From assembly GCF_009659535.1 (NCBI RefSeq), contig NZ_VJZZ01000004.1:1-64000 (forward strand): a stretch of 64,000 nt of DNA, given 5' to 3'. Made by a program: the position numbers and the translations under genes. Positions within the stretch are counted from its first letter, which is position 1. Each line of letters starts with the position of its first letter. The notes beneath the pieces were generated by a model. The model saw only the letters and a program-made list of their open reading frames with translations, did no database searches and was not told where the DNA came from. The stretch comes from Aggregicoccus sp. 17bor-14 (GTDB lineage: Bacteria > Myxococcota > Myxococcia > Myxococcales > Myxococcaceae). This document shows, in pieces, positions 1 through 64,000 of this stretch.

Positions 1-134
1 CGAACACCTCGTAGCCCGCGCTCAACGGCACCAAGGACTCCAAGCCTCACACGTCTGGCCGAGCTGCTGCTCAGGTCATTGCCAAGGTGCGCCCGAGGGT
101 CACGTCGGCGCTCGGGCGGTTACGCGGATGAGGA

Positions 135-190
135 CCTAAGCCCCTGAAGCGCGGGGAGAAAAGGGATGCACGAGCCGGGGATCGAACCCG
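135..190. repeat. Left attachment-site copy (56-bp direct repeat)
   Basis: Identical over 56 bases to 6881-6936, with mismatches immediately outside on both sides. Bases 168-190 reproduce the acceptor and T-arm end of tRNA-Leu, but the rest of a tRNA is absent, so this is a duplicated tRNA 3' end and not a tRNA gene. Confidence 0.88.
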
Positions 191-1585
191 CCGAGGGCAG
201 GGGAAACCCATAATCAGGACGCGCACTTGCCCGCCCTGTCCTCGTCTTTCCGGAGATTTGGCCTCCGGTTCGTGCCGTCCCGTACCCTCCCGTGGTGCCC
301 CGTTCCCCGCTGTCGGGGCACATACGGGGCACATGGTAGGGCCTGCCCTACTCTCGCCCATGGCGATCCATCGCCTGTACCGAGGAGTCGAGCGTGAAGT
401 TAGCGCTCCGGTGCCTCAGGGCGCCGCCCGACGCATCGCCCTCCCCCGTTGCTTCAGGAGCCCCTCCGTTTCCGACTACCTGTGTACCGCGCGATCGCTT
501 GCAACACGCAAAGCATCAGTCCTCAGGCTGCAGGTAGGTGCACTTCGGTCACGCGGCGTTGCAACTACTGAGGCCTCCGCCGAGATGCTGTGACTTAGCA
601 CTTCCCCCGCGCCTGCTCGGACAGGCTCCCGCTCCAAGAGGAACCCCGAGGCGACTTGACGGACTCAGTAGAGGAAGCGGGAATCGAAGACAGGGAACAC
701 CCGGGGCAAGATGGTACGTCACCCGTCAATCCCTTGAAATTCCTCCTTCGCGCTCCACCTCATCCCGCCCTGTCCCCTTTGCTTCCGCGCCGGAAGGCAC
801 ATACCGGGCACCTGATGCGCCTGTGGATTTGCCGCTTCAGCACCACTGAGTGGCTTTCACTACCCAGTATATCGGCATCCCCTTGCGTCCAGCCGACCCT
901 GCCACGCGGGGTGTCATCGCCGTTTCAGTCGAGCGGCGCGTTAGCCCGCCTGACGGGCTGGCCACGTCGCGCACCGAACTGCGCGGGGGATTTCGGGGCG
1001 CCGTGAGAGCAACAAGCTCCCCTTCAGCGCGCGCGAGCTTTGCCGCAGCGATGTTCCAGCTTCTCTTAGTAAGCGGTCCACCCGGGGGACGTGCCGGCTG
1101 CCGATGCTTGCATGACGGCGCCCGAGGCGCGAGCGGAGAAACGGGGAAGAAGCGAAGGGGGGCGTATGTACGCTGTCTGTCCAGGGGAGACGTTCTGCCA
1201 ATTACTGCGGCGCCGACGGCCGCGCACCGCCGCCAATAACGACTTCTGGAGGGTTTGGAATGCCGTGAGAAACCGCAGCCGGCTTTCACCCCGACAGACA
1301 CAGCCCATGCAGTCAGCATCAGCGTTGATTCGAAGCGCCCGGCCACCCTTGTTTTGCTAAAGTTCGGGGAACCCCGAGTGCGCGTGAACGCCATGCCTTA
1401 CCAGAGCAAAAGCCAAGGCTGCAGGGGCTGGTGTTCGGAGCCGCGACGGGCATCCCTCGGCTCGCGTCAGTCCCCCATTGACGACTCGCATACCTCACAC
1501 CGGTTCCTGCACTCCAGCGGCCCCGGAAACCCACGGTGTTCAGGCCCGACACGGTCACTCAGCGCCACTGGCGGCGGGAAGACGC
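191..1585. other. Island segment with no convincing gene
   Basis: About 1.4 kb inside the left end of the island. Several open frames of up to about 185 codons exist on both strands (for example 837-1394 minus and 850-1239 plus), but they overlap each other, contain no domain I recognise and have no good ribosome-binding site. Short GGGGCACA-type motifs near 320-340 resemble bases next to the integrase stop codon (6846-6866), which suggests decayed integrase-end sequence. I see no tRNA or CRISPR here. Confidence 0.4.
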
Positions 1586-2026
1586 TCATTCAATGGCGAT
1601 TCCTCCCCGCGCGCCCAACTTGCAGGCTTGAGCTGCCTGCGAATCAGCCTCGAGCCGCTCCCCCTTGAACAGAACCAAAACCCGGCCACACGCCTTAACC
1701 CCCATCAACCCAACACCCTGAACCTGACAGGAATAGGTCAATGGGTCCAACTCCTTGCACCGCGGCGCTGCTCTTATTTCTCTCAGCAGCACCGAGGTAG
1801 CCTTGAGCGGATCAATCACAAGCGCCACAATACGCCCGCGCTCACCGAATGCGATGAGCGCGACATCGCCGACACCTTCATGGCTCACCCGCTTCGACGA
1901 CACGAAGCTGCTGCCGTCATCCGAATTCGTCCCCCTGCTAAATCCGAGCGCCTCAAGAGACTCACGCGGCTGGCCCATCGCTGGGAACAAAAAACCCAAA
2001 AATGCCAAGATCCAGTAAGCATTCAC
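1586..2026 (-). CDS. Small exported protein, possible immunity to the Rhs toxin
   Basis: 146 residues from a GTG start preceded by GGGAGG at good spacing. The N-terminus is a signal-peptide-like hydrophobic stretch (about residues 3-18) ending near AMGQ. I do not recognise the mature domain. The gene starts 24 bp after the stop codon of the Rhs C-terminal toxin fragment on the same strand, which is where immunity genes of polymorphic toxins normally sit. An exported immunity protein would fit a toxin acting in the periplasm. The base composition is lower in GC than the chromosome around it and matches the Rhs fragment, so the two were probably acquired together. Immunity function is inferred from position only. 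Confidence 0.6.
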   Translation of the reverse strand: MNAYWILAFLGFLFPAMGQPRESLEALGFSRGTNSDDGSSFVSSKRVSHEGVGDVALIAFGERGRIVALVIDPLKATSVLLREIRAAPRCKELDPLTYSCQVQGVGLMGVKACGRVLVLFKGERLEADSQAAQACKLGARGGIAIE

Positions 2027-2050
2027 GACCGCCTCCCAGAAAATCGCAAC

Positions 2051-2932
2051 TCAGAGATTTCCCCACGCCATATTCGCCGTTTCTCCCATGAGCGCATGCG
2101 GACTAAACGGATCCCCCTCTTCTCCAGGCAGCCCCCCGTCCTCATCTGCGTCGTCAATCCACTGCTCAAGAAACCCAGGATATCCAGTCTGGCCCGTGGA
2201 TTTAATGGTCCAAAGCGCAGCGTGAATCAACTCATGGCCAAGGTTTGCCACTGGATTTAGCTTTGCAAGAATTGCCCGGGTGCTAAACAGTCGAACATCC
2301 TCGCCGGGAAGAGTGCACACTTGGCCTGTGTCTCTGATCCCAACGTGGTTGGTCTCCTTACCCTTGAGATTGCCTGCAATCCCATATGCATTCTTGGGGA
2401 AATAGTCAGGAGGAAGCACGTCTCCATATATCGTGAACTGCAATGGGGACTGCTCAAGATAATTCATGAGCGCAGCACCACCGGCCGATTTGGAAAGGCG
2501 ACTGGCCAGCGACTTGGCCGTGCTGTCCGCGAAATACAAAGTCAATCCAGAGGGATCCGCCATGTTGACCGGATTGCCATTGGCATAAGAATACGCAGGC
2601 ATTACGCCAGGAGCCATTACAAGTAGCGGCTCAGTTTCCATATATCGGCCGGCGCCCGGGTCGTAATACCGGTTCCAGTTCTCAAAGAGGCCTGTCTCGG
2701 CGTCTGCGTACTGACCTAGGAAGCGAAGCGGCGTCCAGAAGGGCTGCGTCCCGGTCTCAAATTGCTGATACTCGTAGCCCTCGATGGAAGCGATCTTGAG
2801 GAAGCGCGGCGTTTCGACCGCGTCCACCGCGATCGTTTTCTGAGTTGAGCGCGGTGTTCCGCCCCGGCGCAAGGCCGGAGACGCGGGTCGGGCCTGAAGA
2901 CTTTGAGCGCGCGCGTGCGTTGGCCGCCGCAC
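2051..2932 (-). pseudogene. Rhs-family protein, C-terminal fragment with HExxH toxin domain
   Basis: The frame carries the end of an RHS core (LRFLGQYADAETGLFENW, then YYDPGAGRY and the NPVNMADPSG boundary). About 165 further residues of unrelated sequence follow, as in polymorphic toxins. The tip has LGHELIHA, an HExxH zinc-metallopeptidase motif like those of M91/NleD-type Rhs toxins. Rhs proteins normally exceed 1,000 residues, so the core and N-terminus are missing. Rhs-like sequence starts near 2840, where the IS21 element abuts, and the first 30 or so codons of this frame are probably IS-derived. No 5' part of rhs is visible beyond the far end of the IS. Protease activity is inferred from the motif. 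Confidence 0.72.
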
Positions 2933-2949
2933 GGACTCTTGGCAGCGGG

Positions 2950-3702
2950 CTACTCCTGCACCACCTCCTGGTCAGAGCGGCGGGACTTGCCGGAGATGCG
3001 GATGAGGAGGCCCTTGTGCACGAGGCGGTCGGCGATGGCGGAGGCGGCGGCCGCGTTGCTGAAGAGCTTGCCCCACTCCTTGAAGGGCAAGTTGGTGGTG
3101 ACGATGGTGCTGCCGCGTTGGTAGCGGCGGTTGAAGACTTGGTACAGCAGGTCGGCGCCGCGGCTGTCGAAGGACAGGTAGCCGAGCTCGTCGATGAGGA
3201 GCAGCTCGTAGGCGCCCCAGGTGGTGAGGGCGCGGGCTAGGGCGTTGCGCGCCTGGGCGGCGACGAGGTGGTTCACGAGGTCTGCGGCGACGACAAACTT
3301 CACCCGATGGCCCTGCAGGCACGCGAGCTGCCCCAGCGCATTGGCCAGGTGCGTCTTGCCGACGCCACTGGGTCCCACGAAGACGATGTTCGTCTTCTCT
3401 TTCAGAAACGCGAGCGTGGCAGCGCGCAGGCACAGCTCGCGGTCAATCTGTTGGGGGTAGTCGAAGTCGTACGTCGCGAGGCTCGTGAGCGGGAAGATGG
3501 AGGAGCGCCGCAGGGCGAGCCTCGCGCGGGCCTCCGTCTGGTGGCGCAGCTGCTCGCGCATGAGCGTGTCGAGCAAGCCGGTGGGGCTTTCCGCGCGGGC
3601 GATGGCGCGCTGCGAGTACTCATCCAGCAGGCCCGCGGCGTGGGCGAGGCTCAAGGCCCGCATCACCTGCTCGAGGGAGAGGGTCGCGACATCAGCGTTC
3701 AT
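2950..3702 (-). CDS. istB: IS21 helper ATPase IstB
   Basis: 250 residues from the ATG at 3702. The longer open frame upstream overlaps istA and is not needed. This is an AAA+ ATPase related to DnaC that works with IstA in target selection and strand transfer. Walker A GPSGVGKTHL lies at about residues 110-119 and Walker B LLLIDELGYL follows about 60 residues later. The ISSIFPL-like linker and the ATTNLPFKEWG-type sensor region are also typical. The length is normal for IstB. The start overlaps the istA stop by 11 nt, indicating translational coupling. No damage is visible, so it is probably functional. Confidence 0.93.
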   Translation of the reverse strand: MNADVATLSLEQVMRALSLAHAAGLLDEYSQRAIARAESPTGLLDTLMREQLRHQTEARARLALRRSSIFPLTSLATYDFDYPQQIDRELCLRAATLAFLKEKTNIVFVGPSGVGKTHLANALGQLACLQGHRVKFVVAADLVNHLVAAQARNALARALTTWGAYELLLIDELGYLSFDSRGADLLYQVFNRRYQRGSTIVTTNLPFKEWGKLFSNAAAASAIADRLVHKGLLIRISGKSRRSDQEVVQE

Positions 3703-5239
3703 GGTGCTCACCGTCGCTGCCGTCGCCGTCTGCGCTGCTGCTGCTGCGTGCGTCGTCGCTGCTGCGGCCGTCGAAGAGGGCATCGTACGTCTCCAGGGGG
3801 TGGGGCTCGACGACGAGGGAGTCGGCGAGGGTGTTGCCGGTGAGGACGGGCTGGGGCGCCTCTGCCTGGCCGCGGCGGAAGCGCTCCTGGTCCATGAGGG
3901 CCTGCACGAAGGGGGCGCCGTAGTGCTTGAGACGGTGGGCCATGACGAGGCCGGCGGAGAGCTCGGTGCGCCCGTAGCGCTCCAGCAGCCGCGTGAGGCG
4001 CTCAATCTCGTTCTTCAAACTGCGGCGGCTGCGGGCGGCCTCGCGCAGGTACAGCGGGGCCTCCGGGCAGAGGGCGGCAATGCGGTCTCGGCTGTGGGAG
4101 AGGTGGGCGCCGGGGCGGCGCAGCAGCAGCTTCTCCAGGTGCTCGGCGTGCTCGAGGGCCCGGCGCCTGTCCCAGCAGCGCTCGTGCACGGCGACTTCCT
4201 CGCCCTTCTCGTCCAGCACCCGCACGTGCGTCGCGCCCGCGCGCAGTTGCACCGTCTTGCCCACGTGCTGCAGGGGCACTGAGTAGGTGTTGGAGTCGAA
4301 GGCGACGCGCGCCTCCTTGTGCACGACGCACGTGTCCACGAAGTCGGTGTCGTAGGGCCGCGCGGGAAGCGCGCGCAGGCGCGGGCGCTCGAGGACGAGG
4401 CGCTCGGCGGGCCTCTCGCGCGTCGTCGCGTGCAGGCGCGCATTGGCCGTCTCGTCGCGCCAGGCGGCCGCCTGCTGCCGTACGTCGGCAAGGGAGGAGA
4501 AGGTGCGGCCGTAGAAGAAGCTGTGGCGCAGGTACTTCACCGCGCCCTCCACGCGGCCCTTGGCCTCGGGGTAGCGCACGGGGGCGGCCACGGGCTCGAA
4601 GAGGTAGTGGCCGGCGAAGGAGAGGAAGCGCGGGTTGAATTGCACCGTGGCGCCCGCGTGGTGCAGCACCACCGACTTGAGGTTGTCGTAGAGAATTCTG
4701 CGCGGCACGCCGCCGAAGAAGTCGAGCGCGCGCCGGTGCATCTCGAGGAATGTCTCCATGCGCTGGTCCAAGGCGAAGTCGACGAAGAGGGCGCGGCTCC
4801 AGGAGAGCACCATGAGGAAGGCGGAGAGGGGCCGCACGCTGCGGCCCACGCGAAGGCTTCCGAAGCTGCCCCAGTCCACCTGCGCTTGCTCCCCGGGCTC
4901 CATCTCCACGCGCAGGTAGGCCTTGCGCCCTCGCACCGGCGCGCGCACGCGGGCCACGTAGCGGCGCAGCTGGGCGACGCCCCCGGGGTAGCCGCGGGCG
5001 CGCGCTTCCGCCAGCAGCCGCACGCTGGAGATGTCGGGCGCCTCGGTGAGGCGCTGCACGAGGAAGTCCTTGAAGGGGTCGACGATGGAGGGGCGGCGCG
5101 CGGGCGCCTCCTCGGGCTCCTCGAGCGCGCGGCGCACGGTGGAGTGGTGCACGCCGAAGCGGCGGGCCACCGTCTCGACTTTCATCCCCTCCACCAGCAC
5201 CAGCCGGCGGGCCTGTGCGCGCACCTCGGGGGAAATCAC
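3692..5239 (-). CDS. istA: IS21 transposase IstA
   Basis: 515 residues from a GTG at 5239 that overlaps the TGA of the preceding ORF (GTGA). The enzyme is a DDE transposase cutting and joining the IS ends. An N-terminal helix-turn-helix (about residues 21-39, VETVARRFGVHHSTVRRAL) precedes the integrase core. Likely catalytic residues are D122 (QVDWG), D185 (LYDN) and E231 (KGRVEG). The C-terminal region carries the beta-barrel-like segment typical of the family. A longer frame to 5374 exists, but the N-terminal extension is low-complexity and overlaps the upstream ORF. The gene appears intact. Confidence 0.93.
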   Translation of the reverse strand: MISPEVRAQARRLVLVEGMKVETVARRFGVHHSTVRRALEEPEEAPARRPSIVDPFKDFLVQRLTEAPDISSVRLLAEARARGYPGGVAQLRRYVARVRAPVRGRKAYLRVEMEPGEQAQVDWGSFGSLRVGRSVRPLSAFLMVLSWSRALFVDFALDQRMETFLEMHRRALDFFGGVPRRILYDNLKSVVLHHAGATVQFNPRFLSFAGHYLFEPVAAPVRYPEAKGRVEGAVKYLRHSFFYGRTFSSLADVRQQAAAWRDETANARLHATTRERPAERLVLERPRLRALPARPYDTDFVDTCVVHKEARVAFDSNTYSVPLQHVGKTVQLRAGATHVRVLDEKGEEVAVHERCWDRRRALEHAEHLEKLLLRRPGAHLSHSRDRIAALCPEAPLYLREAARSRRSLKNEIERLTRLLERYGRTELSAGLVMAHRLKHYGAPFVQALMDQERFRRGQAEAPQPVLTGNTLADSLVVEPHPLETYDALFDGRSSDDARSSSSADGDGSDGEHHER

Positions 5240-5673
5240 CGCGCCCTCCCCAGCGCCGCGAAGGCGAGCAGCGGGCGGGCGCGTCCCTGCGGGCCCACGG
5301 CCGAGAGGAACCTGTCCGCCTCGTGGCGCCGTCCGCGCTGGGCGCCACTGCGCCCCGGCGGCACCGCCACCCACTCCACGTCCACGCGCGGCCCCACGCA
5401 GCTACCCAGCAGGCGCTGCCAGGCCTCGGGCCGCCGGCGCACGTCCGGCGCGTCCGCATCGAGTACAGCGCACAAGGGCCCGCCCACCCAGTCCGACAGC
5501 GACTCGAGTAGCTGGGGCAGCGCCGTGGAGGCGTGCGGCCAGAGAGGCAGTCGCGCGCGCAACAGCGGCCCGCCAAAGGACTGCGCCAGCGACAGACGCA
5601 ACTCGCGCTCGTGCGGCTCCATCGCGAGCCACAGGCGGGGCCTCGGACTGGGCGGCGGCAGCAGGGAGGACAT
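5236..5673 (-). CDS. IS21-associated accessory protein of unknown function
   Basis: 145 residues from the ATG at 5673, ending in a TGA shared with the istA start (GTGA overlap), so it is probably co-translated with the transposase. No domain is recognised; it has a central LPQLLESLSDWVGGPLCAV segment and an Arg/Gly-rich end. IS21 elements usually carry only istA and istB, so a coupled extra ORF is notable. It could be a regulator or target-choice factor, or may simply be tolerated. Function unknown. Confidence 0.55.
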   Translation of the reverse strand: MSSLLPPPSPRPRLWLAMEPHERELRLSLAQSFGGPLLRARLPLWPHASTALPQLLESLSDWVGGPLCAVLDADAPDVRRRPEAWQRLLGSCVGPRVDVEWVAVPPGRSGAQRGRRHEADRFLSAVGPQGRARPLLAFAALGRAR

Positions 5674-6049
5674 GAATGACTACCTCCGTGCGCATCGGCC
5701 GGGCCGCATCCGTGCGGCCTGCGTGCGCAACGGAGGCCATGGGTAGCTGCGCGCCTCGCGCACCAGAAGCCGGATGCGTCAGCGGCGCAGCGCGTCGCGG
5801 GCCCCGACGTCCTCGCGGCTGCCCTGCACGCCTGCGCGCGGCGTACGCACGCTGCCGGTCGGCGTGGTCGGCCCGGCCCTCGGCGCTCGCCTGGTGGCGC
5901 CGGCCCGCCTCCCGCAGCTGCCGTCCCCGTGCCCCCGCTGCGCACGCCTCGGCGCAGTACGCGTGGCCGCGGTCGCACCGCCGGCACAGAAGGAAGCGGC
6001 TGCCGCACGCACGGCAGTCGCGTGCGAGCAGGACGTCCAGCGCCGGCAC
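5402..6049 (-). CDS. Cys-rich zinc-ribbon-like protein upstream of istA
   Basis: The first 70 or so residues look like a real protein. Cysteine pairs at about 12/15, 22/25 and 32/36 plus a histidine at 29 suggest a treble-clef or zinc-ribbon fold, followed by an Arg-rich helix (REAGRRHQASAEGRADHADR). I recall similar small Cys-rich proteins next to IS21 transposases in other proteobacteria. The start is GTG. The open frame runs on to 5402 and overlaps the next ORF by about 270 bp with low-complexity sequence, so the real product may stop near 5780 or the 3' part may be frameshifted. Nucleic-acid binding is inferred from the Cys pattern. Confidence 0.5.
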   Translation of the reverse strand: MPALDVLLARDCRACGSRFLLCRRCDRGHAYCAEACAAGARGRQLREAGRRHQASAEGRADHADRQRAYAARRRAGQPRGRRGPRRAAPLTHPASGARGAQLPMASVAHAGRTDAARPMRTEVVIHVLPAAAAQSEAPPVARDGAARARVASVAGAVLWRAAVARATASLAARLHGAAPATRVAVGLGGRALVRCTRCGRAGRAPAARGLAAPAG

Positions 6050-6202
6050 CTCCGACAGCCCCGAGCCTTACCCGCCCGCCCGCCAGCGCCAGTTTTCCGT
6101 CCGACTGCTACGCTTCCACCGAGAACATCTCAGGCCGCGAGCAGCCCGCGATCCGCTCAACTCCCGCGCTCGTCCTGCTCGCTCTTCCGCGGTTTCACGT
6201 GA

Positions 6203-6376
6203 GCGTTTCCAGGCGAGGGCAACACCCAGGCGCGCCTCACCGAGGCGCAGGTGCGCGAGCTGCGCCGCCGACGCGCGGAGGGCGCGACGCTGCGCGCGCT
6301 CGCGCAGGAGGCGGGCTGCAGCCTCAGCACGGTAGGAGCTGCGGTGACGGGGCGCACGTGGCGGCACCTGCGCTAG
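6203..6376 (+). pseudogene. Helix-turn-helix gene remnant
   Basis: An open stretch ending with TAG at 6374-6376 encodes a helix-turn-helix-like segment (TEAQVRELRRRRAEGATLRA, then ALAQEAGCSLSTV and VTGRTW). Such a segment is common at the C-terminus of phage-type HNH endonucleases or in small phage regulators. There is a stop immediately upstream in frame and no convincing start codon, so it is a fragment. It lies between the IS21 element and the integrase remnant. Confidence 0.45.
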
Positions 6377-6384
6377 GCGGCTGA

Positions 6385-6885
6385 AGCGAGGTTTCGCTTC
6401 GCAAGCTGCAGGCGCTGCGCTGGGAGGACGTGGACCTCGTCGCCGGGCGCCTCGTGGTGCGGCGTACCGTATGGCGCGGCCACTTCGGCAGCCCCAAGGG
6501 CGGCCGCAGCCGCGAGGTGCCCCTCAACGCGCGGGCACTCGACGCCCTGCAGGCGCACCCGCACCTGCGGGGGCCCTTCGTGTTCTGCGACGCGGCCAGG
6601 ACTTACCTGAAGAACGACACCGTCCGCTCTGCCCTCCTCCGGGCGTGCAGGCGGGCGGGCCTCCGGGAGGTAGGCTGGCACACGCTGCGCCACACCTTCG
6701 CGAGCCACCTCGTCATGCGCGGCGCCGTCCTCAAGAGCGTGCAGGAGCTGCTAGGGCACGCGAGCCTGGAGATGACGATGCGCTACGCGCACCTGTCGCC
6801 CGACGTGCGGCGCGACGCGGTGGGGCTCCTCGACGGAGGGGCCCAGGGGCACATCCGGGGCACACGCGCGGAGGGGGACGCCTAA
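6385..6885 (+). pseudogene. Tyrosine recombinase/integrase, N-terminally truncated
   Basis: The frame holds the C-terminal catalytic half of a phage-type integrase: [11 protein letters not shown], the beta-hairpin lysine ([13 protein letters not shown]), [10 protein letters not shown] (H-x-x-R), LLGHAS and the tyrosine nucleophile in MRYAHLS. It can be read from 6385; the in-frame stop TGA at 6382-6384 removes everything before it. The GLRxGE box with the first catalytic arginine is shortened to SLRKL. The DNA-binding N-terminal half is absent. The last two codons lie inside the 56-bp attachment repeat, showing that this gene belongs to the island end next to the tRNA. An internal GTG at 6430 would give only 151 residues. 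Probably inactive. Confidence 0.8.
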
Positions 6886-6936
6886 GCCCCTGAAGCGCGG
6901 GGAGAAAAGGGATGCACGAGCCGGGGATCGAACCCG
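6881..6936. repeat. Right attachment-site copy (56-bp direct repeat)
   Basis: Identical to 135-190. It spans the integrase stop codon, a short spacer and the 3' end of the tRNA-Leu gene (6913-6936). Confidence 0.88.
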
Positions 6937-6998
6937 GACGGCCCTCTCGGGCCAGCGGATTTTAAGTCCGCTGCGTCTGCCAGTTTCGCCACTCGTGC
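6913..6998 (-). tRNA. tRNA-Leu (anticodon UAA)
   Basis: 86-nt type II tRNA. The acceptor stem is GCACGAG paired with CTCGTGC, with discriminator A at 6913. The anticodon stem is GCGGA/TCCGC with loop CTTAAAA, giving anticodon UAA. A long variable arm follows (GGCCCGAGAGGGCC), then T-arm GGGTTCGATCC. The CCA end is not encoded. The 3' end serves as the island integration site and remains intact. Confidence 0.95.
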
Positions 6999-7090
6999 GG
7001 GAGAGGCCTTGCGGCGGGGCACCTTGGCGCAACTGTCGGCGCGCGGCAACGCGGAACCCATCAGCGGAGTCGCATCCCGGGGCGCGCTGT

Positions 7091-7096
7091 TATAAG
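7091..7096 (+). promoter_or_regulatory. Possible -10 element of ffh
   Basis: TATAAG lies 9 nt before the ffh ATG, and no ribosome-binding site is visible between them. Transcription would start at or next to the ATG, so the mRNA may be leaderless. No clear -35 hexamer is seen, so this is a weak call. Confidence 0.3.
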
Positions 7097-7105
7097 TGCG
7101 CTCCC

Positions 7106-8773
<1,668 letters not shown>

Positions 8774-8794
8774 GCGGTCTCCGGCAGCACGTGG

Positions 8795-8818
8795 CGGGGC
8801 GCTCGAGAGGGCGCCCCG
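8795..8818. terminator. Hairpin between convergent genes
   Basis: CGGGGCGCTC pairs with GAGGGCGCCCCG around a very short loop, between the stop codons of ffh and the convergent gene at 8828. Only weak T-rich sequence follows, but position and stability suggest a bidirectional terminator. Confidence 0.6.
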
Positions 8819-8827
8819 CTCTGCTTT

Positions 8828-9928
8828 CTACGGGGTGCGCTTGGGCACCACGAGGCCGCTGGAGAGGCGGCGCAGCACGCGGCGGCGCTGGCGGCGCTTG
8901 TAGAGAGCGTGGGCGTTCTCCCCCTCCTCGTTCTGGCGCGCCGTCTCCACGTCCACGATCTGGAACTCCACCGACGTGAAGACCACGCGGCCCTTGCGCG
9001 GGCGGCGGTCGCGCTCGGGCGGCGGCAGGTATGCGTCCATGCGCACCGGCACGTCCACCACGAAGTTGAGCACCTTGTAGGTGTGGCCCGAGAAGGGGTT
9101 GCCGCCGCTCGCCTCGCGGTCCTCGTAGTCGAGGTCCAGGTGCAGCTGCTCTACGTACTCGCGGAAGTGCGGGTGGTCCTCGAGCAGCCCCTTGAAGGAG
9201 ATGAGCGTGTTCTCGGTCTGGCCGGGGACGACGGTGTGGAAGGGAAAGAGGCGCTGGGTGAGCGCGTAGAGCACCGGGAGGATGTCCGCGCGCGTGCGGG
9301 TCACGATGCGAAAGCGCGTGCGATCGTAGACCTGCGCCGCCACGTGCTCCTTCTTCGCGAGCAGCTTGGTGATGATGGACTCGCGCGTCTTGATGCTGTC
9401 CGCGAACTCCACGATGGGCAGGCCCTTGAGCTCCAGCTCCTTGGCCACCTTGAGCACCTTGCTCGTCACCAGCTCCGCGAGCTCCACCTCGGAGACGGGC
9501 AGGCGGAAGAGCAGGTCGCGCCCCTCGATGTGCTGGATGACGTGCATCACCTTGAGCACGATGCACGCGATGCGGCGGTACTTGCGGTCTCCCCCCACCC
9601 CGCTCGCGTAGAGGAAGAGATCGTGGATCTCGCCCGGGTTGGCCACCGCGTCCGCCACCCGGTACCCGAAGGTGCGGCGCAGGTACTCCACCGCGTCCGC
9701 GAGCACCTGGCGCGCCCACGCCTCGTCCGCGGGGCGCGTGAGATCCAGGAGGCAGATCTTCAGGAAGCGGTCGACCTCGTCGCGCTCCTGGAAGTGCATG
9801 CGCCGCCACTCGATGACCGAGCCGCCGCGCAGGATGAGCCGGATGCGCTCCAGCTCCTTGAGGCCCATCTCCTCCACGCGCCGCACGGGCAGGTCCGGAA
9901 GCCGGGGGATGAGTGAGGCGGGTCGCAC
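8828..9928 (-). CDS. Conserved protein, probably TIGR04552 family
   Basis: 366 residues from a GTG at 9928; the ATG at 9868 (346 residues) is the alternative start. The N-terminal motif LERIRLILRGGSVIEW and general layout fit what I remember of TIGR04552, a family of unknown function found in myxobacteria, but I could not check this. The middle of the protein (residues about 215-290) has DRTRFRIVTRT, then LYALTQRLFPF and a later YVEQLHLDLDYED. This is reminiscent of the (p)ppGpp synthetase fold but lacks clear catalytic signatures. The C-terminus is Arg-rich. It lies downstream of gltJ on the same strand, separated by a hairpin. Function unknown. Confidence 0.75.
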   Translation of the reverse strand: MRPASLIPRLPDLPVRRVEEMGLKELERIRLILRGGSVIEWRRMHFQERDEVDRFLKICLLDLTRPADEAWARQVLADAVEYLRRTFGYRVADAVANPGEIHDLFLYASGVGGDRKYRRIACIVLKVMHVIQHIEGRDLLFRLPVSEVELAELVTSKVLKVAKELELKGLPIVEFADSIKTRESIITKLLAKKEHVAAQVYDRTRFRIVTRTRADILPVLYALTQRLFPFHTVVPGQTENTLISFKGLLEDHPHFREYVEQLHLDLDYEDREASGGNPFSGHTYKVLNFVVDVPVRMDAYLPPPERDRRPRKGRVVFTSVEFQIVDVETARQNEEGENAHALYKRRQRRRVLRRLSSGLVVPKRTP

Positions 9929-9980
9929 GGGCGCGGCTTGTAGCCGAGCAGGGCCGCCAGGGAAAGTGGCGTCCCACGCA

Positions 9981-10017
9981 CGAAGGCCCCCTCGCCAGGC
10001 AGGTGAGAGGGCCTTCG
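9981..10017 (-). terminator. Inverted repeat downstream of gltJ
   Basis: CGAAGGCCC (9981-9989) pairs with GGGCCTTCG (10009-10017), extended by inner CTC/GAG pairing. It lies 28 bp past the gltJ stop. No T tract follows, so it may be a weak terminator or an mRNA-stabilising hairpin. Confidence 0.5.
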
Positions 10018-10044
10018 GTATGCTGCGGTGCGGCGTACTTCCCG

Positions 10045-11967
10045 TCAGAGCGTGAAGGGGAAGTCGATGGGATCGCCCTGCACGCGGTGCTTGGGGAAGG
10101 TCCAGCTCTTGATGAGGCCGCTGAAGCAGGTGGCGGCGTAGCTGCCCTTGAACTCGTCGCTCTGCACCGCGACGCCCGAGGTGCGGCCGTTGGTCTGGAT
10201 GGTCCAGCGCATCACCATGCGGCCGGTGAGGTCCGGGTGGCGCTTGAGGTGCTCCTCGCGGCACTTGCCCAGCGCAGGCTTGCTCGCGAGCACCACGGCG
10301 ACGATGTCCGACTGGCCGAGCCGCTCCAGCACGTCACCGCTGCCCGGCGCGGGCGGCACGTAGGTGGAGGAGCTCTTGCGCGCGGGCGCCTGGGCCTCGG
10401 GCTCCTTGCGGGCCTTCTTCGTCTCGAACAGCTCGTCGAAGTCGTCGTCGCCGTCCGCGCTCTTCGAGGAGGCGGAGGCCGTGCGCGTGGGGGCCTTGGG
10501 CTCCTCGGCCGGCTTCGGCGGCGCCTCGGTGCGCGTCGAGGAGGCGTGCGCGGTGCGCTCGCGGCGCGGCGCGGCGGCGACCGTGGCCGGAGGCTCTGCG
10601 CGGGCCACGGGGGCGCTCGGCGCGGCATTCGTCGGGGCCGGAGGCTGCACGGCGGGCGGCGTCGCGGTGGCCACGGCGGGCGGCGTCTGCGCGGGGGTGG
10701 CGGCCGGCGCGGTCGCAGCGGCCGGCGGGGGCGCAGGCGGCGGGATGACCGCGGCGACCGGAGGCGTCACGGGACGCGGCGCCTCGGCGACGGGCGCGGC
10801 GGGAGGCGGCGCGGAGGGCCGGGTGAGGGCGTAGATGCCGCCTGCGGCAGCGCCCGCGGCCACCAGGGCACCGAGCGCCGCGGCGAGCACCACCTTGCGA
10901 TTGCCACCGCGCGCGGGCGGCGGCGGCGTGTACGTGGGGTACACGGGCGCGGGCTGCACGGTGGGCAGCCCGCGCGTGGCGTAGGAGGCCGCGTCGTCGA
11001 GCACCGGAGGCGCCACGGGGAGGTGCGGCGAGGTCTCCGCGGTGGAGAGATCCAGCAGGCCGGGCACCGCGGGCTGCAGCACCGGGCGCTGCGGCTGGGC
11101 GGAGGGAACGCGCGGCGGCGGCTTGCTGAGCGCCTCGTTCTCCTCCTTCACCAGCGAGGCGAGCATGCTCGCGGCGGAGGGCTTCCAGCCGCTGCCGCTG
11201 GGCTCCTCCGCGGGCGCGCCTGCGAGCACCGGCGCCTCGGAGCGCACGCTCCTCATCACCCCGCCCGCGTTGAAGGCGGACTCCACCGGCACGTTGACCA
11301 CGGCGGCAGGCGCCTGCGCCACGGAGGCCGGGGCCACGATGACGGGGCGCGCGGGCCGGGGCGCGAGCACGCTCGCGAGCTCGGGCACGTCCGAGAGCGG
11401 GAGCCAGTCCGCGAAGCCTGCGCGCCAGCACAGGCTGTCCGCGCCCACCTCGCCGCGCTCCCAGTGATCCTTCACGCGCTCGAGCGTGAGCGGGCCCACC
11501 TGCTTCTCGTCGATGGCGACGAACCAGTCGTGCTGCGCGGGGTTCTCCGCAGCGGCCGCCGCCTCCTGCAGCCTGCGCGCGGCGTCCATGTCCATCACGC
11601 GCGTGCTGTCCAGGTCCTCCTCGGCAGGAGGCGGGGGCGCCGGCATGCGGTGGGGCCCGGAGTTGAGCACCGAGTCGAACACGGCGCCGATCTCGTCGTC
11701 CTCCACGCCGCCGCCGAAGAGGCCGCCCGGGGGCGGAGTGCCGGTGGCCGCGGGCATGCCGCCCGGGGGCGTGCGGTCCGCCGCGGGAGGCGCGGCGGCG
11801 GGCGCCTGGGCGTCGCTGCCCTCCTCCTCGCGCGGCGCCACGGCGCCTGCGGGACGCACGGTGATGACGTGGCCGCACTTCTTGCAACGAACCTTGACGC
11901 CCTTGGCGCCAACCTTGTCGTCGCTGATCATGTACTGCGCGCGGCAGCTGTCGCACACGAAGCGCAT
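10045..11967 (-). CDS. gltJ: Adventurous gliding motility protein GltJ (AgmX-like)
   Basis: 640 residues. Domains in order: zinc ribbon with Cys 5, 8, 28 and 31; Pro/Ala-rich linker; GYF-type domain (about 147-195, DWFVAIDEKQVGPL); long disordered linker; one membrane helix (about 358-381); Pro/Ala-rich periplasmic linker; and a TonB-like AgmX/PglI C-terminal domain (about 543-640). In Myxococcus xanthus GltJ is an inner-membrane component of the gliding complex. Its cytosolic part contacts the polarity GTPase system (MglA, MglB) and AglZ, and its periplasmic arm reaches toward the outer membrane. It is the last gene of the cluster, 143 bp after gltI. All key cysteines are present. Confidence 0.9.
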   Translation of the reverse strand: MRFVCDSCRAQYMISDDKVGAKGVKVRCKKCGHVITVRPAGAVAPREEEGSDAQAPAAAPPAADRTPPGGMPAATGTPPPGGLFGGGVEDDEIGAVFDSVLNSGPHRMPAPPPPAEEDLDSTRVMDMDAARRLQEAAAAAENPAQHDWFVAIDEKQVGPLTLERVKDHWERGEVGADSLCWRAGFADWLPLSDVPELASVLAPRPARPVIVAPASVAQAPAAVVNVPVESAFNAGGVMRSVRSEAPVLAGAPAEEPSGSGWKPSAASMLASLVKEENEALSKPPPRVPSAQPQRPVLQPAVPGLLDLSTAETSPHLPVAPPVLDDAASYATRGLPTVQPAPVYPTYTPPPPARGGNRKVVLAAALGALVAAGAAAGGIYALTRPSAPPPAAPVAEAPRPVTPPVAAVIPPPAPPPAAATAPAATPAQTPPAVATATPPAVQPPAPTNAAPSAPVARAEPPATVAAAPRRERTAHASSTRTEAPPKPAEEPKAPTRTASASSKSADGDDDFDELFETKKARKEPEAQAPARKSSSTYVPPAPGSGDVLERLGQSDIVAVVLASKPALGKCREEHLKRHPDLTGRMVMRWTIQTNGRTSGVAVQSDEFKGSYAATCFSGLIKSWTFPKHRVQGDPIDFPFTL

Positions 11968-12110
11968 CGGTCCCCTGCTGAAGCTCGTAAAAGTCGGCGG
12001 AAAGCCTGAGGAAAAATCGTAGAGGGGGGCCCCAGGGGGGTCAAGGAGACTCCCCCGGGTGCCGCCTGCTCGGATGCTGGGGCTGACACAGCCCTGTGGA
12101 CGCGCAGGCG

Positions 12111-15100
12111 CTACTTGCGCACCAGCACCTCCACGTGCGTGCCCACGGCCACGCGCAGGTCACGCAGGTCCTCGCTCACCGCGAACACCATCGCGTCGCG
12201 CAGCTTGGTGCGCGGGCTGAGGCGCTGGCTGCTCGCCGTCTCCGCCATCACCATGCGCTTGACCGGCTCGAGCTCGCCGGCGGCGAAGAGGCCCGCGCGC
12301 ACCGCCGTGAGCTCCGCGCCGTCCAGGTACTGGCGCACGTCGTCCGGCGTAGCGGTGGGCAGGTACTCGCGCGCGAGCCGCGCGAGCGCCGCGCGCGCGG
12401 GCTCGGGCAGGTGCTTCTCCAGCAGCTTGCGCTCCGCGTCCACCGCGCGCGGGTCCGCCGTCACGCGCAGCGGGCCCACCGCGAGGCTGAGCGCCGCCTG
12501 CAGCACCGCCTCGAGCCGCTCGGGCGCGAGGCGCTGGCTGAACGCGAGCTCGGGGCGCACCAGCGCGAGCGCGCGTCCCAGCAGGTAGTGCACCTCGCGC
12601 GTGCCCTGCTCCGCGAAGAACTTCCCGCCCACGCGCACGCAGGGGGGCTGCGTCTGCAGCACCTCCACATTGACGAGCGGCTCGGGCACCGGCTCGTTGC
12701 TGCGCTTGCCCAGGCGCTCGCGGGTGGCCACGAGGAAGGGCGAGTACAGCTCCACGCCCTCCATGCCGAAGAGCCGTGCCACCGAGCGGTAGTGGTGCAC
12801 GTGGTACTCCTGCGCGCTGGCCACGTCGATGCGGTGCTTCTTGGGCACCACCTGGTAGTGGGTGAAGGGCGCGGCGTACAGGTGCCCCACCTGCTCGAAG
12901 AGCATCCCCATCAGCTCGGCCAGCGGCCCGCGCACCTTGGGGTGCAGGAGGTGGGTCTGCCAGAGCCTGTCCGTGAGCGGGCGCTGCGCCACCTCCTTGC
13001 GCTGGGCGTAGGGCCCCAGCTTGGTGAGGATCTCGCGCTCGTCCTCGCCGGGCTCGCCGATGAGGCCCGAGACCACCTGGGCCGCCATCCACGCCCCGTC
13101 GTAGTCCTTGCGCAGCGCGCACAGGCGCACGAGCTGGCTGCACACCTTCTTCGGGTCCTTGGTGCCCGGCAGCGCGCGGCGCAGCGCGGCGATCGCCTCG
13201 TCCTCCTTGCCGGCGATGGCCCCGGCGATCTCCGCGTAGGTCTCCTGCACCGCGGCTTCGTCCGGCAGGCCCTTGGACACCACGCCGTAGGCGGCGAGCG
13301 CCCCCTCCGGGTTCTTGAGCACCTGCACGTAGAGGTCGCCGAGCGCGCGCCACAGCGCCATGCGCGCTGCGTGCGTCTCGGGTCCCTTGGGGATGCGCCC
13401 GAGCATCCGCACGTAGTTCTCCTCGAGCACCTTCCACTGCCGCGCCCCGCCCAGCAGCGCCTCCAGCGCGCTGAAGGCCTCGACGAAGCGGTGGTCCAAA
13501 TCCAGCGCCGCGTTGAAGGCGGCCGCCGCCCCCTCCACGTCCTTGAGCTCGTCGCGGCGCAGCTCGCCCAGCGCGAACCACACGCGCTTGGCCTTGAGCG
13601 GCTCGGCGGCGAGCGCGGGCAGCGCGAGCATGCGCTCGAGCACCTCCGCCGCGCGCGCCCCCTGCTTCGTCTCGCGCAAGAGCACGTAGAGCGCGTCGTT
13701 CACCTCGAGCCGCTCGGGCTCGAGCTTGAGCGCGCCCACGTACGCGTCGATGGCCATGTAGGGGTCCTCGAGCTTCTCGCGCGCGAGCTGCGCGAGCTCC
13801 AGGTACACCTGCGCCCTGGCCTCGCCCTCCAGCACGTTGACCAGCTGCTGGCGCAGCTCGGCCGAGCGATCGTAGCGGCCGGCCGCATCCATCAGGCCCA
13901 CGAGCGCGCGCAAGGAGGGCTCGTGGCCCGGGTCCAGCGCGAGCGCCTTCTCGAAGTGGTTCTGCGCGCGGTCCGCCTGCGCGAGCGCGGCGTGCACGTC
14001 ACCGAGCTGCCAGTAGACCTCCACCACCTCGAGGTCCGTGAGGTCCTCGCGGTGGTGGATGAGGATGGACTGGTACACCTTGAGCGCGTCCTCGTAGCGC
14101 TTGGTCTGCACGAGGAGGTTTCCGAAGCCCTCGAGCGCCGGCAGGTACGTCGCATCCAGGCCGTAGGCCTTCTCGTAGGAGGCGAGCGCCTTGTCGCGCC
14201 GGCCCAGCTTCTCCGCCACGTAGCCCAGGCGGTAGAGCTGGCGGCACAGCTCGGAGGAGAGCTGCGCCTCCGGCTCGCTCACGGCGCGCTCGGCCATGCG
14301 GCGCACCACGATGTCCAGCATCCCCTCCGCGGCCTCCCAGTTCTCGCGCGCGATGTACGTGTCCGCGAGCGGGCGCGCCGCCTCCAGCGCGTCCGGCTGG
14401 TGCTTGAGCGCCTCCTCGTAGAAGCCGGCGGCCGTGTCGCGGTCCTCGCGCGTGTCCTGGTGGTAGCGCGCCACGTCCAGCAGGGCGCGCGCCTTGGCCT
14501 CGGGGTCCTCGGTCTGGCGGGCCTCCTGCAGCAGGGTCTGCTCGTAGCCGGTCCAGTCCTGCTCGGCCTCCTGGATGCCCTTGAGGGCGCGGATGGAGGG
14601 CAGGTAGCCCGCGTCCAGGCGCAGGGCGTGCTCGTAGGCGGCGCGCGCGCTGGCGCGGTCCATGAGCATGTCCTCGTTGATCTTGCCCATGCGGTGGAAC
14701 AGCTCCACCGCCTCGGGCGCTTCGCCCGCCACGTCCGCCTCGCGCTGCAGCATCTCGAGCGCGAAGGGCCAGTTGCCGCTGCGCTCGTACAGCTGCCCCA
14801 GCGCGTGCAGTGCCGGGCGGCAGGCGGGGTCGATGGCGAGCGCGCGGTCGTAGCTCGCCACGGCGCGGTCCGCGAGCCGCAGCTGCTGGTGGAACACGGT
14901 GCCGATCTCCACGCACAGCTGGGCCTGCTCGGCGGGGTCGGCGGTGAGCGCGAGCTGGCGCTCGTAGGCGCTCACCAGGTCCTCCCAGCGCTCCTGGCTG
15001 CGGCGCAGGCGCACCAGGGTGCGCACGGCCTGCAGGTTCTGCGGGTCGATGGAGAGCACGCCCTCCACGCACGCGTCCGCGTGGGCGAGGTTCCGGTACT

Positions 15101-18100
15101 TGTCCTCCCAGATGGCCGCGCTCTTGAAGAGCACGCGCACCTTCTCGCGGTAGTCGGGGCTGAGCTCGAGCTGGCGCTCGTAGATGCCGAGCAGGTCCGC
15201 CGGCTGGTCCAGCTTCGTGTGCAGGCGCTCGAGCGCCTCGAGCGCCTCGCGGCTGCCCGGGTCGAACTCCAGCGCCTGGCGGTAGGAGGCGATGGCGGCC
15301 TCGTCGTCGCCCAGGTCGCGCTCGTACACGGAGGCGACCTCCACCTGGATGCTCGCGCGCTCCTCCGGCGTGGCCGCGAGGTCGCGCGCGCGCAGGAGCG
15401 TGGTCACGACGTCCGGGAAGGAGCGCTCGCGGCGGTAGAGCGCGGTGAGCACGCCCAGCGTCTCGGCGTCCGGCTCCAGCTCGAGCGCGCGCAGCAGCGC
15501 CGCGGCCGCCTCGGTGGGCTCCTCGGCCTGCTCGTCGTAGACGCGGGCGATCTCCCTCAGGATGGCCTTGCGCGCCTCGATGGAGGGCGCCGCCTCGAGC
15601 TTCTGCTCCAGCGCCACCACGTACTCGCGCGCCTGGCCGCGGCGCTGGAACATCCCGGCGAGCGTGTCCAGGGCGGTGGAGTTGGTGGGGTCGAAGTCGA
15701 GGATCTTGCGCAGCGCGGCCTCGGCGGCGTCCGAGTCGTCCAGCTTGCCGTCGTGCACGCGCGCGAGCGTGATGTAGAGGCGCTCGGCGAGCGGCCCGCG
15801 GGGCAGCGCGTCCGCCACCTCCTCGTACACGGCCGCGAGCTCCTCGTGGCTGCCGGTCTCCTCGGCGAGCCGCTCCACCTCTTCACGCAGCGAGTCGTCC
15901 GCGGCGCTGATCTGCAGCGCGCGGCAGAGGGCGAGGAAGGCCACGTCCTTCTGGCCCAGCCGCTCCTCCTGCACGCGCGCGAGGTCGCGCAGCGCGGCGA
16001 GCTTCTCCTCGTCGGTCACGAGGTGGGGCACGTAGCGGTCCACCACCTGCGCGTAGGCGCGCCAGTCACCCTGCTGGCGGTAGAGCTGGCCTGCGCGCTC
16101 GTAGGCGCGGCGGTGCGCGGGGTCCAGCTCGAGCACCTTCTCGAGCGCCCCGGCGGCGAGCTCGGGCTTGCCGCCCTCCCCCTGCCACAGGTCTGCGACC
16201 GCGAAGTGCGCGGCCACCGCCTGCTCGCGCTCGTCCGCCGCCAGGTGCACCTGCGCCTGCAGCTCGAGCGCGCGCACCGCGTCGTTGAAGGCGCGAAGGC
16301 CCGTGAACAGCGCCTGCACCCGGGTGAGCTCCGCGACGGCGTGCGGCTCCACCTCGAGCGCGCGGCGCGCCGCATCCAGCGACTCCTCGCGGCGCCCCAG
16401 CTCCGCGAGCACCTCCGCGAGGCGCAGGCGCAGCGCCTTCACCCCTTCCGCGGACTCCTGCAGCGGCACCAGCCGGCGCAGCACGGCGACGAGGTCCTCG
16501 CGCTTCTGCGTCTCCTCGTAGAGGTCGCGCAGCGCCTCCAGCGAGGCGCGGTGGCGCGGGTCGCGGTCGAGCGCGGCCTTGAAGAAGGGCACCGCCTCCT
16601 CGGGCTTGCCCTGCAGCCGGTAGAGCACGCGGCCGAGGCGCTCGTTGAGGCGCACCGTCTCGCGCGGGTCCAGCGTCTGCGCGAGGCGCGCGGAGAGCAG
16701 GGCCTGCAGGTCCTCGGGGCGGCTCGCCCGCTCGTAGAGCCCCTCGAGCGCGGTGAAGGCCTGCTCGTTGCGCGGGTTCTTCTGCAGGAGCTCCCGGTAC
16801 AGCTCGATGGAGCGGCCCACGTCCGAGAGGCCCGCGGCGCTGACCTCGGCCATGCGCGCGAGCACCCGCTCGCGCTCGTGGCCACTCACGCGCTCGCTCT
16901 GCAGCTTGAGCACGTCGTAGAGCTTCTGGCTCGCGCCGGCGGCCTCGTAGAGGCTCTCCAGGCGGCGCGCGGCGGCGAGGTGGCCGGGCTCGAGCGCGAG
17001 GATCTGCTCGAGCGCGCGCGCGGCGCGGTCCGGCTGCTCGAGCCGCTCGTGGGCGAGCTGACCCAGGCGGAAGAGGAAGCCCACCTGGTCCGCGGGCTCT
17101 GCTGCCGAGGCCACCTGCGCATCCAGGATGCCCGCCAGCTCCGGCCAGGCCTCCAGCTGCGCGTAGAGGCGGTCCAGGGCGGCGAGCGCGCGCGGAGAGG
17201 TCGCGGCGTCCGTCTCGCGGGCGCGCTCGTAGAAGCCCACCGCGCGCTCGGGCTCGGCGAGGTGGTCCTCGAGCAGGCCGCCCAGCGTGAGGCACACCTG
17301 CGCCACGTCCGCGGGCTCCGCGAGCCGCGGCAGCGCCTTCTCGTACTCTGCCGCGAGCGCGTCCCAGGTGCCGGCCGCGTCCGCCGCGCCCTCCAGGCGC
17401 TTGCGCAGGGCCGCGTCGTTGGGGTCCTCCCCGAAGGCACGGAACAGCGCGAGGAAGGCGAGCTCGGGCTCACCCTGCGCCTCGCGCAGCGAGGCGAGCT
17501 CGCCGAGCAGGCTCTTGCGCTCGAAAGCGTCCGTGGACACGCCCACGCGCGCGTCGATGAGCTGGGCGAGCCGCGCCCCCTCCCCGCTCGCGCGCAGCGC
17601 GGCGGCGAGGGTGTCGAAGGCGAGCAGGTTCTGGGGCTCGCGCGAGAGCAGCGCCTCGAGCCGCGCGAGGCTTCCCGCGTGCCGCGGCTCCTCGGCGAGC
17701 ACCTCGCCGTAGAGGGCGAGCGCGCCGGTGCGGTCCATCAGCTTGCTCTCGCGCACCACCGCGAGCCGGTAGCGCAGCTCCTGGGCCTCGGCGCCGGTGA
17801 CGACCGCGAGGCGGCGGCTGAGCACGTCCGCGAGCTCCGGCCAGCGCTCCTGCGCCTGGCACAGGGCCTCCATGCGCGCGAGCGCGGCCGCGTCCTGCGG
17901 CCGGTGCTCGAGCAGGCGGCGGAAGGTGGCGAGCGCCCCCGCCACGTCGCGCAGCTGCGTCTCCTGCAGGGTGCCGATCTGGAACAGCACCGCGGCGCGG
18001 CGCTCCGGCTCCTCCACCACCGCGAGCTGGCGGCGCAGCACCTCGAGCAGCTCCTGGGGCGTACCCTGCGCGCCCACCAGGCGCGCCACGCTGTCCAGGC

Positions 18101-21100
18101 CTTCCGCGTCGCTGGGCTTGAGCTCCAGCACGCGCCGCCACGAGGCGAGCGCGGCAGTCCCCTCCCCCAGGCTCGCCTGCAGCTGCGCGAGCGCGCGGAA
18201 CAGGCGCAGGCGCGCCGCGTCGTCCGAGGCGCGGGGGGCGACCTCCTCGAGCACCGCGCCGAAGTCCTCGGCCGCGTCCGCGCGGTCCACGAGCTCCAAG
18301 CACAGCTCGAGCGAGCGCGCGTCGTCAGGCACCTCGCGCAGCGCGCGCGTGGCGTAGAGGAAGCCCAGCTCCGCCTCGTTCAGCGGCCCCGCGTAGGTCT
18401 CGGCGATGCGGCGCTGCAGCGCCGCGCGCTCCTGCGCCACCGTCTCGGTGCCCACGCGGGCCTCGAGCATCTGCACGAGGCGCAGGTGGTCTCCTCCGGA
18501 GGCGAAGAGCGGCTCGAGCGCCTGGGCGGCCGCGCCGCGCAGGGCGCTCTCCGAGCGCGCCATCTCCTCGAGCGCGCCGACGGCGCCCGGGTGCGCCTCG
18601 CGGTGCGCGAGCACCTCCTGGTACAGCTCGAGCGCACCGCGGGGATCTCCCAGGCGGGTGAGCTTGAGGCGGCCGAGCCGCACCCGCAGCTCGCTCGCCT
18701 CCTCCTGCGCGCTGCGCGAATCGGCGAGCGCAATCTCGCGCTCCAGCAGCCGCGCGAGCTCCGGCCAGCGCTCGGACTCGCCGAGCACCTTGTCCAGCAG
18801 CTTGAGCGCGTTCGCGTTGTCCGGGCGCAGCGCGAGGATGTCCTCGTAGGCCTGGGCGGCGAGCGCCTTGTCCAGGAGCGTCTCCTCGGCGAGCGCGGCG
18901 AGCTCGAAGAGGCGGCCCACGCGCGCGGTGTCGCTGGGCTCCGCCGCCACCTGGCGGCGCATCACGTCCGCGAGCTCGCGGTGCGCGCCCGAGCGGCGGT
19001 GCACCAGGGCGATGGCCTCCAGCACCTCGCGGTCCTGCGGCTCGCGCAGGCTCACCTGCTCGAGTGCGCGCACCTCCAGGTCGTGGCGCTGCAGGCGCTC
19101 GCCGTAGAGCGCGGTGAGGCGGCGCCACAGCTCCAGCGCGAGCGGCTCGGGAGGATTGCGGTCCAGCAGGTCCTCGTAGGCCGCGGCCACCTCCTCGTAG
19201 GCGCCCGACTCGGCCGCGAGCCGCTCCAGCTCGTCGCGCACGCCGGGGGCCTGGGGCTGCTCGCTGAAGGCGCGCAGGCGCGCGGCGAAGGCGAGCGAGA
19301 GCTGGCCCAGCGACTCGCGCAAGCTCGCGATCTCCTGCGTGCGCGCGAGGCGCTCGCCCGCGGGCGCACCCGCGAGCAGCAGGTCCAGCATCTCCACCTG
19401 CTTCTTCGTGTCCCCGAGCGAGCGGTACACCGGCTCCAGCAGGCGCGCGGCCTCCAGGCGCAGCGGCTCCTCGGAGAGCAGCCGCTCCAGGCCGTACACC
19501 GCCTCGGGGTCCAGCGCGTGCCGCTCGAGCAGGCGCGCGAAGGCGGCGAGCGCGTCCTGGGCGCTGCCCTCCTTCTCCAGCAGCTGCGCGCGCCGCAGGA
19601 GGAAGCCGCGGCGCGCGTCGTCGTCGCCCGCCCCTTCGGCGAGCTGCTGCAGCACCTCGGCCTGCTCCTCGTGGCGGCGCAGGCGCGAGAACAGCTTCTC
19701 CAGCGCGAGCAGGCCCTGCGGATCCTTGCGCAGCGCGAGCCCCTGCCGGTAGCAGTCCACCGCGCGCGCGTCCTCGCCGGACTCGGCGTAGGCGGCGCCC
19801 GCCTTGAAGAGCAGCGCGGCGCGCTCGGCCGGCTCGCGCGCGAGCTGGGCCTGGGCGGCATAGACCTCGGAGAGGCTCTTCGCGTTGCGGTTGCGCTCGT
19901 ACAGATGACCGAGGCTCTCGAGCGCCTGGCGATCCTGCGGCGCGTGCGCGAGCAGCGCCTTCCAGGCGCGCGCGGCCTCCTCGGCCTGGCCGAGTGCCTC
20001 GCGCAGCTCGGCGGTGCGCCGCAGCAGCGCGAGCCCCTCGGCATCGCCCGCAGGCAGCTCACCCGCGGCCGTCTCGTACATCTCCGCGAGCACCTCCTGG
20101 CTGCCGGTCTCCTCGGCGAGCCGCTCGAGCTCGGGGCGCAGCCCCTCGCGGTCCAGCCCCGCGGCGAACGCCTTCACGGCGGACATGAAGGCGAGCGGCG
20201 CCTGGCGCATGTCCACCTCCTGGATGCGCCGCAGCTCGGCCGCGAGCTGCACGCGCTCGGCGCCCGGAGCGCCCTCCATGCGCGCCTCGCGCAGGGCCAC
20301 GCGGCGGGCGTGGTCCCCCACCTGCGCGAGCACCGGGTCCAGCACCTCGAGCGCCGCGGCGCTCATCTGCTCCCCGCCCCGCACCCAGGCCTCGAGCGCG
20401 GCGCGCGCGCCCGGGTGGGCGGGGTCCTCGGCGAGCAGCTCCTGGTAGAGCCCGAGCGCCTCGCGCGGGGCTCCGAGCCGCGTGCGCTGCAGCTCGGCGA
20501 GCCGGAAGGAGATCTCGCGCCCCTGCGGGCTCTGCCCCTCCTGGCTGCGGCGCAGCGCGAGTGCCCACGCGAGCTCCGCGGGGCTGTCCAGCTCGGCGTA
20601 GAGGCGCTCGAGGTTCGCGGCCGCCTCGCGGCTCTGCGCATCGCGCTCGGCGAGCTGCCGCCAGGCGCCCGCCGCGCTCTCCTTGTCGGTGAGGCGCTGC
20701 TCGTGCACCAGCGCCGCATCGCGCAGGCAGGCGACCTGCTCCGCGCGCTCGGGCGCGACGGCGGCGAGGCGCTCGAGGACCTCCGCGAGCGCGGCCCACT
20801 CCTCGCCCGCGCGGTGCAGGCGCGCGAGCGCACGCAGCGCATCCGCGCTCCCCGGCTGCAGCGCGAGCAGCGCGCGCAGCGCCTCCACGGCGCCGGCGCG
20901 GTTGTCCAGCTTGCGCTCCTGCAGCTCCGCGAGCTCGCGCAGCAGGCCCGGACGGGCCGCCGCGGAAGCGGCATTGCCCTGCGCGCCCCCCTCTTCGGCG
21001 AGCTCGGTGAGCACCTCGGCGTAGGCGTCCACGCACTCGGCGTCCTCGGCGGCCTGGCGCGCGGCGGAGCGCAGCGCGGGGTCCGCGGGCGCGAGGCGCA

Positions 21101-24100
21101 CGGCGCGCGCAAGCGACGCGAAGGCCAGCTCCGGCTGGCGCAGGTGCACGAGGTGCACCTGGGCCGCGTGGCGCAGCGCCTTCACGCGGATGTTCGGATC
21201 GCGCGCGACCTCGGCGAGCACGTCGAGGGCGGAGACGAGCTTGCGGTGATCCTTGGTGGCCTCGTACGCGGGCAGCAGCGCGCGCGCCGCCTCCTCGCGG
21301 GCGCTGCCGGAGGCGAGCAGCCCCTCGAGTGCGGCGAGCGCGTCCGGGTCCGTGGGGCGCTGGCGCAGGATGTCCGCGTAGCTCTTCACTGCTTCGACGG
21401 CGTTGCCCAGGGCGCCCGCCTGCACCTGCGCGCGGCGCAGCTTGAGGCGCGCGAGCCGGTCGCGGTCCCCGGCGGCCTCGGCCAGCGCCACCTGGCGCGC
21501 GAGCGTGTCGCTCAGCTCCTGGGTGCGGCCTGCCTTCTCGTAGAACTCCGCGAGCCGCGGCAGGTGCCTCGCTTCGCTCGCGCCCGAGGTGAGCGCGGCC
21601 TGCAGGGCCTCGGCGGCCTCGAGCGGGCGGTTCAGCTCCGCGTTGAGCTCCACCAGCTGCAGGAGCAGCTGGGTGCGCTCGGGGCCGCTCGCCCCGCCGA
21701 TGCGGCGGCGCAGCAGGGCCTCGGCGTCCGCCACGCGGCCCGACTTGCCGTAGAGCCGCACCAGCTGCTGCAGCAGCTCCGCCGACTCGGGCGCCGCCTC
21801 CAGCGCGCGCTCCAGCGCGCCGGCCGCAGCCGGAAGGTCCCCCGCCTCCTCGGCGAGGCCCGCGGCCTCGCCGCGCAGCGAGGCGGCGAGCGCGGGCGTG
21901 CGCGCGGCCAGCTCCTCGAGCAGCACGACCAGCTCCGCGTGGGCGCCCAAGTCGCGCGCGAGGCGGGAGGCCTCGGTGCGGCTCACCGCGTCCGTCGCGT
22001 CCTCGCGCAGCGCGCGCACGCGCACGTCGAGTGCGGCGCGGCTGTCCGCGAGCTGCTTCTCGTGCAGCCCCGCGAGCGTCGCGTGCAGGCGCTGGCGCTC
22101 GGCGGGCTCGCGGGTGGCCTGCAGCTGCTGCTCCAGGCTCGCCACCTGGCGCGCGTGGTCCCCGGTGTGGCCGTGGTGCTCGGCGAGCGCCCCCGCGATG
22201 TCCGCGGTGCGCACGCCCGCGGCCGCGAGGCGCTCGAGCCCCGCGAGCACGAGGCCGCTGGGCACGTTCTTCGCGAGCAGGTCCAGGAAGAGCGCCGCAG
22301 CCTCCTCGGGGCGCTCGAGCTGCTCGGCGAGCAGCTTCGCCTGGCGCGCGCGCCACTCGCCCTGCTCGAGCGGGCTGTCCACCAGCGTCGCGAGGCGGGC
22401 GGCGAGCAGCGCTGCCTCCTCGTAGTGCCCGAGCTGTACGCAGAGCGCCTGCAGGCGCTGCACCGCACCCACGTCCTCGGGCGCGAGCGCCACCAGCTCG
22501 CGCGCGAGCGGCTCCAGCTCCGAAGGCGCCGCACCGGCGGCCTCGCGGCGCGCGAGCTCGGCCTCGAGCCGGCCCTGCGGGTCCTCGGCCAGGGCAGCGG
22601 CCGTCGCGAGCTTCTGCACGGCCTCGGCGGCGGCGGCGTCACCGGGGGCGCGCGCGAGCACCTCCTGCCACGCGGCCTCTGCGCCCGCGGGATCCTTCAG
22701 CGGCCCCTGCAGCAGCTGCGCGAGCTGGCGCCAGAGCGCGAGCCCCGCGTCCGGCGGAGCCACGTGCGCGGCGCGGCGCAGCGCGTGCGCGAGCGCGGTG
22801 GCGGCGCCGGCGCGCTGGGCGGTCTCCAGCACGGTGCCCAGCAGCAGCGGCCGCGTGGGCTCGAGCGCGAGCGCGCGCGCGAGCACGGCGAAGGCGCCCT
22901 GCGCGTCCCCGCGATCCTCGTAGAGGGAGGCGAGCGCCTCGCAGAAGGCCACGCGCTCGGAGGCGGGCCGGGGCGCGAGCAGCGCCAGGTCCAGCAGGGG
23001 CGCGAGCTGCTCCAGCTCCTCGTCCTCGGCGAGCAGGCGCGCGAGCTGGTAGGCGGCGAGCGCGTTGGCCGGGTCCAGCTTGAGCACCGCCTCCAGGTGC
23101 GCGCGCGCCTGGGCGCCCTGGCGCAGCGGGTGGACGCAGAGGTCCGCCAGGCGCAGCCGCAGGGCCACCTGCGTGGCGCGGTCCTTCACGGTGGCGAGGT
23201 AGCGCTCGAGCAGGGCCACGGCGTCCGGCGCCCTCCCCGCCTCCAGCTGCAGCTCGGCGGCGAGGCTCGCCGCGTCCGCGCGCGAGGGGTCCACCGCCGC
23301 CGCGCGCTCGAAGGCCGCGAGCGCGCCCACCGCGTCGCTGAGGCGCGTGAGGCGCAGCGTGCCCACGCGCAGCCACAGGTCCACCTGCGCCGCGCGGTCC
23401 TTGGCCTCCTGGGCCATGGCCTCGAGCTGCGCGAGCGCCGGGGCGAAGTCGCCCGCGCGCTCGGCGAGCCGCTCGATGAAGGTGAGCGCCTCGGGCATGC
23501 CCGGCCACAGCAGGAAGCATCGGTCCAGCGCCTCCTTCACCTTCGCCGCGGAGCCCGCGTCGTACCAGGCGAAGAGCTTGGCGACGGAGAGCGAGAGGCG
23601 CGCGGCGTTCTTGCGGTCGCGCTCCTCGAGCGAGAGGCTGCGGCGCATCCGCACCTTGTCGCGCCAGGTGTGCTCGAACTTCTCGAGCGCGCGCGCCGTC
23701 TTCTCGGCCCGCGCGTTCTGCGGGTCCAGCTCGCGCGCCACCGCGAGCGCGCGCTGCGCGAGCGGGTGCTCGGTGGGATCATCCACCAGCCGCTCGGCGA
23801 GCAGCGCGTACTCCTCGCCCAGCCCCTCGGCGCCGAGCGCCGAGCGCTCGTGCTCCAGCGCGTCGAACACCGGCTGGAAGCGATCCTCGGCGAGCAGCAG
23901 CTGGCGCACGCGCCGGTAGGCGGCGCGCTGCGTGGGGTCCGCGCGGGCAGCGCGCTGCAGGCACAGCACCGCGCGGTCGCGGCGGAACAGCTTCTGCTCG
24001 TGCAGGTCGGCGGCGCGCACCAGGTAGCCCGCGGCCTCGGCGCCGCGGCTCGCTGAGCCCAGGCGCTCGAGCACCTCGGCGAGGCCGGAGGGATCCTGGC

Positions 24101-24410
24101 GCGCCTCCATCAGCGCCTTGAGGCCGAGCAGCGCCGCGCGCGGCTCGGGCGCGAGCAGGAGCGCCCGGCGGAACAGCTCCTCCGCGCGCGCGGGGTTGCG
24201 CAGCCGCTCCTGGGCGAGCTCGCCGGCGCGCCCCAGCAGGTACGCGGCCTCGGTGGCGGGCACCTCGCGCGCTCGCCCCTCGTAGAGCCGCACCAGCTCG
24301 TCCACGCGGCCCGCCCGCTCCAGCGCTGCCTCGGCCTCGAGGAAGGGCCGGTCATCGAAGACGCGCTGCGAGCCGCGCGACGCGGGACGCGAGGGGGTGG
24401 ACGTGTCCAT
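12111..24410 (-). CDS. gltI: Giant TPR gliding motility protein GltI (AgmK-like)
   Basis: 4,099 residues, built almost entirely of tetratricopeptide-type helical hairpins (repeating ALE-LLAxxP-x3-A-type patterns) from about residue 20 to 3,700, then a less repetitive C-terminal region. There is no signal peptide or membrane helix, so the protein is predicted cytoplasmic. In M. xanthus the giant TPR protein AgmK/GltI belongs to the gliding complex and is thought to be a scaffold. Position just upstream of gltJ matches that locus. The upstream gap (24411-24535) carries an intrinsic terminator, so gltI probably has its own promoter. The start at 24410 has only a weak ribosome-binding site. An equally long open frame on the opposite strand is a codon-bias shadow. 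Confidence 0.9.
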
Positions 24411-24440
24411 GTGCTGGGAATCCCCGACCGGAGTGGGTCT

Positions 24441-24499
24441 GAAAAATGAAGAGCGCCCGCAGGGCGCAGAGTCGTCGACTCTAGCGTCCGCGGGCGCTC
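24441..24499 (-). terminator. Intrinsic terminator upstream of gltI
   Basis: GAGCGCCCGC (24451-24460) pairs with GCGGGCGCTC (24490-24499), with an inner AGAGTCG/CGACTCT palindrome. Read on the minus strand, the hairpin is followed by a T-rich run (TTCATTTTTC). It lies just after the stop of the gene at 24536-26485, so it should end transcription coming from gltH. Confidence 0.78.
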
Positions 24500-24535
24500 C
24501 TGATCAATCGGGCATTCCCCGCCAAGCGGCGGTAT

Positions 24536-26485
24536 TTACTGGCTTTCCTGCTCGTCTACCGTGGGAGCGGAAGGGGCCTGCTCGGCCGGCTGGGCAGGGG
24601 CCGTGGGAAGGGCGCTCGCCCGCTCCAGCCCCGCCGCGTCGTTGAGCTGGGTGTACAGCGCGATCGCCTTGTCACGCAGGGAGAGCGACTCGGCGAGCGC
24701 AGCGGCGCGCGCCGTGTTGCCCATGGCCTCGTGCAGCGCGAGCGCCTTGTCCTTGCGCCCGGACTGCTCCCAGATGTCCGCCGCCGCGGCCCTGTCCCCG
24801 AGCAGCTCCAGCCAGCGGGCGCGGCCCGCGGGCTTGTTCTCGGCCTCGGCCTTGGCCAGCTCGGAGCGCGCGAGCGTCTGCGCCTCCTCGTCCAGCTTCA
24901 GGCGCTGCAGGAAGTGGAAGGCCTTGGGCGGCGGGAGCGCGGAGAGCAGCTCCACCGCCTCGCGGCGCTGGCCCGCGCCGGCGAGCAGCGTGGCGGCGCC
25001 GAGGCGATCCCCCCGCTCCACCAGGCCCTTCACCTCGAGCCCGCGCACGCGGCCTGCGCCGGCCATGTCCTTGGCGCGCTCGAAGGCCTTGCGCGCGAGG
25101 CCGTACTTGCCCGCGCGCTCGTACGCGAGCGCCGCCTGGTCGTGCTGGCGGGCGCGCTCGTAGAGCTTCGCCACGTTCTCGAAGTCGCCCTTGCCCACGT
25201 AGTGCTCCATGAGGAGCTCGTAGGCGCCGGCCTTCTCCAGCGTGGCGGGCACCTGGTCGGCGGGCAGCGTGCCCACGAGCCGGCGCGAAGCCTCGGTGTC
25301 CTTGCCCGCGAGCGCGGCGCGCAGGGCGCTCTTCAGGTCTCCGCCCGCCTCGAAGAGGCGCACCGCCTCCGCGAAGCTGTTGTTGCGCTCGTGGATGCGG
25401 GCGGCATCGCGGGTGCGCCCCGCGGCCTCCAGCTGCTTCACCTGCTCCTCCCAGGGGCCGGTGAACTCCTCGAGCGGCGGGCGGCGCTCGCGCTCCGGGC
25501 GCTCGCCTCGGGCCGCGCGCTCGGGGCGCTCCGGACGATCGCCGCGAGGCGCACGCTCGGGACGCTCACCGCGCGCGCCCCGCTCGGGACGCTCGCCGCG
25601 AGGCCCGCGCTCCGGGCGCTCGCCGCGCGCGCTGCGCTCGGCGCCGCCGGATGCTGCGGCAGCAGGGGGCGCGTCGTCCTCGGGACGGGGCTGGCGCCCG
25701 GCCGCCGCGAACGCCGGCTCCGCGCGCTCGCGCTCGCCGGCGGCGCGCCAGGCCTGGCCCACCAGGAACATCACGTCCGTGTACGCGGTGTACTTCTCGC
25801 GCACGGGGTCCGCGGCCGGCGCCGCAGGAGCGGCCGGCGGCGTCTCGGAGCCCGCGGGCTCGGTCGGAGCCTCGCTCGCAGCCGCCGCATCACCGGAGGT
25901 CGCCTCGGCAGCCGCGCCCTCGGTGGGCGCAGCCTCCGCCGCAGGAGCCCCGGAAGCCGGAGCCTCGGAGGCCGCCGCCTCGCTCGCCGCCCCTTCGGCA
26001 GCCGGCGCCTCGGGCGCGGGCGGCTTGGGCTGGCGCTGCGTGCGCAGCAGCGAGGTGATGAGCTTGCCGCGGGTGCCGAGGTCCAGGTCCTCGAGCGACT
26101 TGAGGCGCAGCGGGCGCAGCGCGCGCACGATCGCCTCGAGCGGCGCCTTCTGGGCCGCGAAGTCGTTCTTGGAGAGCGCCTTCTCCAGCGTGCTCAGCTC
26201 CGCGACCACGCGGTAGCCGGGGCCGCTGCCGCCCTCGTCGCGGTCGCGGCGATCACCGCGCCCACGCCCGCGGCCGCCGTCGCGTCCGCCCGGACCGCCG
26301 AAGCCGCCGCCGCGCCCGCCACCACCGCCGGGACCGCCGCCGAAGCCACCGCCGCGCCCGCCACCGGGGCCGCCGAAGCCGCCGCCGGGACCCTCGCGCC
26401 GCTGACCGGGACCTGCGCCCGGCGCACCACCCTCGCGACCGCGTCCACCACCGCGCGGCCCGCCGCTACCGTTCTCCTGTGCCAC
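24536..26485 (-). CDS. Gly/Arg-rich TPR-like protein in the glt cluster
   Basis: 649 residues from a GTG start with GGGAGAG overlapping the gltH stop region. Residues about 7-88 are an RGG/FGG-type Gly/Arg-rich tract. Residues about 160-235 are Ala/Pro/Glu-rich. Residues about 282-330 are degenerate RGERPER repeats. The last 300 or so residues are helical hairpins resembling TPRs (for example AKLYERARQHDQAALAYERA). There is no signal peptide, so it should be cytoplasmic. It is located between gltH and gltI, 12 nt after gltH, so it is probably cotranscribed with gltH. I know of no assigned role for this gene in gliding. RGG tracts often bind RNA or drive condensation, but that is inference here. 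Confidence 0.85.
   Translation of the reverse strand: MAQENGSGGPRGGGRGREGGAPGAGPGQRREGPGGGFGGPGGGRGGGFGGGPGGGGGRGGGFGGPGGRDGGRGRGRGDRRDRDEGGSGPGYRVVAELSTLEKALSKNDFAAQKAPLEAIVRALRPLRLKSLEDLDLGTRGKLITSLLRTQRQPKPPAPEAPAAEGAASEAAASEAPASGAPAAEAAPTEGAAAEATSGDAAAASEAPTEPAGSETPPAAPAAPAADPVREKYTAYTDVMFLVGQAWRAAGERERAEPAFAAAGRQPRPEDDAPPAAAASGGAERSARGERPERGPRGERPERGARGERPERAPRGDRPERPERAARGERPERERRPPLEEFTGPWEEQVKQLEAAGRTRDAARIHERNNSFAEAVRLFEAGGDLKSALRAALAGKDTEASRRLVGTLPADQVPATLEKAGAYELLMEHYVGKGDFENVAKLYERARQHDQAALAYERAGKYGLARKAFERAKDMAGAGRVRGLEVKGLVERGDRLGAATLLAGAGQRREAVELLSALPPPKAFHFLQRLKLDEEAQTLARSELAKAEAENKPAGRARWLELLGDRAAAADIWEQSGRKDKALALHEAMGNTARAAALAESLSLRDKAIALYTQLNDAAGLERASALPTAPAQPAEQAPSAPTVDEQESQ
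25494..25640 (-). repeat. Degenerate in-frame RGERPER-coding repeats
   Basis: Five or six imperfect units of about 24 bp inside the Gly/Arg-rich TPR gene, encoding GERPERG-type heptads to octads. They are coding repeats, not CRISPR: the units vary and have no unique spacers. Confidence 0.7.
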
Positions 26486-26497
26486 GTGACTCTCCCG

Positions 26498-27133
26498 CTA
26501 AAACGCGTATCGAAGGTTCGGCGTCACCGCGAACCCATAAGTCCCGGCGCTGACGAGATAAGTGCCCGTCACCTCGAGACCCACCGAGAAATGCCGTAGG
26601 CGGGTGTAGTACTCCACTCCGGGACCGCCGAACACCAGAATGTCGGAGTCGGGGAGGAGCTGTTTCGGCGAAAACATGGCGTAGCCCGCGCCGGCGCGCA
26701 GGTAGATCCACGTGCGCACGACCTCCTGGCTGTCGGCGAAGCCGACGAGCCGCGCCCGCAGGGCTGCTCCGGGAGCGAGCGTGGTGAAGTCGCCGGAGAC
26801 GCTGCCGCCCGAGTTGCCGGTGTACTCGGCGCCCGCGCGGCTGCTGGAGACGTGCAGGAAGGCCTCGATGGACAGGCGCGTGCCCAGGTCCACGCCCAGG
26901 GACACCTGGGTGTGCAGGCCCGAGGAGAAGGGGCGCGGGCCGGTCTCGGACGGAGGGTTCGAGAGGAAGAAGGGACCGGCGCCGAGGCCGAAGTACAGGC
27001 CGCGCTCGATCTCGTTGAAGGTCACCGCGGCGCGGTCCTGCGGGGCAGCGGCGGGCGCCTCTGCGCCCTGCGCGTTCGCGACGGTGGAGAGCAGCAGGAG
27101 GCCAGTGAGCAGCGACGGGACAAAGACGTTCAT
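26498..27133 (-). CDS. gltH: Outer-membrane gliding motility protein GltH
   Basis: 211 residues from the ATG at 27133, where the signal peptide begins (MNVFVPSLLTGLLLLSTV, cleavage after ANA). The longer frame to 27208 adds unrelated residues. The mature part has alternating amphipathic strands (GLYFGLGAGPFFL, LSIEAFLHVSS, FSVGLEVTGTYLVS) and ends in Phe, as outer-membrane beta-barrels do. In M. xanthus GltH follows gltG and is one of the small outer-membrane Glt proteins. It lies 131 bp after gltG, beyond a terminator. The next gene begins 12 nt after its stop. The name rests mainly on gene order. Confidence 0.8.
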   Translation of the reverse strand: MNVFVPSLLTGLLLLSTVANAQGAEAPAAAPQDRAAVTFNEIERGLYFGLGAGPFFLSNPPSETGPRPFSSGLHTQVSLGVDLGTRLSIEAFLHVSSSRAGAEYTGNSGGSVSGDFTTLAPGAALRARLVGFADSQEVVRTWIYLRAGAGYAMFSPKQLLPDSDILVFGGPGVEYYTRLRHFSVGLEVTGTYLVSAGTYGFAVTPNLRYAF

Positions 27134-27200
27134 GCGGGCGCGAAGGTTAGCGCAGCCGATGCTCGGGATGCGCGGCCAAAAGCACACCCACACAGGCCCC

Positions 27201-27236
27201 AAAAACACGAAGGGCGGCCCCGCATGAGGCCGCCCT
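27201..27236 (-). terminator. Intrinsic terminator after gltG
   Basis: AGGGCGGCC (27211-27219) pairs with GGCCGCCCT (27228-27236). On the minus strand the hairpin is followed by TCGTGTTTTT. It separates gltD-gltE-gltF-gltG from gltH, implying separate or attenuated transcription. Confidence 0.82.
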
Positions 27237-27264
27237 CCAAACTTACCGCGAGGCTGTGCGCCGA

Positions 27265-29202
27265 CTACTCGCCCGAGGCCTTGAAGATGAACGGATAGGT
27301 CACGACGACCACGCCGCCCCCCTTGGGCTTGGGGAACACGAAGGTGCGCACGCGGCCCGCCACGCAGCTGTCCAGCTCGGCGTTGCCCGAGGTGGAGCCG
27401 CTGGGCTGCGAGGAGGCCACGGTGCCGCTCTCGGTGATGACGAACTTCACCGGCACCTTGCCGGCGAGCTTCGGGTAGCGGTTGAGCAGGCTCTCGTAGC
27501 AGAAGCGGATCTGCCCGATGTTGCGGCGGATCACCTGGCGGATGAGCTCCTTGTCCAGCGAGCCCATGACCACCGGGTCCGACGAGGCGATGCCGATGTC
27601 CGTGCTCTGCTTGCCGCCGAGCACGCCCACGCCGGTGCCGTAGGTGCCGGTGCCGCCGCCGCGGCCCTTGGTGCCGATGCCACCGATGCCGATGGTGTCA
27701 CCGGTGCCGCCACCGCCCTTGCCCGTGCCGCGCAGGCCGAGGCCGCCGAAGCCGCCGGAGTCACCCGCCTTGGCGCCGAACATGTTGCCCATGGCGCTCT
27801 TGAGCTCACCGCCCAGGCCGTTCTTGCCGAAGATGGTGGAGACGCCGCCCTTGCCGCTGCCGAACACGCGCGCCGCGAGCGCACGCGCCTCGTCCTTCTT
27901 GGACGGGTCGCCCTTGGGCGCGGTGCGGTTGCCGGTCTTGGGCGCGTCCTTCTTGCCCATCTGGCCCTCGTCGCCGCGGGCCTTGGCCGCCATCTCGCCG
28001 CTCTTCTTCTGCTCCTTCTGCGTCTTGAGCTGCTCGAGGAACTTGTTCTTCTGGGTCTCGGGCGGCTTGATGATCAGCTTGGCGATGCGCGCCGAGTTGT
28101 CGTTGAGCTCGTCCGCGTACTGGTCGCCCTCGGCGTTGCGGTTCATCGCGCTCACCACGAAGAGCGCCGCGAGGAAGAACGTCACCAGGAAGATGTTCAC
28201 CACGGTGAAGTCGAGCGACTCGCTGACGGGCACCGCCACGCGCTTGGGCTGCTGCTGGAAGAACAGCTCCAGCGTCACGCCGCCCAGGTCCGCCCAGAAG
28301 TGGTCGTCCGCCTCGAGCGAGAGCTGGTAGGCCTCGCCCTCGTGGGTGGCCTTGCCGCTCTCGATGACGGCCTTGAGGTCCAGCGTCTCACCGCGGCGGG
28401 TGAGCTCGCCCTTCATCTTGCCGGTGAAGCGCACGCTGAAGCCCGCCTGCGCGTCCGCGCGCACGAGCTCGAAGCGGGGCGCGCCCAGCTTGCCCTCGCC
28501 CATCACGAAGTCCACGCCGGCGGCGCTGCCCACCGTGAACGCGTGCTTCTGGTTGGGAGCGAGGAAGAAGTCGCCCACGCGCTGGTCGCCCCACGACAGG
28601 CGCACCGCGAGGCCCTGCGGCCCGGTGGCCTTGCGGGTCGCCGGGCGCACGCGGCGCACCGGAGCGGCCGCAGGGGCCACGGCGGCGGCCGGCGCCGCAG
28701 CGACCACCGCGTGCTTCTCGGTGGAGGCGAAGGAGGCGTCGATGGCGGCAGGCGCCATCACCGGCGCGCTCGCGGGAGCGGCGCTGGCGGCGTTCGCGAG
28801 GCCCGCGGCGAGCGCGTCCACCGGCGCGGCCACGGAGGCGACCGGGTCGGTCGCGCCCGCGTTGGTCGCGGCGGCAGCGGAGAGGTTCGCCGCGGCGAAG
28901 GCCGCCGGGTTCTCCACCACGATGGTGGTGGCGCCCAGGCGGATCTCGTCACCGAAGGAGAGCTGCCCCTTGTTGACGCGCTTGCCGTTGACGTAGGTGC
29001 CCTCCACGCTGCCCATGTCGATGATGGACAGGCTGCCGTCGCCCGCCACCTCGATCACGGAGTGGATGCGGCTGACCTTCTCGTCGTCCAGGCACAGGTG
29101 CGCGCTGGAGAGGCGGCCGATCTTGATGATGTCGCGCTCGTAGTCCTTGGTCGCGACGAGCGCGTCGCCCTTGAACACCTTGAGCGTCAGAGGAACGGCC
29201 AT
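27265..29202 (-). CDS. gltG: Gliding motility FHA/TonB-like protein GltG (PglI-like)
   Basis: 645 residues. An N-terminal FHA domain (about 1-98) shows IGRLSSAHL, VSRIHSV and GSVEGTYVNGKRV, the phosphothreonine-binding pattern. An Ala/Pro linker follows, then a second beta-rich region (about 195-320), one membrane helix (about 331-352) and a Gly-rich periplasmic linker (about 445-540). The AgmX/PglI-type TonB-like C-terminal domain (about 545-645) includes RNIGQIRFCYES and VKFVITESG. In M. xanthus GltG is an inner-membrane part of the gliding complex whose periplasmic arm resembles that of GltJ. Its start is 3 nt after the gltF stop, so the two are translationally linked. Confidence 0.92.
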   Translation of the reverse strand: MAVPLTLKVFKGDALVATKDYERDIIKIGRLSSAHLCLDDEKVSRIHSVIEVAGDGSLSIIDMGSVEGTYVNGKRVNKGQLSFGDEIRLGATTIVVENPAAFAAANLSAAAATNAGATDPVASVAAPVDALAAGLANAASAAPASAPVMAPAAIDASFASTEKHAVVAAAPAAAVAPAAAPVRRVRPATRKATGPQGLAVRLSWGDQRVGDFFLAPNQKHAFTVGSAAGVDFVMGEGKLGAPRFELVRADAQAGFSVRFTGKMKGELTRRGETLDLKAVIESGKATHEGEAYQLSLEADDHFWADLGGVTLELFFQQQPKRVAVPVSESLDFTVVNIFLVTFFLAALFVVSAMNRNAEGDQYADELNDNSARIAKLIIKPPETQKNKFLEQLKTQKEQKKSGEMAAKARGDEGQMGKKDAPKTGNRTAPKGDPSKKDEARALAARVFGSGKGGVSTIFGKNGLGGELKSAMGNMFGAKAGDSGGFGGLGLRGTGKGGGGTGDTIGIGGIGTKGRGGGTGTYGTGVGVLGGKQSTDIGIASSDPVVMGSLDKELIRQVIRRNIGQIRFCYESLLNRYPKLAGKVPVKFVITESGTVASSQPSGSTSGNAELDSCVAGRVRTFVFPKPKGGGVVVVTYPFIFKASGE

Positions 29203-29205
29203 GGC

Positions 29206-29490
29206 CTAGAGCTCTCCCACCGACTGCATGACCTTGTCCTCGAAGTCCTCGCGGACGCGGATGAGGTTCGAGTGCTTCACCTTCTTGCGCGCCTCGATGT
29301 ACTCGCCATCGGGCTTGGTCAGGTCGCCCTCGATGGTGTCGTCCTCGAAGTCGATGGTCGTCGTCTTCGAGTAGCGCACGTTGCCCTCACCGGGGTTCGT
29401 CGCCGCCGCCTTGTCGCCGCCCTTCGCATCCTGGGCGAGCGCAGCAGGGGCTGCCAGGAACAGCACGCACGTCAGCATTGCCTTCCGCAT
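29206..29490 (-). CDS. gltF: Small periplasmic gliding motility protein GltF
   Basis: 94 residues from the ATG at 29490, preceded by GGAGG. A signal peptide (about residues 1-19, ending ALA before Q) leads to a short acidic/basic mature protein with YSKTTTIDFEDDTIEGDL. The order gltE-gltF-gltG and the size match the M. xanthus locus. The upstream gap to gltE is 134 bp. The name is assigned by position, signal peptide and size, as the mature domain has no family I recognise. Confidence 0.82.
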   Translation of the reverse strand: MRKAMLTCVLFLAAPAALAQDAKGGDKAAATNPGEGNVRYSKTTTIDFEDDTIEGDLTKPDGEYIEARKKVKHSNLIRVREDFEDKVMQSVGEL

Positions 29491-29624
29491 TCCACGTCCT
29501 CCACCACAACGTTCTCGCATCTTCGGCGCCCCTCCCGCCAGCCCCGCCCTACTCCGCGCCCATCCGACTGCCCTTCGGCCCACACCCACAGCGGCGGCGG
29601 GGGCCCCACCCGATCACACAGCCC

Positions 29625-31085
29625 TTAGAGGGCGTCCTCAGGCTCGTCCGGATCCGCGGCCTGCTTCTTCTTCGCAGGCTCGCTCGGCTTCACCGGCGCC
29701 ACGGGTCCCACCGGCGTCTTCTGCGTCGCGGGCTGCACCTGCGCGGGAGCGGCGGTGCCCGAGGCGGGCGTCACCTTGCCGCCGGTGGCCGGCGCTGCGG
29801 CGGGAGCCGGAGCGGGGCCCGCAGGCTCGCCGGACTTCGCCTCGGCGGCCTTCATCTTGGCGTCCTGCGCCGCCTGGGCGGCCTCCATCTTCGCGGCCTC
29901 CTCCATCGCGCGCTTGGCCTCGGCCTTGGTCTGCACCGCCGCCTCCGCGTCCTTGAGCAGCGCGAACACGGGCGCCTCGGCGCTGAGCGCCACGTCCCCG
30001 CCGTTCATCGCGAGGTACTTCTTGTAGAGCTCGATCGCGCGCTCGGGCGCGTCCTTCGCGCGGTGCAGGACGATGGCGCGGTTGAGGTAGATGGCGGGCA
30101 GCTCGGGGTCGAGCTTCTCCGCCTCGTCGTACTCCTGCATCGCCTTGTCGTACTGGCCCTGGCCCTTGTAGGCCACGCCCAGGTCCAGGTGCGCGGCGGC
30201 GTTCTTGCCGTCCGCCTGCAGCACGCGGCGCAGGTGCTCCTCGGCGCCCGCGTAGTTCTCGCTTGCGAGCGCGAGCTGCGCGAGCTGCACGTGCGCCGGC
30301 AGGTAGTCGGCACGCGCCTCGAGCGAGCGCACGAACTGCAGGCGCGCGTCCTCGGGCTTGCCCTCGGCCTGGAAGATGAGGCCGCCGAGGTACGGCAGCT
30401 CGGGGTCGCTCTCGTCCAGCTTCACCGCGCGCAGCAGCTCCAGCTTCGCCATGGAGAACTGCTTGCGGTCCAGGTAGCTGCGGATCGCGACCTTGTAGGC
30501 CGCGATGGACTGCGGGTCGCGCATGCGGGCGGCGCGCGCGAACTCCATCGCCTTCGCGTGGTCGCCGGTCTGGCGGTAGATCTCCGCGAGCCGGGCGCGC
30601 GCGGAGGCATCGTCCGGGAAGCGCTGCAGGATGTCCTGGTAGAGCGCGACCGCGCCGCCCACGTCCCCGCTGTTCTGGGTGAGCACGGCGAGGTTCTCGG
30701 AGGCCTGGCGCAGGGAGGGCTTCTTCTTGAGCGCGTCGTTGTAGTGGGCGCGCGCCTCCTGCAGCTTGCCCTGGCGCTCGGCGATGACGCCCAGGTTGTA
30801 GTCCGCCTCGGCGAGGTTGCCGTCCGCCTCCTGCGCGAGCCGGAACTTGCGCTCGAGCGAGGCGTAGTCGAAGGCCTTCGCCTTCTTCTGCGCCTCGAAG
30901 CTCTTCACCGCGTCCTCGAAGAGCAGCTTCGCGCGGTTGGAGATCTCGGGCGCGGCCTCCGCCTGCGGGCGCGCCGCGGTGGCCCCGGGCGCGACCTTGC
31001 TGGTGGCCTTGGAGGCCGAGCAGCCGGTGGCGGCGAGCGCCGCGAGGGCGACGAGGCAGGAGCGGGTGATCAGGGTGCGCAGCAT
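29625..31085 (-). CDS. gltE: Gliding motility TPR lipoprotein GltE (AglT-like)
   Basis: 486 residues. A lipoprotein signal peptide ends AATGC with lipidation at Cys22. TPR hairpins run from about residue 50 to 375 (ADYNLGVIAERQGKLQEARA, then HLDLGVAYKGQGQYDKAM). A Pro/Ala-rich tail follows. In M. xanthus AglT/GltE is an envelope TPR lipoprotein of the gliding machinery. The ATG overlaps the gltD stop (TAATG), indicating translational coupling. The last residues (EPEDAL) resemble the end of GltD (EPEDFL). Confidence 0.92.
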   Translation of the reverse strand: MLRTLITRSCLVALAALAATGCSASKATSKVAPGATAARPQAEAAPEISNRAKLLFEDAVKSFEAQKKAKAFDYASLERKFRLAQEADGNLAEADYNLGVIAERQGKLQEARAHYNDALKKKPSLRQASENLAVLTQNSGDVGGAVALYQDILQRFPDDASARARLAEIYRQTGDHAKAMEFARAARMRDPQSIAAYKVAIRSYLDRKQFSMAKLELLRAVKLDESDPELPYLGGLIFQAEGKPEDARLQFVRSLEARADYLPAHVQLAQLALASENYAGAEEHLRRVLQADGKNAAAHLDLGVAYKGQGQYDKAMQEYDEAEKLDPELPAIYLNRAIVLHRAKDAPERAIELYKKYLAMNGGDVALSAEAPVFALLKDAEAAVQTKAEAKRAMEEAAKMEAAQAAQDAKMKAAEAKSGEPAGPAPAPAAAPATGGKVTPASGTAAPAQVQPATQKTPVGPVAPVKPSEPAKKKQAADPDEPEDAL

Positions 31086-34000
31086 TAGAGGAAGTCCTCC
31101 GGCTCCTCGGAGTCGGCCTTCTTGGCCTTGTCCGAGGCAGTCTTTGCGTCAGGGGTCTGGGTGCGCTCCGCCGCGGGCGTGCTGGCCTGCTTGGCGCGCA
31201 GTTGCTTGGTCAGGGCCTCGAGGTCCTCGCGCAGGTCCTGGCTCTCCGCCGCCTTCTGCGGGGCCTGCACGGTCGCGGCCGGCACGGGCTGGATGTCGCT
31301 GAGCAGCCCGCCGCCCTCCACCGCCACCGCGTGCTTCACGTTGAGCAGCGGCAGCTTGTCCTCGGGGACCTCGGGGAACTGCTCGGGCGCGTAGGTGGTG
31401 CGCAAGAGCTGCAGGCTCTTGGCGAAGCAGTCGTTGTACACGTCCAGCTCGTGGCCCTTGGCCACCGCGCTCTTGAGCGCCTCGGTGGCCTGGTCCTTGA
31501 GCGGCTGCGCCTCGGTGGTGAACTGCTCCTTGAGCGCGTCGCGCATGGCCTCGTCGGTGCCCGGGGGCATGGGCGCGTTGATCACCTTGTCCGCGAAGTT
31601 GTCGTACGCGAGGCCGAGGCGGTGCAGGGCGCAGATGCCGGAGTCGGCGGCGCCCAGCTGCACGGTCTCCACGTAGAGCCGCTGCACCACGTCCAGCGCC
31701 TTCTTCTTCTCCTTGATGCTGGCCTTGAAGGCCTCGGGCGAGGCCGGGCGGCCCCAGGACAGGCGCAGGCGGGCGAACTGGGCGTAGTCCGGCTCGATGC
31801 GCAGCATGTGCGCGCGGGCCACGGCCGCGAGCGCCGGCTTGTCCAGCTCCTTGCGGATGCGGCGCGGCAGCTTCTCGAAGTAGTCGTAGACGCGGTTGTA
31901 GATGCGGTTCGCCTCGCGCGGGCGGCGCAGCTTCTGCTCGTAGATGGCCGCGATGCGGCCCTCCGCCTCGAGCACCTTGCTGGGCGAGCGCATGTACTCG
32001 CGCTCGTAGTCCTCGAGCTGCTTGAGCGCGCGGCCGTAGGCGCCGCTCTTCTCATAGAGGTCCGCGATGGAGAGGAACACGCTCTCCGCGTCCTTGCTCT
32101 TGGGCCACAGCTCGAGGAAGTGCTCGCGGTCCTTCAGCGCCGCCTTGTACTGGCCGAGCCCGTCACGGTAGGTGGCCGCGTTGAACAGGGCCACCTGCGC
32201 CTTGGGCTCCTCCCACACCTGCACGGGATCCTTCTTCTCGGGCTCGGCCGCGGCGGCCGCTTGGGCCTTCGCCTTCTTGCGGCTCGCCTGCGCGCGGGCG
32301 CGGGCGTGCGCGGCCTTGCTCGCGCCGCCGCCGCTCTTCATACCGCCCTTCGCGTCAATGCTGCGCTCGTAGCCGCGCACGTACAGCTCGTAGGCCTCGG
32401 CCGCCTCGCTGAAGTCGCCGATCGCCTCGAGCGCCTCCGCGTTCGCGTAGATGCAGGCGGGGATGAAGCTGGAGCGCGGGTAGCTCTGGATGATGCGCTG
32501 GCGGGTCTGGATGGAGCGGTCCACCATCTTCGCTTTGAAGAAGTCGACGGACGCGTTGTAGAGCGCCTTGTCGGCGATCTCGGACTTCGGGAACTCCGCC
32601 ACGAAGGTCAGGTAGGCGTCGCCCGCGCGAGCGAACTCGCCCTTGGCCTCGAGCTGGTTCACCAGCTTGAAGCTGGACTGCTCGATGAGGCGCGCGAGCT
32701 GGTCACGGAAGGGGCCGCTGGCGAGCTTGTCGTTGTTGTAGAAGCGGCGCGCCCACTCGTTCACCTTCGCGTAGTCCTGCAGCAGGTTGTACGAGTCCAG
32801 GATGAGGTTGGCGGCGATCTCGGCGGCGCGCTCCCCGTTCTCGAACTTGTACTCGGGGTAGTTGAGCGCGATCTCGCTGAAGCGCAGCACCGCCTCGTCG
32901 AAGTGGTTGTAGCGGTAGTAGATGTTCGCGGCCTTGAACTCGATCTCCACCCGCTTGTCGCCCTTGGGCACGTAGCGGATGTAGCGCTCGCAGGCATCCA
33001 GCAGCGCCTGCTTCGGCCCGGGGATGGCCACCTTCTTCTGGATGTCCGAGCCGGTCTCGGTCTTGAGCTGGCCGCTCTCCTCGAGCTTCTTCACCACCTC
33101 GTCGTAGGCGAGCACCGCGTTGTAGGCGGCGTTGGTCAGCCACTTGCCGGCCTTCTGCGGCGCGGGCTTGCCCTTCGGGTCCTTCGCCTCGAGCTTCTTC
33201 GCGTCCTGCAGCACGACGAGCGTGTAGTTCTCCGCGGCCTTCTCGAACTGCTGCAGGTTGTCGTTGAGCAGCTCGGCCCAGAAGAAGCGCAGGTCGTAGG
33301 CCTTGGGGTTCTCCGGGAACAGCGTGAGGTAGTCCCCGTAGATCATGTCCGCGTACTTGAAGGTCTCCTCGTCGCGGGTCTTCTTGCCCTCGTTGTGCCA
33401 GGTGACGGCGAGGTTGGAGAGCGTGCGCTCGGAGAGCTCGCGCGCGTCCGCCAGCGCCTGCTTGTCCTTGTCGCTCTTGATGACGCCGGAGCTCTCGACG
33501 TCGTTCATGATCTTCACGAGCCGGCGCACCTGGCCCACGGTGCGCTCCTTGTTGCCCATGCGCAGCACGCAGTCGACGATCTTGCCCTGGAAGCCGGGGG
33601 CCTCGGGGGACAGCGGCTTCTCCTTGATCAGCGTGTTGAAGGTGAGCGCCGCCTCGCGGTCCTTGCCGTCCTCGTAGTACAGGTTCGCCAGCTGCTTGAG
33701 CATGGTGAACCGGTCCTCGGGCGTGCTCGCCACCTTGCCGAACTCGTCGCGCGCGGCCTTCGCGTCACCCTCGCGTGCGTAGCTGCGCACGAAGTCGCCG
33801 CGCGCCTCGCGCACCAGCGTGCCCTTGCCGCTCTTGCCGCCGTCCTTCTCCACGGCCTGCGCGCCGGCGAGCTCGCCGTAGAGCACCACCGTCTTGAACT
33901 TGTCCTTGGCGTTCGCGTAGTCGGCCAGGTTGAAGTAGCACCAGCCCTGCTTGTAGAGCGCGAAGGCGTAGACCTGGTTCTCCGGGTACTCGGCCGCCTT

Positions 34001-34729
34001 CTTGTAGCTGGCGAGCGCCTTCTCCAGCTCCTCGCGCTTCCCCTTCGAGTTGTTGAAGTAGTACTCGCCGAAGGCCAGGTGCGCGTCCGGCACGTACTTG
34101 CTCTTGGGGAACTTCTCGATGAGCCGCTTGTAGGCGACGAGCGCCTTGCGATCCTCACCGTTCTCCATGAGGTACTGGCCGAGGAAGAAGAGCACCTCGT
34201 CCGTGCGCTCGAACTTCGGGTACTCCTGCACGATCTTCGTGTACTGCTCGACCGCGAGCTTGCCGTAGCTCTTGCTCTGCGCGAGCAGCTCCGCCTTGTC
34301 CGCCTTCGCGCGGCTCTGGCCCGCGGCGTCGTTGCGGTTCATCGCGGCGATGAGGTCGTCGTCCTTGCGGTTCGCCTCGATGAAGAAGAACTTGGCCTCC
34401 TCCCAGTAGAGCTCGCCCAGGCGGAAGTGCAGGCTGGGGGCCTCCTTCTGGTCCGCGGAGAGCGAGATGATCTTCTTCAGGCTCTCGATCTGCTCGCGGC
34501 GCTTGCTCGCGACCTGCAGCTCCACGCCGAGGCGGAACTGGTCGTACTGCAGCGGGACGGCCTTGTCCGCCGCCGCCTTGGTGCGGCTGATGTCACCGGC
34601 GAGCGACTTGTCGACGGACGTCGCCGCCTTCTTGCCGAGGTCGGCATCGCGCGGGGCCTTCTTGTCCTGCGCCACGGACACCGTGGCGAGGAGCACGAGG
34701 CTGAGGAAGAGCGAACGGCGCATGGTCAT
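31085..34729 (-). CDS. gltD: Gliding motility TPR protein GltD (AgmU-like)
   Basis: 1,214 residues. A signal peptide (about 1-20, SLVLLATVSVAQ) is followed by a long chain of TPR-type repeats (LHFRLGELYWEEAKFFFIEA, LADYANAKDKFKTVV and others), a Lys/Ala-rich patch around 790-830, and a coiled Lys-rich C-terminus ending EPEDFL. In M. xanthus AgmU/GltD is a large periplasmic multi-TPR protein of the gliding complex. It is the first gene of the cluster and overlaps gltE by one nucleotide. ATG codons at 34729 and 34723 are both possible starts. No clear promoter can be picked out in the 270 bp before it. Confidence 0.92.
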   Translation of the reverse strand: MTMRRSLFLSLVLLATVSVAQDKKAPRDADLGKKAATSVDKSLAGDISRTKAAADKAVPLQYDQFRLGVELQVASKRREQIESLKKIISLSADQKEAPSLHFRLGELYWEEAKFFFIEANRKDDDLIAAMNRNDAAGQSRAKADKAELLAQSKSYGKLAVEQYTKIVQEYPKFERTDEVLFFLGQYLMENGEDRKALVAYKRLIEKFPKSKYVPDAHLAFGEYYFNNSKGKREELEKALASYKKAAEYPENQVYAFALYKQGWCYFNLADYANAKDKFKTVVLYGELAGAQAVEKDGGKSGKGTLVREARGDFVRSYAREGDAKAARDEFGKVASTPEDRFTMLKQLANLYYEDGKDREAALTFNTLIKEKPLSPEAPGFQGKIVDCVLRMGNKERTVGQVRRLVKIMNDVESSGVIKSDKDKQALADARELSERTLSNLAVTWHNEGKKTRDEETFKYADMIYGDYLTLFPENPKAYDLRFFWAELLNDNLQQFEKAAENYTLVVLQDAKKLEAKDPKGKPAPQKAGKWLTNAAYNAVLAYDEVVKKLEESGQLKTETGSDIQKKVAIPGPKQALLDACERYIRYVPKGDKRVEIEFKAANIYYRYNHFDEAVLRFSEIALNYPEYKFENGERAAEIAANLILDSYNLLQDYAKVNEWARRFYNNDKLASGPFRDQLARLIEQSSFKLVNQLEAKGEFARAGDAYLTFVAEFPKSEIADKALYNASVDFFKAKMVDRSIQTRQRIIQSYPRSSFIPACIYANAEALEAIGDFSEAAEAYELYVRGYERSIDAKGGMKSGGGASKAAHARARAQASRKKAKAQAAAAAEPEKKDPVQVWEEPKAQVALFNAATYRDGLGQYKAALKDREHFLELWPKSKDAESVFLSIADLYEKSGAYGRALKQLEDYEREYMRSPSKVLEAEGRIAAIYEQKLRRPREANRIYNRVYDYFEKLPRRIRKELDKPALAAVARAHMLRIEPDYAQFARLRLSWGRPASPEAFKASIKEKKKALDVVQRLYVETVQLGAADSGICALHRLGLAYDNFADKVINAPMPPGTDEAMRDALKEQFTTEAQPLKDQATEALKSAVAKGHELDVYNDCFAKSLQLLRTTYAPEQFPEVPEDKLPLLNVKHAVAVEGGGLLSDIQPVPAATVQAPQKAAESQDLREDLEALTKQLRAKQASTPAAERTQTPDAKTASDKAKKADSEEPEDFL

Positions 34730-34999
34730 CCTATCGCTTGAGCCGAGGGCCGCTCGCCCACTTCCCTACATGGCAAGTGGCCGGGACTGCTCGGGAATTT
34801 CAGGAGAAAAGCCGGCGCATGATGCGTAATGGCCAGGAGGCGGTCAACTAACCGAGGGTGCCAGCTTGCTCGGCGAGGAAGGCATCACCAACTCTTTTCA
34901 GGGGTGCTGTGGAATGTCCGTCCGGGCTGGTAGAGAACGGCCGTCGCTCGTCTCCTTGCCTGCTCAGCTCCGGCCCTACATCCACCGCCCGTTCCCCTC

Positions 35000-35662
35000 A
35001 TGAGCCTCCTTCCCGAAGGCGCCAGCTTCGAAGAGCTGGTGCAGGACTACTTCCTCGCCGTGCGTGGTGCGGGGCTGATGCTCAGCGCGCTCGACGCGCA
35101 GCTCCTGGTCAGCTGGGCCGAGGCGAAGGTGCCCTTCGAGGTGGTCGCGCGCGGCATCGCGCGCTCGGCGGAGAAGGCCCAGTTCGACGCGCGCCCCGGA
35201 GAGCCGCTGCTGCGCTCGCTTCGCGCGTGCCGGCGGCAGGTGGACGCGGAGATCCGCCGCTACCTGCAGCGCGCGGCCGGAGGCACGGGGACCGAGGAGC
35301 CCGAGAGCGGCGCGGGCAAGCGCAAGGCGAAGACGTGGGAGGAGACGCGGCACCTGCGGCTGCGCGCCACGCTCGCGCAGCTCGCGGTGGAGGCCCCGGC
35401 GCTCACCGAGCGCGTGGCGCTCTTGCTCGAGCGGGTGCTGGTGCAGGTGCCCGAGGAGCCCTCGCAGGCGGACCGGCAGGAGGCGCTCGCCTTCGCGCTG
35501 CTGCTGCGCGCGATGCCCTGGAGAAACCGCCGCGCGCTGTGGCGCGAGGCGCAGGGAGACCCCACGAGCCAGGCGGGCCTGAGCGCGCGCTCGCGCCGGC
35601 TCTCGCGCCGCTTCCGGCTGATCGCGCTGGTGCGCCGCCGCCTGGGGCTGACCGAGCTCTGA
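35000..35662 (+). CDS. Helical protein of unknown function, partner of DnaC-like ATPase
   Basis: 220 residues, mostly charged helices. The N-terminal 90 residues (FEELVQDYFLAVRGAGLML, then LVSWAEAKVPFEVVARGIAR) look like a small helical domain of the DnaD/replication-factor kind, but I cannot assign a family. An acidic/basic linker and an Arg-rich C-terminus (SARSRRLSRRFRLIALVRRR) follow. No signal peptide. It lies 52 bp upstream of a DnaC-like ATPase on the same strand. That pairing is reminiscent of helicase-loader units, so a role with that ATPase is likely. No ribosome-binding site is seen before the ATG. Confidence 0.75.
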   Translation: MSLLPEGASFEELVQDYFLAVRGAGLMLSALDAQLLVSWAEAKVPFEVVARGIARSAEKAQFDARPGEPLLRSLRACRRQVDAEIRRYLQRAAGGTGTEEPESGAGKRKAKTWEETRHLRLRATLAQLAVEAPALTERVALLLERVLVQVPEEPSQADRQEALAFALLLRAMPWRNRRALWREAQGDPTSQAGLSARSRRLSRRFRLIALVRRRLGLTEL

Positions 35663-35714
35663 CAGTCCCCTCCTCCTCCGGGAGGGGCGGGTGCGCCCGC
35701 GGGGAGCCTCTGCT

Positions 35715-36665
35715 ATGGAGTCCGTGCACATGCAGAACACGCGAAGCACAGAGGGCTGCGCCCGGTGCGCAGGCAGGAAGTACGTCATCGAGCGGCGGGA
35801 CATGCGGGCGCTGGCGCGCGCCTGCGAGTGCTCGGAGCGCTGCGACGCGTGCAACGGCACCGGCAGCGTGTACGCGGTGCGCGAGGAGACCTTCAGCTCG
35901 AAGGTGGGCCCGAAGAAGTACGAGGTGCTGGTGCCCTGCAGCTGCGCGCTCCTGCGCCGGCGCATCGCGCGCTTCAACCAGGTGGAGCTTCCCGGCGTCC
36001 TCGCGCACGCGGCCTTCGAGAACTACCGCGCCTCGAGCGCGCCCGCGGAGCTGGCCAAGCACGTGGCGATGGACTTCGCGCACCACTACAAGCGCGACGG
36101 CGACAACAAGGGCTTCATCCTCAGCGGCCCGGTGGGCACGGGCAAGACGCACCTGCTCGCCGCGACGCTCGCGCACCTCGTGCTCGAGGGCGGCGCCGAG
36201 GCGCAGTACGTGGAGATCTCGTTCCTCTACGCGACCATCCGCAAGGGCTTCAAGGACGGCAAGAGCGGCGGCGAGATCATCGGCCCCCTCTCCGAGGTCG
36301 AGGTGCTCGCCATCGACGAGCTGGGCAAGGGGCGCGGCAGCCAGTTCGAGCTGGACACGCTCGATGAGCTCATCTCGCGCCGCTACAACGCGAAGCGCAC
36401 CACCCTCTTCGCGACCAACTACGCGCTCGCGCCGGAGAAGCGCAGCGTGCGCACGGCCGCGGGCTATCAGTCCAGTGAAGGGCTCAAGCAGGCGGCCGCC
36501 GAGCCCGAGCTCCTGCTGCGCGATCGGGTGGGCGAGCGCATCTACAGCCGCCTGTGCGAGATGTGCACCTTCGTGGAGCTGCCGAAGGAGACGCCGGATC
36601 AGCGCCGCACGAAGCAGGAGCTGGATCCGCGCCTCAAGGCGCTCAGCGCGCTGACGAAGCGCTAG
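35715..36665 (+). CDS. DnaC/IstB-like AAA+ ATPase with N-terminal Cys motifs
   Basis: 316 residues from the ATG at 35715 (GGGAG 8 nt upstream; a second ATG at 35730 is possible). The N-terminus has zinc-binding-type cysteines (C15/C18, C37/C39, C43/C46 and C75/C77), with CDACNGTG resembling DnaJ zinc repeats. The AAA+ part has Walker A GPVGTGKTHL (about 138-147) and Walker B VEVLAIDELGKG. The family loads helicases or remodels nucleoprotein. No transposase or terminal repeat is nearby, so this is a cellular DnaC-like protein and not an IS remnant. A hairpin follows the gene. Confidence 0.88.
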   Translation: MESVHMQNTRSTEGCARCAGRKYVIERRDMRALARACECSERCDACNGTGSVYAVREETFSSKVGPKKYEVLVPCSCALLRRRIARFNQVELPGVLAHAAFENYRASSAPAELAKHVAMDFAHHYKRDGDNKGFILSGPVGTGKTHLLAATLAHLVLEGGAEAQYVEISFLYATIRKGFKDGKSGGEIIGPLSEVEVLAIDELGKGRGSQFELDTLDELISRRYNAKRTTLFATNYALAPEKRSVRTAAGYQSSEGLKQAAAEPELLLRDRVGERIYSRLCEMCTFVELPKETPDQRRTKQELDPRLKALSALTKR

Positions 36666-36685
36666 CCGTCCGCTCCGGTCCCCGA

Positions 36686-36724
36686 GGCCCTGGCTTCACC
36701 CCCGCTGTGGGTGAATCCGGGGCC
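36686..36724 (+). terminator. Hairpin after the DnaC-like gene
   Basis: GGCTTCACCC pairs with GGGTGAATCC, with outer GGCC/GGCC bases, 20 nt past the stop. It lacks a T tract, so it is a probable but not certain terminator. Confidence 0.5.
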
Positions 36725-36851
36725 TTGCTGCGTTCGGAGGCCTACATCGTACTCGCCGCCCTGCCCTGCAGGCCGGCAGGGGAGCGCGGGCGAATGAGGC
36801 ACGTGCGGGACGCGTTCAGGCGGGCGCTCAAACACGAAAGGGTGTCCACGC

Positions 36852-38417
36852 ATGACGAAGTTGCACAGCCTCCTGCTCACGTGCTCGCTCGCTCTGGGAG
36901 TAGCCGCCTGTGATCAGCAGGGCACCGGCACCGTGACCGAGGACCCCACGGGCCTGTCGCCCTCCCCTTCGCAGCCCGGCACCGTGACGCCCGGCACCGG
37001 CGCGGGCGTCCAGCCCACGACGCCCGGTCAGGAGCCCAGCTACACGCGCGAGTGGTACGTGAGCCCCTCGGGCAACGACGCCTCCGCGGGCAGCAAGGCC
37101 GCGCCCTTCCGCACCATCGGCAAGGCGATCACCGTGGCGGGTCCCGGTGAGGTCGTGCGCGTGCAGTCCGGCACCTACGCGGAGCGCCTGCGCATCGGCA
37201 CGAACGCGAAGGCCGGCACCGCGAGCGCGAAGATCACCCTCAAGGGCGAGGGCAGCCCCACGATCGTCCCCGTCTCCGGCGGCTGGTACATGCTGCAGGT
37301 GCAGCGGCCCCATTGGGTCATCGACGGCTTCGAGTTCGACGTGAAGGGCCAGGCGCAGGCCGCCGTCACATTCTCCGGCACCACGCAGGGCTCGGTGCTG
37401 CGCAACAGCGAGCTGCACCACGGTGCCTTCGGCAGCGGCGTGAACACCGCTGACGACGCGGTGGGCGTGACCATCGAGAACAACCACATCCACGACTTCT
37501 CGCGCGGCTCGGACGACAGCCACGGCATCGTCATCACGCCCACGAGCAAGGACATCACCGTCCGCAACAACGACATCCACCGCAACTCGGGTGACTCGGT
37601 GCAGTGCCTCGGGCCCGAGGGCTTCAGCACCCTGCCCCCGGCCGAGAACGTGCTCATCGAGGGCAACCACCTCTACTCGAACGACGAGAACGCCGTGGAC
37701 ATCAAGTCCTGCTTCGGCGTGACGGTGCGCCGCAACCGCATGCACGGCTTCCGGACGTCGGCCTCGGCGCGCGGTGAGGCGATCGTCGTGCACCTGAGCG
37801 CGCGCGACGTGGTCATCGAGGACAACGACATCTCGGACGCCGCGCTCGGCATCGCGGTGGGCGGCAACAAGGGCAACTACGGCCAGGTGAGCAACGTCTC
37901 CATCCGCCGCAACCGCATCCGCGACACCGTCATCCCCGAGGGCACCGGCATCCGCATCGAGGGCAGCCAGAACGTGCGCGTGCTCAACAACACCATCACC
38001 AACACCGAGGGCTTCGCCTTCAGCGTGGGCCACGGCACCAACGGCGCGTCCAACGACACGGTGGTGAAGAACAACATCTTCGCCTCCCGCGCCGCGGTGA
38101 ACCTGGGCAGCCTCACCCCGGGCCTCGCCATGGACTACAACCTGTACCTCAACGGCGCGAGCTTCACCGAGGGCTCCATGTTCGCCCCGTCCTCCTCGTG
38201 GACCGGCGACCCGCTGAGCGCCTGGCGCGCCACCGGCAACGACGCGCACTCGGTGCAGACGGCAAACGCGCTCGCGAGCGGCTCCGCGCTCATGCCCGGC
38301 AGCGACGCGGTGGACCGCGGCGTGGACCTGGGCCTGCCCTACTGCGGCAAGGCGCCGGACCTCGGCGCGGTGGAGTCCGGCTGCACCGCGGGCGCCTCCG
38401 CCAGCGTCACGGAGTAG
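36852..38417 (+). CDS. Parallel beta-helix lipoprotein
   Basis: 521 residues. The lipoprotein signal peptide ends VAAC with lipidation at Cys20, then a Thr/Pro/Gly-rich linker (about 24-64). A DUF1565-like opening (WYVSPSGNDASAGSKAAPFR) leads into right-handed parallel beta-helix repeats (IENNHIHDFSRGS, VRNNDIHRNSGD, IRRNRIRDTV, NNTITNT). The fold is that of pectate-lyase-like and alginate-epimerase-like proteins that bind or cleave polysaccharides. No catalytic set is obvious. It precedes acyltransferase and glycosyltransferase genes on the same strand, which supports a surface-polysaccharide role. It ends 200 bp before the next gene with a hairpin between, so it may be a separate transcript. 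Confidence 0.85.
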   Translation: MTKLHSLLLTCSLALGVAACDQQGTGTVTEDPTGLSPSPSQPGTVTPGTGAGVQPTTPGQEPSYTREWYVSPSGNDASAGSKAAPFRTIGKAITVAGPGEVVRVQSGTYAERLRIGTNAKAGTASAKITLKGEGSPTIVPVSGGWYMLQVQRPHWVIDGFEFDVKGQAQAAVTFSGTTQGSVLRNSELHHGAFGSGVNTADDAVGVTIENNHIHDFSRGSDDSHGIVITPTSKDITVRNNDIHRNSGDSVQCLGPEGFSTLPPAENVLIEGNHLYSNDENAVDIKSCFGVTVRRNRMHGFRTSASARGEAIVVHLSARDVVIEDNDISDAALGIAVGGNKGNYGQVSNVSIRRNRIRDTVIPEGTGIRIEGSQNVRVLNNTITNTEGFAFSVGHGTNGASNDTVVKNNIFASRAAVNLGSLTPGLAMDYNLYLNGASFTEGSMFAPSSSWTGDPLSAWRATGNDAHSVQTANALASGSALMPGSDAVDRGVDLGLPYCGKAPDLGAVESGCTAGASASVTE

Positions 38418-38429
38418 TCAGTTGCCTGG

Positions 38430-38455
38430 ACGCCGGTGCGCCCTCGCACCGGCGT
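38430..38455 (+). terminator. Perfect 11-bp hairpin after the beta-helix gene
   Basis: ACGCCGGTGCG and CGCACCGGCGT pair perfectly around a CCCT loop, 13 nt past the stop codon. No T tract follows. Confidence 0.6.
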
Positions 38456-38617
38456 ACAAGGCGGCGCATTCGCCCGTCCTTCCAGGGTCTTGCCCACGGT
38501 GTGCACGCGCCGGGCAGATCCTGGGAGCCCCGCTTCTCCCGCCAGGCCTTGCCGCTCCCCAGGCGCGTCCCTACGTTGCCCCGCCTCGCAAGGAGGCGCT
38601 GCCAGGGAGGGAGTGAC

Positions 38618-39280
38618 ATGGACGTGTTGGGGCTGCAGCGGGTGGGGCGCAAGGCGAAGCAGCTGGGTATCCCGGTGGTGCCCAGCCTCGTGCGGCAGAT
38701 GATGCGGCTGCTGTACCAGGCCTACCTGCCCTACACGACCGAGGTCGGCGAGGGCACCAAGTTCGGCTACAACGGCGTGGGCAACTTCATCCACCCGCAG
38801 GCGAGGATCGGCCGCCACTGCCTCTTCTCCATGTTCGTCATCGTGGGCGGCCGCGAGGGGATGCAGGGCGGCGCCACCATCGGTGACTACGTGCGCATCG
38901 GCGCGGGCGCGAAGATCCTGGGGCCCGTGAAGATCGGCGACTTCGCGGTCATCGGCGCGAACGCGGTGGTGACCAAGGACGTGCCGGCCGGCGCCATCGT
39001 GGGCGGCGTGCCCGCGAAGGTCATCCGCCTCATGAACGACCCGGCCACCGAGTACGAGCAGGCCACCGGCCGCGCCGTGCCGCCCGAGGACCGCGCCAAC
39101 GCGCCGCAGCCCCTCTCTTCCGCGCCGCAGCTGCTCAAGGCCGCCGCGCTCGAGCTGAAGCCCGAGCTGAGCGCCCACGGCAACGCCGTGGCGCAGGGTG
39201 CGCCCGAGCTGTTCCCGCAGTTCGAGGTTCCCGCGGCCGGCGCGCGCAAGCCCGGCGACGAGGACGAGATCTACGCCTGA
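38618..39280 (+). CDS. Hexapeptide-repeat acyltransferase (serine acetyltransferase-like)
   Basis: 220 residues from the ATG at 38618 after a strong AGGGAGGGAG site. Left-handed beta-helix repeats (IGDYVRIGAGAKILGPVKIG, DFAVIGANAVVTKDVPAG, IVGGVPAKVI) are those of O-acetyltransferases of the serine acetyltransferase/CysE-like type. The N-terminal helical segment (LQRVGRKAKQLGIPVVPSLV) is unusual and recurs in the next gene. The likely substrate is a sugar, given the neighbouring glycosyltransferase; cysteine synthesis is unlikely from context. The C-terminus is a 60-residue Ala/Pro-rich tail. Confidence 0.87.
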   Translation: MDVLGLQRVGRKAKQLGIPVVPSLVRQMMRLLYQAYLPYTTEVGEGTKFGYNGVGNFIHPQARIGRHCLFSMFVIVGGREGMQGGATIGDYVRIGAGAKILGPVKIGDFAVIGANAVVTKDVPAGAIVGGVPAKVIRLMNDPATEYEQATGRAVPPEDRANAPQPLSSAPQLLKAAALELKPELSAHGNAVAQGAPELFPQFEVPAAGARKPGDEDEIYA

Positions 39281-39320
39281 CGTTGGAGCGCGCCCTCCGC
39301 GCGCCCGGAAGGAGCCCGTG

Positions 39321-41123
39321 ATGAGCGCCGAGAACCCCGCGGTGCAGCCCGAGGCTCCAGGTGTGCTCGATGCCCTGCGCCTGCAGCGGCTCGCGCAGCG
39401 CCTGCAGCAGCGGGGAGTGCCGATGCTGCCCTCGCTCACCCAGAGCGCCGCATCCCTGCTCACGCGCTCGCACCTGCCGCTGGGTGCGCGCATCGGCGAG
39501 GGCACCGTGCTCGAGGAGGGAGGCCGCGGCGTGTTCCTGCACCCGCGCGCCGAGGTCGGCGCGCACTGCCGCATCGGGCAGGACGTGATGATCGGCGAGT
39601 GGCGCGACGCCGAGGCCCCGCGCGTGGGAGACCACGTGCAGATCGGCGCCGGCGCGAAGCTCGTGGGCGCCATCCGGATCGGCGAGGGCGCGGTCATCGG
39701 CCCCAACGCCGTGGTGGACCGCGACGTTGCGCCCTTCGCACGCCTGGATGCGGGGTCCAACCCTGAACTCTTCACCGGCATGGAGCCCGATGTAGGCGTT
39801 GCCGGTCTGCAGCACGCGACGGAGATCCTGGAAATGCCTTCTCGAAACACCGTGCGCCCCGATGCGCCCTCCGCCCCCATCCGACTCGCCCAGTTCACCC
39901 GCGCCTTCTACCTCGGTGGCACCGAGGTGCAGATCGTGGAGCTGCTGCGCGGGCTCGGCGCCCGCTACCAGGTGAGCGTGGGCGTGCTGGACCTCAAGGG
40001 GCCCCTGCTCGCCGAGGTGGAGCGCCTCGGCCACGTGCCGCGCGCCTTCCCGCTCACCGGCGGCTTCGCGCGCCCCAACACCGCCCTGCAGATCGCCCGG
40101 CTCGCGGCGTGGCTGCGCAAGGAGAAGATCGAGCTGGTGCACGTGCACGACTACACCGCGACGCTCGTCGCCGTGCCCGCCGCGAAGCTCGCCGGGTGCA
40201 AGGTGATCGTCGGCCGGCTGGACCTCGCGCACTGGCACAACCCGGCCCAGCGCCTGCTGCTCACGCAGCTCAGCCGCATGGCGGACCACGTCATCGGCAA
40301 CGCCGAGCTCATCCGCACCATGCTCGTGGAGGGCGAGGGCATCCCCGCGCACCGCGTGAGCGTGGTGCACAACGGTCTGGACCTGCCGCGCTTCGATGCG
40401 CGCCGCCGCGAGGGGCTCAAGGCGCCGCTGCCGGACACCCGGGGCGCGCCCGTGGTCATCCACGTGGCGAACATGAACCACCCGGTGAAGCGGCAGGAGG
40501 ACCTGCTCGCCGCGGTGGCCCAGGTGAACCGCTTCGGCCAGCCGCTGCACGCGTACCTCGTGGGCGATGGGCCGCGGCGCGGTGAGCTCGAGCTGCTCGC
40601 GCGCACGCTGGGGGTCGCGGACAAGGTGCACTTCCTCGGGCACCGCACGGACGTGCCGGCCATCTACGAGCGAGGGACGTTTGGCGTCCTCTGCTCCACG
40701 CACGAGGGGCTGAGCAACGCCATCATGGAGGGCATGGCCTCGGCGCTGCCGATGGTCGTCACCCACGCGGGCGGCAATCCCGAGCTCGTGAAGCACGAGG
40801 AGCGCGGCCTGGTGGTGCCCGTGGAGGCGCCGGTGAGCCTCGCCAATGCCTTCAGCCGGCTGCTCAAGGAGCCCGCGTGGGCGCGGCAGATGGGCGTCGC
40901 GGGCCGCGCGTTCGTGGAGCGCGAGCTGACGCTGCAGCGGATGGTCGCCGCGCACGACGCCGTGTACCGGCACGTGGCACGCGGCGAGACGCTCGTCATG
41001 CCGCGCGAGAGCGCGCCGCCGGTGCGGCTGTCCGTGCCGGGCAAGGAGCAGGCTGCCGCGCCGTCAGTGCCGCTCGAGGCGCAGCGCGCGAGTGCGCCGG
41101 AGCAGGCTGCGTCTGCCGGCTGA
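39321..41123 (+). CDS. Hexapeptide acyltransferase-GT4 glycosyltransferase fusion
   Basis: 600 residues from the ATG at 39321 (GGAAGGAG upstream). Residues 1-150 repeat the architecture of the preceding gene: LQRLAQRLQQRGVPMLPSLT, then hexapeptide repeats including VQIGAGAKLVGAIRIGEGAV. Residues about 188-560 are a GT-B glycosyltransferase of family GT4, with FYLGGTEVQ near the start, VVHNGLD, and the nucleotide-sugar EX7E motif in HEGLSNAIMEG. The frame is continuous across the junction. The enzyme may acetylate and transfer sugars in one polysaccharide pathway. It starts 40 bp after the preceding gene, so they are probably one operon. Confidence 0.88.
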   Translation: MSAENPAVQPEAPGVLDALRLQRLAQRLQQRGVPMLPSLTQSAASLLTRSHLPLGARIGEGTVLEEGGRGVFLHPRAEVGAHCRIGQDVMIGEWRDAEAPRVGDHVQIGAGAKLVGAIRIGEGAVIGPNAVVDRDVAPFARLDAGSNPELFTGMEPDVGVAGLQHATEILEMPSRNTVRPDAPSAPIRLAQFTRAFYLGGTEVQIVELLRGLGARYQVSVGVLDLKGPLLAEVERLGHVPRAFPLTGGFARPNTALQIARLAAWLRKEKIELVHVHDYTATLVAVPAAKLAGCKVIVGRLDLAHWHNPAQRLLLTQLSRMADHVIGNAELIRTMLVEGEGIPAHRVSVVHNGLDLPRFDARRREGLKAPLPDTRGAPVVIHVANMNHPVKRQEDLLAAVAQVNRFGQPLHAYLVGDGPRRGELELLARTLGVADKVHFLGHRTDVPAIYERGTFGVLCSTHEGLSNAIMEGMASALPMVVTHAGGNPELVKHEERGLVVPVEAPVSLANAFSRLLKEPAWARQMGVAGRAFVERELTLQRMVAAHDAVYRHVARGETLVMPRESAPPVRLSVPGKEQAAAPSVPLEAQRASAPEQAASAG

Positions 41124-41141
41124 GGCGCGGCTGGAGGGGCA

Positions 41142-41867
41142 TCAGAGGTTCTCGATCGGCCAGAAGGGCCCCTCTGGGTCACTCAGCAGCGTGACAGTTG
41201 CGCCTAGCACCTCACGTGCGGCCGGGGGCAGACCCACGCCCGAGTGTTCCTCGACCACTCGTCGTAGCCGCCCTCGGTCCTCGGAAGTACCGGAGCGCAC
41301 GTACTCTCGAACTGACTCGACGAGCGCCGGCTCGCGCTCCTCCGCCTTCGCCCGAGCCACTGCTACGAGCACTCCCTGCCGTGCGCATGCCCTGGCCAGA
41401 CGGTGAGTCTCGACGCGCTCGTGCTCGGCGAGCAATCGCGCTGCGACCGCGGGCTCCGGCGCGCAGAGGCCGGTCAGGAGGTACGCCATGGACCTCACGT
41501 CTGCCTCGTGGTCGGACATTAGGCTGACGTAGGCGTGCTGACCCGTCGCAAGGACGCTCGCGACGTGCGCCTCGTGCTCGACGGCTGCGCGGATGTTCGG
41601 CGCATCTTTTCCCCGTGCTGTCTTGGCCCAGAGGCCGATACATCGCGCAATCTCAACGAGTACCCAGAGAGAGCAGATCCGGAATTCACGTCGATTGCCG
41701 AGGTCGCTGATGATCGACGCCGCGGCCGGCGCGGCCGCCTCCGCCACTGCGACGCCACCGTCGACGACCTCATCGATCAACTCGGCCGTGGCCTGCAGAG
41801 CCTCTCGTTCCGTACCTGCCGCGCGCAGTCGGTCGAGTGCCTCGCTCCAGACCACTGTCATTCCCAT
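41142..41867 (-). CDS. Orphan helical (HEAT-like) protein
   Basis: 241 residues, predicted helical throughout with repeated HEAT-like hairpins (AAAPAAASIISDLGNRREFR, HEADVRSMAYLLTGL). No signal peptide. I do not recognise a family. It is convergent with the glycosyltransferase gene and lies 43 bp downstream of lysC's stop codon on the same strand, so it could follow lysC in a transcript. A second ATG at 41861 is also a possible start. Confidence 0.75.
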   Translation of the reverse strand: MGMTVVWSEALDRLRAAGTEREALQATAELIDEVVDGGVAVAEAAAPAAASIISDLGNRREFRICSLWVLVEIARCIGLWAKTARGKDAPNIRAAVEHEAHVASVLATGQHAYVSLMSDHEADVRSMAYLLTGLCAPEPAVAARLLAEHERVETHRLARACARQGVLVAVARAKAEEREPALVESVREYVRSGTSEDRGRLRRVVEEHSGVGLPPAAREVLGATVTLLSDPEGPFWPIENL

Positions 41868-41910
41868 GGTCGGACCCTAGCGCATGGATTCCACAGCAGC
41901 CGACGAAGCC

Positions 41911-43119
41911 TCAACCGCGCACGAACTCCGCATGCAGCCGCTGCGTGAGTGGCTTGAGGTGCGCCTTGTCCACGAGCAGCGAGAGCTGCAGTGGAGACGT
42001 GTGCACCGCGTGCACGCGGGCTCCCAGCGCGTCCGCGGCGAGCATCGCGCGGCGCAGGTGGCCCCAGTCCGCGTTGAGCCCCGCGCCCACGCAGGTCACC
42101 GTGCCCACCTCCTGCTGCAGCGCCACGCGCGTGCCGAACCGGGCGCGCAGGTCTCGCTCCAGGGCCTCCAGTCCGTGCACGTCCTGCAGCGGCACCGCGA
42201 TGAAGCTGCGGCCTCCGGTGCCCGGGAGCCCGTCGAAGGAGAGTGCCCGCCCGCGCACGCCGCGCGCGTCGAGGAACTCGAGCAACTCCGCGAGCTCGCG
42301 CCCCTCGCTGCTCGCCGTGAGCACGGCCATCTCGGCCTCCGCCGTCACGCCGCGCACGCGCACGTCCGCCGGAGCCGCGAGGTCCTGCACCGCCGTGCCA
42401 CTCCCCTGCGCGTGCGCCGTCTTCGCCAGGATGACGATGCCCTTCGCCTTCGCGAACTCCACCGCCTGCGCGTTGAGCACCTTCGCGCCCGCGCTCGCGA
42501 GCTCCTGCATCTCGTCGTAGGTGAGCTGGTCCAGCTTCTTCGCGTCCGGCACCACCCGCGGATCCGCGCTGAAGATGCCGTCCACGTCCGAGTAAATCTC
42601 ACAGGCCTCGGCGTTCAGCGCCGCCGCGAGGGCGACTGCCGTCGTGTCCGAGCCACCGCGCCCCAGCGTGGTCACCTCGCGCTTGTACGAGACGCCCTGG
42701 TAGCCGGCGACGATGACGACCTTGCCCTTCGCGAGCTCGTCCTGGATGCGGTAGGGCCGCACCTCCACGATGCGCGCCTGTGCGTGCGCGTCGTTCGTGA
42801 TGATGCCGCTCTGGCTTCCCGTGAAGCTGATCGCCGCGACACCCAGCTCGTGCAGCGCCATCGACAGCAGCGCCATGCTGATGCGCTCGCCACAGGTGAG
42901 CAGCATGTCCAGCTCGCGGCGCGGCGGATCCGGCGACACCTGCTTCGCGAGGCCCAGCAGCTCGTCCGTGGTGTCGCCCATCGCGCTCACCACCACCACC
43001 ACCTGCCGCCCCGAATCCCGCGTCGCTTTCACCCGGCTCGCGACCTTGCGGATCTTCTCCACGTCCGCGACGGACGAGCCGCCGTACTTCTGCACCACGA
43101 TCGGCACTGCGGTGGACAT
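41911..43119 (-). CDS. lysC: Aspartate kinase
   Basis: 402 residues from the ATG at 43119, where homology starts (VQKYGGSSV); the frame extends further upstream without homology. It catalyses ATP-dependent phosphorylation of aspartate, the first step toward lysine, threonine, methionine and diaminopimelate. Visible features are the KYGGSSV N-terminal motif, the [16 protein letters not shown] motif near residue 180, and two C-terminal ACT-type regulatory segments (about 260-400) that usually bind lysine or threonine. Length is typical of single-function LysC enzymes. Confidence 0.95.
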
Positions 43120-43244
43120 CTGGCGCCTTCCCCGAGAGCGGTCCCATGTGGCTCGGCGGCCACAGGGCACGTGTCTTCCGTGACGGGGATGCATACCGCC
43201 GGCCAGGGCGGAGCGCGAGGGTTACGCGAGTGCGGGATCCGCTT

Positions 43245-43280
43245 CCCTCACCCTGACCCTCTCCCAGAGGGAGAGGGGAC
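43245..43280. repeat. REP-like 36-bp repeat, copy 1
   Basis: A self-complementary element (CCCTCACCCTGACCCTCTCC, then CAGAGGGAGAGGGGAC) in the gap between lysC and the nucleotidyltransferase-fold gene. It matches 46782-46817 at 33 of 36 positions. Similar CCCTCTCC/GGAGAGGG repeats are scattered in many proteobacterial genomes. Confidence 0.75.
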
Positions 43281-43292
43281 ACTCGTGACGGC

Positions 43293-44135
43293 TCAGTGCC
43301 CGTTCGCTGCAGCTGCGGGCACGTCGTCCATCGGCTGGTCGCGCTCGCCCTCGTCCCACTTGCGGCCGTCCTCGAAGCCCCAGTGCCCGATGTCCACGGT
43401 GTAGTTCACGCGGGAGATGAGGTTGCCGCGGCACAGCTTCCGGTCCCAGTTGCCCTCCTTCACGCTGTCGAGCGTGCGGGACATGAGCTCCGCCATCAGC
43501 CACTCGGGCACGATGTCGCGCTCGGAGGGGTACGCGAAGCGGAACAGCATCAGGTGGCTGAAGAGCACCTCCCAGTACCGGTCGTAGCGGCGCAGCAGCC
43601 GCTCCCAGTCCATGTGGGGCCCGGCCTTGAGGATGAGGTGGTTCACGTCCGCGCCGTCGTAGCGCTCGCGCTCGATGACGAAGCCCTTGGACCAGATGAC
43701 CTCCTCGGCCGGTGCGATGAGGCACTCGTGGCCGAACACCTTGCCCGTCTTGGCGTGCTCGAACCACTCGTCGTCCACGGTCGCGATGCCGTTGCCCGAG
43801 GAGAAGATGAAGTCCACGAAGTACTCGCCCTTGAAGGCCTTGTAGAGCCACACCTCGTCGGTGCGCTCCGTGCGCCACCCGTCCTTCTCCAGCACCTCGA
43901 GCGCGCGCAGCGCGTCGCGCTTGCGCGGAAAGAGGTCCAGGTCCTTCGTGTCCCGGTAGATGCCGGTGTAGGTCGCGTACGCGTACGCGCCTCCCACCAC
44001 GAACGGGACCCCGGCCGCCTGGAGGACCTCGATGGCGCGCGCACGGGCGTTGATCTCGTCGGGCTGCCGCAGCCGCTCTGCGAGCGTCGAGTCGGTGCCC
44101 AGCTCACCAGGGTGGTTCGGGTGTCGCTTTTCCAT
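43293..44135 (-). CDS. Nucleotidyltransferase-fold protein
   Basis: 280 residues. The N-terminal motif GGAYAYATYTGIYRDTKDLD (about residues 48-67) is the GG...DxD signature of minimal nucleotidyltransferases of the AbiEii/MNT type. A downstream acidic region could supply the third carboxylate. No signal peptide. Its substrate is unknown. No antitoxin-like partner lies next to it on the same strand, so I do not call a toxin-antitoxin pair. It is divergent from the lipoprotein gene at 44423. Confidence 0.8.
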   Translation of the reverse strand: MEKRHPNHPGELGTDSTLAERLRQPDEINARARAIEVLQAAGVPFVVGGAYAYATYTGIYRDTKDLDLFPRKRDALRALEVLEKDGWRTERTDEVWLYKAFKGEYFVDFIFSSGNGIATVDDEWFEHAKTGKVFGHECLIAPAEEVIWSKGFVIERERYDGADVNHLILKAGPHMDWERLLRRYDRYWEVLFSHLMLFRFAYPSERDIVPEWLMAELMSRTLDSVKEGNWDRKLCRGNLISRVNYTVDIGHWGFEDGRKWDEGERDQPMDDVPAAAANGH

Positions 44136-44422
44136 TTGCCAAAGCTAGGGACGGGGTCATTTCCCGGGAGCCTGCGCGCCCCTTGTACGGCCGTGCAGCG
44201 TCCGAGCGGGCAAGGCGACAACGACCTCCCGCATCGGGCACAATGGCGCGGAATTCCCCGGCCGCCGCACAAACCCGCGAAACTCCCCAGCTTTTGACCT
44301 ATTTCGCGGTCCGCTTTCTGTTTTTAGGGGGTGCGGTGTCCATAGGGAAAACCAGGACGGCCCGCCGGGGGACGTGCTGGGAAGCGGCCGGCAATGCTGC
44401 CGGCGCTGCCGAGGAGAGATCG

Positions 44423-45415
44423 ATGCTTCGCAAGAGCCTGCTGTCTGGTGCCACCGCCGCCCTGCTGCTGTCCGCCTGCCAGCCCGCGGACGAGGGGGAG
44501 CCGTTCCGCGAGGGCCTGCCCTCCACCGAGACGGCGGCCGTGAACGTGCCGTCCGTGTCCGGGCAGAGCGTGAACGACGGTCGCGTGCAGGCGATGGGCG
44601 GTCAGGGCCAGATCGCGGACCTCTATCAACTCACCCGCGGCGCGACGGCGCTGGTCAACGGCGGCACGGTGGCCGTGCTCACCCTGCTCGAGAAGATCAC
44701 CGACCACACCCCGACCAGCGTGAGCGGCGACACGGCCGTCTGGGGCCCGTACACCGACGACCTCGCCCCCAACACCTGGAAGCTCAGCGTCACCCGCACT
44801 GCGGACGACACCTATACCTACGCCCTCGAGGGCAAGGCCAAGGCGGCGGACGACTCCGCCTACGTCACGGTGCTCTCCGGCACGCACACCGTCGCGCGCG
44901 ACGGCTCCGGGGCGCGCCTGAAGCACTTCGGCTCGGGCACCTTCACCGTGGACTGGGACAAGGGGGCGACCCTTGCCGAGCACGACAACAACGTGGGCTC
45001 GGGCCTCTTCACCTACTCGCGCCTCGCTCCCGGCGCCGAGGCGAGCGTCGCGGTGAAGTTCACGCAGATCCGCGATGACAGCGGCCGCCGCGTGGATGCC
45101 GACTACAGCTACAAGGCCACTCCGCGCGCCGGTGGGGAGTTCGTCTTCGTCCAGAACAAGAACGTGGATGCGAACCCGGGCCTCGAGCGCATGACCGTGA
45201 AGAGCCGCTGGCAGGCGGGCGGCGCGGGCCGCTCGGACGTGCGGCTCTCCGGCGGTGACCTGGGCGCCGGCGCCTTCACCGTGAGCGAGTGCTGGGACAC
45301 GAACTTCATCAGCCGCTACTACAACGCCCAGTACCCGGGCGCCCCCGCGGGCTACGGCTCCGAGGACGCCAACTGCGTCTTCACCACCGCGTCGTACGCT
45401 GCCGCGCTGCCGTAG
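44423..45415 (+). CDS. Lipoprotein A of the caspase module
   Basis: 330 residues from the ATG at 44423, with GAGGAGAG upstream. The signal peptide ends LLSAC (Cys19). The mature protein is beta-rich with no family I recognise. It shares spaced motifs with the lipoprotein at 48410: LY..TR, LLEKI/LLEGI, WGPY, SRW, GGAG, LSGGD and ECW. It is therefore a paralogue placed at the other end of the same gene group. The ECF sigma gene begins 26 nt after its stop. The 287-bp upstream gap contains a possible TTGACC -35 (44294-44299) but no convincing -10. Confidence 0.85.
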   Translation: MLRKSLLSGATAALLLSACQPADEGEPFREGLPSTETAAVNVPSVSGQSVNDGRVQAMGGQGQIADLYQLTRGATALVNGGTVAVLTLLEKITDHTPTSVSGDTAVWGPYTDDLAPNTWKLSVTRTADDTYTYALEGKAKAADDSAYVTVLSGTHTVARDGSGARLKHFGSGTFTVDWDKGATLAEHDNNVGSGLFTYSRLAPGAEASVAVKFTQIRDDSGRRVDADYSYKATPRAGGEFVFVQNKNVDANPGLERMTVKSRWQAGGAGRSDVRLSGGDLGAGAFTVSECWDTNFISRYYNAQYPGAPAGYGSEDANCVFTTASYAAALP

Positions 45416-45441
45416 CCGGTAGCCCCCCGAGTCGAGCGCGC

Positions 45442-45993
45442 GTGACGGCCAGCCCCCGGCCTGCGTTGCAAGTGGTCGGTGGCCGTCGCGAAGCGCGCGA
45501 CGGCGACCGGCAGGCCTTCCTGCGCGCGATGTACGAGACCCACGGCGGCAGCGTCTACGGGCGCTGCCGCTACCTCTTGAAGGACCCGGACCGGGCGGAG
45601 GACGCGATGCAGGAGGTGTTCGCCCGGGCGCTCACGCATGCCGACGCCTTCCGCGCCGAGGCCTCTCCCCTCACCTGGCTGATGAAGATCGCCACCCACC
45701 ACTGCCTCAACCAGCTGCGCAGCGAGCGCGCCCCGTGGCGCGCGTGGTTCGAGCGCGACGCGGCGGCCGAGCCCGAGGGGCACGGCGGCCCGCAGGTGCA
45801 CGAGACGCGCGACCTGGTGCGCAGCCTGCTCTCGCGCGTGGACCGGGAGACGCAAGCCGCGGTGGTGCACTACCACGTGGACGGCATGACGCTGGAGGAG
45901 GTGGCGGCGCTGCTCGGGCGCTCCGTGCCCACCATCCGCAAGCGCCTGGAAACCTTCGCGGCGCTCGGCGGCGCGGAGGTGGCCCTGCGATGA
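45442..45993 (+). CDS. ECF-type RNA polymerase sigma factor
   Basis: 183 residues from a GTG start. Region 2 (FLRAMYETHGGSVYGRCRYL, DRAEDAMQEVFARAL, PLTWLMKIATHHCLNQLRS) and region 4 (MTLEEVAALLGRSVPTIRKR) are clear. ECF factors direct RNA polymerase to a small regulon after release from an anti-sigma factor. The stop overlaps the anti-sigma start (ATGA). The genes around it are the most likely targets, but no promoter motif could be verified. Confidence 0.93.
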   Translation: MTASPRPALQVVGGRREARDGDRQAFLRAMYETHGGSVYGRCRYLLKDPDRAEDAMQEVFARALTHADAFRAEASPLTWLMKIATHHCLNQLRSERAPWRAWFERDAAAEPEGHGGPQVHETRDLVRSLLSRVDRETQAAVVHYHVDGMTLEEVAALLGRSVPTIRKRLETFAALGGAEVALR

Positions 45994-46757
45994 GCACGCA
46001 TCCCTCCGCATGGACGCTGCACCGCCTGCACGCAGGCGAGCGGAACTTCGCCGGCGCGGACGAAGCGCGCGAGCACGCGGCGAGCTGCGTCGCGTGCCGC
46101 ACAGCGCTGCAGGCGCACGTCGCGCAGCAGGAGCAGTTCGAGGCCTCGGTGCCCTTCGCGCGCTTCGAGGCGGGTGTGCTCGAGCGCGCGGCCCCGAAGC
46201 AGCGCGTGGCCGTTCCGATCGGCCGCAGGCTCGCACCGCTCGCGGCGATGGCGGCGGTGCTGCTCGTGGGCGTGGCGGTGGTGCCGCAGCTGATGCGCGA
46301 GCCCACGCATGGCAACCGCATCAAGGGCGGCGACGCGGTATCCGAGCTGCGCATCGCCGGTGCCGGGGGCGCGCAGCAGCGCGTGGCCACGCCCGGCGAG
46401 CCTGAGGCGCTCGCGGCCGGAGAGCGCGTGCGCCTCGGGTACGCCGCACTGCAGGGCGAATACGTGCTCGCCGTGTCGGTGGACGCTGCGGGCGTGGTGA
46501 GCGCGCTCTACCCAGAGACCGGGGAGAGTCTTCCGGCACAGGTGGGCGCGGGCCTGCAGTACCTGCCCGACAGCCTCGAGTTCACCGGGACGGGCCTCGA
46601 GCGCGTGGTGCTCGTGCGCAGCCGCCGGCCGCTCACCGTGGAGAGCGTGCGCGCGGCGGCGGAACGGGCCTTCGAGCGGGCCGGTCGGAACGTCTCCTCG
46701 ATGGGCGCGCTCGACGTTCCCGGTGAGCAGACGCAGTGGCTGCTGGTGAAGCCGTGA
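45990..46757 (+). CDS. Zinc-type anti-sigma factor with DUF4384-like C-terminus
   Basis: 255 residues. The N-terminal HAASCVAC (H29-x3-C33-x2-C36) is the zinc anti-sigma motif, and it is followed by a membrane helix (about 81-100). The outer part (GERVRLGYAALQGEYVLAVS, then VSALYPETGES) resembles DUF4384, a domain often linked to bacterial caspases. The protein should hold the preceding sigma factor at the inner membrane and sense something in the periplasm. The ATGA overlap with sigma and GTGA overlap with the caspase gene point to one translational unit. Confidence 0.9.
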   Translation: MSTHPSAWTLHRLHAGERNFAGADEAREHAASCVACRTALQAHVAQQEQFEASVPFARFEAGVLERAAPKQRVAVPIGRRLAPLAAMAAVLLVGVAVVPQLMREPTHGNRIKGGDAVSELRIAGAGGAQQRVATPGEPEALAAGERVRLGYAALQGEYVLAVSVDAAGVVSALYPETGESLPAQVGAGLQYLPDSLEFTGTGLERVVLVRSRRPLTVESVRAAAERAFERAGRNVSSMGALDVPGEQTQWLLVKP

Positions 46758-48397
46758 GAGGGACGCAGAAAACGCGATCATCCCTCACCCTTTCCCTCTC
46801 CCAGGGGGAGAGGGGACTCTTCGCCCTCCTGGCCACGGTGGTGGTGCTGTTCTCCTTCACTGCTTCGGCGCAGGCGCTGCGGCGCTTCGCGCTCGTGGCG
46901 GGGAATGACTCCGGGGGAGATGGCACGCAACCCCTGCTCTTCGCCCGCGAGGACGCGCGCAGGATGCACGGGCTGCTCACGCGGCTCGGCGGCGTGCAGC
47001 CCGAGGACTCGCGGCTCCTATTGGACGCGAGCGCCGACGAGGTGCTCTCCGCGCTCGGCTCGCTCGAGGTGCGCGCGCGCGAGGCCCGCGCCCGCGGCGA
47101 GCGCACTGCCCTCTTCGTCTACTACTCGGGCCACGCGAAGGACGGCGCGCTGCGGCTCGGCCGCTCCGAGCTCGCCTTCTCCGCCTTCAAGGCGCGGCTC
47201 GCCCAGTCCCCTGCGGACATCCGCATCGCCATCTTCGACTCCTGCCGCTCCGGCGCGCTCACCCGCACGAAGGGCGCGCGCCGCGCCCCTGCCTTCGAGG
47301 TGGAGAGCGGCCCCGCGCGCGAGGCACAGGGCCTGGTCATCCTCACCTCCAGCGCCGCGGACGAGGACAGCCAGGAGTCCGACTCGCTCGGCGGCAGCTA
47401 CTTCAGCCACCACCTGGGCAGCGGGCTGCTCGGGGACGCGGACCGCTCGGGCGACGGCCGGGTGACGCTGTTCGAGGCCTACTCCTACGCGTACGAGCGC
47501 ACCGTGGCGGACACCGCCGAGAGCGCGGCCGGCGCGCAGCACCCCACCTTCAGCTACGACCTCGCGGGCAACGGCGACCTCGTGCTCACGGATCTCTCGA
47601 GCCGCGCCGAGGGCCTCGTGCTGCCCGGCGCCGCCCCCGCGGGCGCGTACTACTTCGTGGACGGGCGCGGCTTCGTGGTGGCGGAGATCGCCAAGGCGGA
47701 AGGCGCCGAGCGCCGCGTGGCGCTCGCGCCCGGGCGCTACCGCGTGAAGCGCCGCCTGCCGGACCACCTGCGCGTGGGCGAGGTGGAGGTGCGCGGCGGG
47801 CAGACGGCGGTGCTCGAGGAGTCCCGCCTGCGCGACACGCCCTTCACCGACGACCCGGTGAAGGGCCTGATGCTGCGGCGCTCGCAGTCGCACTGGACGG
47901 TGAGCCTCGCGGGCGGCTACCAGTCCTTCTTCGACGGCCCCACGCGCGAGCAGCTCTTCCTGTCCGTGCCGCTGGTGGGCGCCGAGGCCACGCTGCAGAA
48001 CTACTTCCGCCGCGACTGGCTGTGGAGCCTGGACGTGGCGGTGGGCGGAACGCGCGCGCAGCTCGCGCTGCCCACGCTCGAGGGCGCGGAGTACCGCTAC
48101 TCGGTGCTCAGCCTCGGCACCTCGCTCGTGGCCGAGTGGCCCCTGGGCCGCTGGGCTCCCTTCGCCGGCGCGCGGCTGAGCTACCTCATGCTCGCGCGCG
48201 ACTTCACGGACGGCTCGCTGCCGGACCAGCACTACGCCGTGGTGAGCCCGGGCGTGGTCGCGGGCCTGCGCTACCGGCTCCTCGAGCGGCTGGATCTCAC
48301 GCTGCGCGGCCGCGTCCACTACCTGCGCTACGACGTCGACGCACAGCGCTCCCTCGGCTACGGCGAGGGCGCGCTGCTGATCACGTACGCCCTCTGA
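46754..48397 (+). CDS. Secreted caspase-like (C14) protease with beta-barrel-like C-terminus
   Basis: 547 residues from a GTG that overlaps the anti-sigma stop (GTGA). A signal-peptide-like helix (about 22-41, ending SAQA) precedes a caspase fold. Catalytic His127 is in VYYSGHAKDG and Cys164 in IFDSCRSGALT. An acidic DADRSGDGRVTLFEA stretch looks like a Ca-binding loop. The last 190 residues or so alternate hydrophobic/polar like an outer-membrane barrel (VSLAGGYQSFF, LWSLDVAVGGTRAQLAL, LRYRLLERLDLTLRGRVHY). The first 20 or so codons include a REP-like repeat, so the true start may lie a little further in. Substrate unknown. Confidence 0.85.
   Translation: MRGTQKTRSSLTLSLSQGERGLFALLATVVVLFSFTASAQALRRFALVAGNDSGGDGTQPLLFAREDARRMHGLLTRLGGVQPEDSRLLLDASADEVLSALGSLEVRAREARARGERTALFVYYSGHAKDGALRLGRSELAFSAFKARLAQSPADIRIAIFDSCRSGALTRTKGARRAPAFEVESGPAREAQGLVILTSSAADEDSQESDSLGGSYFSHHLGSGLLGDADRSGDGRVTLFEAYSYAYERTVADTAESAAGAQHPTFSYDLAGNGDLVLTDLSSRAEGLVLPGAAPAGAYYFVDGRGFVVAEIAKAEGAERRVALAPGRYRVKRRLPDHLRVGEVEVRGGQTAVLEESRLRDTPFTDDPVKGLMLRRSQSHWTVSLAGGYQSFFDGPTREQLFLSVPLVGAEATLQNYFRRDWLWSLDVAVGGTRAQLALPTLEGAEYRYSVLSLGTSLVAEWPLGRWAPFAGARLSYLMLARDFTDGSLPDQHYAVVSPGVVAGLRYRLLERLDLTLRGRVHYLRYDVDAQRSLGYGEGALLITYAL
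46782..46817. repeat. REP-like 36-bp repeat, copy 2, inside caspase 5' end
   Basis: Matches 43245-43280 at 33 of 36 positions. If translation starts at 46754 it is read as TLSLSQGERG, just before the signal-peptide core of the caspase-like protein. Confidence 0.75.
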
Positions 48398-48409
48398 ACC
48401 GGTGACCCC

Positions 48410-49381
48410 ATGAGACACCTCCTCCTCGGCGCGCTCGTCCTCGCTTCCCTCGGCTCCTTCGGCTGCGGCGGAGACTTCTCCAACGAGGACCTCGAGTTCC
48501 TCAACGCGCTGCCCGAGCGCAAGGTGCTCGCCGCCGCCCTGCCGGACGCGCCGCAGAACGCGGCGGCGCTGGATGGGAGCGTGAGCGCGCTCGCGCTGGG
48601 CGAGACCTCCAAGCTCTACGCGGACACGCGCCGCGTCTCGACCGAGTTCAACCGCGGCGTGGACGGGCTGCTCGCGCTGCTCGAGGGCATCCGCAGCGTG
48701 CCGCCCACCACGCGCGCTCCGGGCGCCCGCACCTGGGGTCCCTACCCCGACAAGCAGCACCCCGGCATGGACGTGCGCTTCCTCATGACGCGGCAGCTCG
48801 CGCGCTTCACCTACTCGCTGCAGTACCGGCGCACCGGCGAGGGCGAAGACGCGTGGTGGTCGCTCATCGAGGGCGAGTTCAACGCGTCCGCCGGGATTCG
48901 CAAGGGCGAGGGCAGCGTGAGCCTGCTCATCTCCGAGGCGCGCGCCCGCGGCTACGCGCAGGGGGACCTCTCCGGCCTGGACACGCTGAGCATCGGCTAC
49001 CAGACCCTCACCCAGCCGGTGCGCGTGGAGGAGATCTTCGACTTCGCGGCCGGCACCACCGGCCCCTCCGAGGTGCGCTACACCTACCGCGCCTTCACGG
49101 ACGGGCCCGGCGAGATGCACTTCGTCATCCGCGACACCCAGGCCACCCCGGGCACGGCGCTCGAGACCCTGGACATCACCAGCCGCTGGACGGCGTCGCA
49201 GGGGGGCGCGGGCTCGGTGCTGGTGCTCAGCGGCGACTACGCCGGAGCGCGCAGCGTGGAGTGCTGGAACGGCGCCGGCCAGACGGTGTTCGAGCGCGCC
49301 AACTGGGACCCCTTCGGCGGCTCCGGCGAGCTGCGCGCCTGCCCGGACCTCTCGGCCTTCGGCGCGCTGCCGGGAACCTGA
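48410..49381 (+). CDS. Lipoprotein B of the caspase module
   Basis: 323 residues. The signal peptide ends SFGC (Cys19), and the mature protein is beta-rich. It is paralogous to the lipoprotein at 44423 (shared WGPY, SRW, GGAG, LSG, ECW motifs in the same order). It starts 12 nt after the caspase gene, so it is probably cotranscribed. No family is recognised. The next gene, rpoZ, has its own promoter-like sequence. Confidence 0.85.
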   Translation: MRHLLLGALVLASLGSFGCGGDFSNEDLEFLNALPERKVLAAALPDAPQNAAALDGSVSALALGETSKLYADTRRVSTEFNRGVDGLLALLEGIRSVPPTTRAPGARTWGPYPDKQHPGMDVRFLMTRQLARFTYSLQYRRTGEGEDAWWSLIEGEFNASAGIRKGEGSVSLLISEARARGYAQGDLSGLDTLSIGYQTLTQPVRVEEIFDFAAGTTGPSEVRYTYRAFTDGPGEMHFVIRDTQATPGTALETLDITSRWTASQGGAGSVLVLSGDYAGARSVECWNGAGQTVFERANWDPFGGSGELRACPDLSAFGALPGT

Positions 49382-49422
49382 AAGAGACGCCGTTGGCTGC
49401 CTGGCTGCCCCTCGTTCCTTCC

Positions 49423-49451
49423 TTGACTGGCGGGGGGTAGGTCTTTAGGTT
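49423..49451 (+). promoter_or_regulatory. Probable rpoZ promoter
   Basis: TTGACT (49423-49428) and TAGGTT (49446-49451) are spaced 17 bp. The predicted start of transcription falls at or next to the rpoZ ATG, and no ribosome-binding site precedes it, so the transcript may be leaderless. Confidence 0.45.
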
Positions 49452-49459
49452 CCTGCCCC

Positions 49460-49708
49460 ATGGCTCGCGTAACCGTCGAAGACTGCCTCCCCCTCGTGGA
49501 CAACCGCTTCGCCCTCGTGCTGCTCGGCGCCAAGCGCGCCCGCCAGCTGATGGCCGGCGCCCGCCCGATCATCGAGATCTCGAAGAACAAGCCGCCGGTG
49601 CTCAGCCTGCGCGAGATCGCCACCGGCAAGGTGAAGTACGACCGCGACGTGCGCGAGGCCCTCTCGGGCAAGTTCGACGCCGCCGAGGACGCCCCGAAGG
49701 AGGGGTAG
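49460..49708 (+). CDS. rpoZ: RNA polymerase omega subunit
   Basis: 82 residues. Omega helps assemble and stabilise the beta-prime subunit. The typical opening [20 protein letters not shown] and the KRARQL...[16 protein letters not shown] core are present. Length is normal for a compact omega. The gene has its own promoter-like sequence immediately upstream. Confidence 0.92.
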
Positions 49709-49717
49709 TCCCCCGCT

Positions 49718-50362
49718 TCAGGTGCCGCAGGCGAAGTAGTCCAGCTTCGCCCCGGCACCGAGGCGGTAGGCGTAGCGCAGCTCTCGCAACAGCGATTCGA
49801 GCCGCCGCGCCGAGACGTGCCCCATCAGCCTGCGGCAGTACGCGCGGCTGACGCGGTTGGCCTCCTGGTAGCGCCAGCGCTCCTCGGGCGCGAGCTGCTC
49901 GCGGTAGCGCACCCGGTCGAAGAGCCGCCCCAGCAGCTCCTCCGCCCAGCGCTCCACCCCGTCGCCCCAGCGGTGCAGCAGGCACACCGCGAACTTGTCC
50001 ACCTCCGCCTGCGCCTCCAGCTCGAGCAGCGAGACGCGCCGCTCGTGGGCCGCGCTGCGCGCGAGGTAGAGGAAGTGGCTCACCCCTTCGGCGAGCTGGC
50101 AGTAGCCGTCCAGCTCGCGCTCGAGCAGCCGCTGCACGGGGCCGCCCTCATAGGCCTCGAGCCGCGCGAGCAGCCCGGGGGCGAAGCAGAGCGCGAGCTC
50201 GAGCCCGTCCTCCCCCTGCCCCACCAGCAGCTCCTCCTCGCTGCGCCCCGTGCCTCCGAGCGCGAGCGCGAGCGCGGGGTCCTGCACGAGGAAGGCCTCG
50301 GCGCGCGCCTCGCACTGGAAGCCGTAGATGGCCTCGAGGTGCTCCTGGAGCCGGTTCACCAT
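49718..50362 (-). CDS. Conserved-looking helical protein of unknown function
   Basis: 214 residues, largely helical and acidic, no signal peptide or membrane segment. Recognisable local features are EVDKFAVCLLHRWG in the middle and a C-terminal YRLGAGAKLDYFACGT. I know no family. It converges with rpoZ (9 bp between stops) and follows the gene at 50391 by 28 bp on the same strand, so the two are probably one operon with a shared function. Confidence 0.78.
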   Translation of the reverse strand: MVNRLQEHLEAIYGFQCEARAEAFLVQDPALALALGGTGRSEEELLVGQGEDGLELALCFAPGLLARLEAYEGGPVQRLLERELDGYCQLAEGVSHFLYLARSAAHERRVSLLELEAQAEVDKFAVCLLHRWGDGVERWAEELLGRLFDRVRYREQLAPEERWRYQEANRVSRAYCRRLMGHVSARRLESLLRELRYAYRLGAGAKLDYFACGT

Positions 50363-50390
50363 GCGAGATTTCCCATTCCGGGTCTGGCCC

Positions 50391-50984
50391 TCAGTTCGCG
50401 AGCCCCTTCGGCGGCACCAGCCCCGCCTCCACCAGCACCCGCTCGAGCCGCTCGTTGCCGGTGCGCACCCAGCTCTCGTAGACGTGCAGCGCGCCTGCGG
50501 GGCCGTTCTGCACGAGGCCTCTCGCCGAGATCTCCTCGAGCACCTCCACCAGCGCGCGGAACTTCGCGCACAGCTCGCGGTACACGAGCGCGAAGCCGGC
50601 CGCGGGCGCGAGGCTCGCCACCTGCCCGTACGCGGCCCCGCCCATCTGGATGTAGTAGTCCGGGCCCACGGGCCCGTCGCGCAGCGCGTCCGCGAAGAAG
50701 CCCGCCTTGTACAGGGACACGTCCCCGAGCCGGCGCAGCGTGCGGATGCGCGCCTCGCGCTCCTGCTGCAGCGCCCGGTGGTAGAGCAGCGCCAGCGGCT
50801 CGTGGTCGCGCCCCTCGCCCAGCTCCTGGTCGAAGAGGCGGTCGCTGCTCACGAAGTCCGACAGCAGGTTCACCAGGTAGAACTCGGTCCCGTCCGTGAT
50901 CTGCACCTGCCGCCGGCGGATGACGTCCTCCAGGAGCGACTTGAAGAACTCCTTCAGGGACGAGGCGGTCACCAGCTCACTCAT
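50391..50984 (-). CDS. Protein of unknown function upstream of gene 49718-50362
   Basis: 197 residues from the ATG at 50984 with GGGAGG upstream. The N-terminus (SSLKEFFKSLLEDVIRRR) and middle (SDRLFDQELGEG, then LALLYHRALQQERE) are helical. No signal peptide. No family recognised. First gene of a likely two-gene unit transcribed away from groES-groEL. Confidence 0.78.
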   Translation of the reverse strand: MSELVTASSLKEFFKSLLEDVIRRRQVQITDGTEFYLVNLLSDFVSSDRLFDQELGEGRDHEPLALLYHRALQQEREARIRTLRRLGDVSLYKAGFFADALRDGPVGPDYYIQMGGAAYGQVASLAPAAGFALVYRELCAKFRALVEVLEEISARGLVQNGPAGALHVYESWVRTGNERLERVLVEAGLVPPKGLAN

Positions 50985-51240
50985 CTCGGTCTGTCCTCCC
51001 TCCGGCCTGAGCGGGGCCTCCAGCTTCTGGCCCCTGTCAGAAGCGTAGCCACGAGGTCCGGGCCGTGCAAAAGCGACCCCCAGTCATTCCGGGCACTTGC
51101 GTTGGCACTCGCGGGAGCGGACTGCCAGCCGCACGGCGGCGGTTGGACTCCGGTGCAGGGAGGTAGGATTCGGTGCGACCTGCGAAAAATCCTCGTGAAG
51201 TCGGGAATTTAGCGCTGCAGGGAGGGCTCGCCGGGTCGCC
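50985..51240. other. Upstream half of the groES divergent intergenic region, no gene seen
   Basis: Part of a 408-bp gap between the divergent gene 50391-50984 and groES. I see no open frame with coding character and no RNA gene here. The gap must contain the promoter for the minus-strand gene pair, but I cannot pick it out. Confidence 0.4.
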
Positions 51241-51268
51241 TTGACAGCGATCTTCCCCTGGTTATTGT
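51241..51268 (+). promoter_or_regulatory. groESL promoter
   Basis: Perfect TTGACA -35 (51241-51246) and TATTGT -10 (51263-51268), spaced 16 bp. The predicted start of transcription (about 51275) places the CIRCE operator within the first bases of the mRNA. Confidence 0.75.
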
Positions 51269-51284
51269 GCCCTGCGCTTGGGAC

Positions 51285-51311
51285 TTAGCACTCGGGAGGT
51301 AGGAGTGCTAA
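51285..51311 (+). promoter_or_regulatory. CIRCE operator (HrcA binding site)
   Basis: TTAGCACTC - 9 nt - GAGTGCTAA, a perfect match to the CIRCE consensus. HrcA repressor binding here would make groES-groEL heat- and misfolding-inducible. hrcA itself is not in this window. Confidence 0.95.
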
Positions 51312-51392
51312 AGGCCCGGCTCACCCAGACGTTCCTGGACCCCTGCCCGGGCCTGCCTCTCTTCACCCGGGCTCATTCGAAGGAGACACCCC

Positions 51393-53364
<1,972 letters not shown>

Positions 53365-53395
53365 GTCGCACCCCTTTCCTGCCTCACGCATCTCA

Positions 53396-53436
53396 AGACG
53401 GCCTCCGGCTCCTCGAGCCGGGGGCCGTCTGTTTTT
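53396..53436 (+). terminator. Intrinsic terminator of groESL
   Basis: AGACGGCC-TCCGGCTC pairs with GAGCCGGG-GGCCGTCT, followed by GTTTTT. A textbook rho-independent terminator 32 nt after groEL. Confidence 0.92.
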
Positions 53437-53536
53437 CCGGCTCTGGGGCCCTCACGCGAGCGTGGCACGCCCGCGCCCGGACCCTTAGCTTTCACCCGAT
53501 CCCCCTCTTTTCATCCCCACTCCAGGAGGCAGCACC

Positions 53537-53794
53537 GTGAAGCCAGTGAAGATCTTCACCACCACCTACTGCGGCTTTTGCGTCCGCGCGAAGGACCTGC
53601 TCAAGCGCAAGGGCGTGGACTACCAGGAGGTGGACGTCACCGGTGACGACGCCGCGCGCACGAAGCTCGTGGAGATGAGCGGCGGCCAGCGCACGGTGCC
53701 CCAGATCTTCATCGGGGACACCCACGTGGGTGGCTACAGCGACCTCGCGCGCCTCGACTCCGAGGGCCGCCTGGACCCGATGCTCGGCGCCTGA
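53537..53794 (+). CDS. grxC: Glutaredoxin 3
   Basis: 85 residues from a GTG start preceded by AGGAGG at 7 nt. A small dithiol glutaredoxin that reduces disulfides with glutathione. The CGFC active site is at Cys12/Cys15 after KIFTTTY. TVPQIFIG (with the cis-proline) and HVGGYSDLARLD (glutathione binding) complete the family signature. Stand-alone gene. Confidence 0.95.
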   Translation: MKPVKIFTTTYCGFCVRAKDLLKRKGVDYQEVDVTGDDAARTKLVEMSGGQRTVPQIFIGDTHVGGYSDLARLDSEGRLDPMLGA

Positions 53795-53896
53795 GCGTCC
53801 GGGCGAGCACCCCCGCTCGCCCGCAGCCTGCGCTCCCGCGTGCCTACCTTGGAGGGCAAAGCATTTGCCCCCACCCACGCGAACGGAGCGCACGAC

Positions 53897-54331
53897 ATGG
53901 CGAGCGAGCAGAAGACCGGAGCCCGGGACGTCACCTACAACCTGGTGAGCAACCTGTACCACTCCCTCAAGGGGGCGGACGCCTGCGACCAGTACATCCG
54001 GGATGCGCAGGAGGCCGGTGACCGCGAGCTCGAGGAGTTCTTCCGCGACTGCCAGGAGCAGAACCGCGACCTCGCCGAGCGCGCGAAGAACCTGCTCGGC
54101 GCGAAGCTGGGCCAGATGGAGGGCGCGTCGGCCGGAGCTTCGGGCAGCAGCTCCAGCAGCGGCAAGAAGAGCCGCGCCAAGTCCACCCCGGTGCGCGAGA
54201 GCAAGAGCCAGACGAACGCCAGCGTGAAGAGCGGCGGGACGCTGGGGGACGCCGGCCACCGCAGCGACTCCGTGGAGGACGAGATGTCCAAGGAGTCCTT
54301 CCCCGCGAGTGACGCGCCAGCGAAGTACTGA
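53897..54331 (+). CDS. Small helical protein with ESFPASD tail motif
   Basis: 144 residues. The first 70 residues form helices (NLVSNLYHSLKGADACDQYI, EEFFRDCQEQNRDLAERAKN) that could be a ferritin-like or other four-helix unit. A Ser/Lys-rich linker follows. The C-terminal EMSKESFPASDAPAKY carries the ESFPASDPPA motif found in many small bacterial proteins of unknown function. No signal peptide. Convergent with the PilZ gene. Confidence 0.75.
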   Translation: MASEQKTGARDVTYNLVSNLYHSLKGADACDQYIRDAQEAGDRELEEFFRDCQEQNRDLAERAKNLLGAKLGQMEGASAGASGSSSSSGKKSRAKSTPVRESKSQTNASVKSGGTLGDAGHRSDSVEDEMSKESFPASDAPAKY

Positions 54332-54336
54332 GCGCC

Positions 54337-54663
54337 CTACCCCGCGCCCACGCTGGCCACGAAGTCCTGGATGCGCGCGAGGCTGTCCTGGCCCAGGCGC
54401 GTGAAGCGCAGCCCCATGCCCTGCCCCTCGAGCGAGGCGTGGTGGTAGCGCACCTCGCCCACGGCCTCCACCCGCCCCAGCCGCGGCAGCTCGACGGCGA
54501 GCGAGAGCTGCTGGCCCAGGGGCAGCTGCGCCCCGAGGAAGTAGAGCCCGCCCTGGCTCAGGGAGCGGCAGGTGCCGCGCACCGGGCCCCGGGGGCCCTC
54601 GAGCCGCGCGGGGCTCGCGAGCGTGACGCGCTGCGTGTGTCGACTGTTTGTCTTGCCCGCCAT
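54337..54663 (-). CDS. PilZ-domain protein
   Basis: 108 residues, a single PilZ domain. RHTQR (R8-x3-R12) is the c-di-GMP arginine pair. The second motif, usually [DN]xSxxG, reads SLSQGG, so the first residue is changed and binding may be weakened. Single-domain PilZ proteins act as cyclic di-GMP receptors; in myxobacteria these affect motility and exopolysaccharide. The partner is unknown. Confidence 0.85.
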   Translation of the reverse strand: MAGKTNSRHTQRVTLASPARLEGPRGPVRGTCRSLSQGGLYFLGAQLPLGQQLSLAVELPRLGRVEAVGEVRYHHASLEGQGMGLRFTRLGQDSLARIQDFVASVGAG

Positions 54664-54762
54664 GTGCTCTCACCCGTAAACAGGTACCCGCGTGTGCGCA
54701 AGCAGGCGCCCGACCCCTCCCTCGAGGGGCGGGCCCGACGCGGAGGGAGGGCTCCGAGGCCG

Positions 54763-56136
<1,374 letters not shown>

Positions 56137-56173
56137 TCGCCCGCTAGTGGCCTCTCAGGGCCAGGAGGGAACC

Positions 56174-57373
56174 ATGTTCCGTCGTCTCGCCGTCGCCGCA
56201 TTCGCACTGTCCGTCGCCGCTTGCGCGAGCAAGCAGAAGGCCCCCGAGGGGAACACCCAGGGCGCTCCCGTCTCGAAGGAGACCCGGGCCCGGCTCAACA
56301 ACCTCACCTACTTCGACCTGGCCACCTGCAACCCGCGCCCGCTGAAGGCGCCGGAGCCGGCGAACCAGCCGGGCATCATCGGGGCCGTGGTCGCCACCCG
56401 CCCGCAGGTGCTCGAGTGCCTCGTGGACCCGAAGAACCGCGGGCCCGCGGAGACCACCCGCGTGGTGGTGAACGCCACCGTGGACCAGACCCAGGCGAAG
56501 TTCGCCGTGTCCGGTGACAACATGACCCCGACCGGCACCGCCTGCGTGGAGAAGGTGCTCGCCGAGCGCATCCCGCTCAAGCCCCTGCCCGCCGGCGCCC
56601 AGCCGGTGACGGCCCAGGCCGAGATCGTCCACGGCGGCCGCGCTCCGGCCGTCACCATGGGCATCAACCCGGCCAGCGACATCGCGGGCACCATCCGCCT
56701 GAACCAGCCGCACTTCTGCGAGTGCTACGCGGACTACCAGGACAGCGTGCCGCCCGAGCTGAAGGTGGCGCTGGACCTGCCGGCGAAGGCGACGAAGCTC
56801 TCGCCCCCCGCCTTCGAGCCGGCGCCGGGCGCCGAGAAGCTCACCGCCTGCCTCACCCAGAAGCTGCAGGCGCTGGACTTCACCGCCACCGACGCGGAGA
56901 CGAAGCTGCCGGCCTACCCCTTCTTCGCCATCAACTCCAACGCCGGTGAGGCGGCGGCGGGCCTCGCCGAGGACCTGCGCTTCACCCACCTGGACGCGGT
57001 GCGCGGCCAGCGCGTGGCGGACGTGGCCATGGCGGTGGGCAGCCGCGTGAACGCGGTCACCACCTACGACGCGGCCGTGGTCGCCTACAAGGCGAACCCC
57101 AAGAAGGTGAACCCCCAGGAGCTGGTGGACAAGTGCGCCGCCCTGGTGAAGGCGGACGACACCTGGATCGCCTCGCTGACGAAGCAGGGCGAGCTCGCGG
57201 ACCGCACCCTCGCCTTCGTGCAGGAGAGCAAGGCGAAGGACCCGGCGTGGGGCGAGGTCGAGGCCCCGGCGCAGGCCCAGGTGGACACCGCCAAGAAGGA
57301 CCTCGCCGAGGCGCAGGCCGCGAAGGTGGCGGACCAGAAGGTGTGCCCGAAGGTGAGCTACAAGCAGAAGTAG
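56174..57373 (+). CDS. Lipoprotein of unknown function
   Basis: 399 residues from the ATG at 56174 with AGGAGGGA upstream. The signal peptide ends SVAAC (Cys17). The mature part contains two similar units with conserved cysteines: ATRPQVLECLVDPKNRGPAE with TACVEKVL, and LNQPHFCECYADYQD with TACLTQKL. These resemble the TonB-like AgmX/PglI C-terminal pattern in outline. A helical C-terminal third follows (AQVDTAKKDLAEAQAAK). It is located just after the FHA-AAA+ regulator on the same strand. Function unknown. Confidence 0.82.
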   Translation: MFRRLAVAAFALSVAACASKQKAPEGNTQGAPVSKETRARLNNLTYFDLATCNPRPLKAPEPANQPGIIGAVVATRPQVLECLVDPKNRGPAETTRVVVNATVDQTQAKFAVSGDNMTPTGTACVEKVLAERIPLKPLPAGAQPVTAQAEIVHGGRAPAVTMGINPASDIAGTIRLNQPHFCECYADYQDSVPPELKVALDLPAKATKLSPPAFEPAPGAEKLTACLTQKLQALDFTATDAETKLPAYPFFAINSNAGEAAAGLAEDLRFTHLDAVRGQRVADVAMAVGSRVNAVTTYDAAVVAYKANPKKVNPQELVDKCAALVKADDTWIASLTKQGELADRTLAFVQESKAKDPAWGEVEAPAQAQVDTAKKDLAEAQAAKVADQKVCPKVSYKQK

Positions 57374-57400
57374 CTTCGAGCGCGAGCTCCTGAAGCACGA

Positions 57401-57437
57401 AGGGCGCGGCACCCGACTCGGGGGCCGCGCCCTTTCT
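57401..57437. terminator. Bidirectional terminator between lipoprotein gene and smc
   Basis: AGGGCGCGGC pairs with GCCGCGCCCT, followed by TTTC on the plus strand. It sits between convergent genes and can serve both. Confidence 0.75.
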
Positions 57438-57456
57438 CGTTCCAGCGCCCGGGGGC

Positions 57457-60400
57457 CTAGGCGGCCGAGGCGTTGTCGTTGGCGGCCGCGGCCTCCTTCA
57501 GCTTCACGCTGACGAGCTTGGAGATGCCGGGCTCCTCCATGGTGACGCCGTAGAGCGTGTCGGCGACCTCCATGGTGCGCTTGTTGTGGGTGATGAGGAT
57601 GAACTGCGACTGCTTGCTCATCTCCTTCACCATGTCGTTGTAGCGGCCCACGTTGCCCTCATCGAGCGGCGCGTCCACCTCGTCCAGGAGGCAGAAGGGG
57701 GTGGGCTTGATGAGGAAGATGGCGAAGATGAGCGCCACGGCGGTGAGCGCCTTCTCGCCGCCGGAGAGCAAGTTCACGCTCTGCAGCTTCTTGCCGGGCG
57801 GCTGGCTGACGATCTCCACGCCCTGCTCCGCGCCGGGGCCCTCGTCGGTGAGGATGAGGCTCGCGCGGCCCCCGCCGAAGAGGCGCGGGAAGATGGCCTG
57901 GAACTTCTCGTTCACCACGTCGAAGGTCTGCTTGAAGCGCTCGCGGCTGGTGGCGTCGATCTTCACGATCGCCTCGCGCAGCTGCTCGATGGAGCCGGTG
58001 AGGTCCTTCTTCTGCTCGCTGAGGAAGCGGAAGCGCTTCTCCAGCTCCGCGTGCTCCTCGATCGCCGTGAGGTTGATCTCCCCCATGCGCTCGAGCTGCG
58101 CGCGCAGGTCCTTGAGCTCGCCTTCCGTCTCGGGGGCGAGCGGGGCGAGCAGGTGGAAGCGGTGCAGCTCCTGGCCCAGCTCCACCAGGTGGCGCTCGCG
58201 GATGCCCTCCACCAGGTGGGTGAGCTCCAGCTCGATCTCGCGCTCCTTGAGCGAGCTCGCGCTCAGCCCCTGGATGAGCGAGTCCACGCGGGTGCGCAGC
58301 TCGCGCAGCGCGTTCTCCTGCTCGCGCACCTCGCCGCTCGAGAGGGCGTGCGCACTGCGGCGCCCCTCCAGGCTCTCCTGCCCCGCGCGGTACTCCTCGC
58401 GGCGCCCGCTGCACGCGGCCTCGGTCTCCGCCATGCGGGCCTTGAGGTCCTCCACGCGGGAGGAGCCCTCGCCCACCGCGGCCTGCAGCCGCTGCACCCG
58501 GGCCCCCATCTCGGCCTTCTGCGAGAGCAGGCTCTCCAGCTCCTTGCGCGCCGCCTCGCCGCGCTCGCTGCCCGCGGCCACCTTCACCCGCAGCGCGGTG
58601 AGCTCGTTGGAGAGCGTGTCCGCGCGGTGGCGCAGGGTCTCCAGCTCCGCGGTCATCTGGCGCACCTTCTCCTCGCGCGCCTCGCGGTCCGCCTGGCCGT
58701 GGGCCACCTCGCCGCGGCTGCTCTCCTCCTCGTGCACCAGCGCCTGGTGCGCGTGGGCGAGCTGGCCCTCCTCGGTGTCCAGCTGGGCGAGCCGCTCGCG
58801 GATGCGCGCGAGGTCCTCGCCCGCCTTGTGCAGGTCCTTCTCCTGGCTCGCGAGGTTCAGCTCCTCGGCGTGCTGGTTCTTCGCGAGCCCCTTGAGCACC
58901 CCTTCCGCGTGGCCCATCTGCTTCTGCAGGGCGTAGTGGCGGGTGAGGATCTCGTTGTAGCGCTCCTCCACCCGCGCGACCTCGGCGGAGAGCTCCTGGA
59001 TCTCGCGCTTCTTCTGCAGCGCGCCCACCGCCGCGCCCTCGAGCGTGCCGCCGGTGAGGGTGCCGTCCGGGCGGAACACCTCGCCCTCCAGCGTGACCAG
59101 GGTGTAGCCCGCGCCCTCCCCGTCCCCGTCGCCCGCGTAGGCGCGCGCGGTCGCCAGGTCCTGCACGATGACCACGTTGCCCAGCAGCGCCTGCACCACC
59201 GGGCGCAGGGGCTCCTCACACGTCACCTCGCCGAAGGCGGCCGCGAGCACGCCGCGCCGCGAGAGGTCCGGCGCCGCGATGGGGCTCTCCGTGCGCGGCA
59301 CGGGCAGGAAGGAGCCGCGCCCCTCGGAGAGGTCGCGCAGGTACTCCACCAGCTCGAAGCCGCGCTCGCGGCTCTCCACCACCACGTGCTGCAGCCGCTC
59401 GCCGAGCGCCGCCTCCACCGCGCGCTCGTAGCGCGCGGACACGGAGATGACGTCCGCGACGAGGCCGAAGATGCCCTGCTCGCGCGCGGCGCTGCCCGCG
59501 CGCAGCATCACCGCGCGCACGCCGCGGTCGAAGCCGTCGTAGTTCTTCTGGATGTCCTGCAGGCTGCCCAGCCGGCTGCGCTTGTCGCTCAGCTCCTCGC
59601 GCAGGGAGATGACCTGGATCTCGTTCTCCGCGAAGGCCTCGCGGGTGCGCACCAGGGCCTCCTCCTCGTGCCCCTTGCGCTCGGCGAGCTCGTGGGCGAG
59701 CTGGCGGCTCTCCTCCACGCGCCGGGCCACGTCCGCGCGCGCGGCGTCCAGCTCGCGCTCCTGCTCGCGCAGGCCCTCCGCCTCGCCGCGGTTCTTCGCG
59801 CGCCGGGTCTCGAGGTCCGCGCGCTGGCGGGCGAGGTTCACCAGGTTGTTCTCGTGGTTGGCGAGCCGGGTGGCCACCCCCACCAGCGCCTGGCGCTCCT
59901 GCTCGAGGCGCAGGGCGATCTCGGTCTGCAGCTGGGTGGCGCGGCGCAGCTCCTCCTGCGCCACCTGCATCGCGACCTCGTCCTCCTTCCACGCCCCGGC
60001 GATGCCGCTCAGCTCGGCCTCGCGCGCGCCCAGCGTGCCCTCGACCTCGGCCTGGCGCGCGAGCAGCGCGTCCAGCTCGGCCTGACTCGCGGCCACGCGC
60101 GCGCCCGTCTCCTCCAGGTCCTTGCGCCAGTAGGAGAGGTCCTGGTCGTCGCGCTGCACGGCGCTCTCCAGGCCGTGCACCTGCTCGGCCAGGGCCTGCA
60201 GCGCGGCCGCCTCGGCCTCGATCTCCCCGCGGCGCTGGGCGATGGTCTGCTCCAGCTCGCGCACGCGCTCGAGGCTCTCCTTCTCCTCGCCGCCCAGGTT
60301 CTCGAGGCGCGCCTGCAGCACCTTCTTCTCCGCCTGCAGCTCGAGGTAGCGGTGGCTCGCCGAGTGCAGCTCGATCTCGCGCATCTGGCTCTTGAGCTTG

Positions 60401-61059
60401 CGGTACTTCTCGGCCTTCTTCGCCTGGCGCGCGAGCGTGTCGAGCCGCTTCTCCAGCTCGTTGGTGATGTCGGTCACGCGCAGGAGGTTCGCCTCGGTGG
60501 CCTCCATCTTGCGCTCGGCCGCCTTGCGCCGCGCCTTGTACTTGGTGATGCCGGCCGCCTCCTCGATGAGGCTGCGGCGATCCTCGGGCTTCGAGGACAC
60601 GATGAGGCCCACGCGGCCCTGCTCGATGATGGAGTAGGCGCGGGTGCCCACGCCGGTGCCGAGGAACAGCTCGGTGATGTCGAGCAGGCGGCACACGGTC
60701 TTGTTGATGAGGTACTCGCTCTCGCCGCTGCGGAAGAGGCGGCGGGTGACCGTGATCTCGGGGAAGCCCTGGTACTGGGGCGCGAGCTGGTCGCCCTCGT
60801 CCACGTGGAAGGTGAGGCTCACCTCGGCCATCGACAGCGGCGCCTTGGACTCGGAGCCGTTGAAGATGACGTCCTCCATGCCGCGGCCGCGCAGGTTCTT
60901 CGCGCTCTGCTCGCCCATCACCCAGCGGATGGAGTCCACCACGTTGCTCTTGCCGCAGCCGTTGGGGCCGACGATGCCGGTGACCCCATCGTCGAAGCTG
61001 AACACGCTCCGCTCCATGAACGACTTGAAGCCGGTGATGTCCAGGCGCTTGATTCGCAT
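57457..61059 (-). CDS. smc: Chromosome segregation ATPase SMC
   Basis: 1,200 residues, the normal length. SMC dimers organise and segregate the chromosome with ScpA and ScpB. Walker A GPNGCGKSN is at residues 31-39. Long coiled coils (about 170-490 and 690-1020) flank the hinge domain (about 510-680). The ABC signature LSGGEKAL and Walker B FCLLDEVDAPLDE lie near the end. The gene appears intact. AGGAG lies upstream of the ATG. scpA and scpB are not in this window. Confidence 0.97.
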   Translation of the reverse strand: MRIKRLDITGFKSFMERSVFSFDDGVTGIVGPNGCGKSNVVDSIRWVMGEQSAKNLRGRGMEDVIFNGSESKAPLSMAEVSLTFHVDEGDQLAPQYQGFPEITVTRRLFRSGESEYLINKTVCRLLDITELFLGTGVGTRAYSIIEQGRVGLIVSSKPEDRRSLIEEAAGITKYKARRKAAERKMEATEANLLRVTDITNELEKRLDTLARQAKKAEKYRKLKSQMREIELHSASHRYLELQAEKKVLQARLENLGGEEKESLERVRELEQTIAQRRGEIEAEAAALQALAEQVHGLESAVQRDDQDLSYWRKDLEETGARVAASQAELDALLARQAEVEGTLGAREAELSGIAGAWKEDEVAMQVAQEELRRATQLQTEIALRLEQERQALVGVATRLANHENNLVNLARQRADLETRRAKNRGEAEGLREQERELDAARADVARRVEESRQLAHELAERKGHEEEALVRTREAFAENEIQVISLREELSDKRSRLGSLQDIQKNYDGFDRGVRAVMLRAGSAAREQGIFGLVADVISVSARYERAVEAALGERLQHVVVESRERGFELVEYLRDLSEGRGSFLPVPRTESPIAAPDLSRRGVLAAAFGEVTCEEPLRPVVQALLGNVVIVQDLATARAYAGDGDGEGAGYTLVTLEGEVFRPDGTLTGGTLEGAAVGALQKKREIQELSAEVARVEERYNEILTRHYALQKQMGHAEGVLKGLAKNQHAEELNLASQEKDLHKAGEDLARIRERLAQLDTEEGQLAHAHQALVHEEESSRGEVAHGQADREAREEKVRQMTAELETLRHRADTLSNELTALRVKVAAGSERGEAARKELESLLSQKAEMGARVQRLQAAVGEGSSRVEDLKARMAETEAACSGRREEYRAGQESLEGRRSAHALSSGEVREQENALRELRTRVDSLIQGLSASSLKEREIELELTHLVEGIRERHLVELGQELHRFHLLAPLAPETEGELKDLRAQLERMGEINLTAIEEHAELEKRFRFLSEQKKDLTGSIEQLREAIVKIDATSRERFKQTFDVVNEKFQAIFPRLFGGGRASLILTDEGPGAEQGVEIVSQPPGKKLQSVNLLSGGEKALTAVALIFAIFLIKPTPFCLLDEVDAPLDEGNVGRYNDMVKEMSKQSQFILITHNKRTMEVADTLYGVTMEEPGISKLVSVKLKEAAAANDNASAA

Positions 61060-61326
61060 GCCTTGTGAGCTCCTCTAGGAGGCGGGGCGAGAGATGTGGG
61101 GGCGCGCCGGAGGCCGAAAAATCGGCCCGCGCGGCGCTCGCAGGAGTAACACGCCGAATTTCGGACGATCAAGCATGACGAGGCATGACCCTACATGCGT
61201 GGCCGTTTCCCACGCGCCCTGGTGCGCCCTTCGGGTAGCCGGAGTGGAGTGCTCGCTGCCCGACGGCGCGGGTTGAAATGCTGCGCGTGCACCCTACCTT
61301 CCCCTGAATCTTTCAGGAGGAAGCCC

Positions 61327-62124
61327 ACGTACACGCCCCTGCTCGCTCTCTCGCTGCTCATCCAGGCAGCCCCGGCTCCTGCGGCGGCTCCCGCTGCCCC
61401 TGCGCCGGCCGCGGAGGCCGCGGCGGCGCCCGCGCCCTGCCCCAACCCCTACTTCCCCCTGGAGGACGGGCTGCGGCTGACCTACCGCGCGGGCAAGAGC
61501 GAGGTCCTCATCCTCACCCGTGACGTGCACCCCACGCCGGACGGCGCCGGGCTCAAGGGCACGGTGGAGGTGGACATCAAGGACCGCAAGGGCAGCACCG
61601 AGGCCACCTGCGGCGCCGAGGGCGTGAGCACGGGCCTGGGCGGGCTCGAGGGCGTGCTGCTCTCGGCGAGCGGCCTGGACGTGCAGGTGACGGCGGCCGA
61701 GGGCGTGGCCGTGCCTCCGCCCGCGCGCATGGTGCCGGGCGGCAGCTGGAAGAACTCGCTCTCCATCAAGATGCGCCCCCCGGAGCGGGCGAACCTGGGC
61801 GGCATGCGGCCGGTCATCTCCACCACCTTCGACAAGGAGTCCACGGTCGAGGGCACCGAGCAGGTGACGGTGGAGGGCGGCACCTTCCAGGCGCTCAAGG
61901 TGAAGAACCGCACCACCGCGCGCTCGGGCAACCGCCCCGGCGCCGACCCCGGCCGCTCCATCGAGAGCACCCTGTGGTTCGCGCCGGGCGTGGGCCTGGT
62001 GAAGATCCAGACCGGCACCTCGGTGGACCTGGAGCTCGTGCGCGTGGAGCGCCCGGTGGCAGCCGCCCAGGCGGACGGCGGCACCGCGAAGAAGGCGAAG
62101 AAGAAGCGCGCCGTCGCCCAGTAG
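61327..62124 (+). CDS. Exported Ala-rich protein of unknown function, start uncertain
   Basis: The coding frame is clear to the stop at 62124. An exact AGGAGG lies at 61315-61320 and the hydrophobic signal segment (TPLLALSLLIQA) begins right after it. The codon at the expected spacing is ACG (61327), not ATG, GTG or TTG. In-frame alternatives are TTG at 61273 and ATG at 61195, which would add Arg- and Cys-rich residues before the signal. The mature protein has an Ala/Pro linker and a beta-rich domain (YFPLEDGLRLTYRAGKSEVL, later STLWFAPGVGLVKIQ) of the type found in periplasmic DUF proteins. A Lys-rich tail follows. Confidence 0.72.
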   Translation, partial: TYTPLLALSLLIQAAPAPAAAPAAPAPAAEAAAAPAPCPNPYFPLEDGLRLTYRAGKSEVLILTRDVHPTPDGAGLKGTVEVDIKDRKGSTEATCGAEGVSTGLGGLEGVLLSASGLDVQVTAAEGVAVPPPARMVPGGSWKNSLSIKMRPPERANLGGMRPVISTTFDKESTVEGTEQVTVEGGTFQALKVKNRTTARSGNRPGADPGRSIESTLWFAPGVGLVKIQTGTSVDLELVRVERPVAAAQADGGTAKKAKKKRAVAQ

Positions 62125-62133
62125 CCCCGTGCT

Positions 62134-64000
62134 TCAGCGCCGGATGCGCCGGCGCACCACCCACACCGGCTGCACCGGCGCGCCCGCGCCCCCGTCCGGC
62201 GCGAGCGCTGCGCCGCGCTGGACACCGAGCAGCACGCGGCTGTCCTCGGGGCCGCGGATGAGGCCCACGGCGCCGCTGAAGCCCACCTGCGCCACCGGCT
62301 GGCCGTCGATGCTGAGGATGCCGTCGCCCGGCGAGAGCCCCGCCTCGGCGCCGCCGCCGCCCGCCATCACCTCGCCCACCACGAGCATGTCGTCGCGCGC
62401 GGCGAGCACCACGCCGATGCCCATCAGCTCCACGCTGGGCTCCTCTCCGGGCTTCGTCGCCGTGAGCTCGATGCGCACCGGCGCGGAGGCCTGCCCACGC
62501 TCCACCGGCACGCCGGAGAGGAGGCGGGTGTGGTGGCCCGCGAGCGAGGCCACCAGGGTCGCGCGGCCCGGGGCGAGCCCCTCCAGGGCAAAGGCGCCCG
62601 AGGCGTCCGTGCGCGCGTCCAGGCGCACCGAGAGCGCGCCCCCACCCTGCCCGCTCTCGAGCGAGACGCGCGCGTCGGCGAGGGGCTTGCCGCTGTCCCG
62701 CTCCACCACCGTGCCCGTGAGCCGCGCGCCCGGCTCGAGCGCGAAGTCCGCGGTGAGGGGACCCTTCGCCCCCTCGGGCACCTGCACGCGCGCCTCCGCG
62801 GGGGCGTGACCCGGCGCGGCCACCTCCACTACCAGCTCGCCCGAGGGCACGCCCGCCACCCGGTAGCGCCCCTCGGGGTCCAGCACGGTCTGCTCCGCCA
62901 CCCCTTCGCGCCGCAGCGGCCCCACCGCCTGGCTCACCGCCACGCTGAACGAGGGCAGCGGTGCACCGCTCGCGGCGTCCCGCACGCGGCCCGTGAGCAG
63001 CGCCCCCTCGGCGAGCACGAGGCGCAGGTCCGCGCGGCCCGCCGCCACGTCGTCGAGGCGCCCGGGCGCGAGCCCCTCGGCCTGGGCGTCCAGGTCGTAG
63101 GAGCCCTCGCGCACGCCCTCGAGCGCGAAGCGTCCCTGCTCGTCCGTGCTGGCCTGATAGCCCAGCTCGTCGCCGTAGCGCGTGGGGAAGCGCCGCGCGC
63201 TGGAGTGGGCCGTCACCAGGGCCCCGCCCACGGGCTGGCCCCGCGCGTCCACCACCTGCCCCGCGAGCGCCACCTCGCGCGCCTCCGTGCCCCCGTCCGC
63301 ACCGGGGGCGCGCGGACGCAGCCGCAGCTCCACCACGCGAGCGGCCCGGGCCACGGCGCCCACCACGGCGCGCCCCGCCTCGTAGTCCGGGTGGCGCGCC
63401 TCGAGCGCGGCCTGCTCGGGGGCGCGGAAGCGGAACTCCCCCTTCGCGTCCGACACGAAGCGGTCCGCCACCGGGTGCAGCACGGACTCGCCGGCGTGTC
63501 CCGTGGTGAGCCGCACCTGAGCGCCCGCCACCGGCGTGCCCTCGGGGGAGAGCACCCGCCCGAGCAGCTCCAGCTCCGGGGTGAGCGCGAGCAGGATGCC
63601 CTCCACGCGCTGCCCCGCCACCGCCGTGAGGCGCACCGGGCTCTGCCCCCACTCCGGGGCGAAGGGCAGGAAGCCCTCGGCGCTCACCGTGGCGAGCTGG
63701 TAGGGCCCGGGAGAAGGAGGGGCGAAGCGGAAGCGCCCGCCCGCGTCCGTGTGCACGCTGGCCGCCCCCGCGTCCGAGGCGAAGGTGAGCTCGGCCCCCG
63801 CGACGCCCGCGCCCGTCTCGGCGCTCACCACCTGCCCCGTGAAGGCGCCCGCCGCGGCCGAGGGCTCGGCGGCGAGGCGCGCGGGCACCAGGCGCACCGC
63901 GGGCGCCGAATCCTCGGGCTCGGTCAGGTGATGGGGGGCCGCGGGCGCGGCGGCAGGGGCACTGGCGGCCACCGGGGCCGAAGCCGCAGGCGGTGAGGCC
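62134..64000 (-). CDS. Carboxypeptidase-regulatory-like repeats with C-terminal PDZ, partial
   Basis: Open to the edge of the window at 64000, so the N-terminus is missing; at least 612 residues are seen. Five or more carboxypeptidase-regulatory-like beta-sandwich repeats (GQVVSAETGAGVAGAELTF, GRVLSPEGTPVAGAQVRLT, GQVVDARGQPVGGALVTA, GTVVERDSGKPLADARVSL) are followed by a PDZ-like domain (VVGEVMAGGGGAEAGLSPGD, then GILSIDGQPV). Such proteins are usually exported in myxobacteria; the signal would be beyond the window. The upstream part in view is Ala/Pro-rich. It converges with the exported protein gene. Confidence 0.85.
   Translation of the reverse strand, partial: ASPPAASAPVAASAPAAAPAAPHHLTEPEDSAPAVRLVPARLAAEPSAAAGAFTGQVVSAETGAGVAGAELTFASDAGAASVHTDAGGRFRFAPPSPGPYQLATVSAEGFLPFAPEWGQSPVRLTAVAGQRVEGILLALTPELELLGRVLSPEGTPVAGAQVRLTTGHAGESVLHPVADRFVSDAKGEFRFRAPEQAALEARHPDYEAGRAVVGAVARAARVVELRLRPRAPGADGGTEAREVALAGQVVDARGQPVGGALVTAHSSARRFPTRYGDELGYQASTDEQGRFALEGVREGSYDLDAQAEGLAPGRLDDVAAGRADLRLVLAEGALLTGRVRDAASGAPLPSFSVAVSQAVGPLRREGVAEQTVLDPEGRYRVAGVPSGELVVEVAAPGHAPAEARVQVPEGAKGPLTADFALEPGARLTGTVVERDSGKPLADARVSLESGQGGGALSVRLDARTDASGAFALEGLAPGRATLVASLAGHHTRLLSGVPVERGQASAPVRIELTATKPGEEPSVELMGIGVVLAARDDMLVVGEVMAGGGGAEAGLSPGDGILSIDGQPVAQVGFSGAVGLIRGPEDSRVLLGVQRGAALAPDGGAGAPVQPVWVVRRRIRR

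Follow-up and report, generated by a model that had tools for sequence, protein, structure and literature searches.

A conserved operon of Myxococcota encoding an ECF sigma factor, a zinc-type anti-sigma factor, a caspase-barrel protein and two homologous lipoproteins, with a candidate site for anti-sigma factor cleavage

Examination of the window, i.e., the entire 64,000-nucleotide stretch of DNA analyzed here, revealed five adjacent genes on the forward strand, as are the features of the operon described below, namely those encoding a lipoprotein termed LipA (44423–45415), an ECF sigma factor (45442–45993, GTG start), an anti-sigma factor (45990–46757), a caspase-barrel protein (46754–48397, GTG start) and a second lipoprotein, LipB (48410–49381). 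A gap of 26 nt lies between the LipA and sigma factor genes and one of 12 nt between the caspase and LipB genes, with 4-nt overlaps joining sigma factor to anti-sigma factor (ATGA) and anti-sigma factor to caspase (GTGA). This layout of five co-directional genes had been claimed in a preliminary description of the region and is borne out by the coordinates. Regarding the gene identities proposed at that time, the sigma factor and caspase assignments pass the Pfam cut-offs and the DUF4384 assignment of the anti-sigma factor remains sub-threshold; the caspase, considered simply as secreted, does contain a caspase domain but also ends in an outer-membrane barrel that had been overlooked, and the two lipoproteins, correctly recognized, proved to be homologous to each other.

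The sigma factor, a protein of 183 residues, matches PF04542 (E 2.5e-16), PF08281 (E 8.6e-8) and TIGR02937, each above cut-off, and as a small protein with only sigma70 regions 2 and 4, belongs to the ECF sigma factors. The neighboring anti-sigma factor comprises an N-terminal zinc domain, a single transmembrane helix and a DUF4384-like periplasmic domain. The HxxxCxxC motif that places the protein among the zinc anti-sigma (ZAS) factors is found in the small N-terminal domain as H29-x3-C33-x2-C36 (46074–46097), with H29, C33 and C36 being conserved in the alignment. Moreover, zf-HC2 was found in 14 of 26 orthologues (E ≤ 0.01), and the anti-sigma profile yields weak matches to DdvA, RsiW and the ChrR ZAS domain. 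As for the outer domain, DUF4384 (PF14326) scores 22.3 bits in the window protein (E 1.4e-4), below the cut-off of 27, whereas 14 of the 26 orthologues match this family at E ≤ 0.01. The preliminary description had considered this domain as tying the regulator to the protease, a connection that holds. Indeed, each of the three DUF4384 matches in this genome is flanked by an ECF sigma factor gene on one side and a caspase on the other, and when 20 weak anti-sigma homologues were selected on anti-sigma similarity alone, with neighbors being ignored, a caspase ORF was found at a distance of 0–4 nt in 18 instances and at 414 nt in a nineteenth, with the remaining homologue presenting no caspase within ~4 kb. 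Separately, a 991-residue CHAT-domain protein (PDB 8rot, chain B) weakly matches the zinc anti-sigma region of the profile (E 0.13), and could possibly represent a direct fusion of an anti-sigma factor and a caspase-like protein.

The product of the fourth gene contains a Caspase/Peptidase C14 domain (PF00656; E 8.9e-10; 39.1 bits as compared to a cut-off of 21.4) with a conserved His/Cys dyad. Catalytic His127 (47132–47134) is present in 87 of 88 aligned caspases and catalytic Cys164, within a DSC motif (47243–47245), in all 88, while Asp162, a metacaspase-like residue, is found in 85 of 87. Based on this D162-x-C164 center only, a basic P1 proteolytic specificity is predicted. An AF2 model built from 29 orthologues (pLDDT 82.6) includes a signal-peptide helix (residues 17–37), the caspase domain (42–270), a small beta domain (277–355) and eight long strands (380–546). 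When this model served as a Foldseek query, OmpA and NspA were returned at the top, followed by metacaspases and caspases. Independent of the structure model, the sequence profile matches NspA (E 4.7e-4) and metacaspase-1, while the Opacity and OMP_b-brl families (PF02462 and PF13505) each match three of the 29 orthologues. With its eight C-terminal amphipathic strands and signal peptide, the protein thus contains an OmpA/NspA-type 8-stranded beta-barrel (47891–48391). We therefore infer that it is an outer-membrane protease, the caspase domain of which faces the periplasm by ordinary topology. The n-region of the signal peptide also includes a REP-like element translated in frame (46782–46814); this palindrome occurs in 183 genome copies (≤2 mismatches), as compared to none for the reversed control, with another copy in the window being found at positions 43245–43277.

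LipA and LipB, each with a lipobox cysteine at position 19, are paralogues that share 29% identity (E 1e-16), as well as invariant W-G-P and C-W motifs; in LipA, the invariant residues are Cys19, W107-G108-P109 and C290-W291. The AF2 model of LipA (pLDDT 90) consists of a long helix and ~13 beta strands. No convincing relative of either lipoprotein was found in Pfam, among PDB sequences or by Foldseek, with the LipA model giving no Foldseek match at E ≤ 0.001. VIA comparisons of LipA gave middling matches to porins and to OspA, a lipoprotein with an extended single-layer beta sheet; the Z score for OspA, 9.1 (3.8 Å over 164 residues), equals those of porins, with the rmsd being poor.

Of 145 genomes from the order, 127 contain a match to the caspase at E ≤ 1e-10, with paralogues being counted, and in most genera, alignments span the barrel at 47–72% identity. 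In the regions fetched, the order LipA-sigma factor-anti-sigma factor-caspase-LipB, on one strand and with the same short overlaps, is retained across the order. HMM searches found the five-gene set in many other Myxococcota families, with LipA being relocated behind LipB in some loci (L226, L229 and L233). Among the carriers that could be named are Corallococcus, Myxococcus, Pyxidicoccus, Archangium, Hyalangium, Citreicoccus and Anaeromyxobacter. The preliminary description had made its proposal dependent on the genes being kept together in relatives, and together they remain. Conservation of the predicted operon is well beyond chance, and a chance neighborhood is ruled out by the conserved synteny. 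A locus from an entry titled ‘Comamonas sp. KCTC 72670’ (BNCN01000006.1; L149) contains a Myxococcus-like operon with 69% caspase identity, and is probably mislabeled.

This genome also holds paralogous sets. A second sigma factor/anti-sigma factor/caspase-barrel set (L005, L090), the caspase of which is 31–35% identical, lies ~21 kb to the right of the window (G000:C4:85370–86914), and more sets of this kind are found at C18, C12 and C2. In G044 and G047, second copies (L102 and L103) encode a full caspase-barrel beside an anti-sigma factor of 79–99 residues that includes neither transmembrane helix nor outer domain, with no adjacent LipA or LipB being found, such that the caspase can persist without a membrane substrate. 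Decayed copies were identified at five loci (L094–L098). In four of the genomes involved (G106, G116, G117 and G119), a deletion has joined the beginning of LipA with the final part of the sigma factor. The anti-sigma factor retains an open reading frame in these genomes, whereas only a truncated caspase or none at all was found, and LipB was not found. In the fifth (G118), the caspase is interrupted by ~2.4 kb containing a transposase-like ORF, read as IS66. PilP of Myxococcus xanthus (PDB 3jc8) matches its G117 counterpart at 171 of 171 positions and its G118 counterpart at 169 of 171. Accordingly, either M. xanthus or a species sharing its PilP sequence belongs to the decayed group. Decay in the M. 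xanthus clade may explain the lack of study of this system in the model organism.

Upstream of the operon, an ECF-type promoter, CTTTCTGTTT-N12-GTGTCC (44314–44341), lies 82 nt 5' of the LipA start. In relatives, the upstream block is conserved as TTTCYGTTT-N12-GTGTC with constant spacing, changing to N13 in more distant families. The motif gave one match in the window, as compared to none in 100 shuffles, and in a pattern search of the 6.9-Mb genome, the strict motif occurred once. When two mismatches were allowed, two genome matches were obtained, the same number as for the reversed control, and so chance level elsewhere in the genome. Across 96 genomes of the family, there were 101 promoter matches and five reversed-control matches, with ~69 of the former lying at this operon by hand tally. 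As the promoter is essentially unique in the genome, transcription of its own operon is most likely the main task of the sigma factor, and for this genome, an autoregulated, one-operon regulon offers the simplest reading of the strict motif. In a small number of MAG lineages, promoters resembling this one are found before other genes encoding secreted proteins. These extra sites (L260–L279; G049, G051, G132–G136 and others) lie mostly 1–60 nt before genes encoding exported proteins, among them four pectin-acetylesterase-like lipoproteins, a polysaccharide lyase, a CotH protein and cytochrome-like proteins, and may belong to the sigma factor of the operon or to a paralogue.

As such, the assignment of the sigma factor, anti-sigma factor, caspase-barrel and two homologous lipoproteins to a single predicted operon behind one conserved ECF-type promoter is well supported, and the operon, the barrel and autoregulation, considered jointly, are very probably correct. 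One of the two possibilities raised in the preliminary description, namely that the caspase is induced by the sigma factor, is in turn well supported by the conserved promoter, given its constant spacing and single strict match in the genome.

The other possibility, namely cleavage of the anti-sigma factor by the caspase, was considered at the level of conserved residues. Some nine residues outside the transmembrane helix, the anti-sigma factor contains a candidate cleavage motif, R110-I-K112-G113-G114 (46317–46331). Position 112 is Lys in 85 and Arg in one of the 86 aligned proteins, such that all 86 present Lys/Arg-Gly at this site. A similar motif is found in the caspase itself, where K173-G174 (47270–47275), in a loop following the catalytic cysteine, represents a candidate autoprocessing site; here, Lys is found in 85 and Arg in two of 88 aligned sequences, for 87 of 88 with Lys/Arg-Gly. 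The two motifs read T-R-x-K-G in the caspase loop and R-x-K-G-G in the anti-sigma factor. The caspase loop (residues 166–192) is modeled at pLDDT <50, even though its residues are conserved. In one locus (L093), Arg replaces Lys in both proteins, and the residue at P3 is common to 48 cognate pairs, as compared to a shuffled mean of 41.5 (p 0.0004, with phylogeny uncontrolled). When Lys-Gly was sought within the 30 residues following the transmembrane helix in 13 zf-HC2 proteins of the genome, none was found among those with a clear helix; the sole caspase-linked protein among these 13 controls carries A-R-G-G. The motif being a general feature of zinc anti-sigma factors is ruled out by its absence after the helix in those of this genome that are not linked to a caspase. 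At the same time, one anti-sigma homologue retains Lys-Gly although the 4 kb around it contain no caspase (L255), and Lys-Gly also occurs in caspases for which no anti-sigma neighbor was detected (L088).

Metacaspases cut after Lys or Arg (Asplund-Samuelsson, 2012; PMC3501461), a specificity also described for orthocaspases and metacaspases in a second report (PMC6426788). There is, moreover, precedent for a protease of this fold acting on a protein that inhibits an ECF sigma factor, since in the type III-E CRISPR system, the caspase-like Csx29 cuts Csx30, the inhibitor of CASP-sigma (PMC10028731). That system differs, however, in that Csx29 is a cytoplasmic, RNA-activated TPR-CHAT protease, Csx30, unlike the anti-sigma factor considered here, is no transmembrane protein of the zinc type, and neither barrel nor lipoproteins are involved. 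Given the conserved Lys-Gly, the Lys/Arg specificity and the Csx29/Csx30 precedent, cleavage at K112 is a well-motivated hypothesis. The prospect that the caspase directly cleaves the anti-sigma factor is judged to fall slightly short of even; Lys-Gly in the anti-sigma factor could instead mark the structural start of the outer domain.

In the circuit proposed, the caspase would act as the dedicated site-1 protease of its own anti-sigma factor, cutting between Lys112 and Gly113 just outside the inner membrane, with Lys173-Gly174 of the activation loop serving in autoprocessing or autoinhibition. Once the outer domain was released, intramembrane and cytoplasmic proteases would be able to free the sigma factor. 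With the caspase at the outer membrane and its target ~9 residues from the inner membrane, direct cleavage would require release, mislocalization or bridging. The lipoproteins might provide such a bridge, or the caspase might act before or without membrane insertion, in which case, speculatively, loss of the tether would itself be the signal. A barrel or lipoproteins unable to reach the outer membrane would then provide the trigger, upon which an untethered caspase would meet the anti-sigma factor, with LipA and LipB acting as sensors or restrainers. A self-contained, autoregulated envelope circuit with the caspase as site-1 protease is considered to have an equal chance of being right or wrong, whereas the mislocalization trigger is speculative and unlikely. 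The fullest version, in which a barrel-tethered caspase serves as dedicated site-1 protease, cuts at a Lys-Gly mirroring its own loop site, reports tether loss and does so nearly phylum-wide in Myxococcota, is offered tentatively and probably claims too much.

The main alternative to cleavage by the caspase, and one considered to be rather doubtful, is that the caspase is output and not trigger. Here, a generic site-1 protease would free the sigma factor, which would then induce the caspase-barrel and lipoproteins, the targets of which would be damaged proteins of the envelope or other cells. Such a role would agree with the predicted co-transcription of caspase and lipoproteins under a sigma-type promoter, with similar promoters preceding secreted enzymes in some lineages, and with an outer-membrane location, as suits an envelope or surface effector, but would leave unexplained both the Lys/Arg-Gly that the two partners conserve and that unlinked zinc anti-sigma factors lack, and the near-constant adjacency of anti-sigma factors of this class to a caspase. 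Were the Lys-Gly instead a docking or folding element, the caspase or lipoproteins could bind the anti-sigma factor without cutting, with ligand binding and a different protease providing the signal. The position of Lys-Gly immediately before the DUF4384-like domain in many members would fit this idea, as would the generality of the caspase Lys-Gly among caspases for which no anti-sigma neighbor was found (L088). Yet Lys-Gly or Arg-Gly also appears in caspase-linked anti-sigma factors other than the three of this genome that match DUF4384 (L090, L091 and L093), and the catalytic dyad is conserved. Binding without cleavage is considered to be distinctly improbable. Finally, although the caspase homology and the discussion in PMC3501461, linking myxobacterial metacaspases with cell death, might suggest that the module serves programmed death or the killing of kin, with the sigma factor arming a lethal caspase, this is very hard to reconcile with an exported, outer membrane-anchored caspase and a module retained nearly phylum-wide, Anaeromyxobacter included, and lost in the M. 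xanthus clade. A role in defense was rejected, as PADLOC returned only a sub-significant caspase match.

The pairing of sigma factor and caspase is not in itself new, since operons containing both were reported in 2012, with the relevant passage of PMC3501461 placing four of the five M. xanthus metacaspases in operons with sigma-70 factors and listing such operons in Anaeromyxobacter, Haliangium, Sorangium, Ralstonia and Fibrobacter as well. Those operons resemble the present one in that a metacaspase gene is co-operonic with a sigma-70-type factor; the passage differs in naming no anti-sigma factor, DUF4384, lipoproteins, outer-membrane barrel, promoter or cleavage motif. Because the five-gene lineage decayed in the M. 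xanthus clade, the M. xanthus operons noted in that passage most likely correspond to paralogous sigma factor/anti-sigma factor/caspase sets. The earlier statement that no system of this composition had been described thus cannot stand for the sigma factor/metacaspase pairing, but does so for the anti-sigma factor, lipoproteins, barrel and promoter, as far as that passage goes. A search of the open-access literature found no description of these components or of the cleavage motif, and a paper on the coevolution of ECF sigma factors and class-I anti-sigma factors mentions neither caspases nor DUF4384. The logic linking anti-sigma factor, lipoproteins, barrel, promoter and cleavage motif hence appears to be undescribed in the searchable literature. 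EACC2 caspase systems likewise bring caspase and ECF sigma factor genes into one neighborhood, but are cytoplasmic conflict systems with TPR, EACC2 and TRADD-N genes, for which no membrane anti-sigma factor or outer-membrane anchoring is described (PMC8195603).

The five-gene system can be described as an envelope system of the ECF/anti-sigma factor kind, in which the caspase is mounted on a barrel. As in the RseA/DegS/sigmaE system of Escherichia coli, an ECF sigma factor is held by a single-pass, zinc-type anti-sigma factor of which a first, periplasmic cut is expected, with the conserved Lys-Gly providing a candidate site-1 position for RseA-like regulated proteolysis. The two differ in that DegS is an inner-membrane serine protease, whereas here, a Cys/His caspase is fused to an outer-membrane barrel and is encoded within the same autoregulated operon, together with two outer membrane-type lipoproteins. 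DegS senses unassembled porins, to which the tether-loss signal speculated upon above can be likened.

For most bacterial caspases, no role has, to our knowledge, been established. The module considered here offers one such protein a proposed substrate, cut site, location and promoter. If the proposed circuit is true, then caspases would have a housekeeping function in the myxobacterial phylum, distinct from cell death, as proteases that signal envelope stress. This would also explain the frequent linkage of myxobacterial caspases to sigma factors, left unexplained in the passage of PMC3501461 considered, and would mean that a caspase-operated envelope stress response has been retained nearly phylum-wide in Myxococcota.
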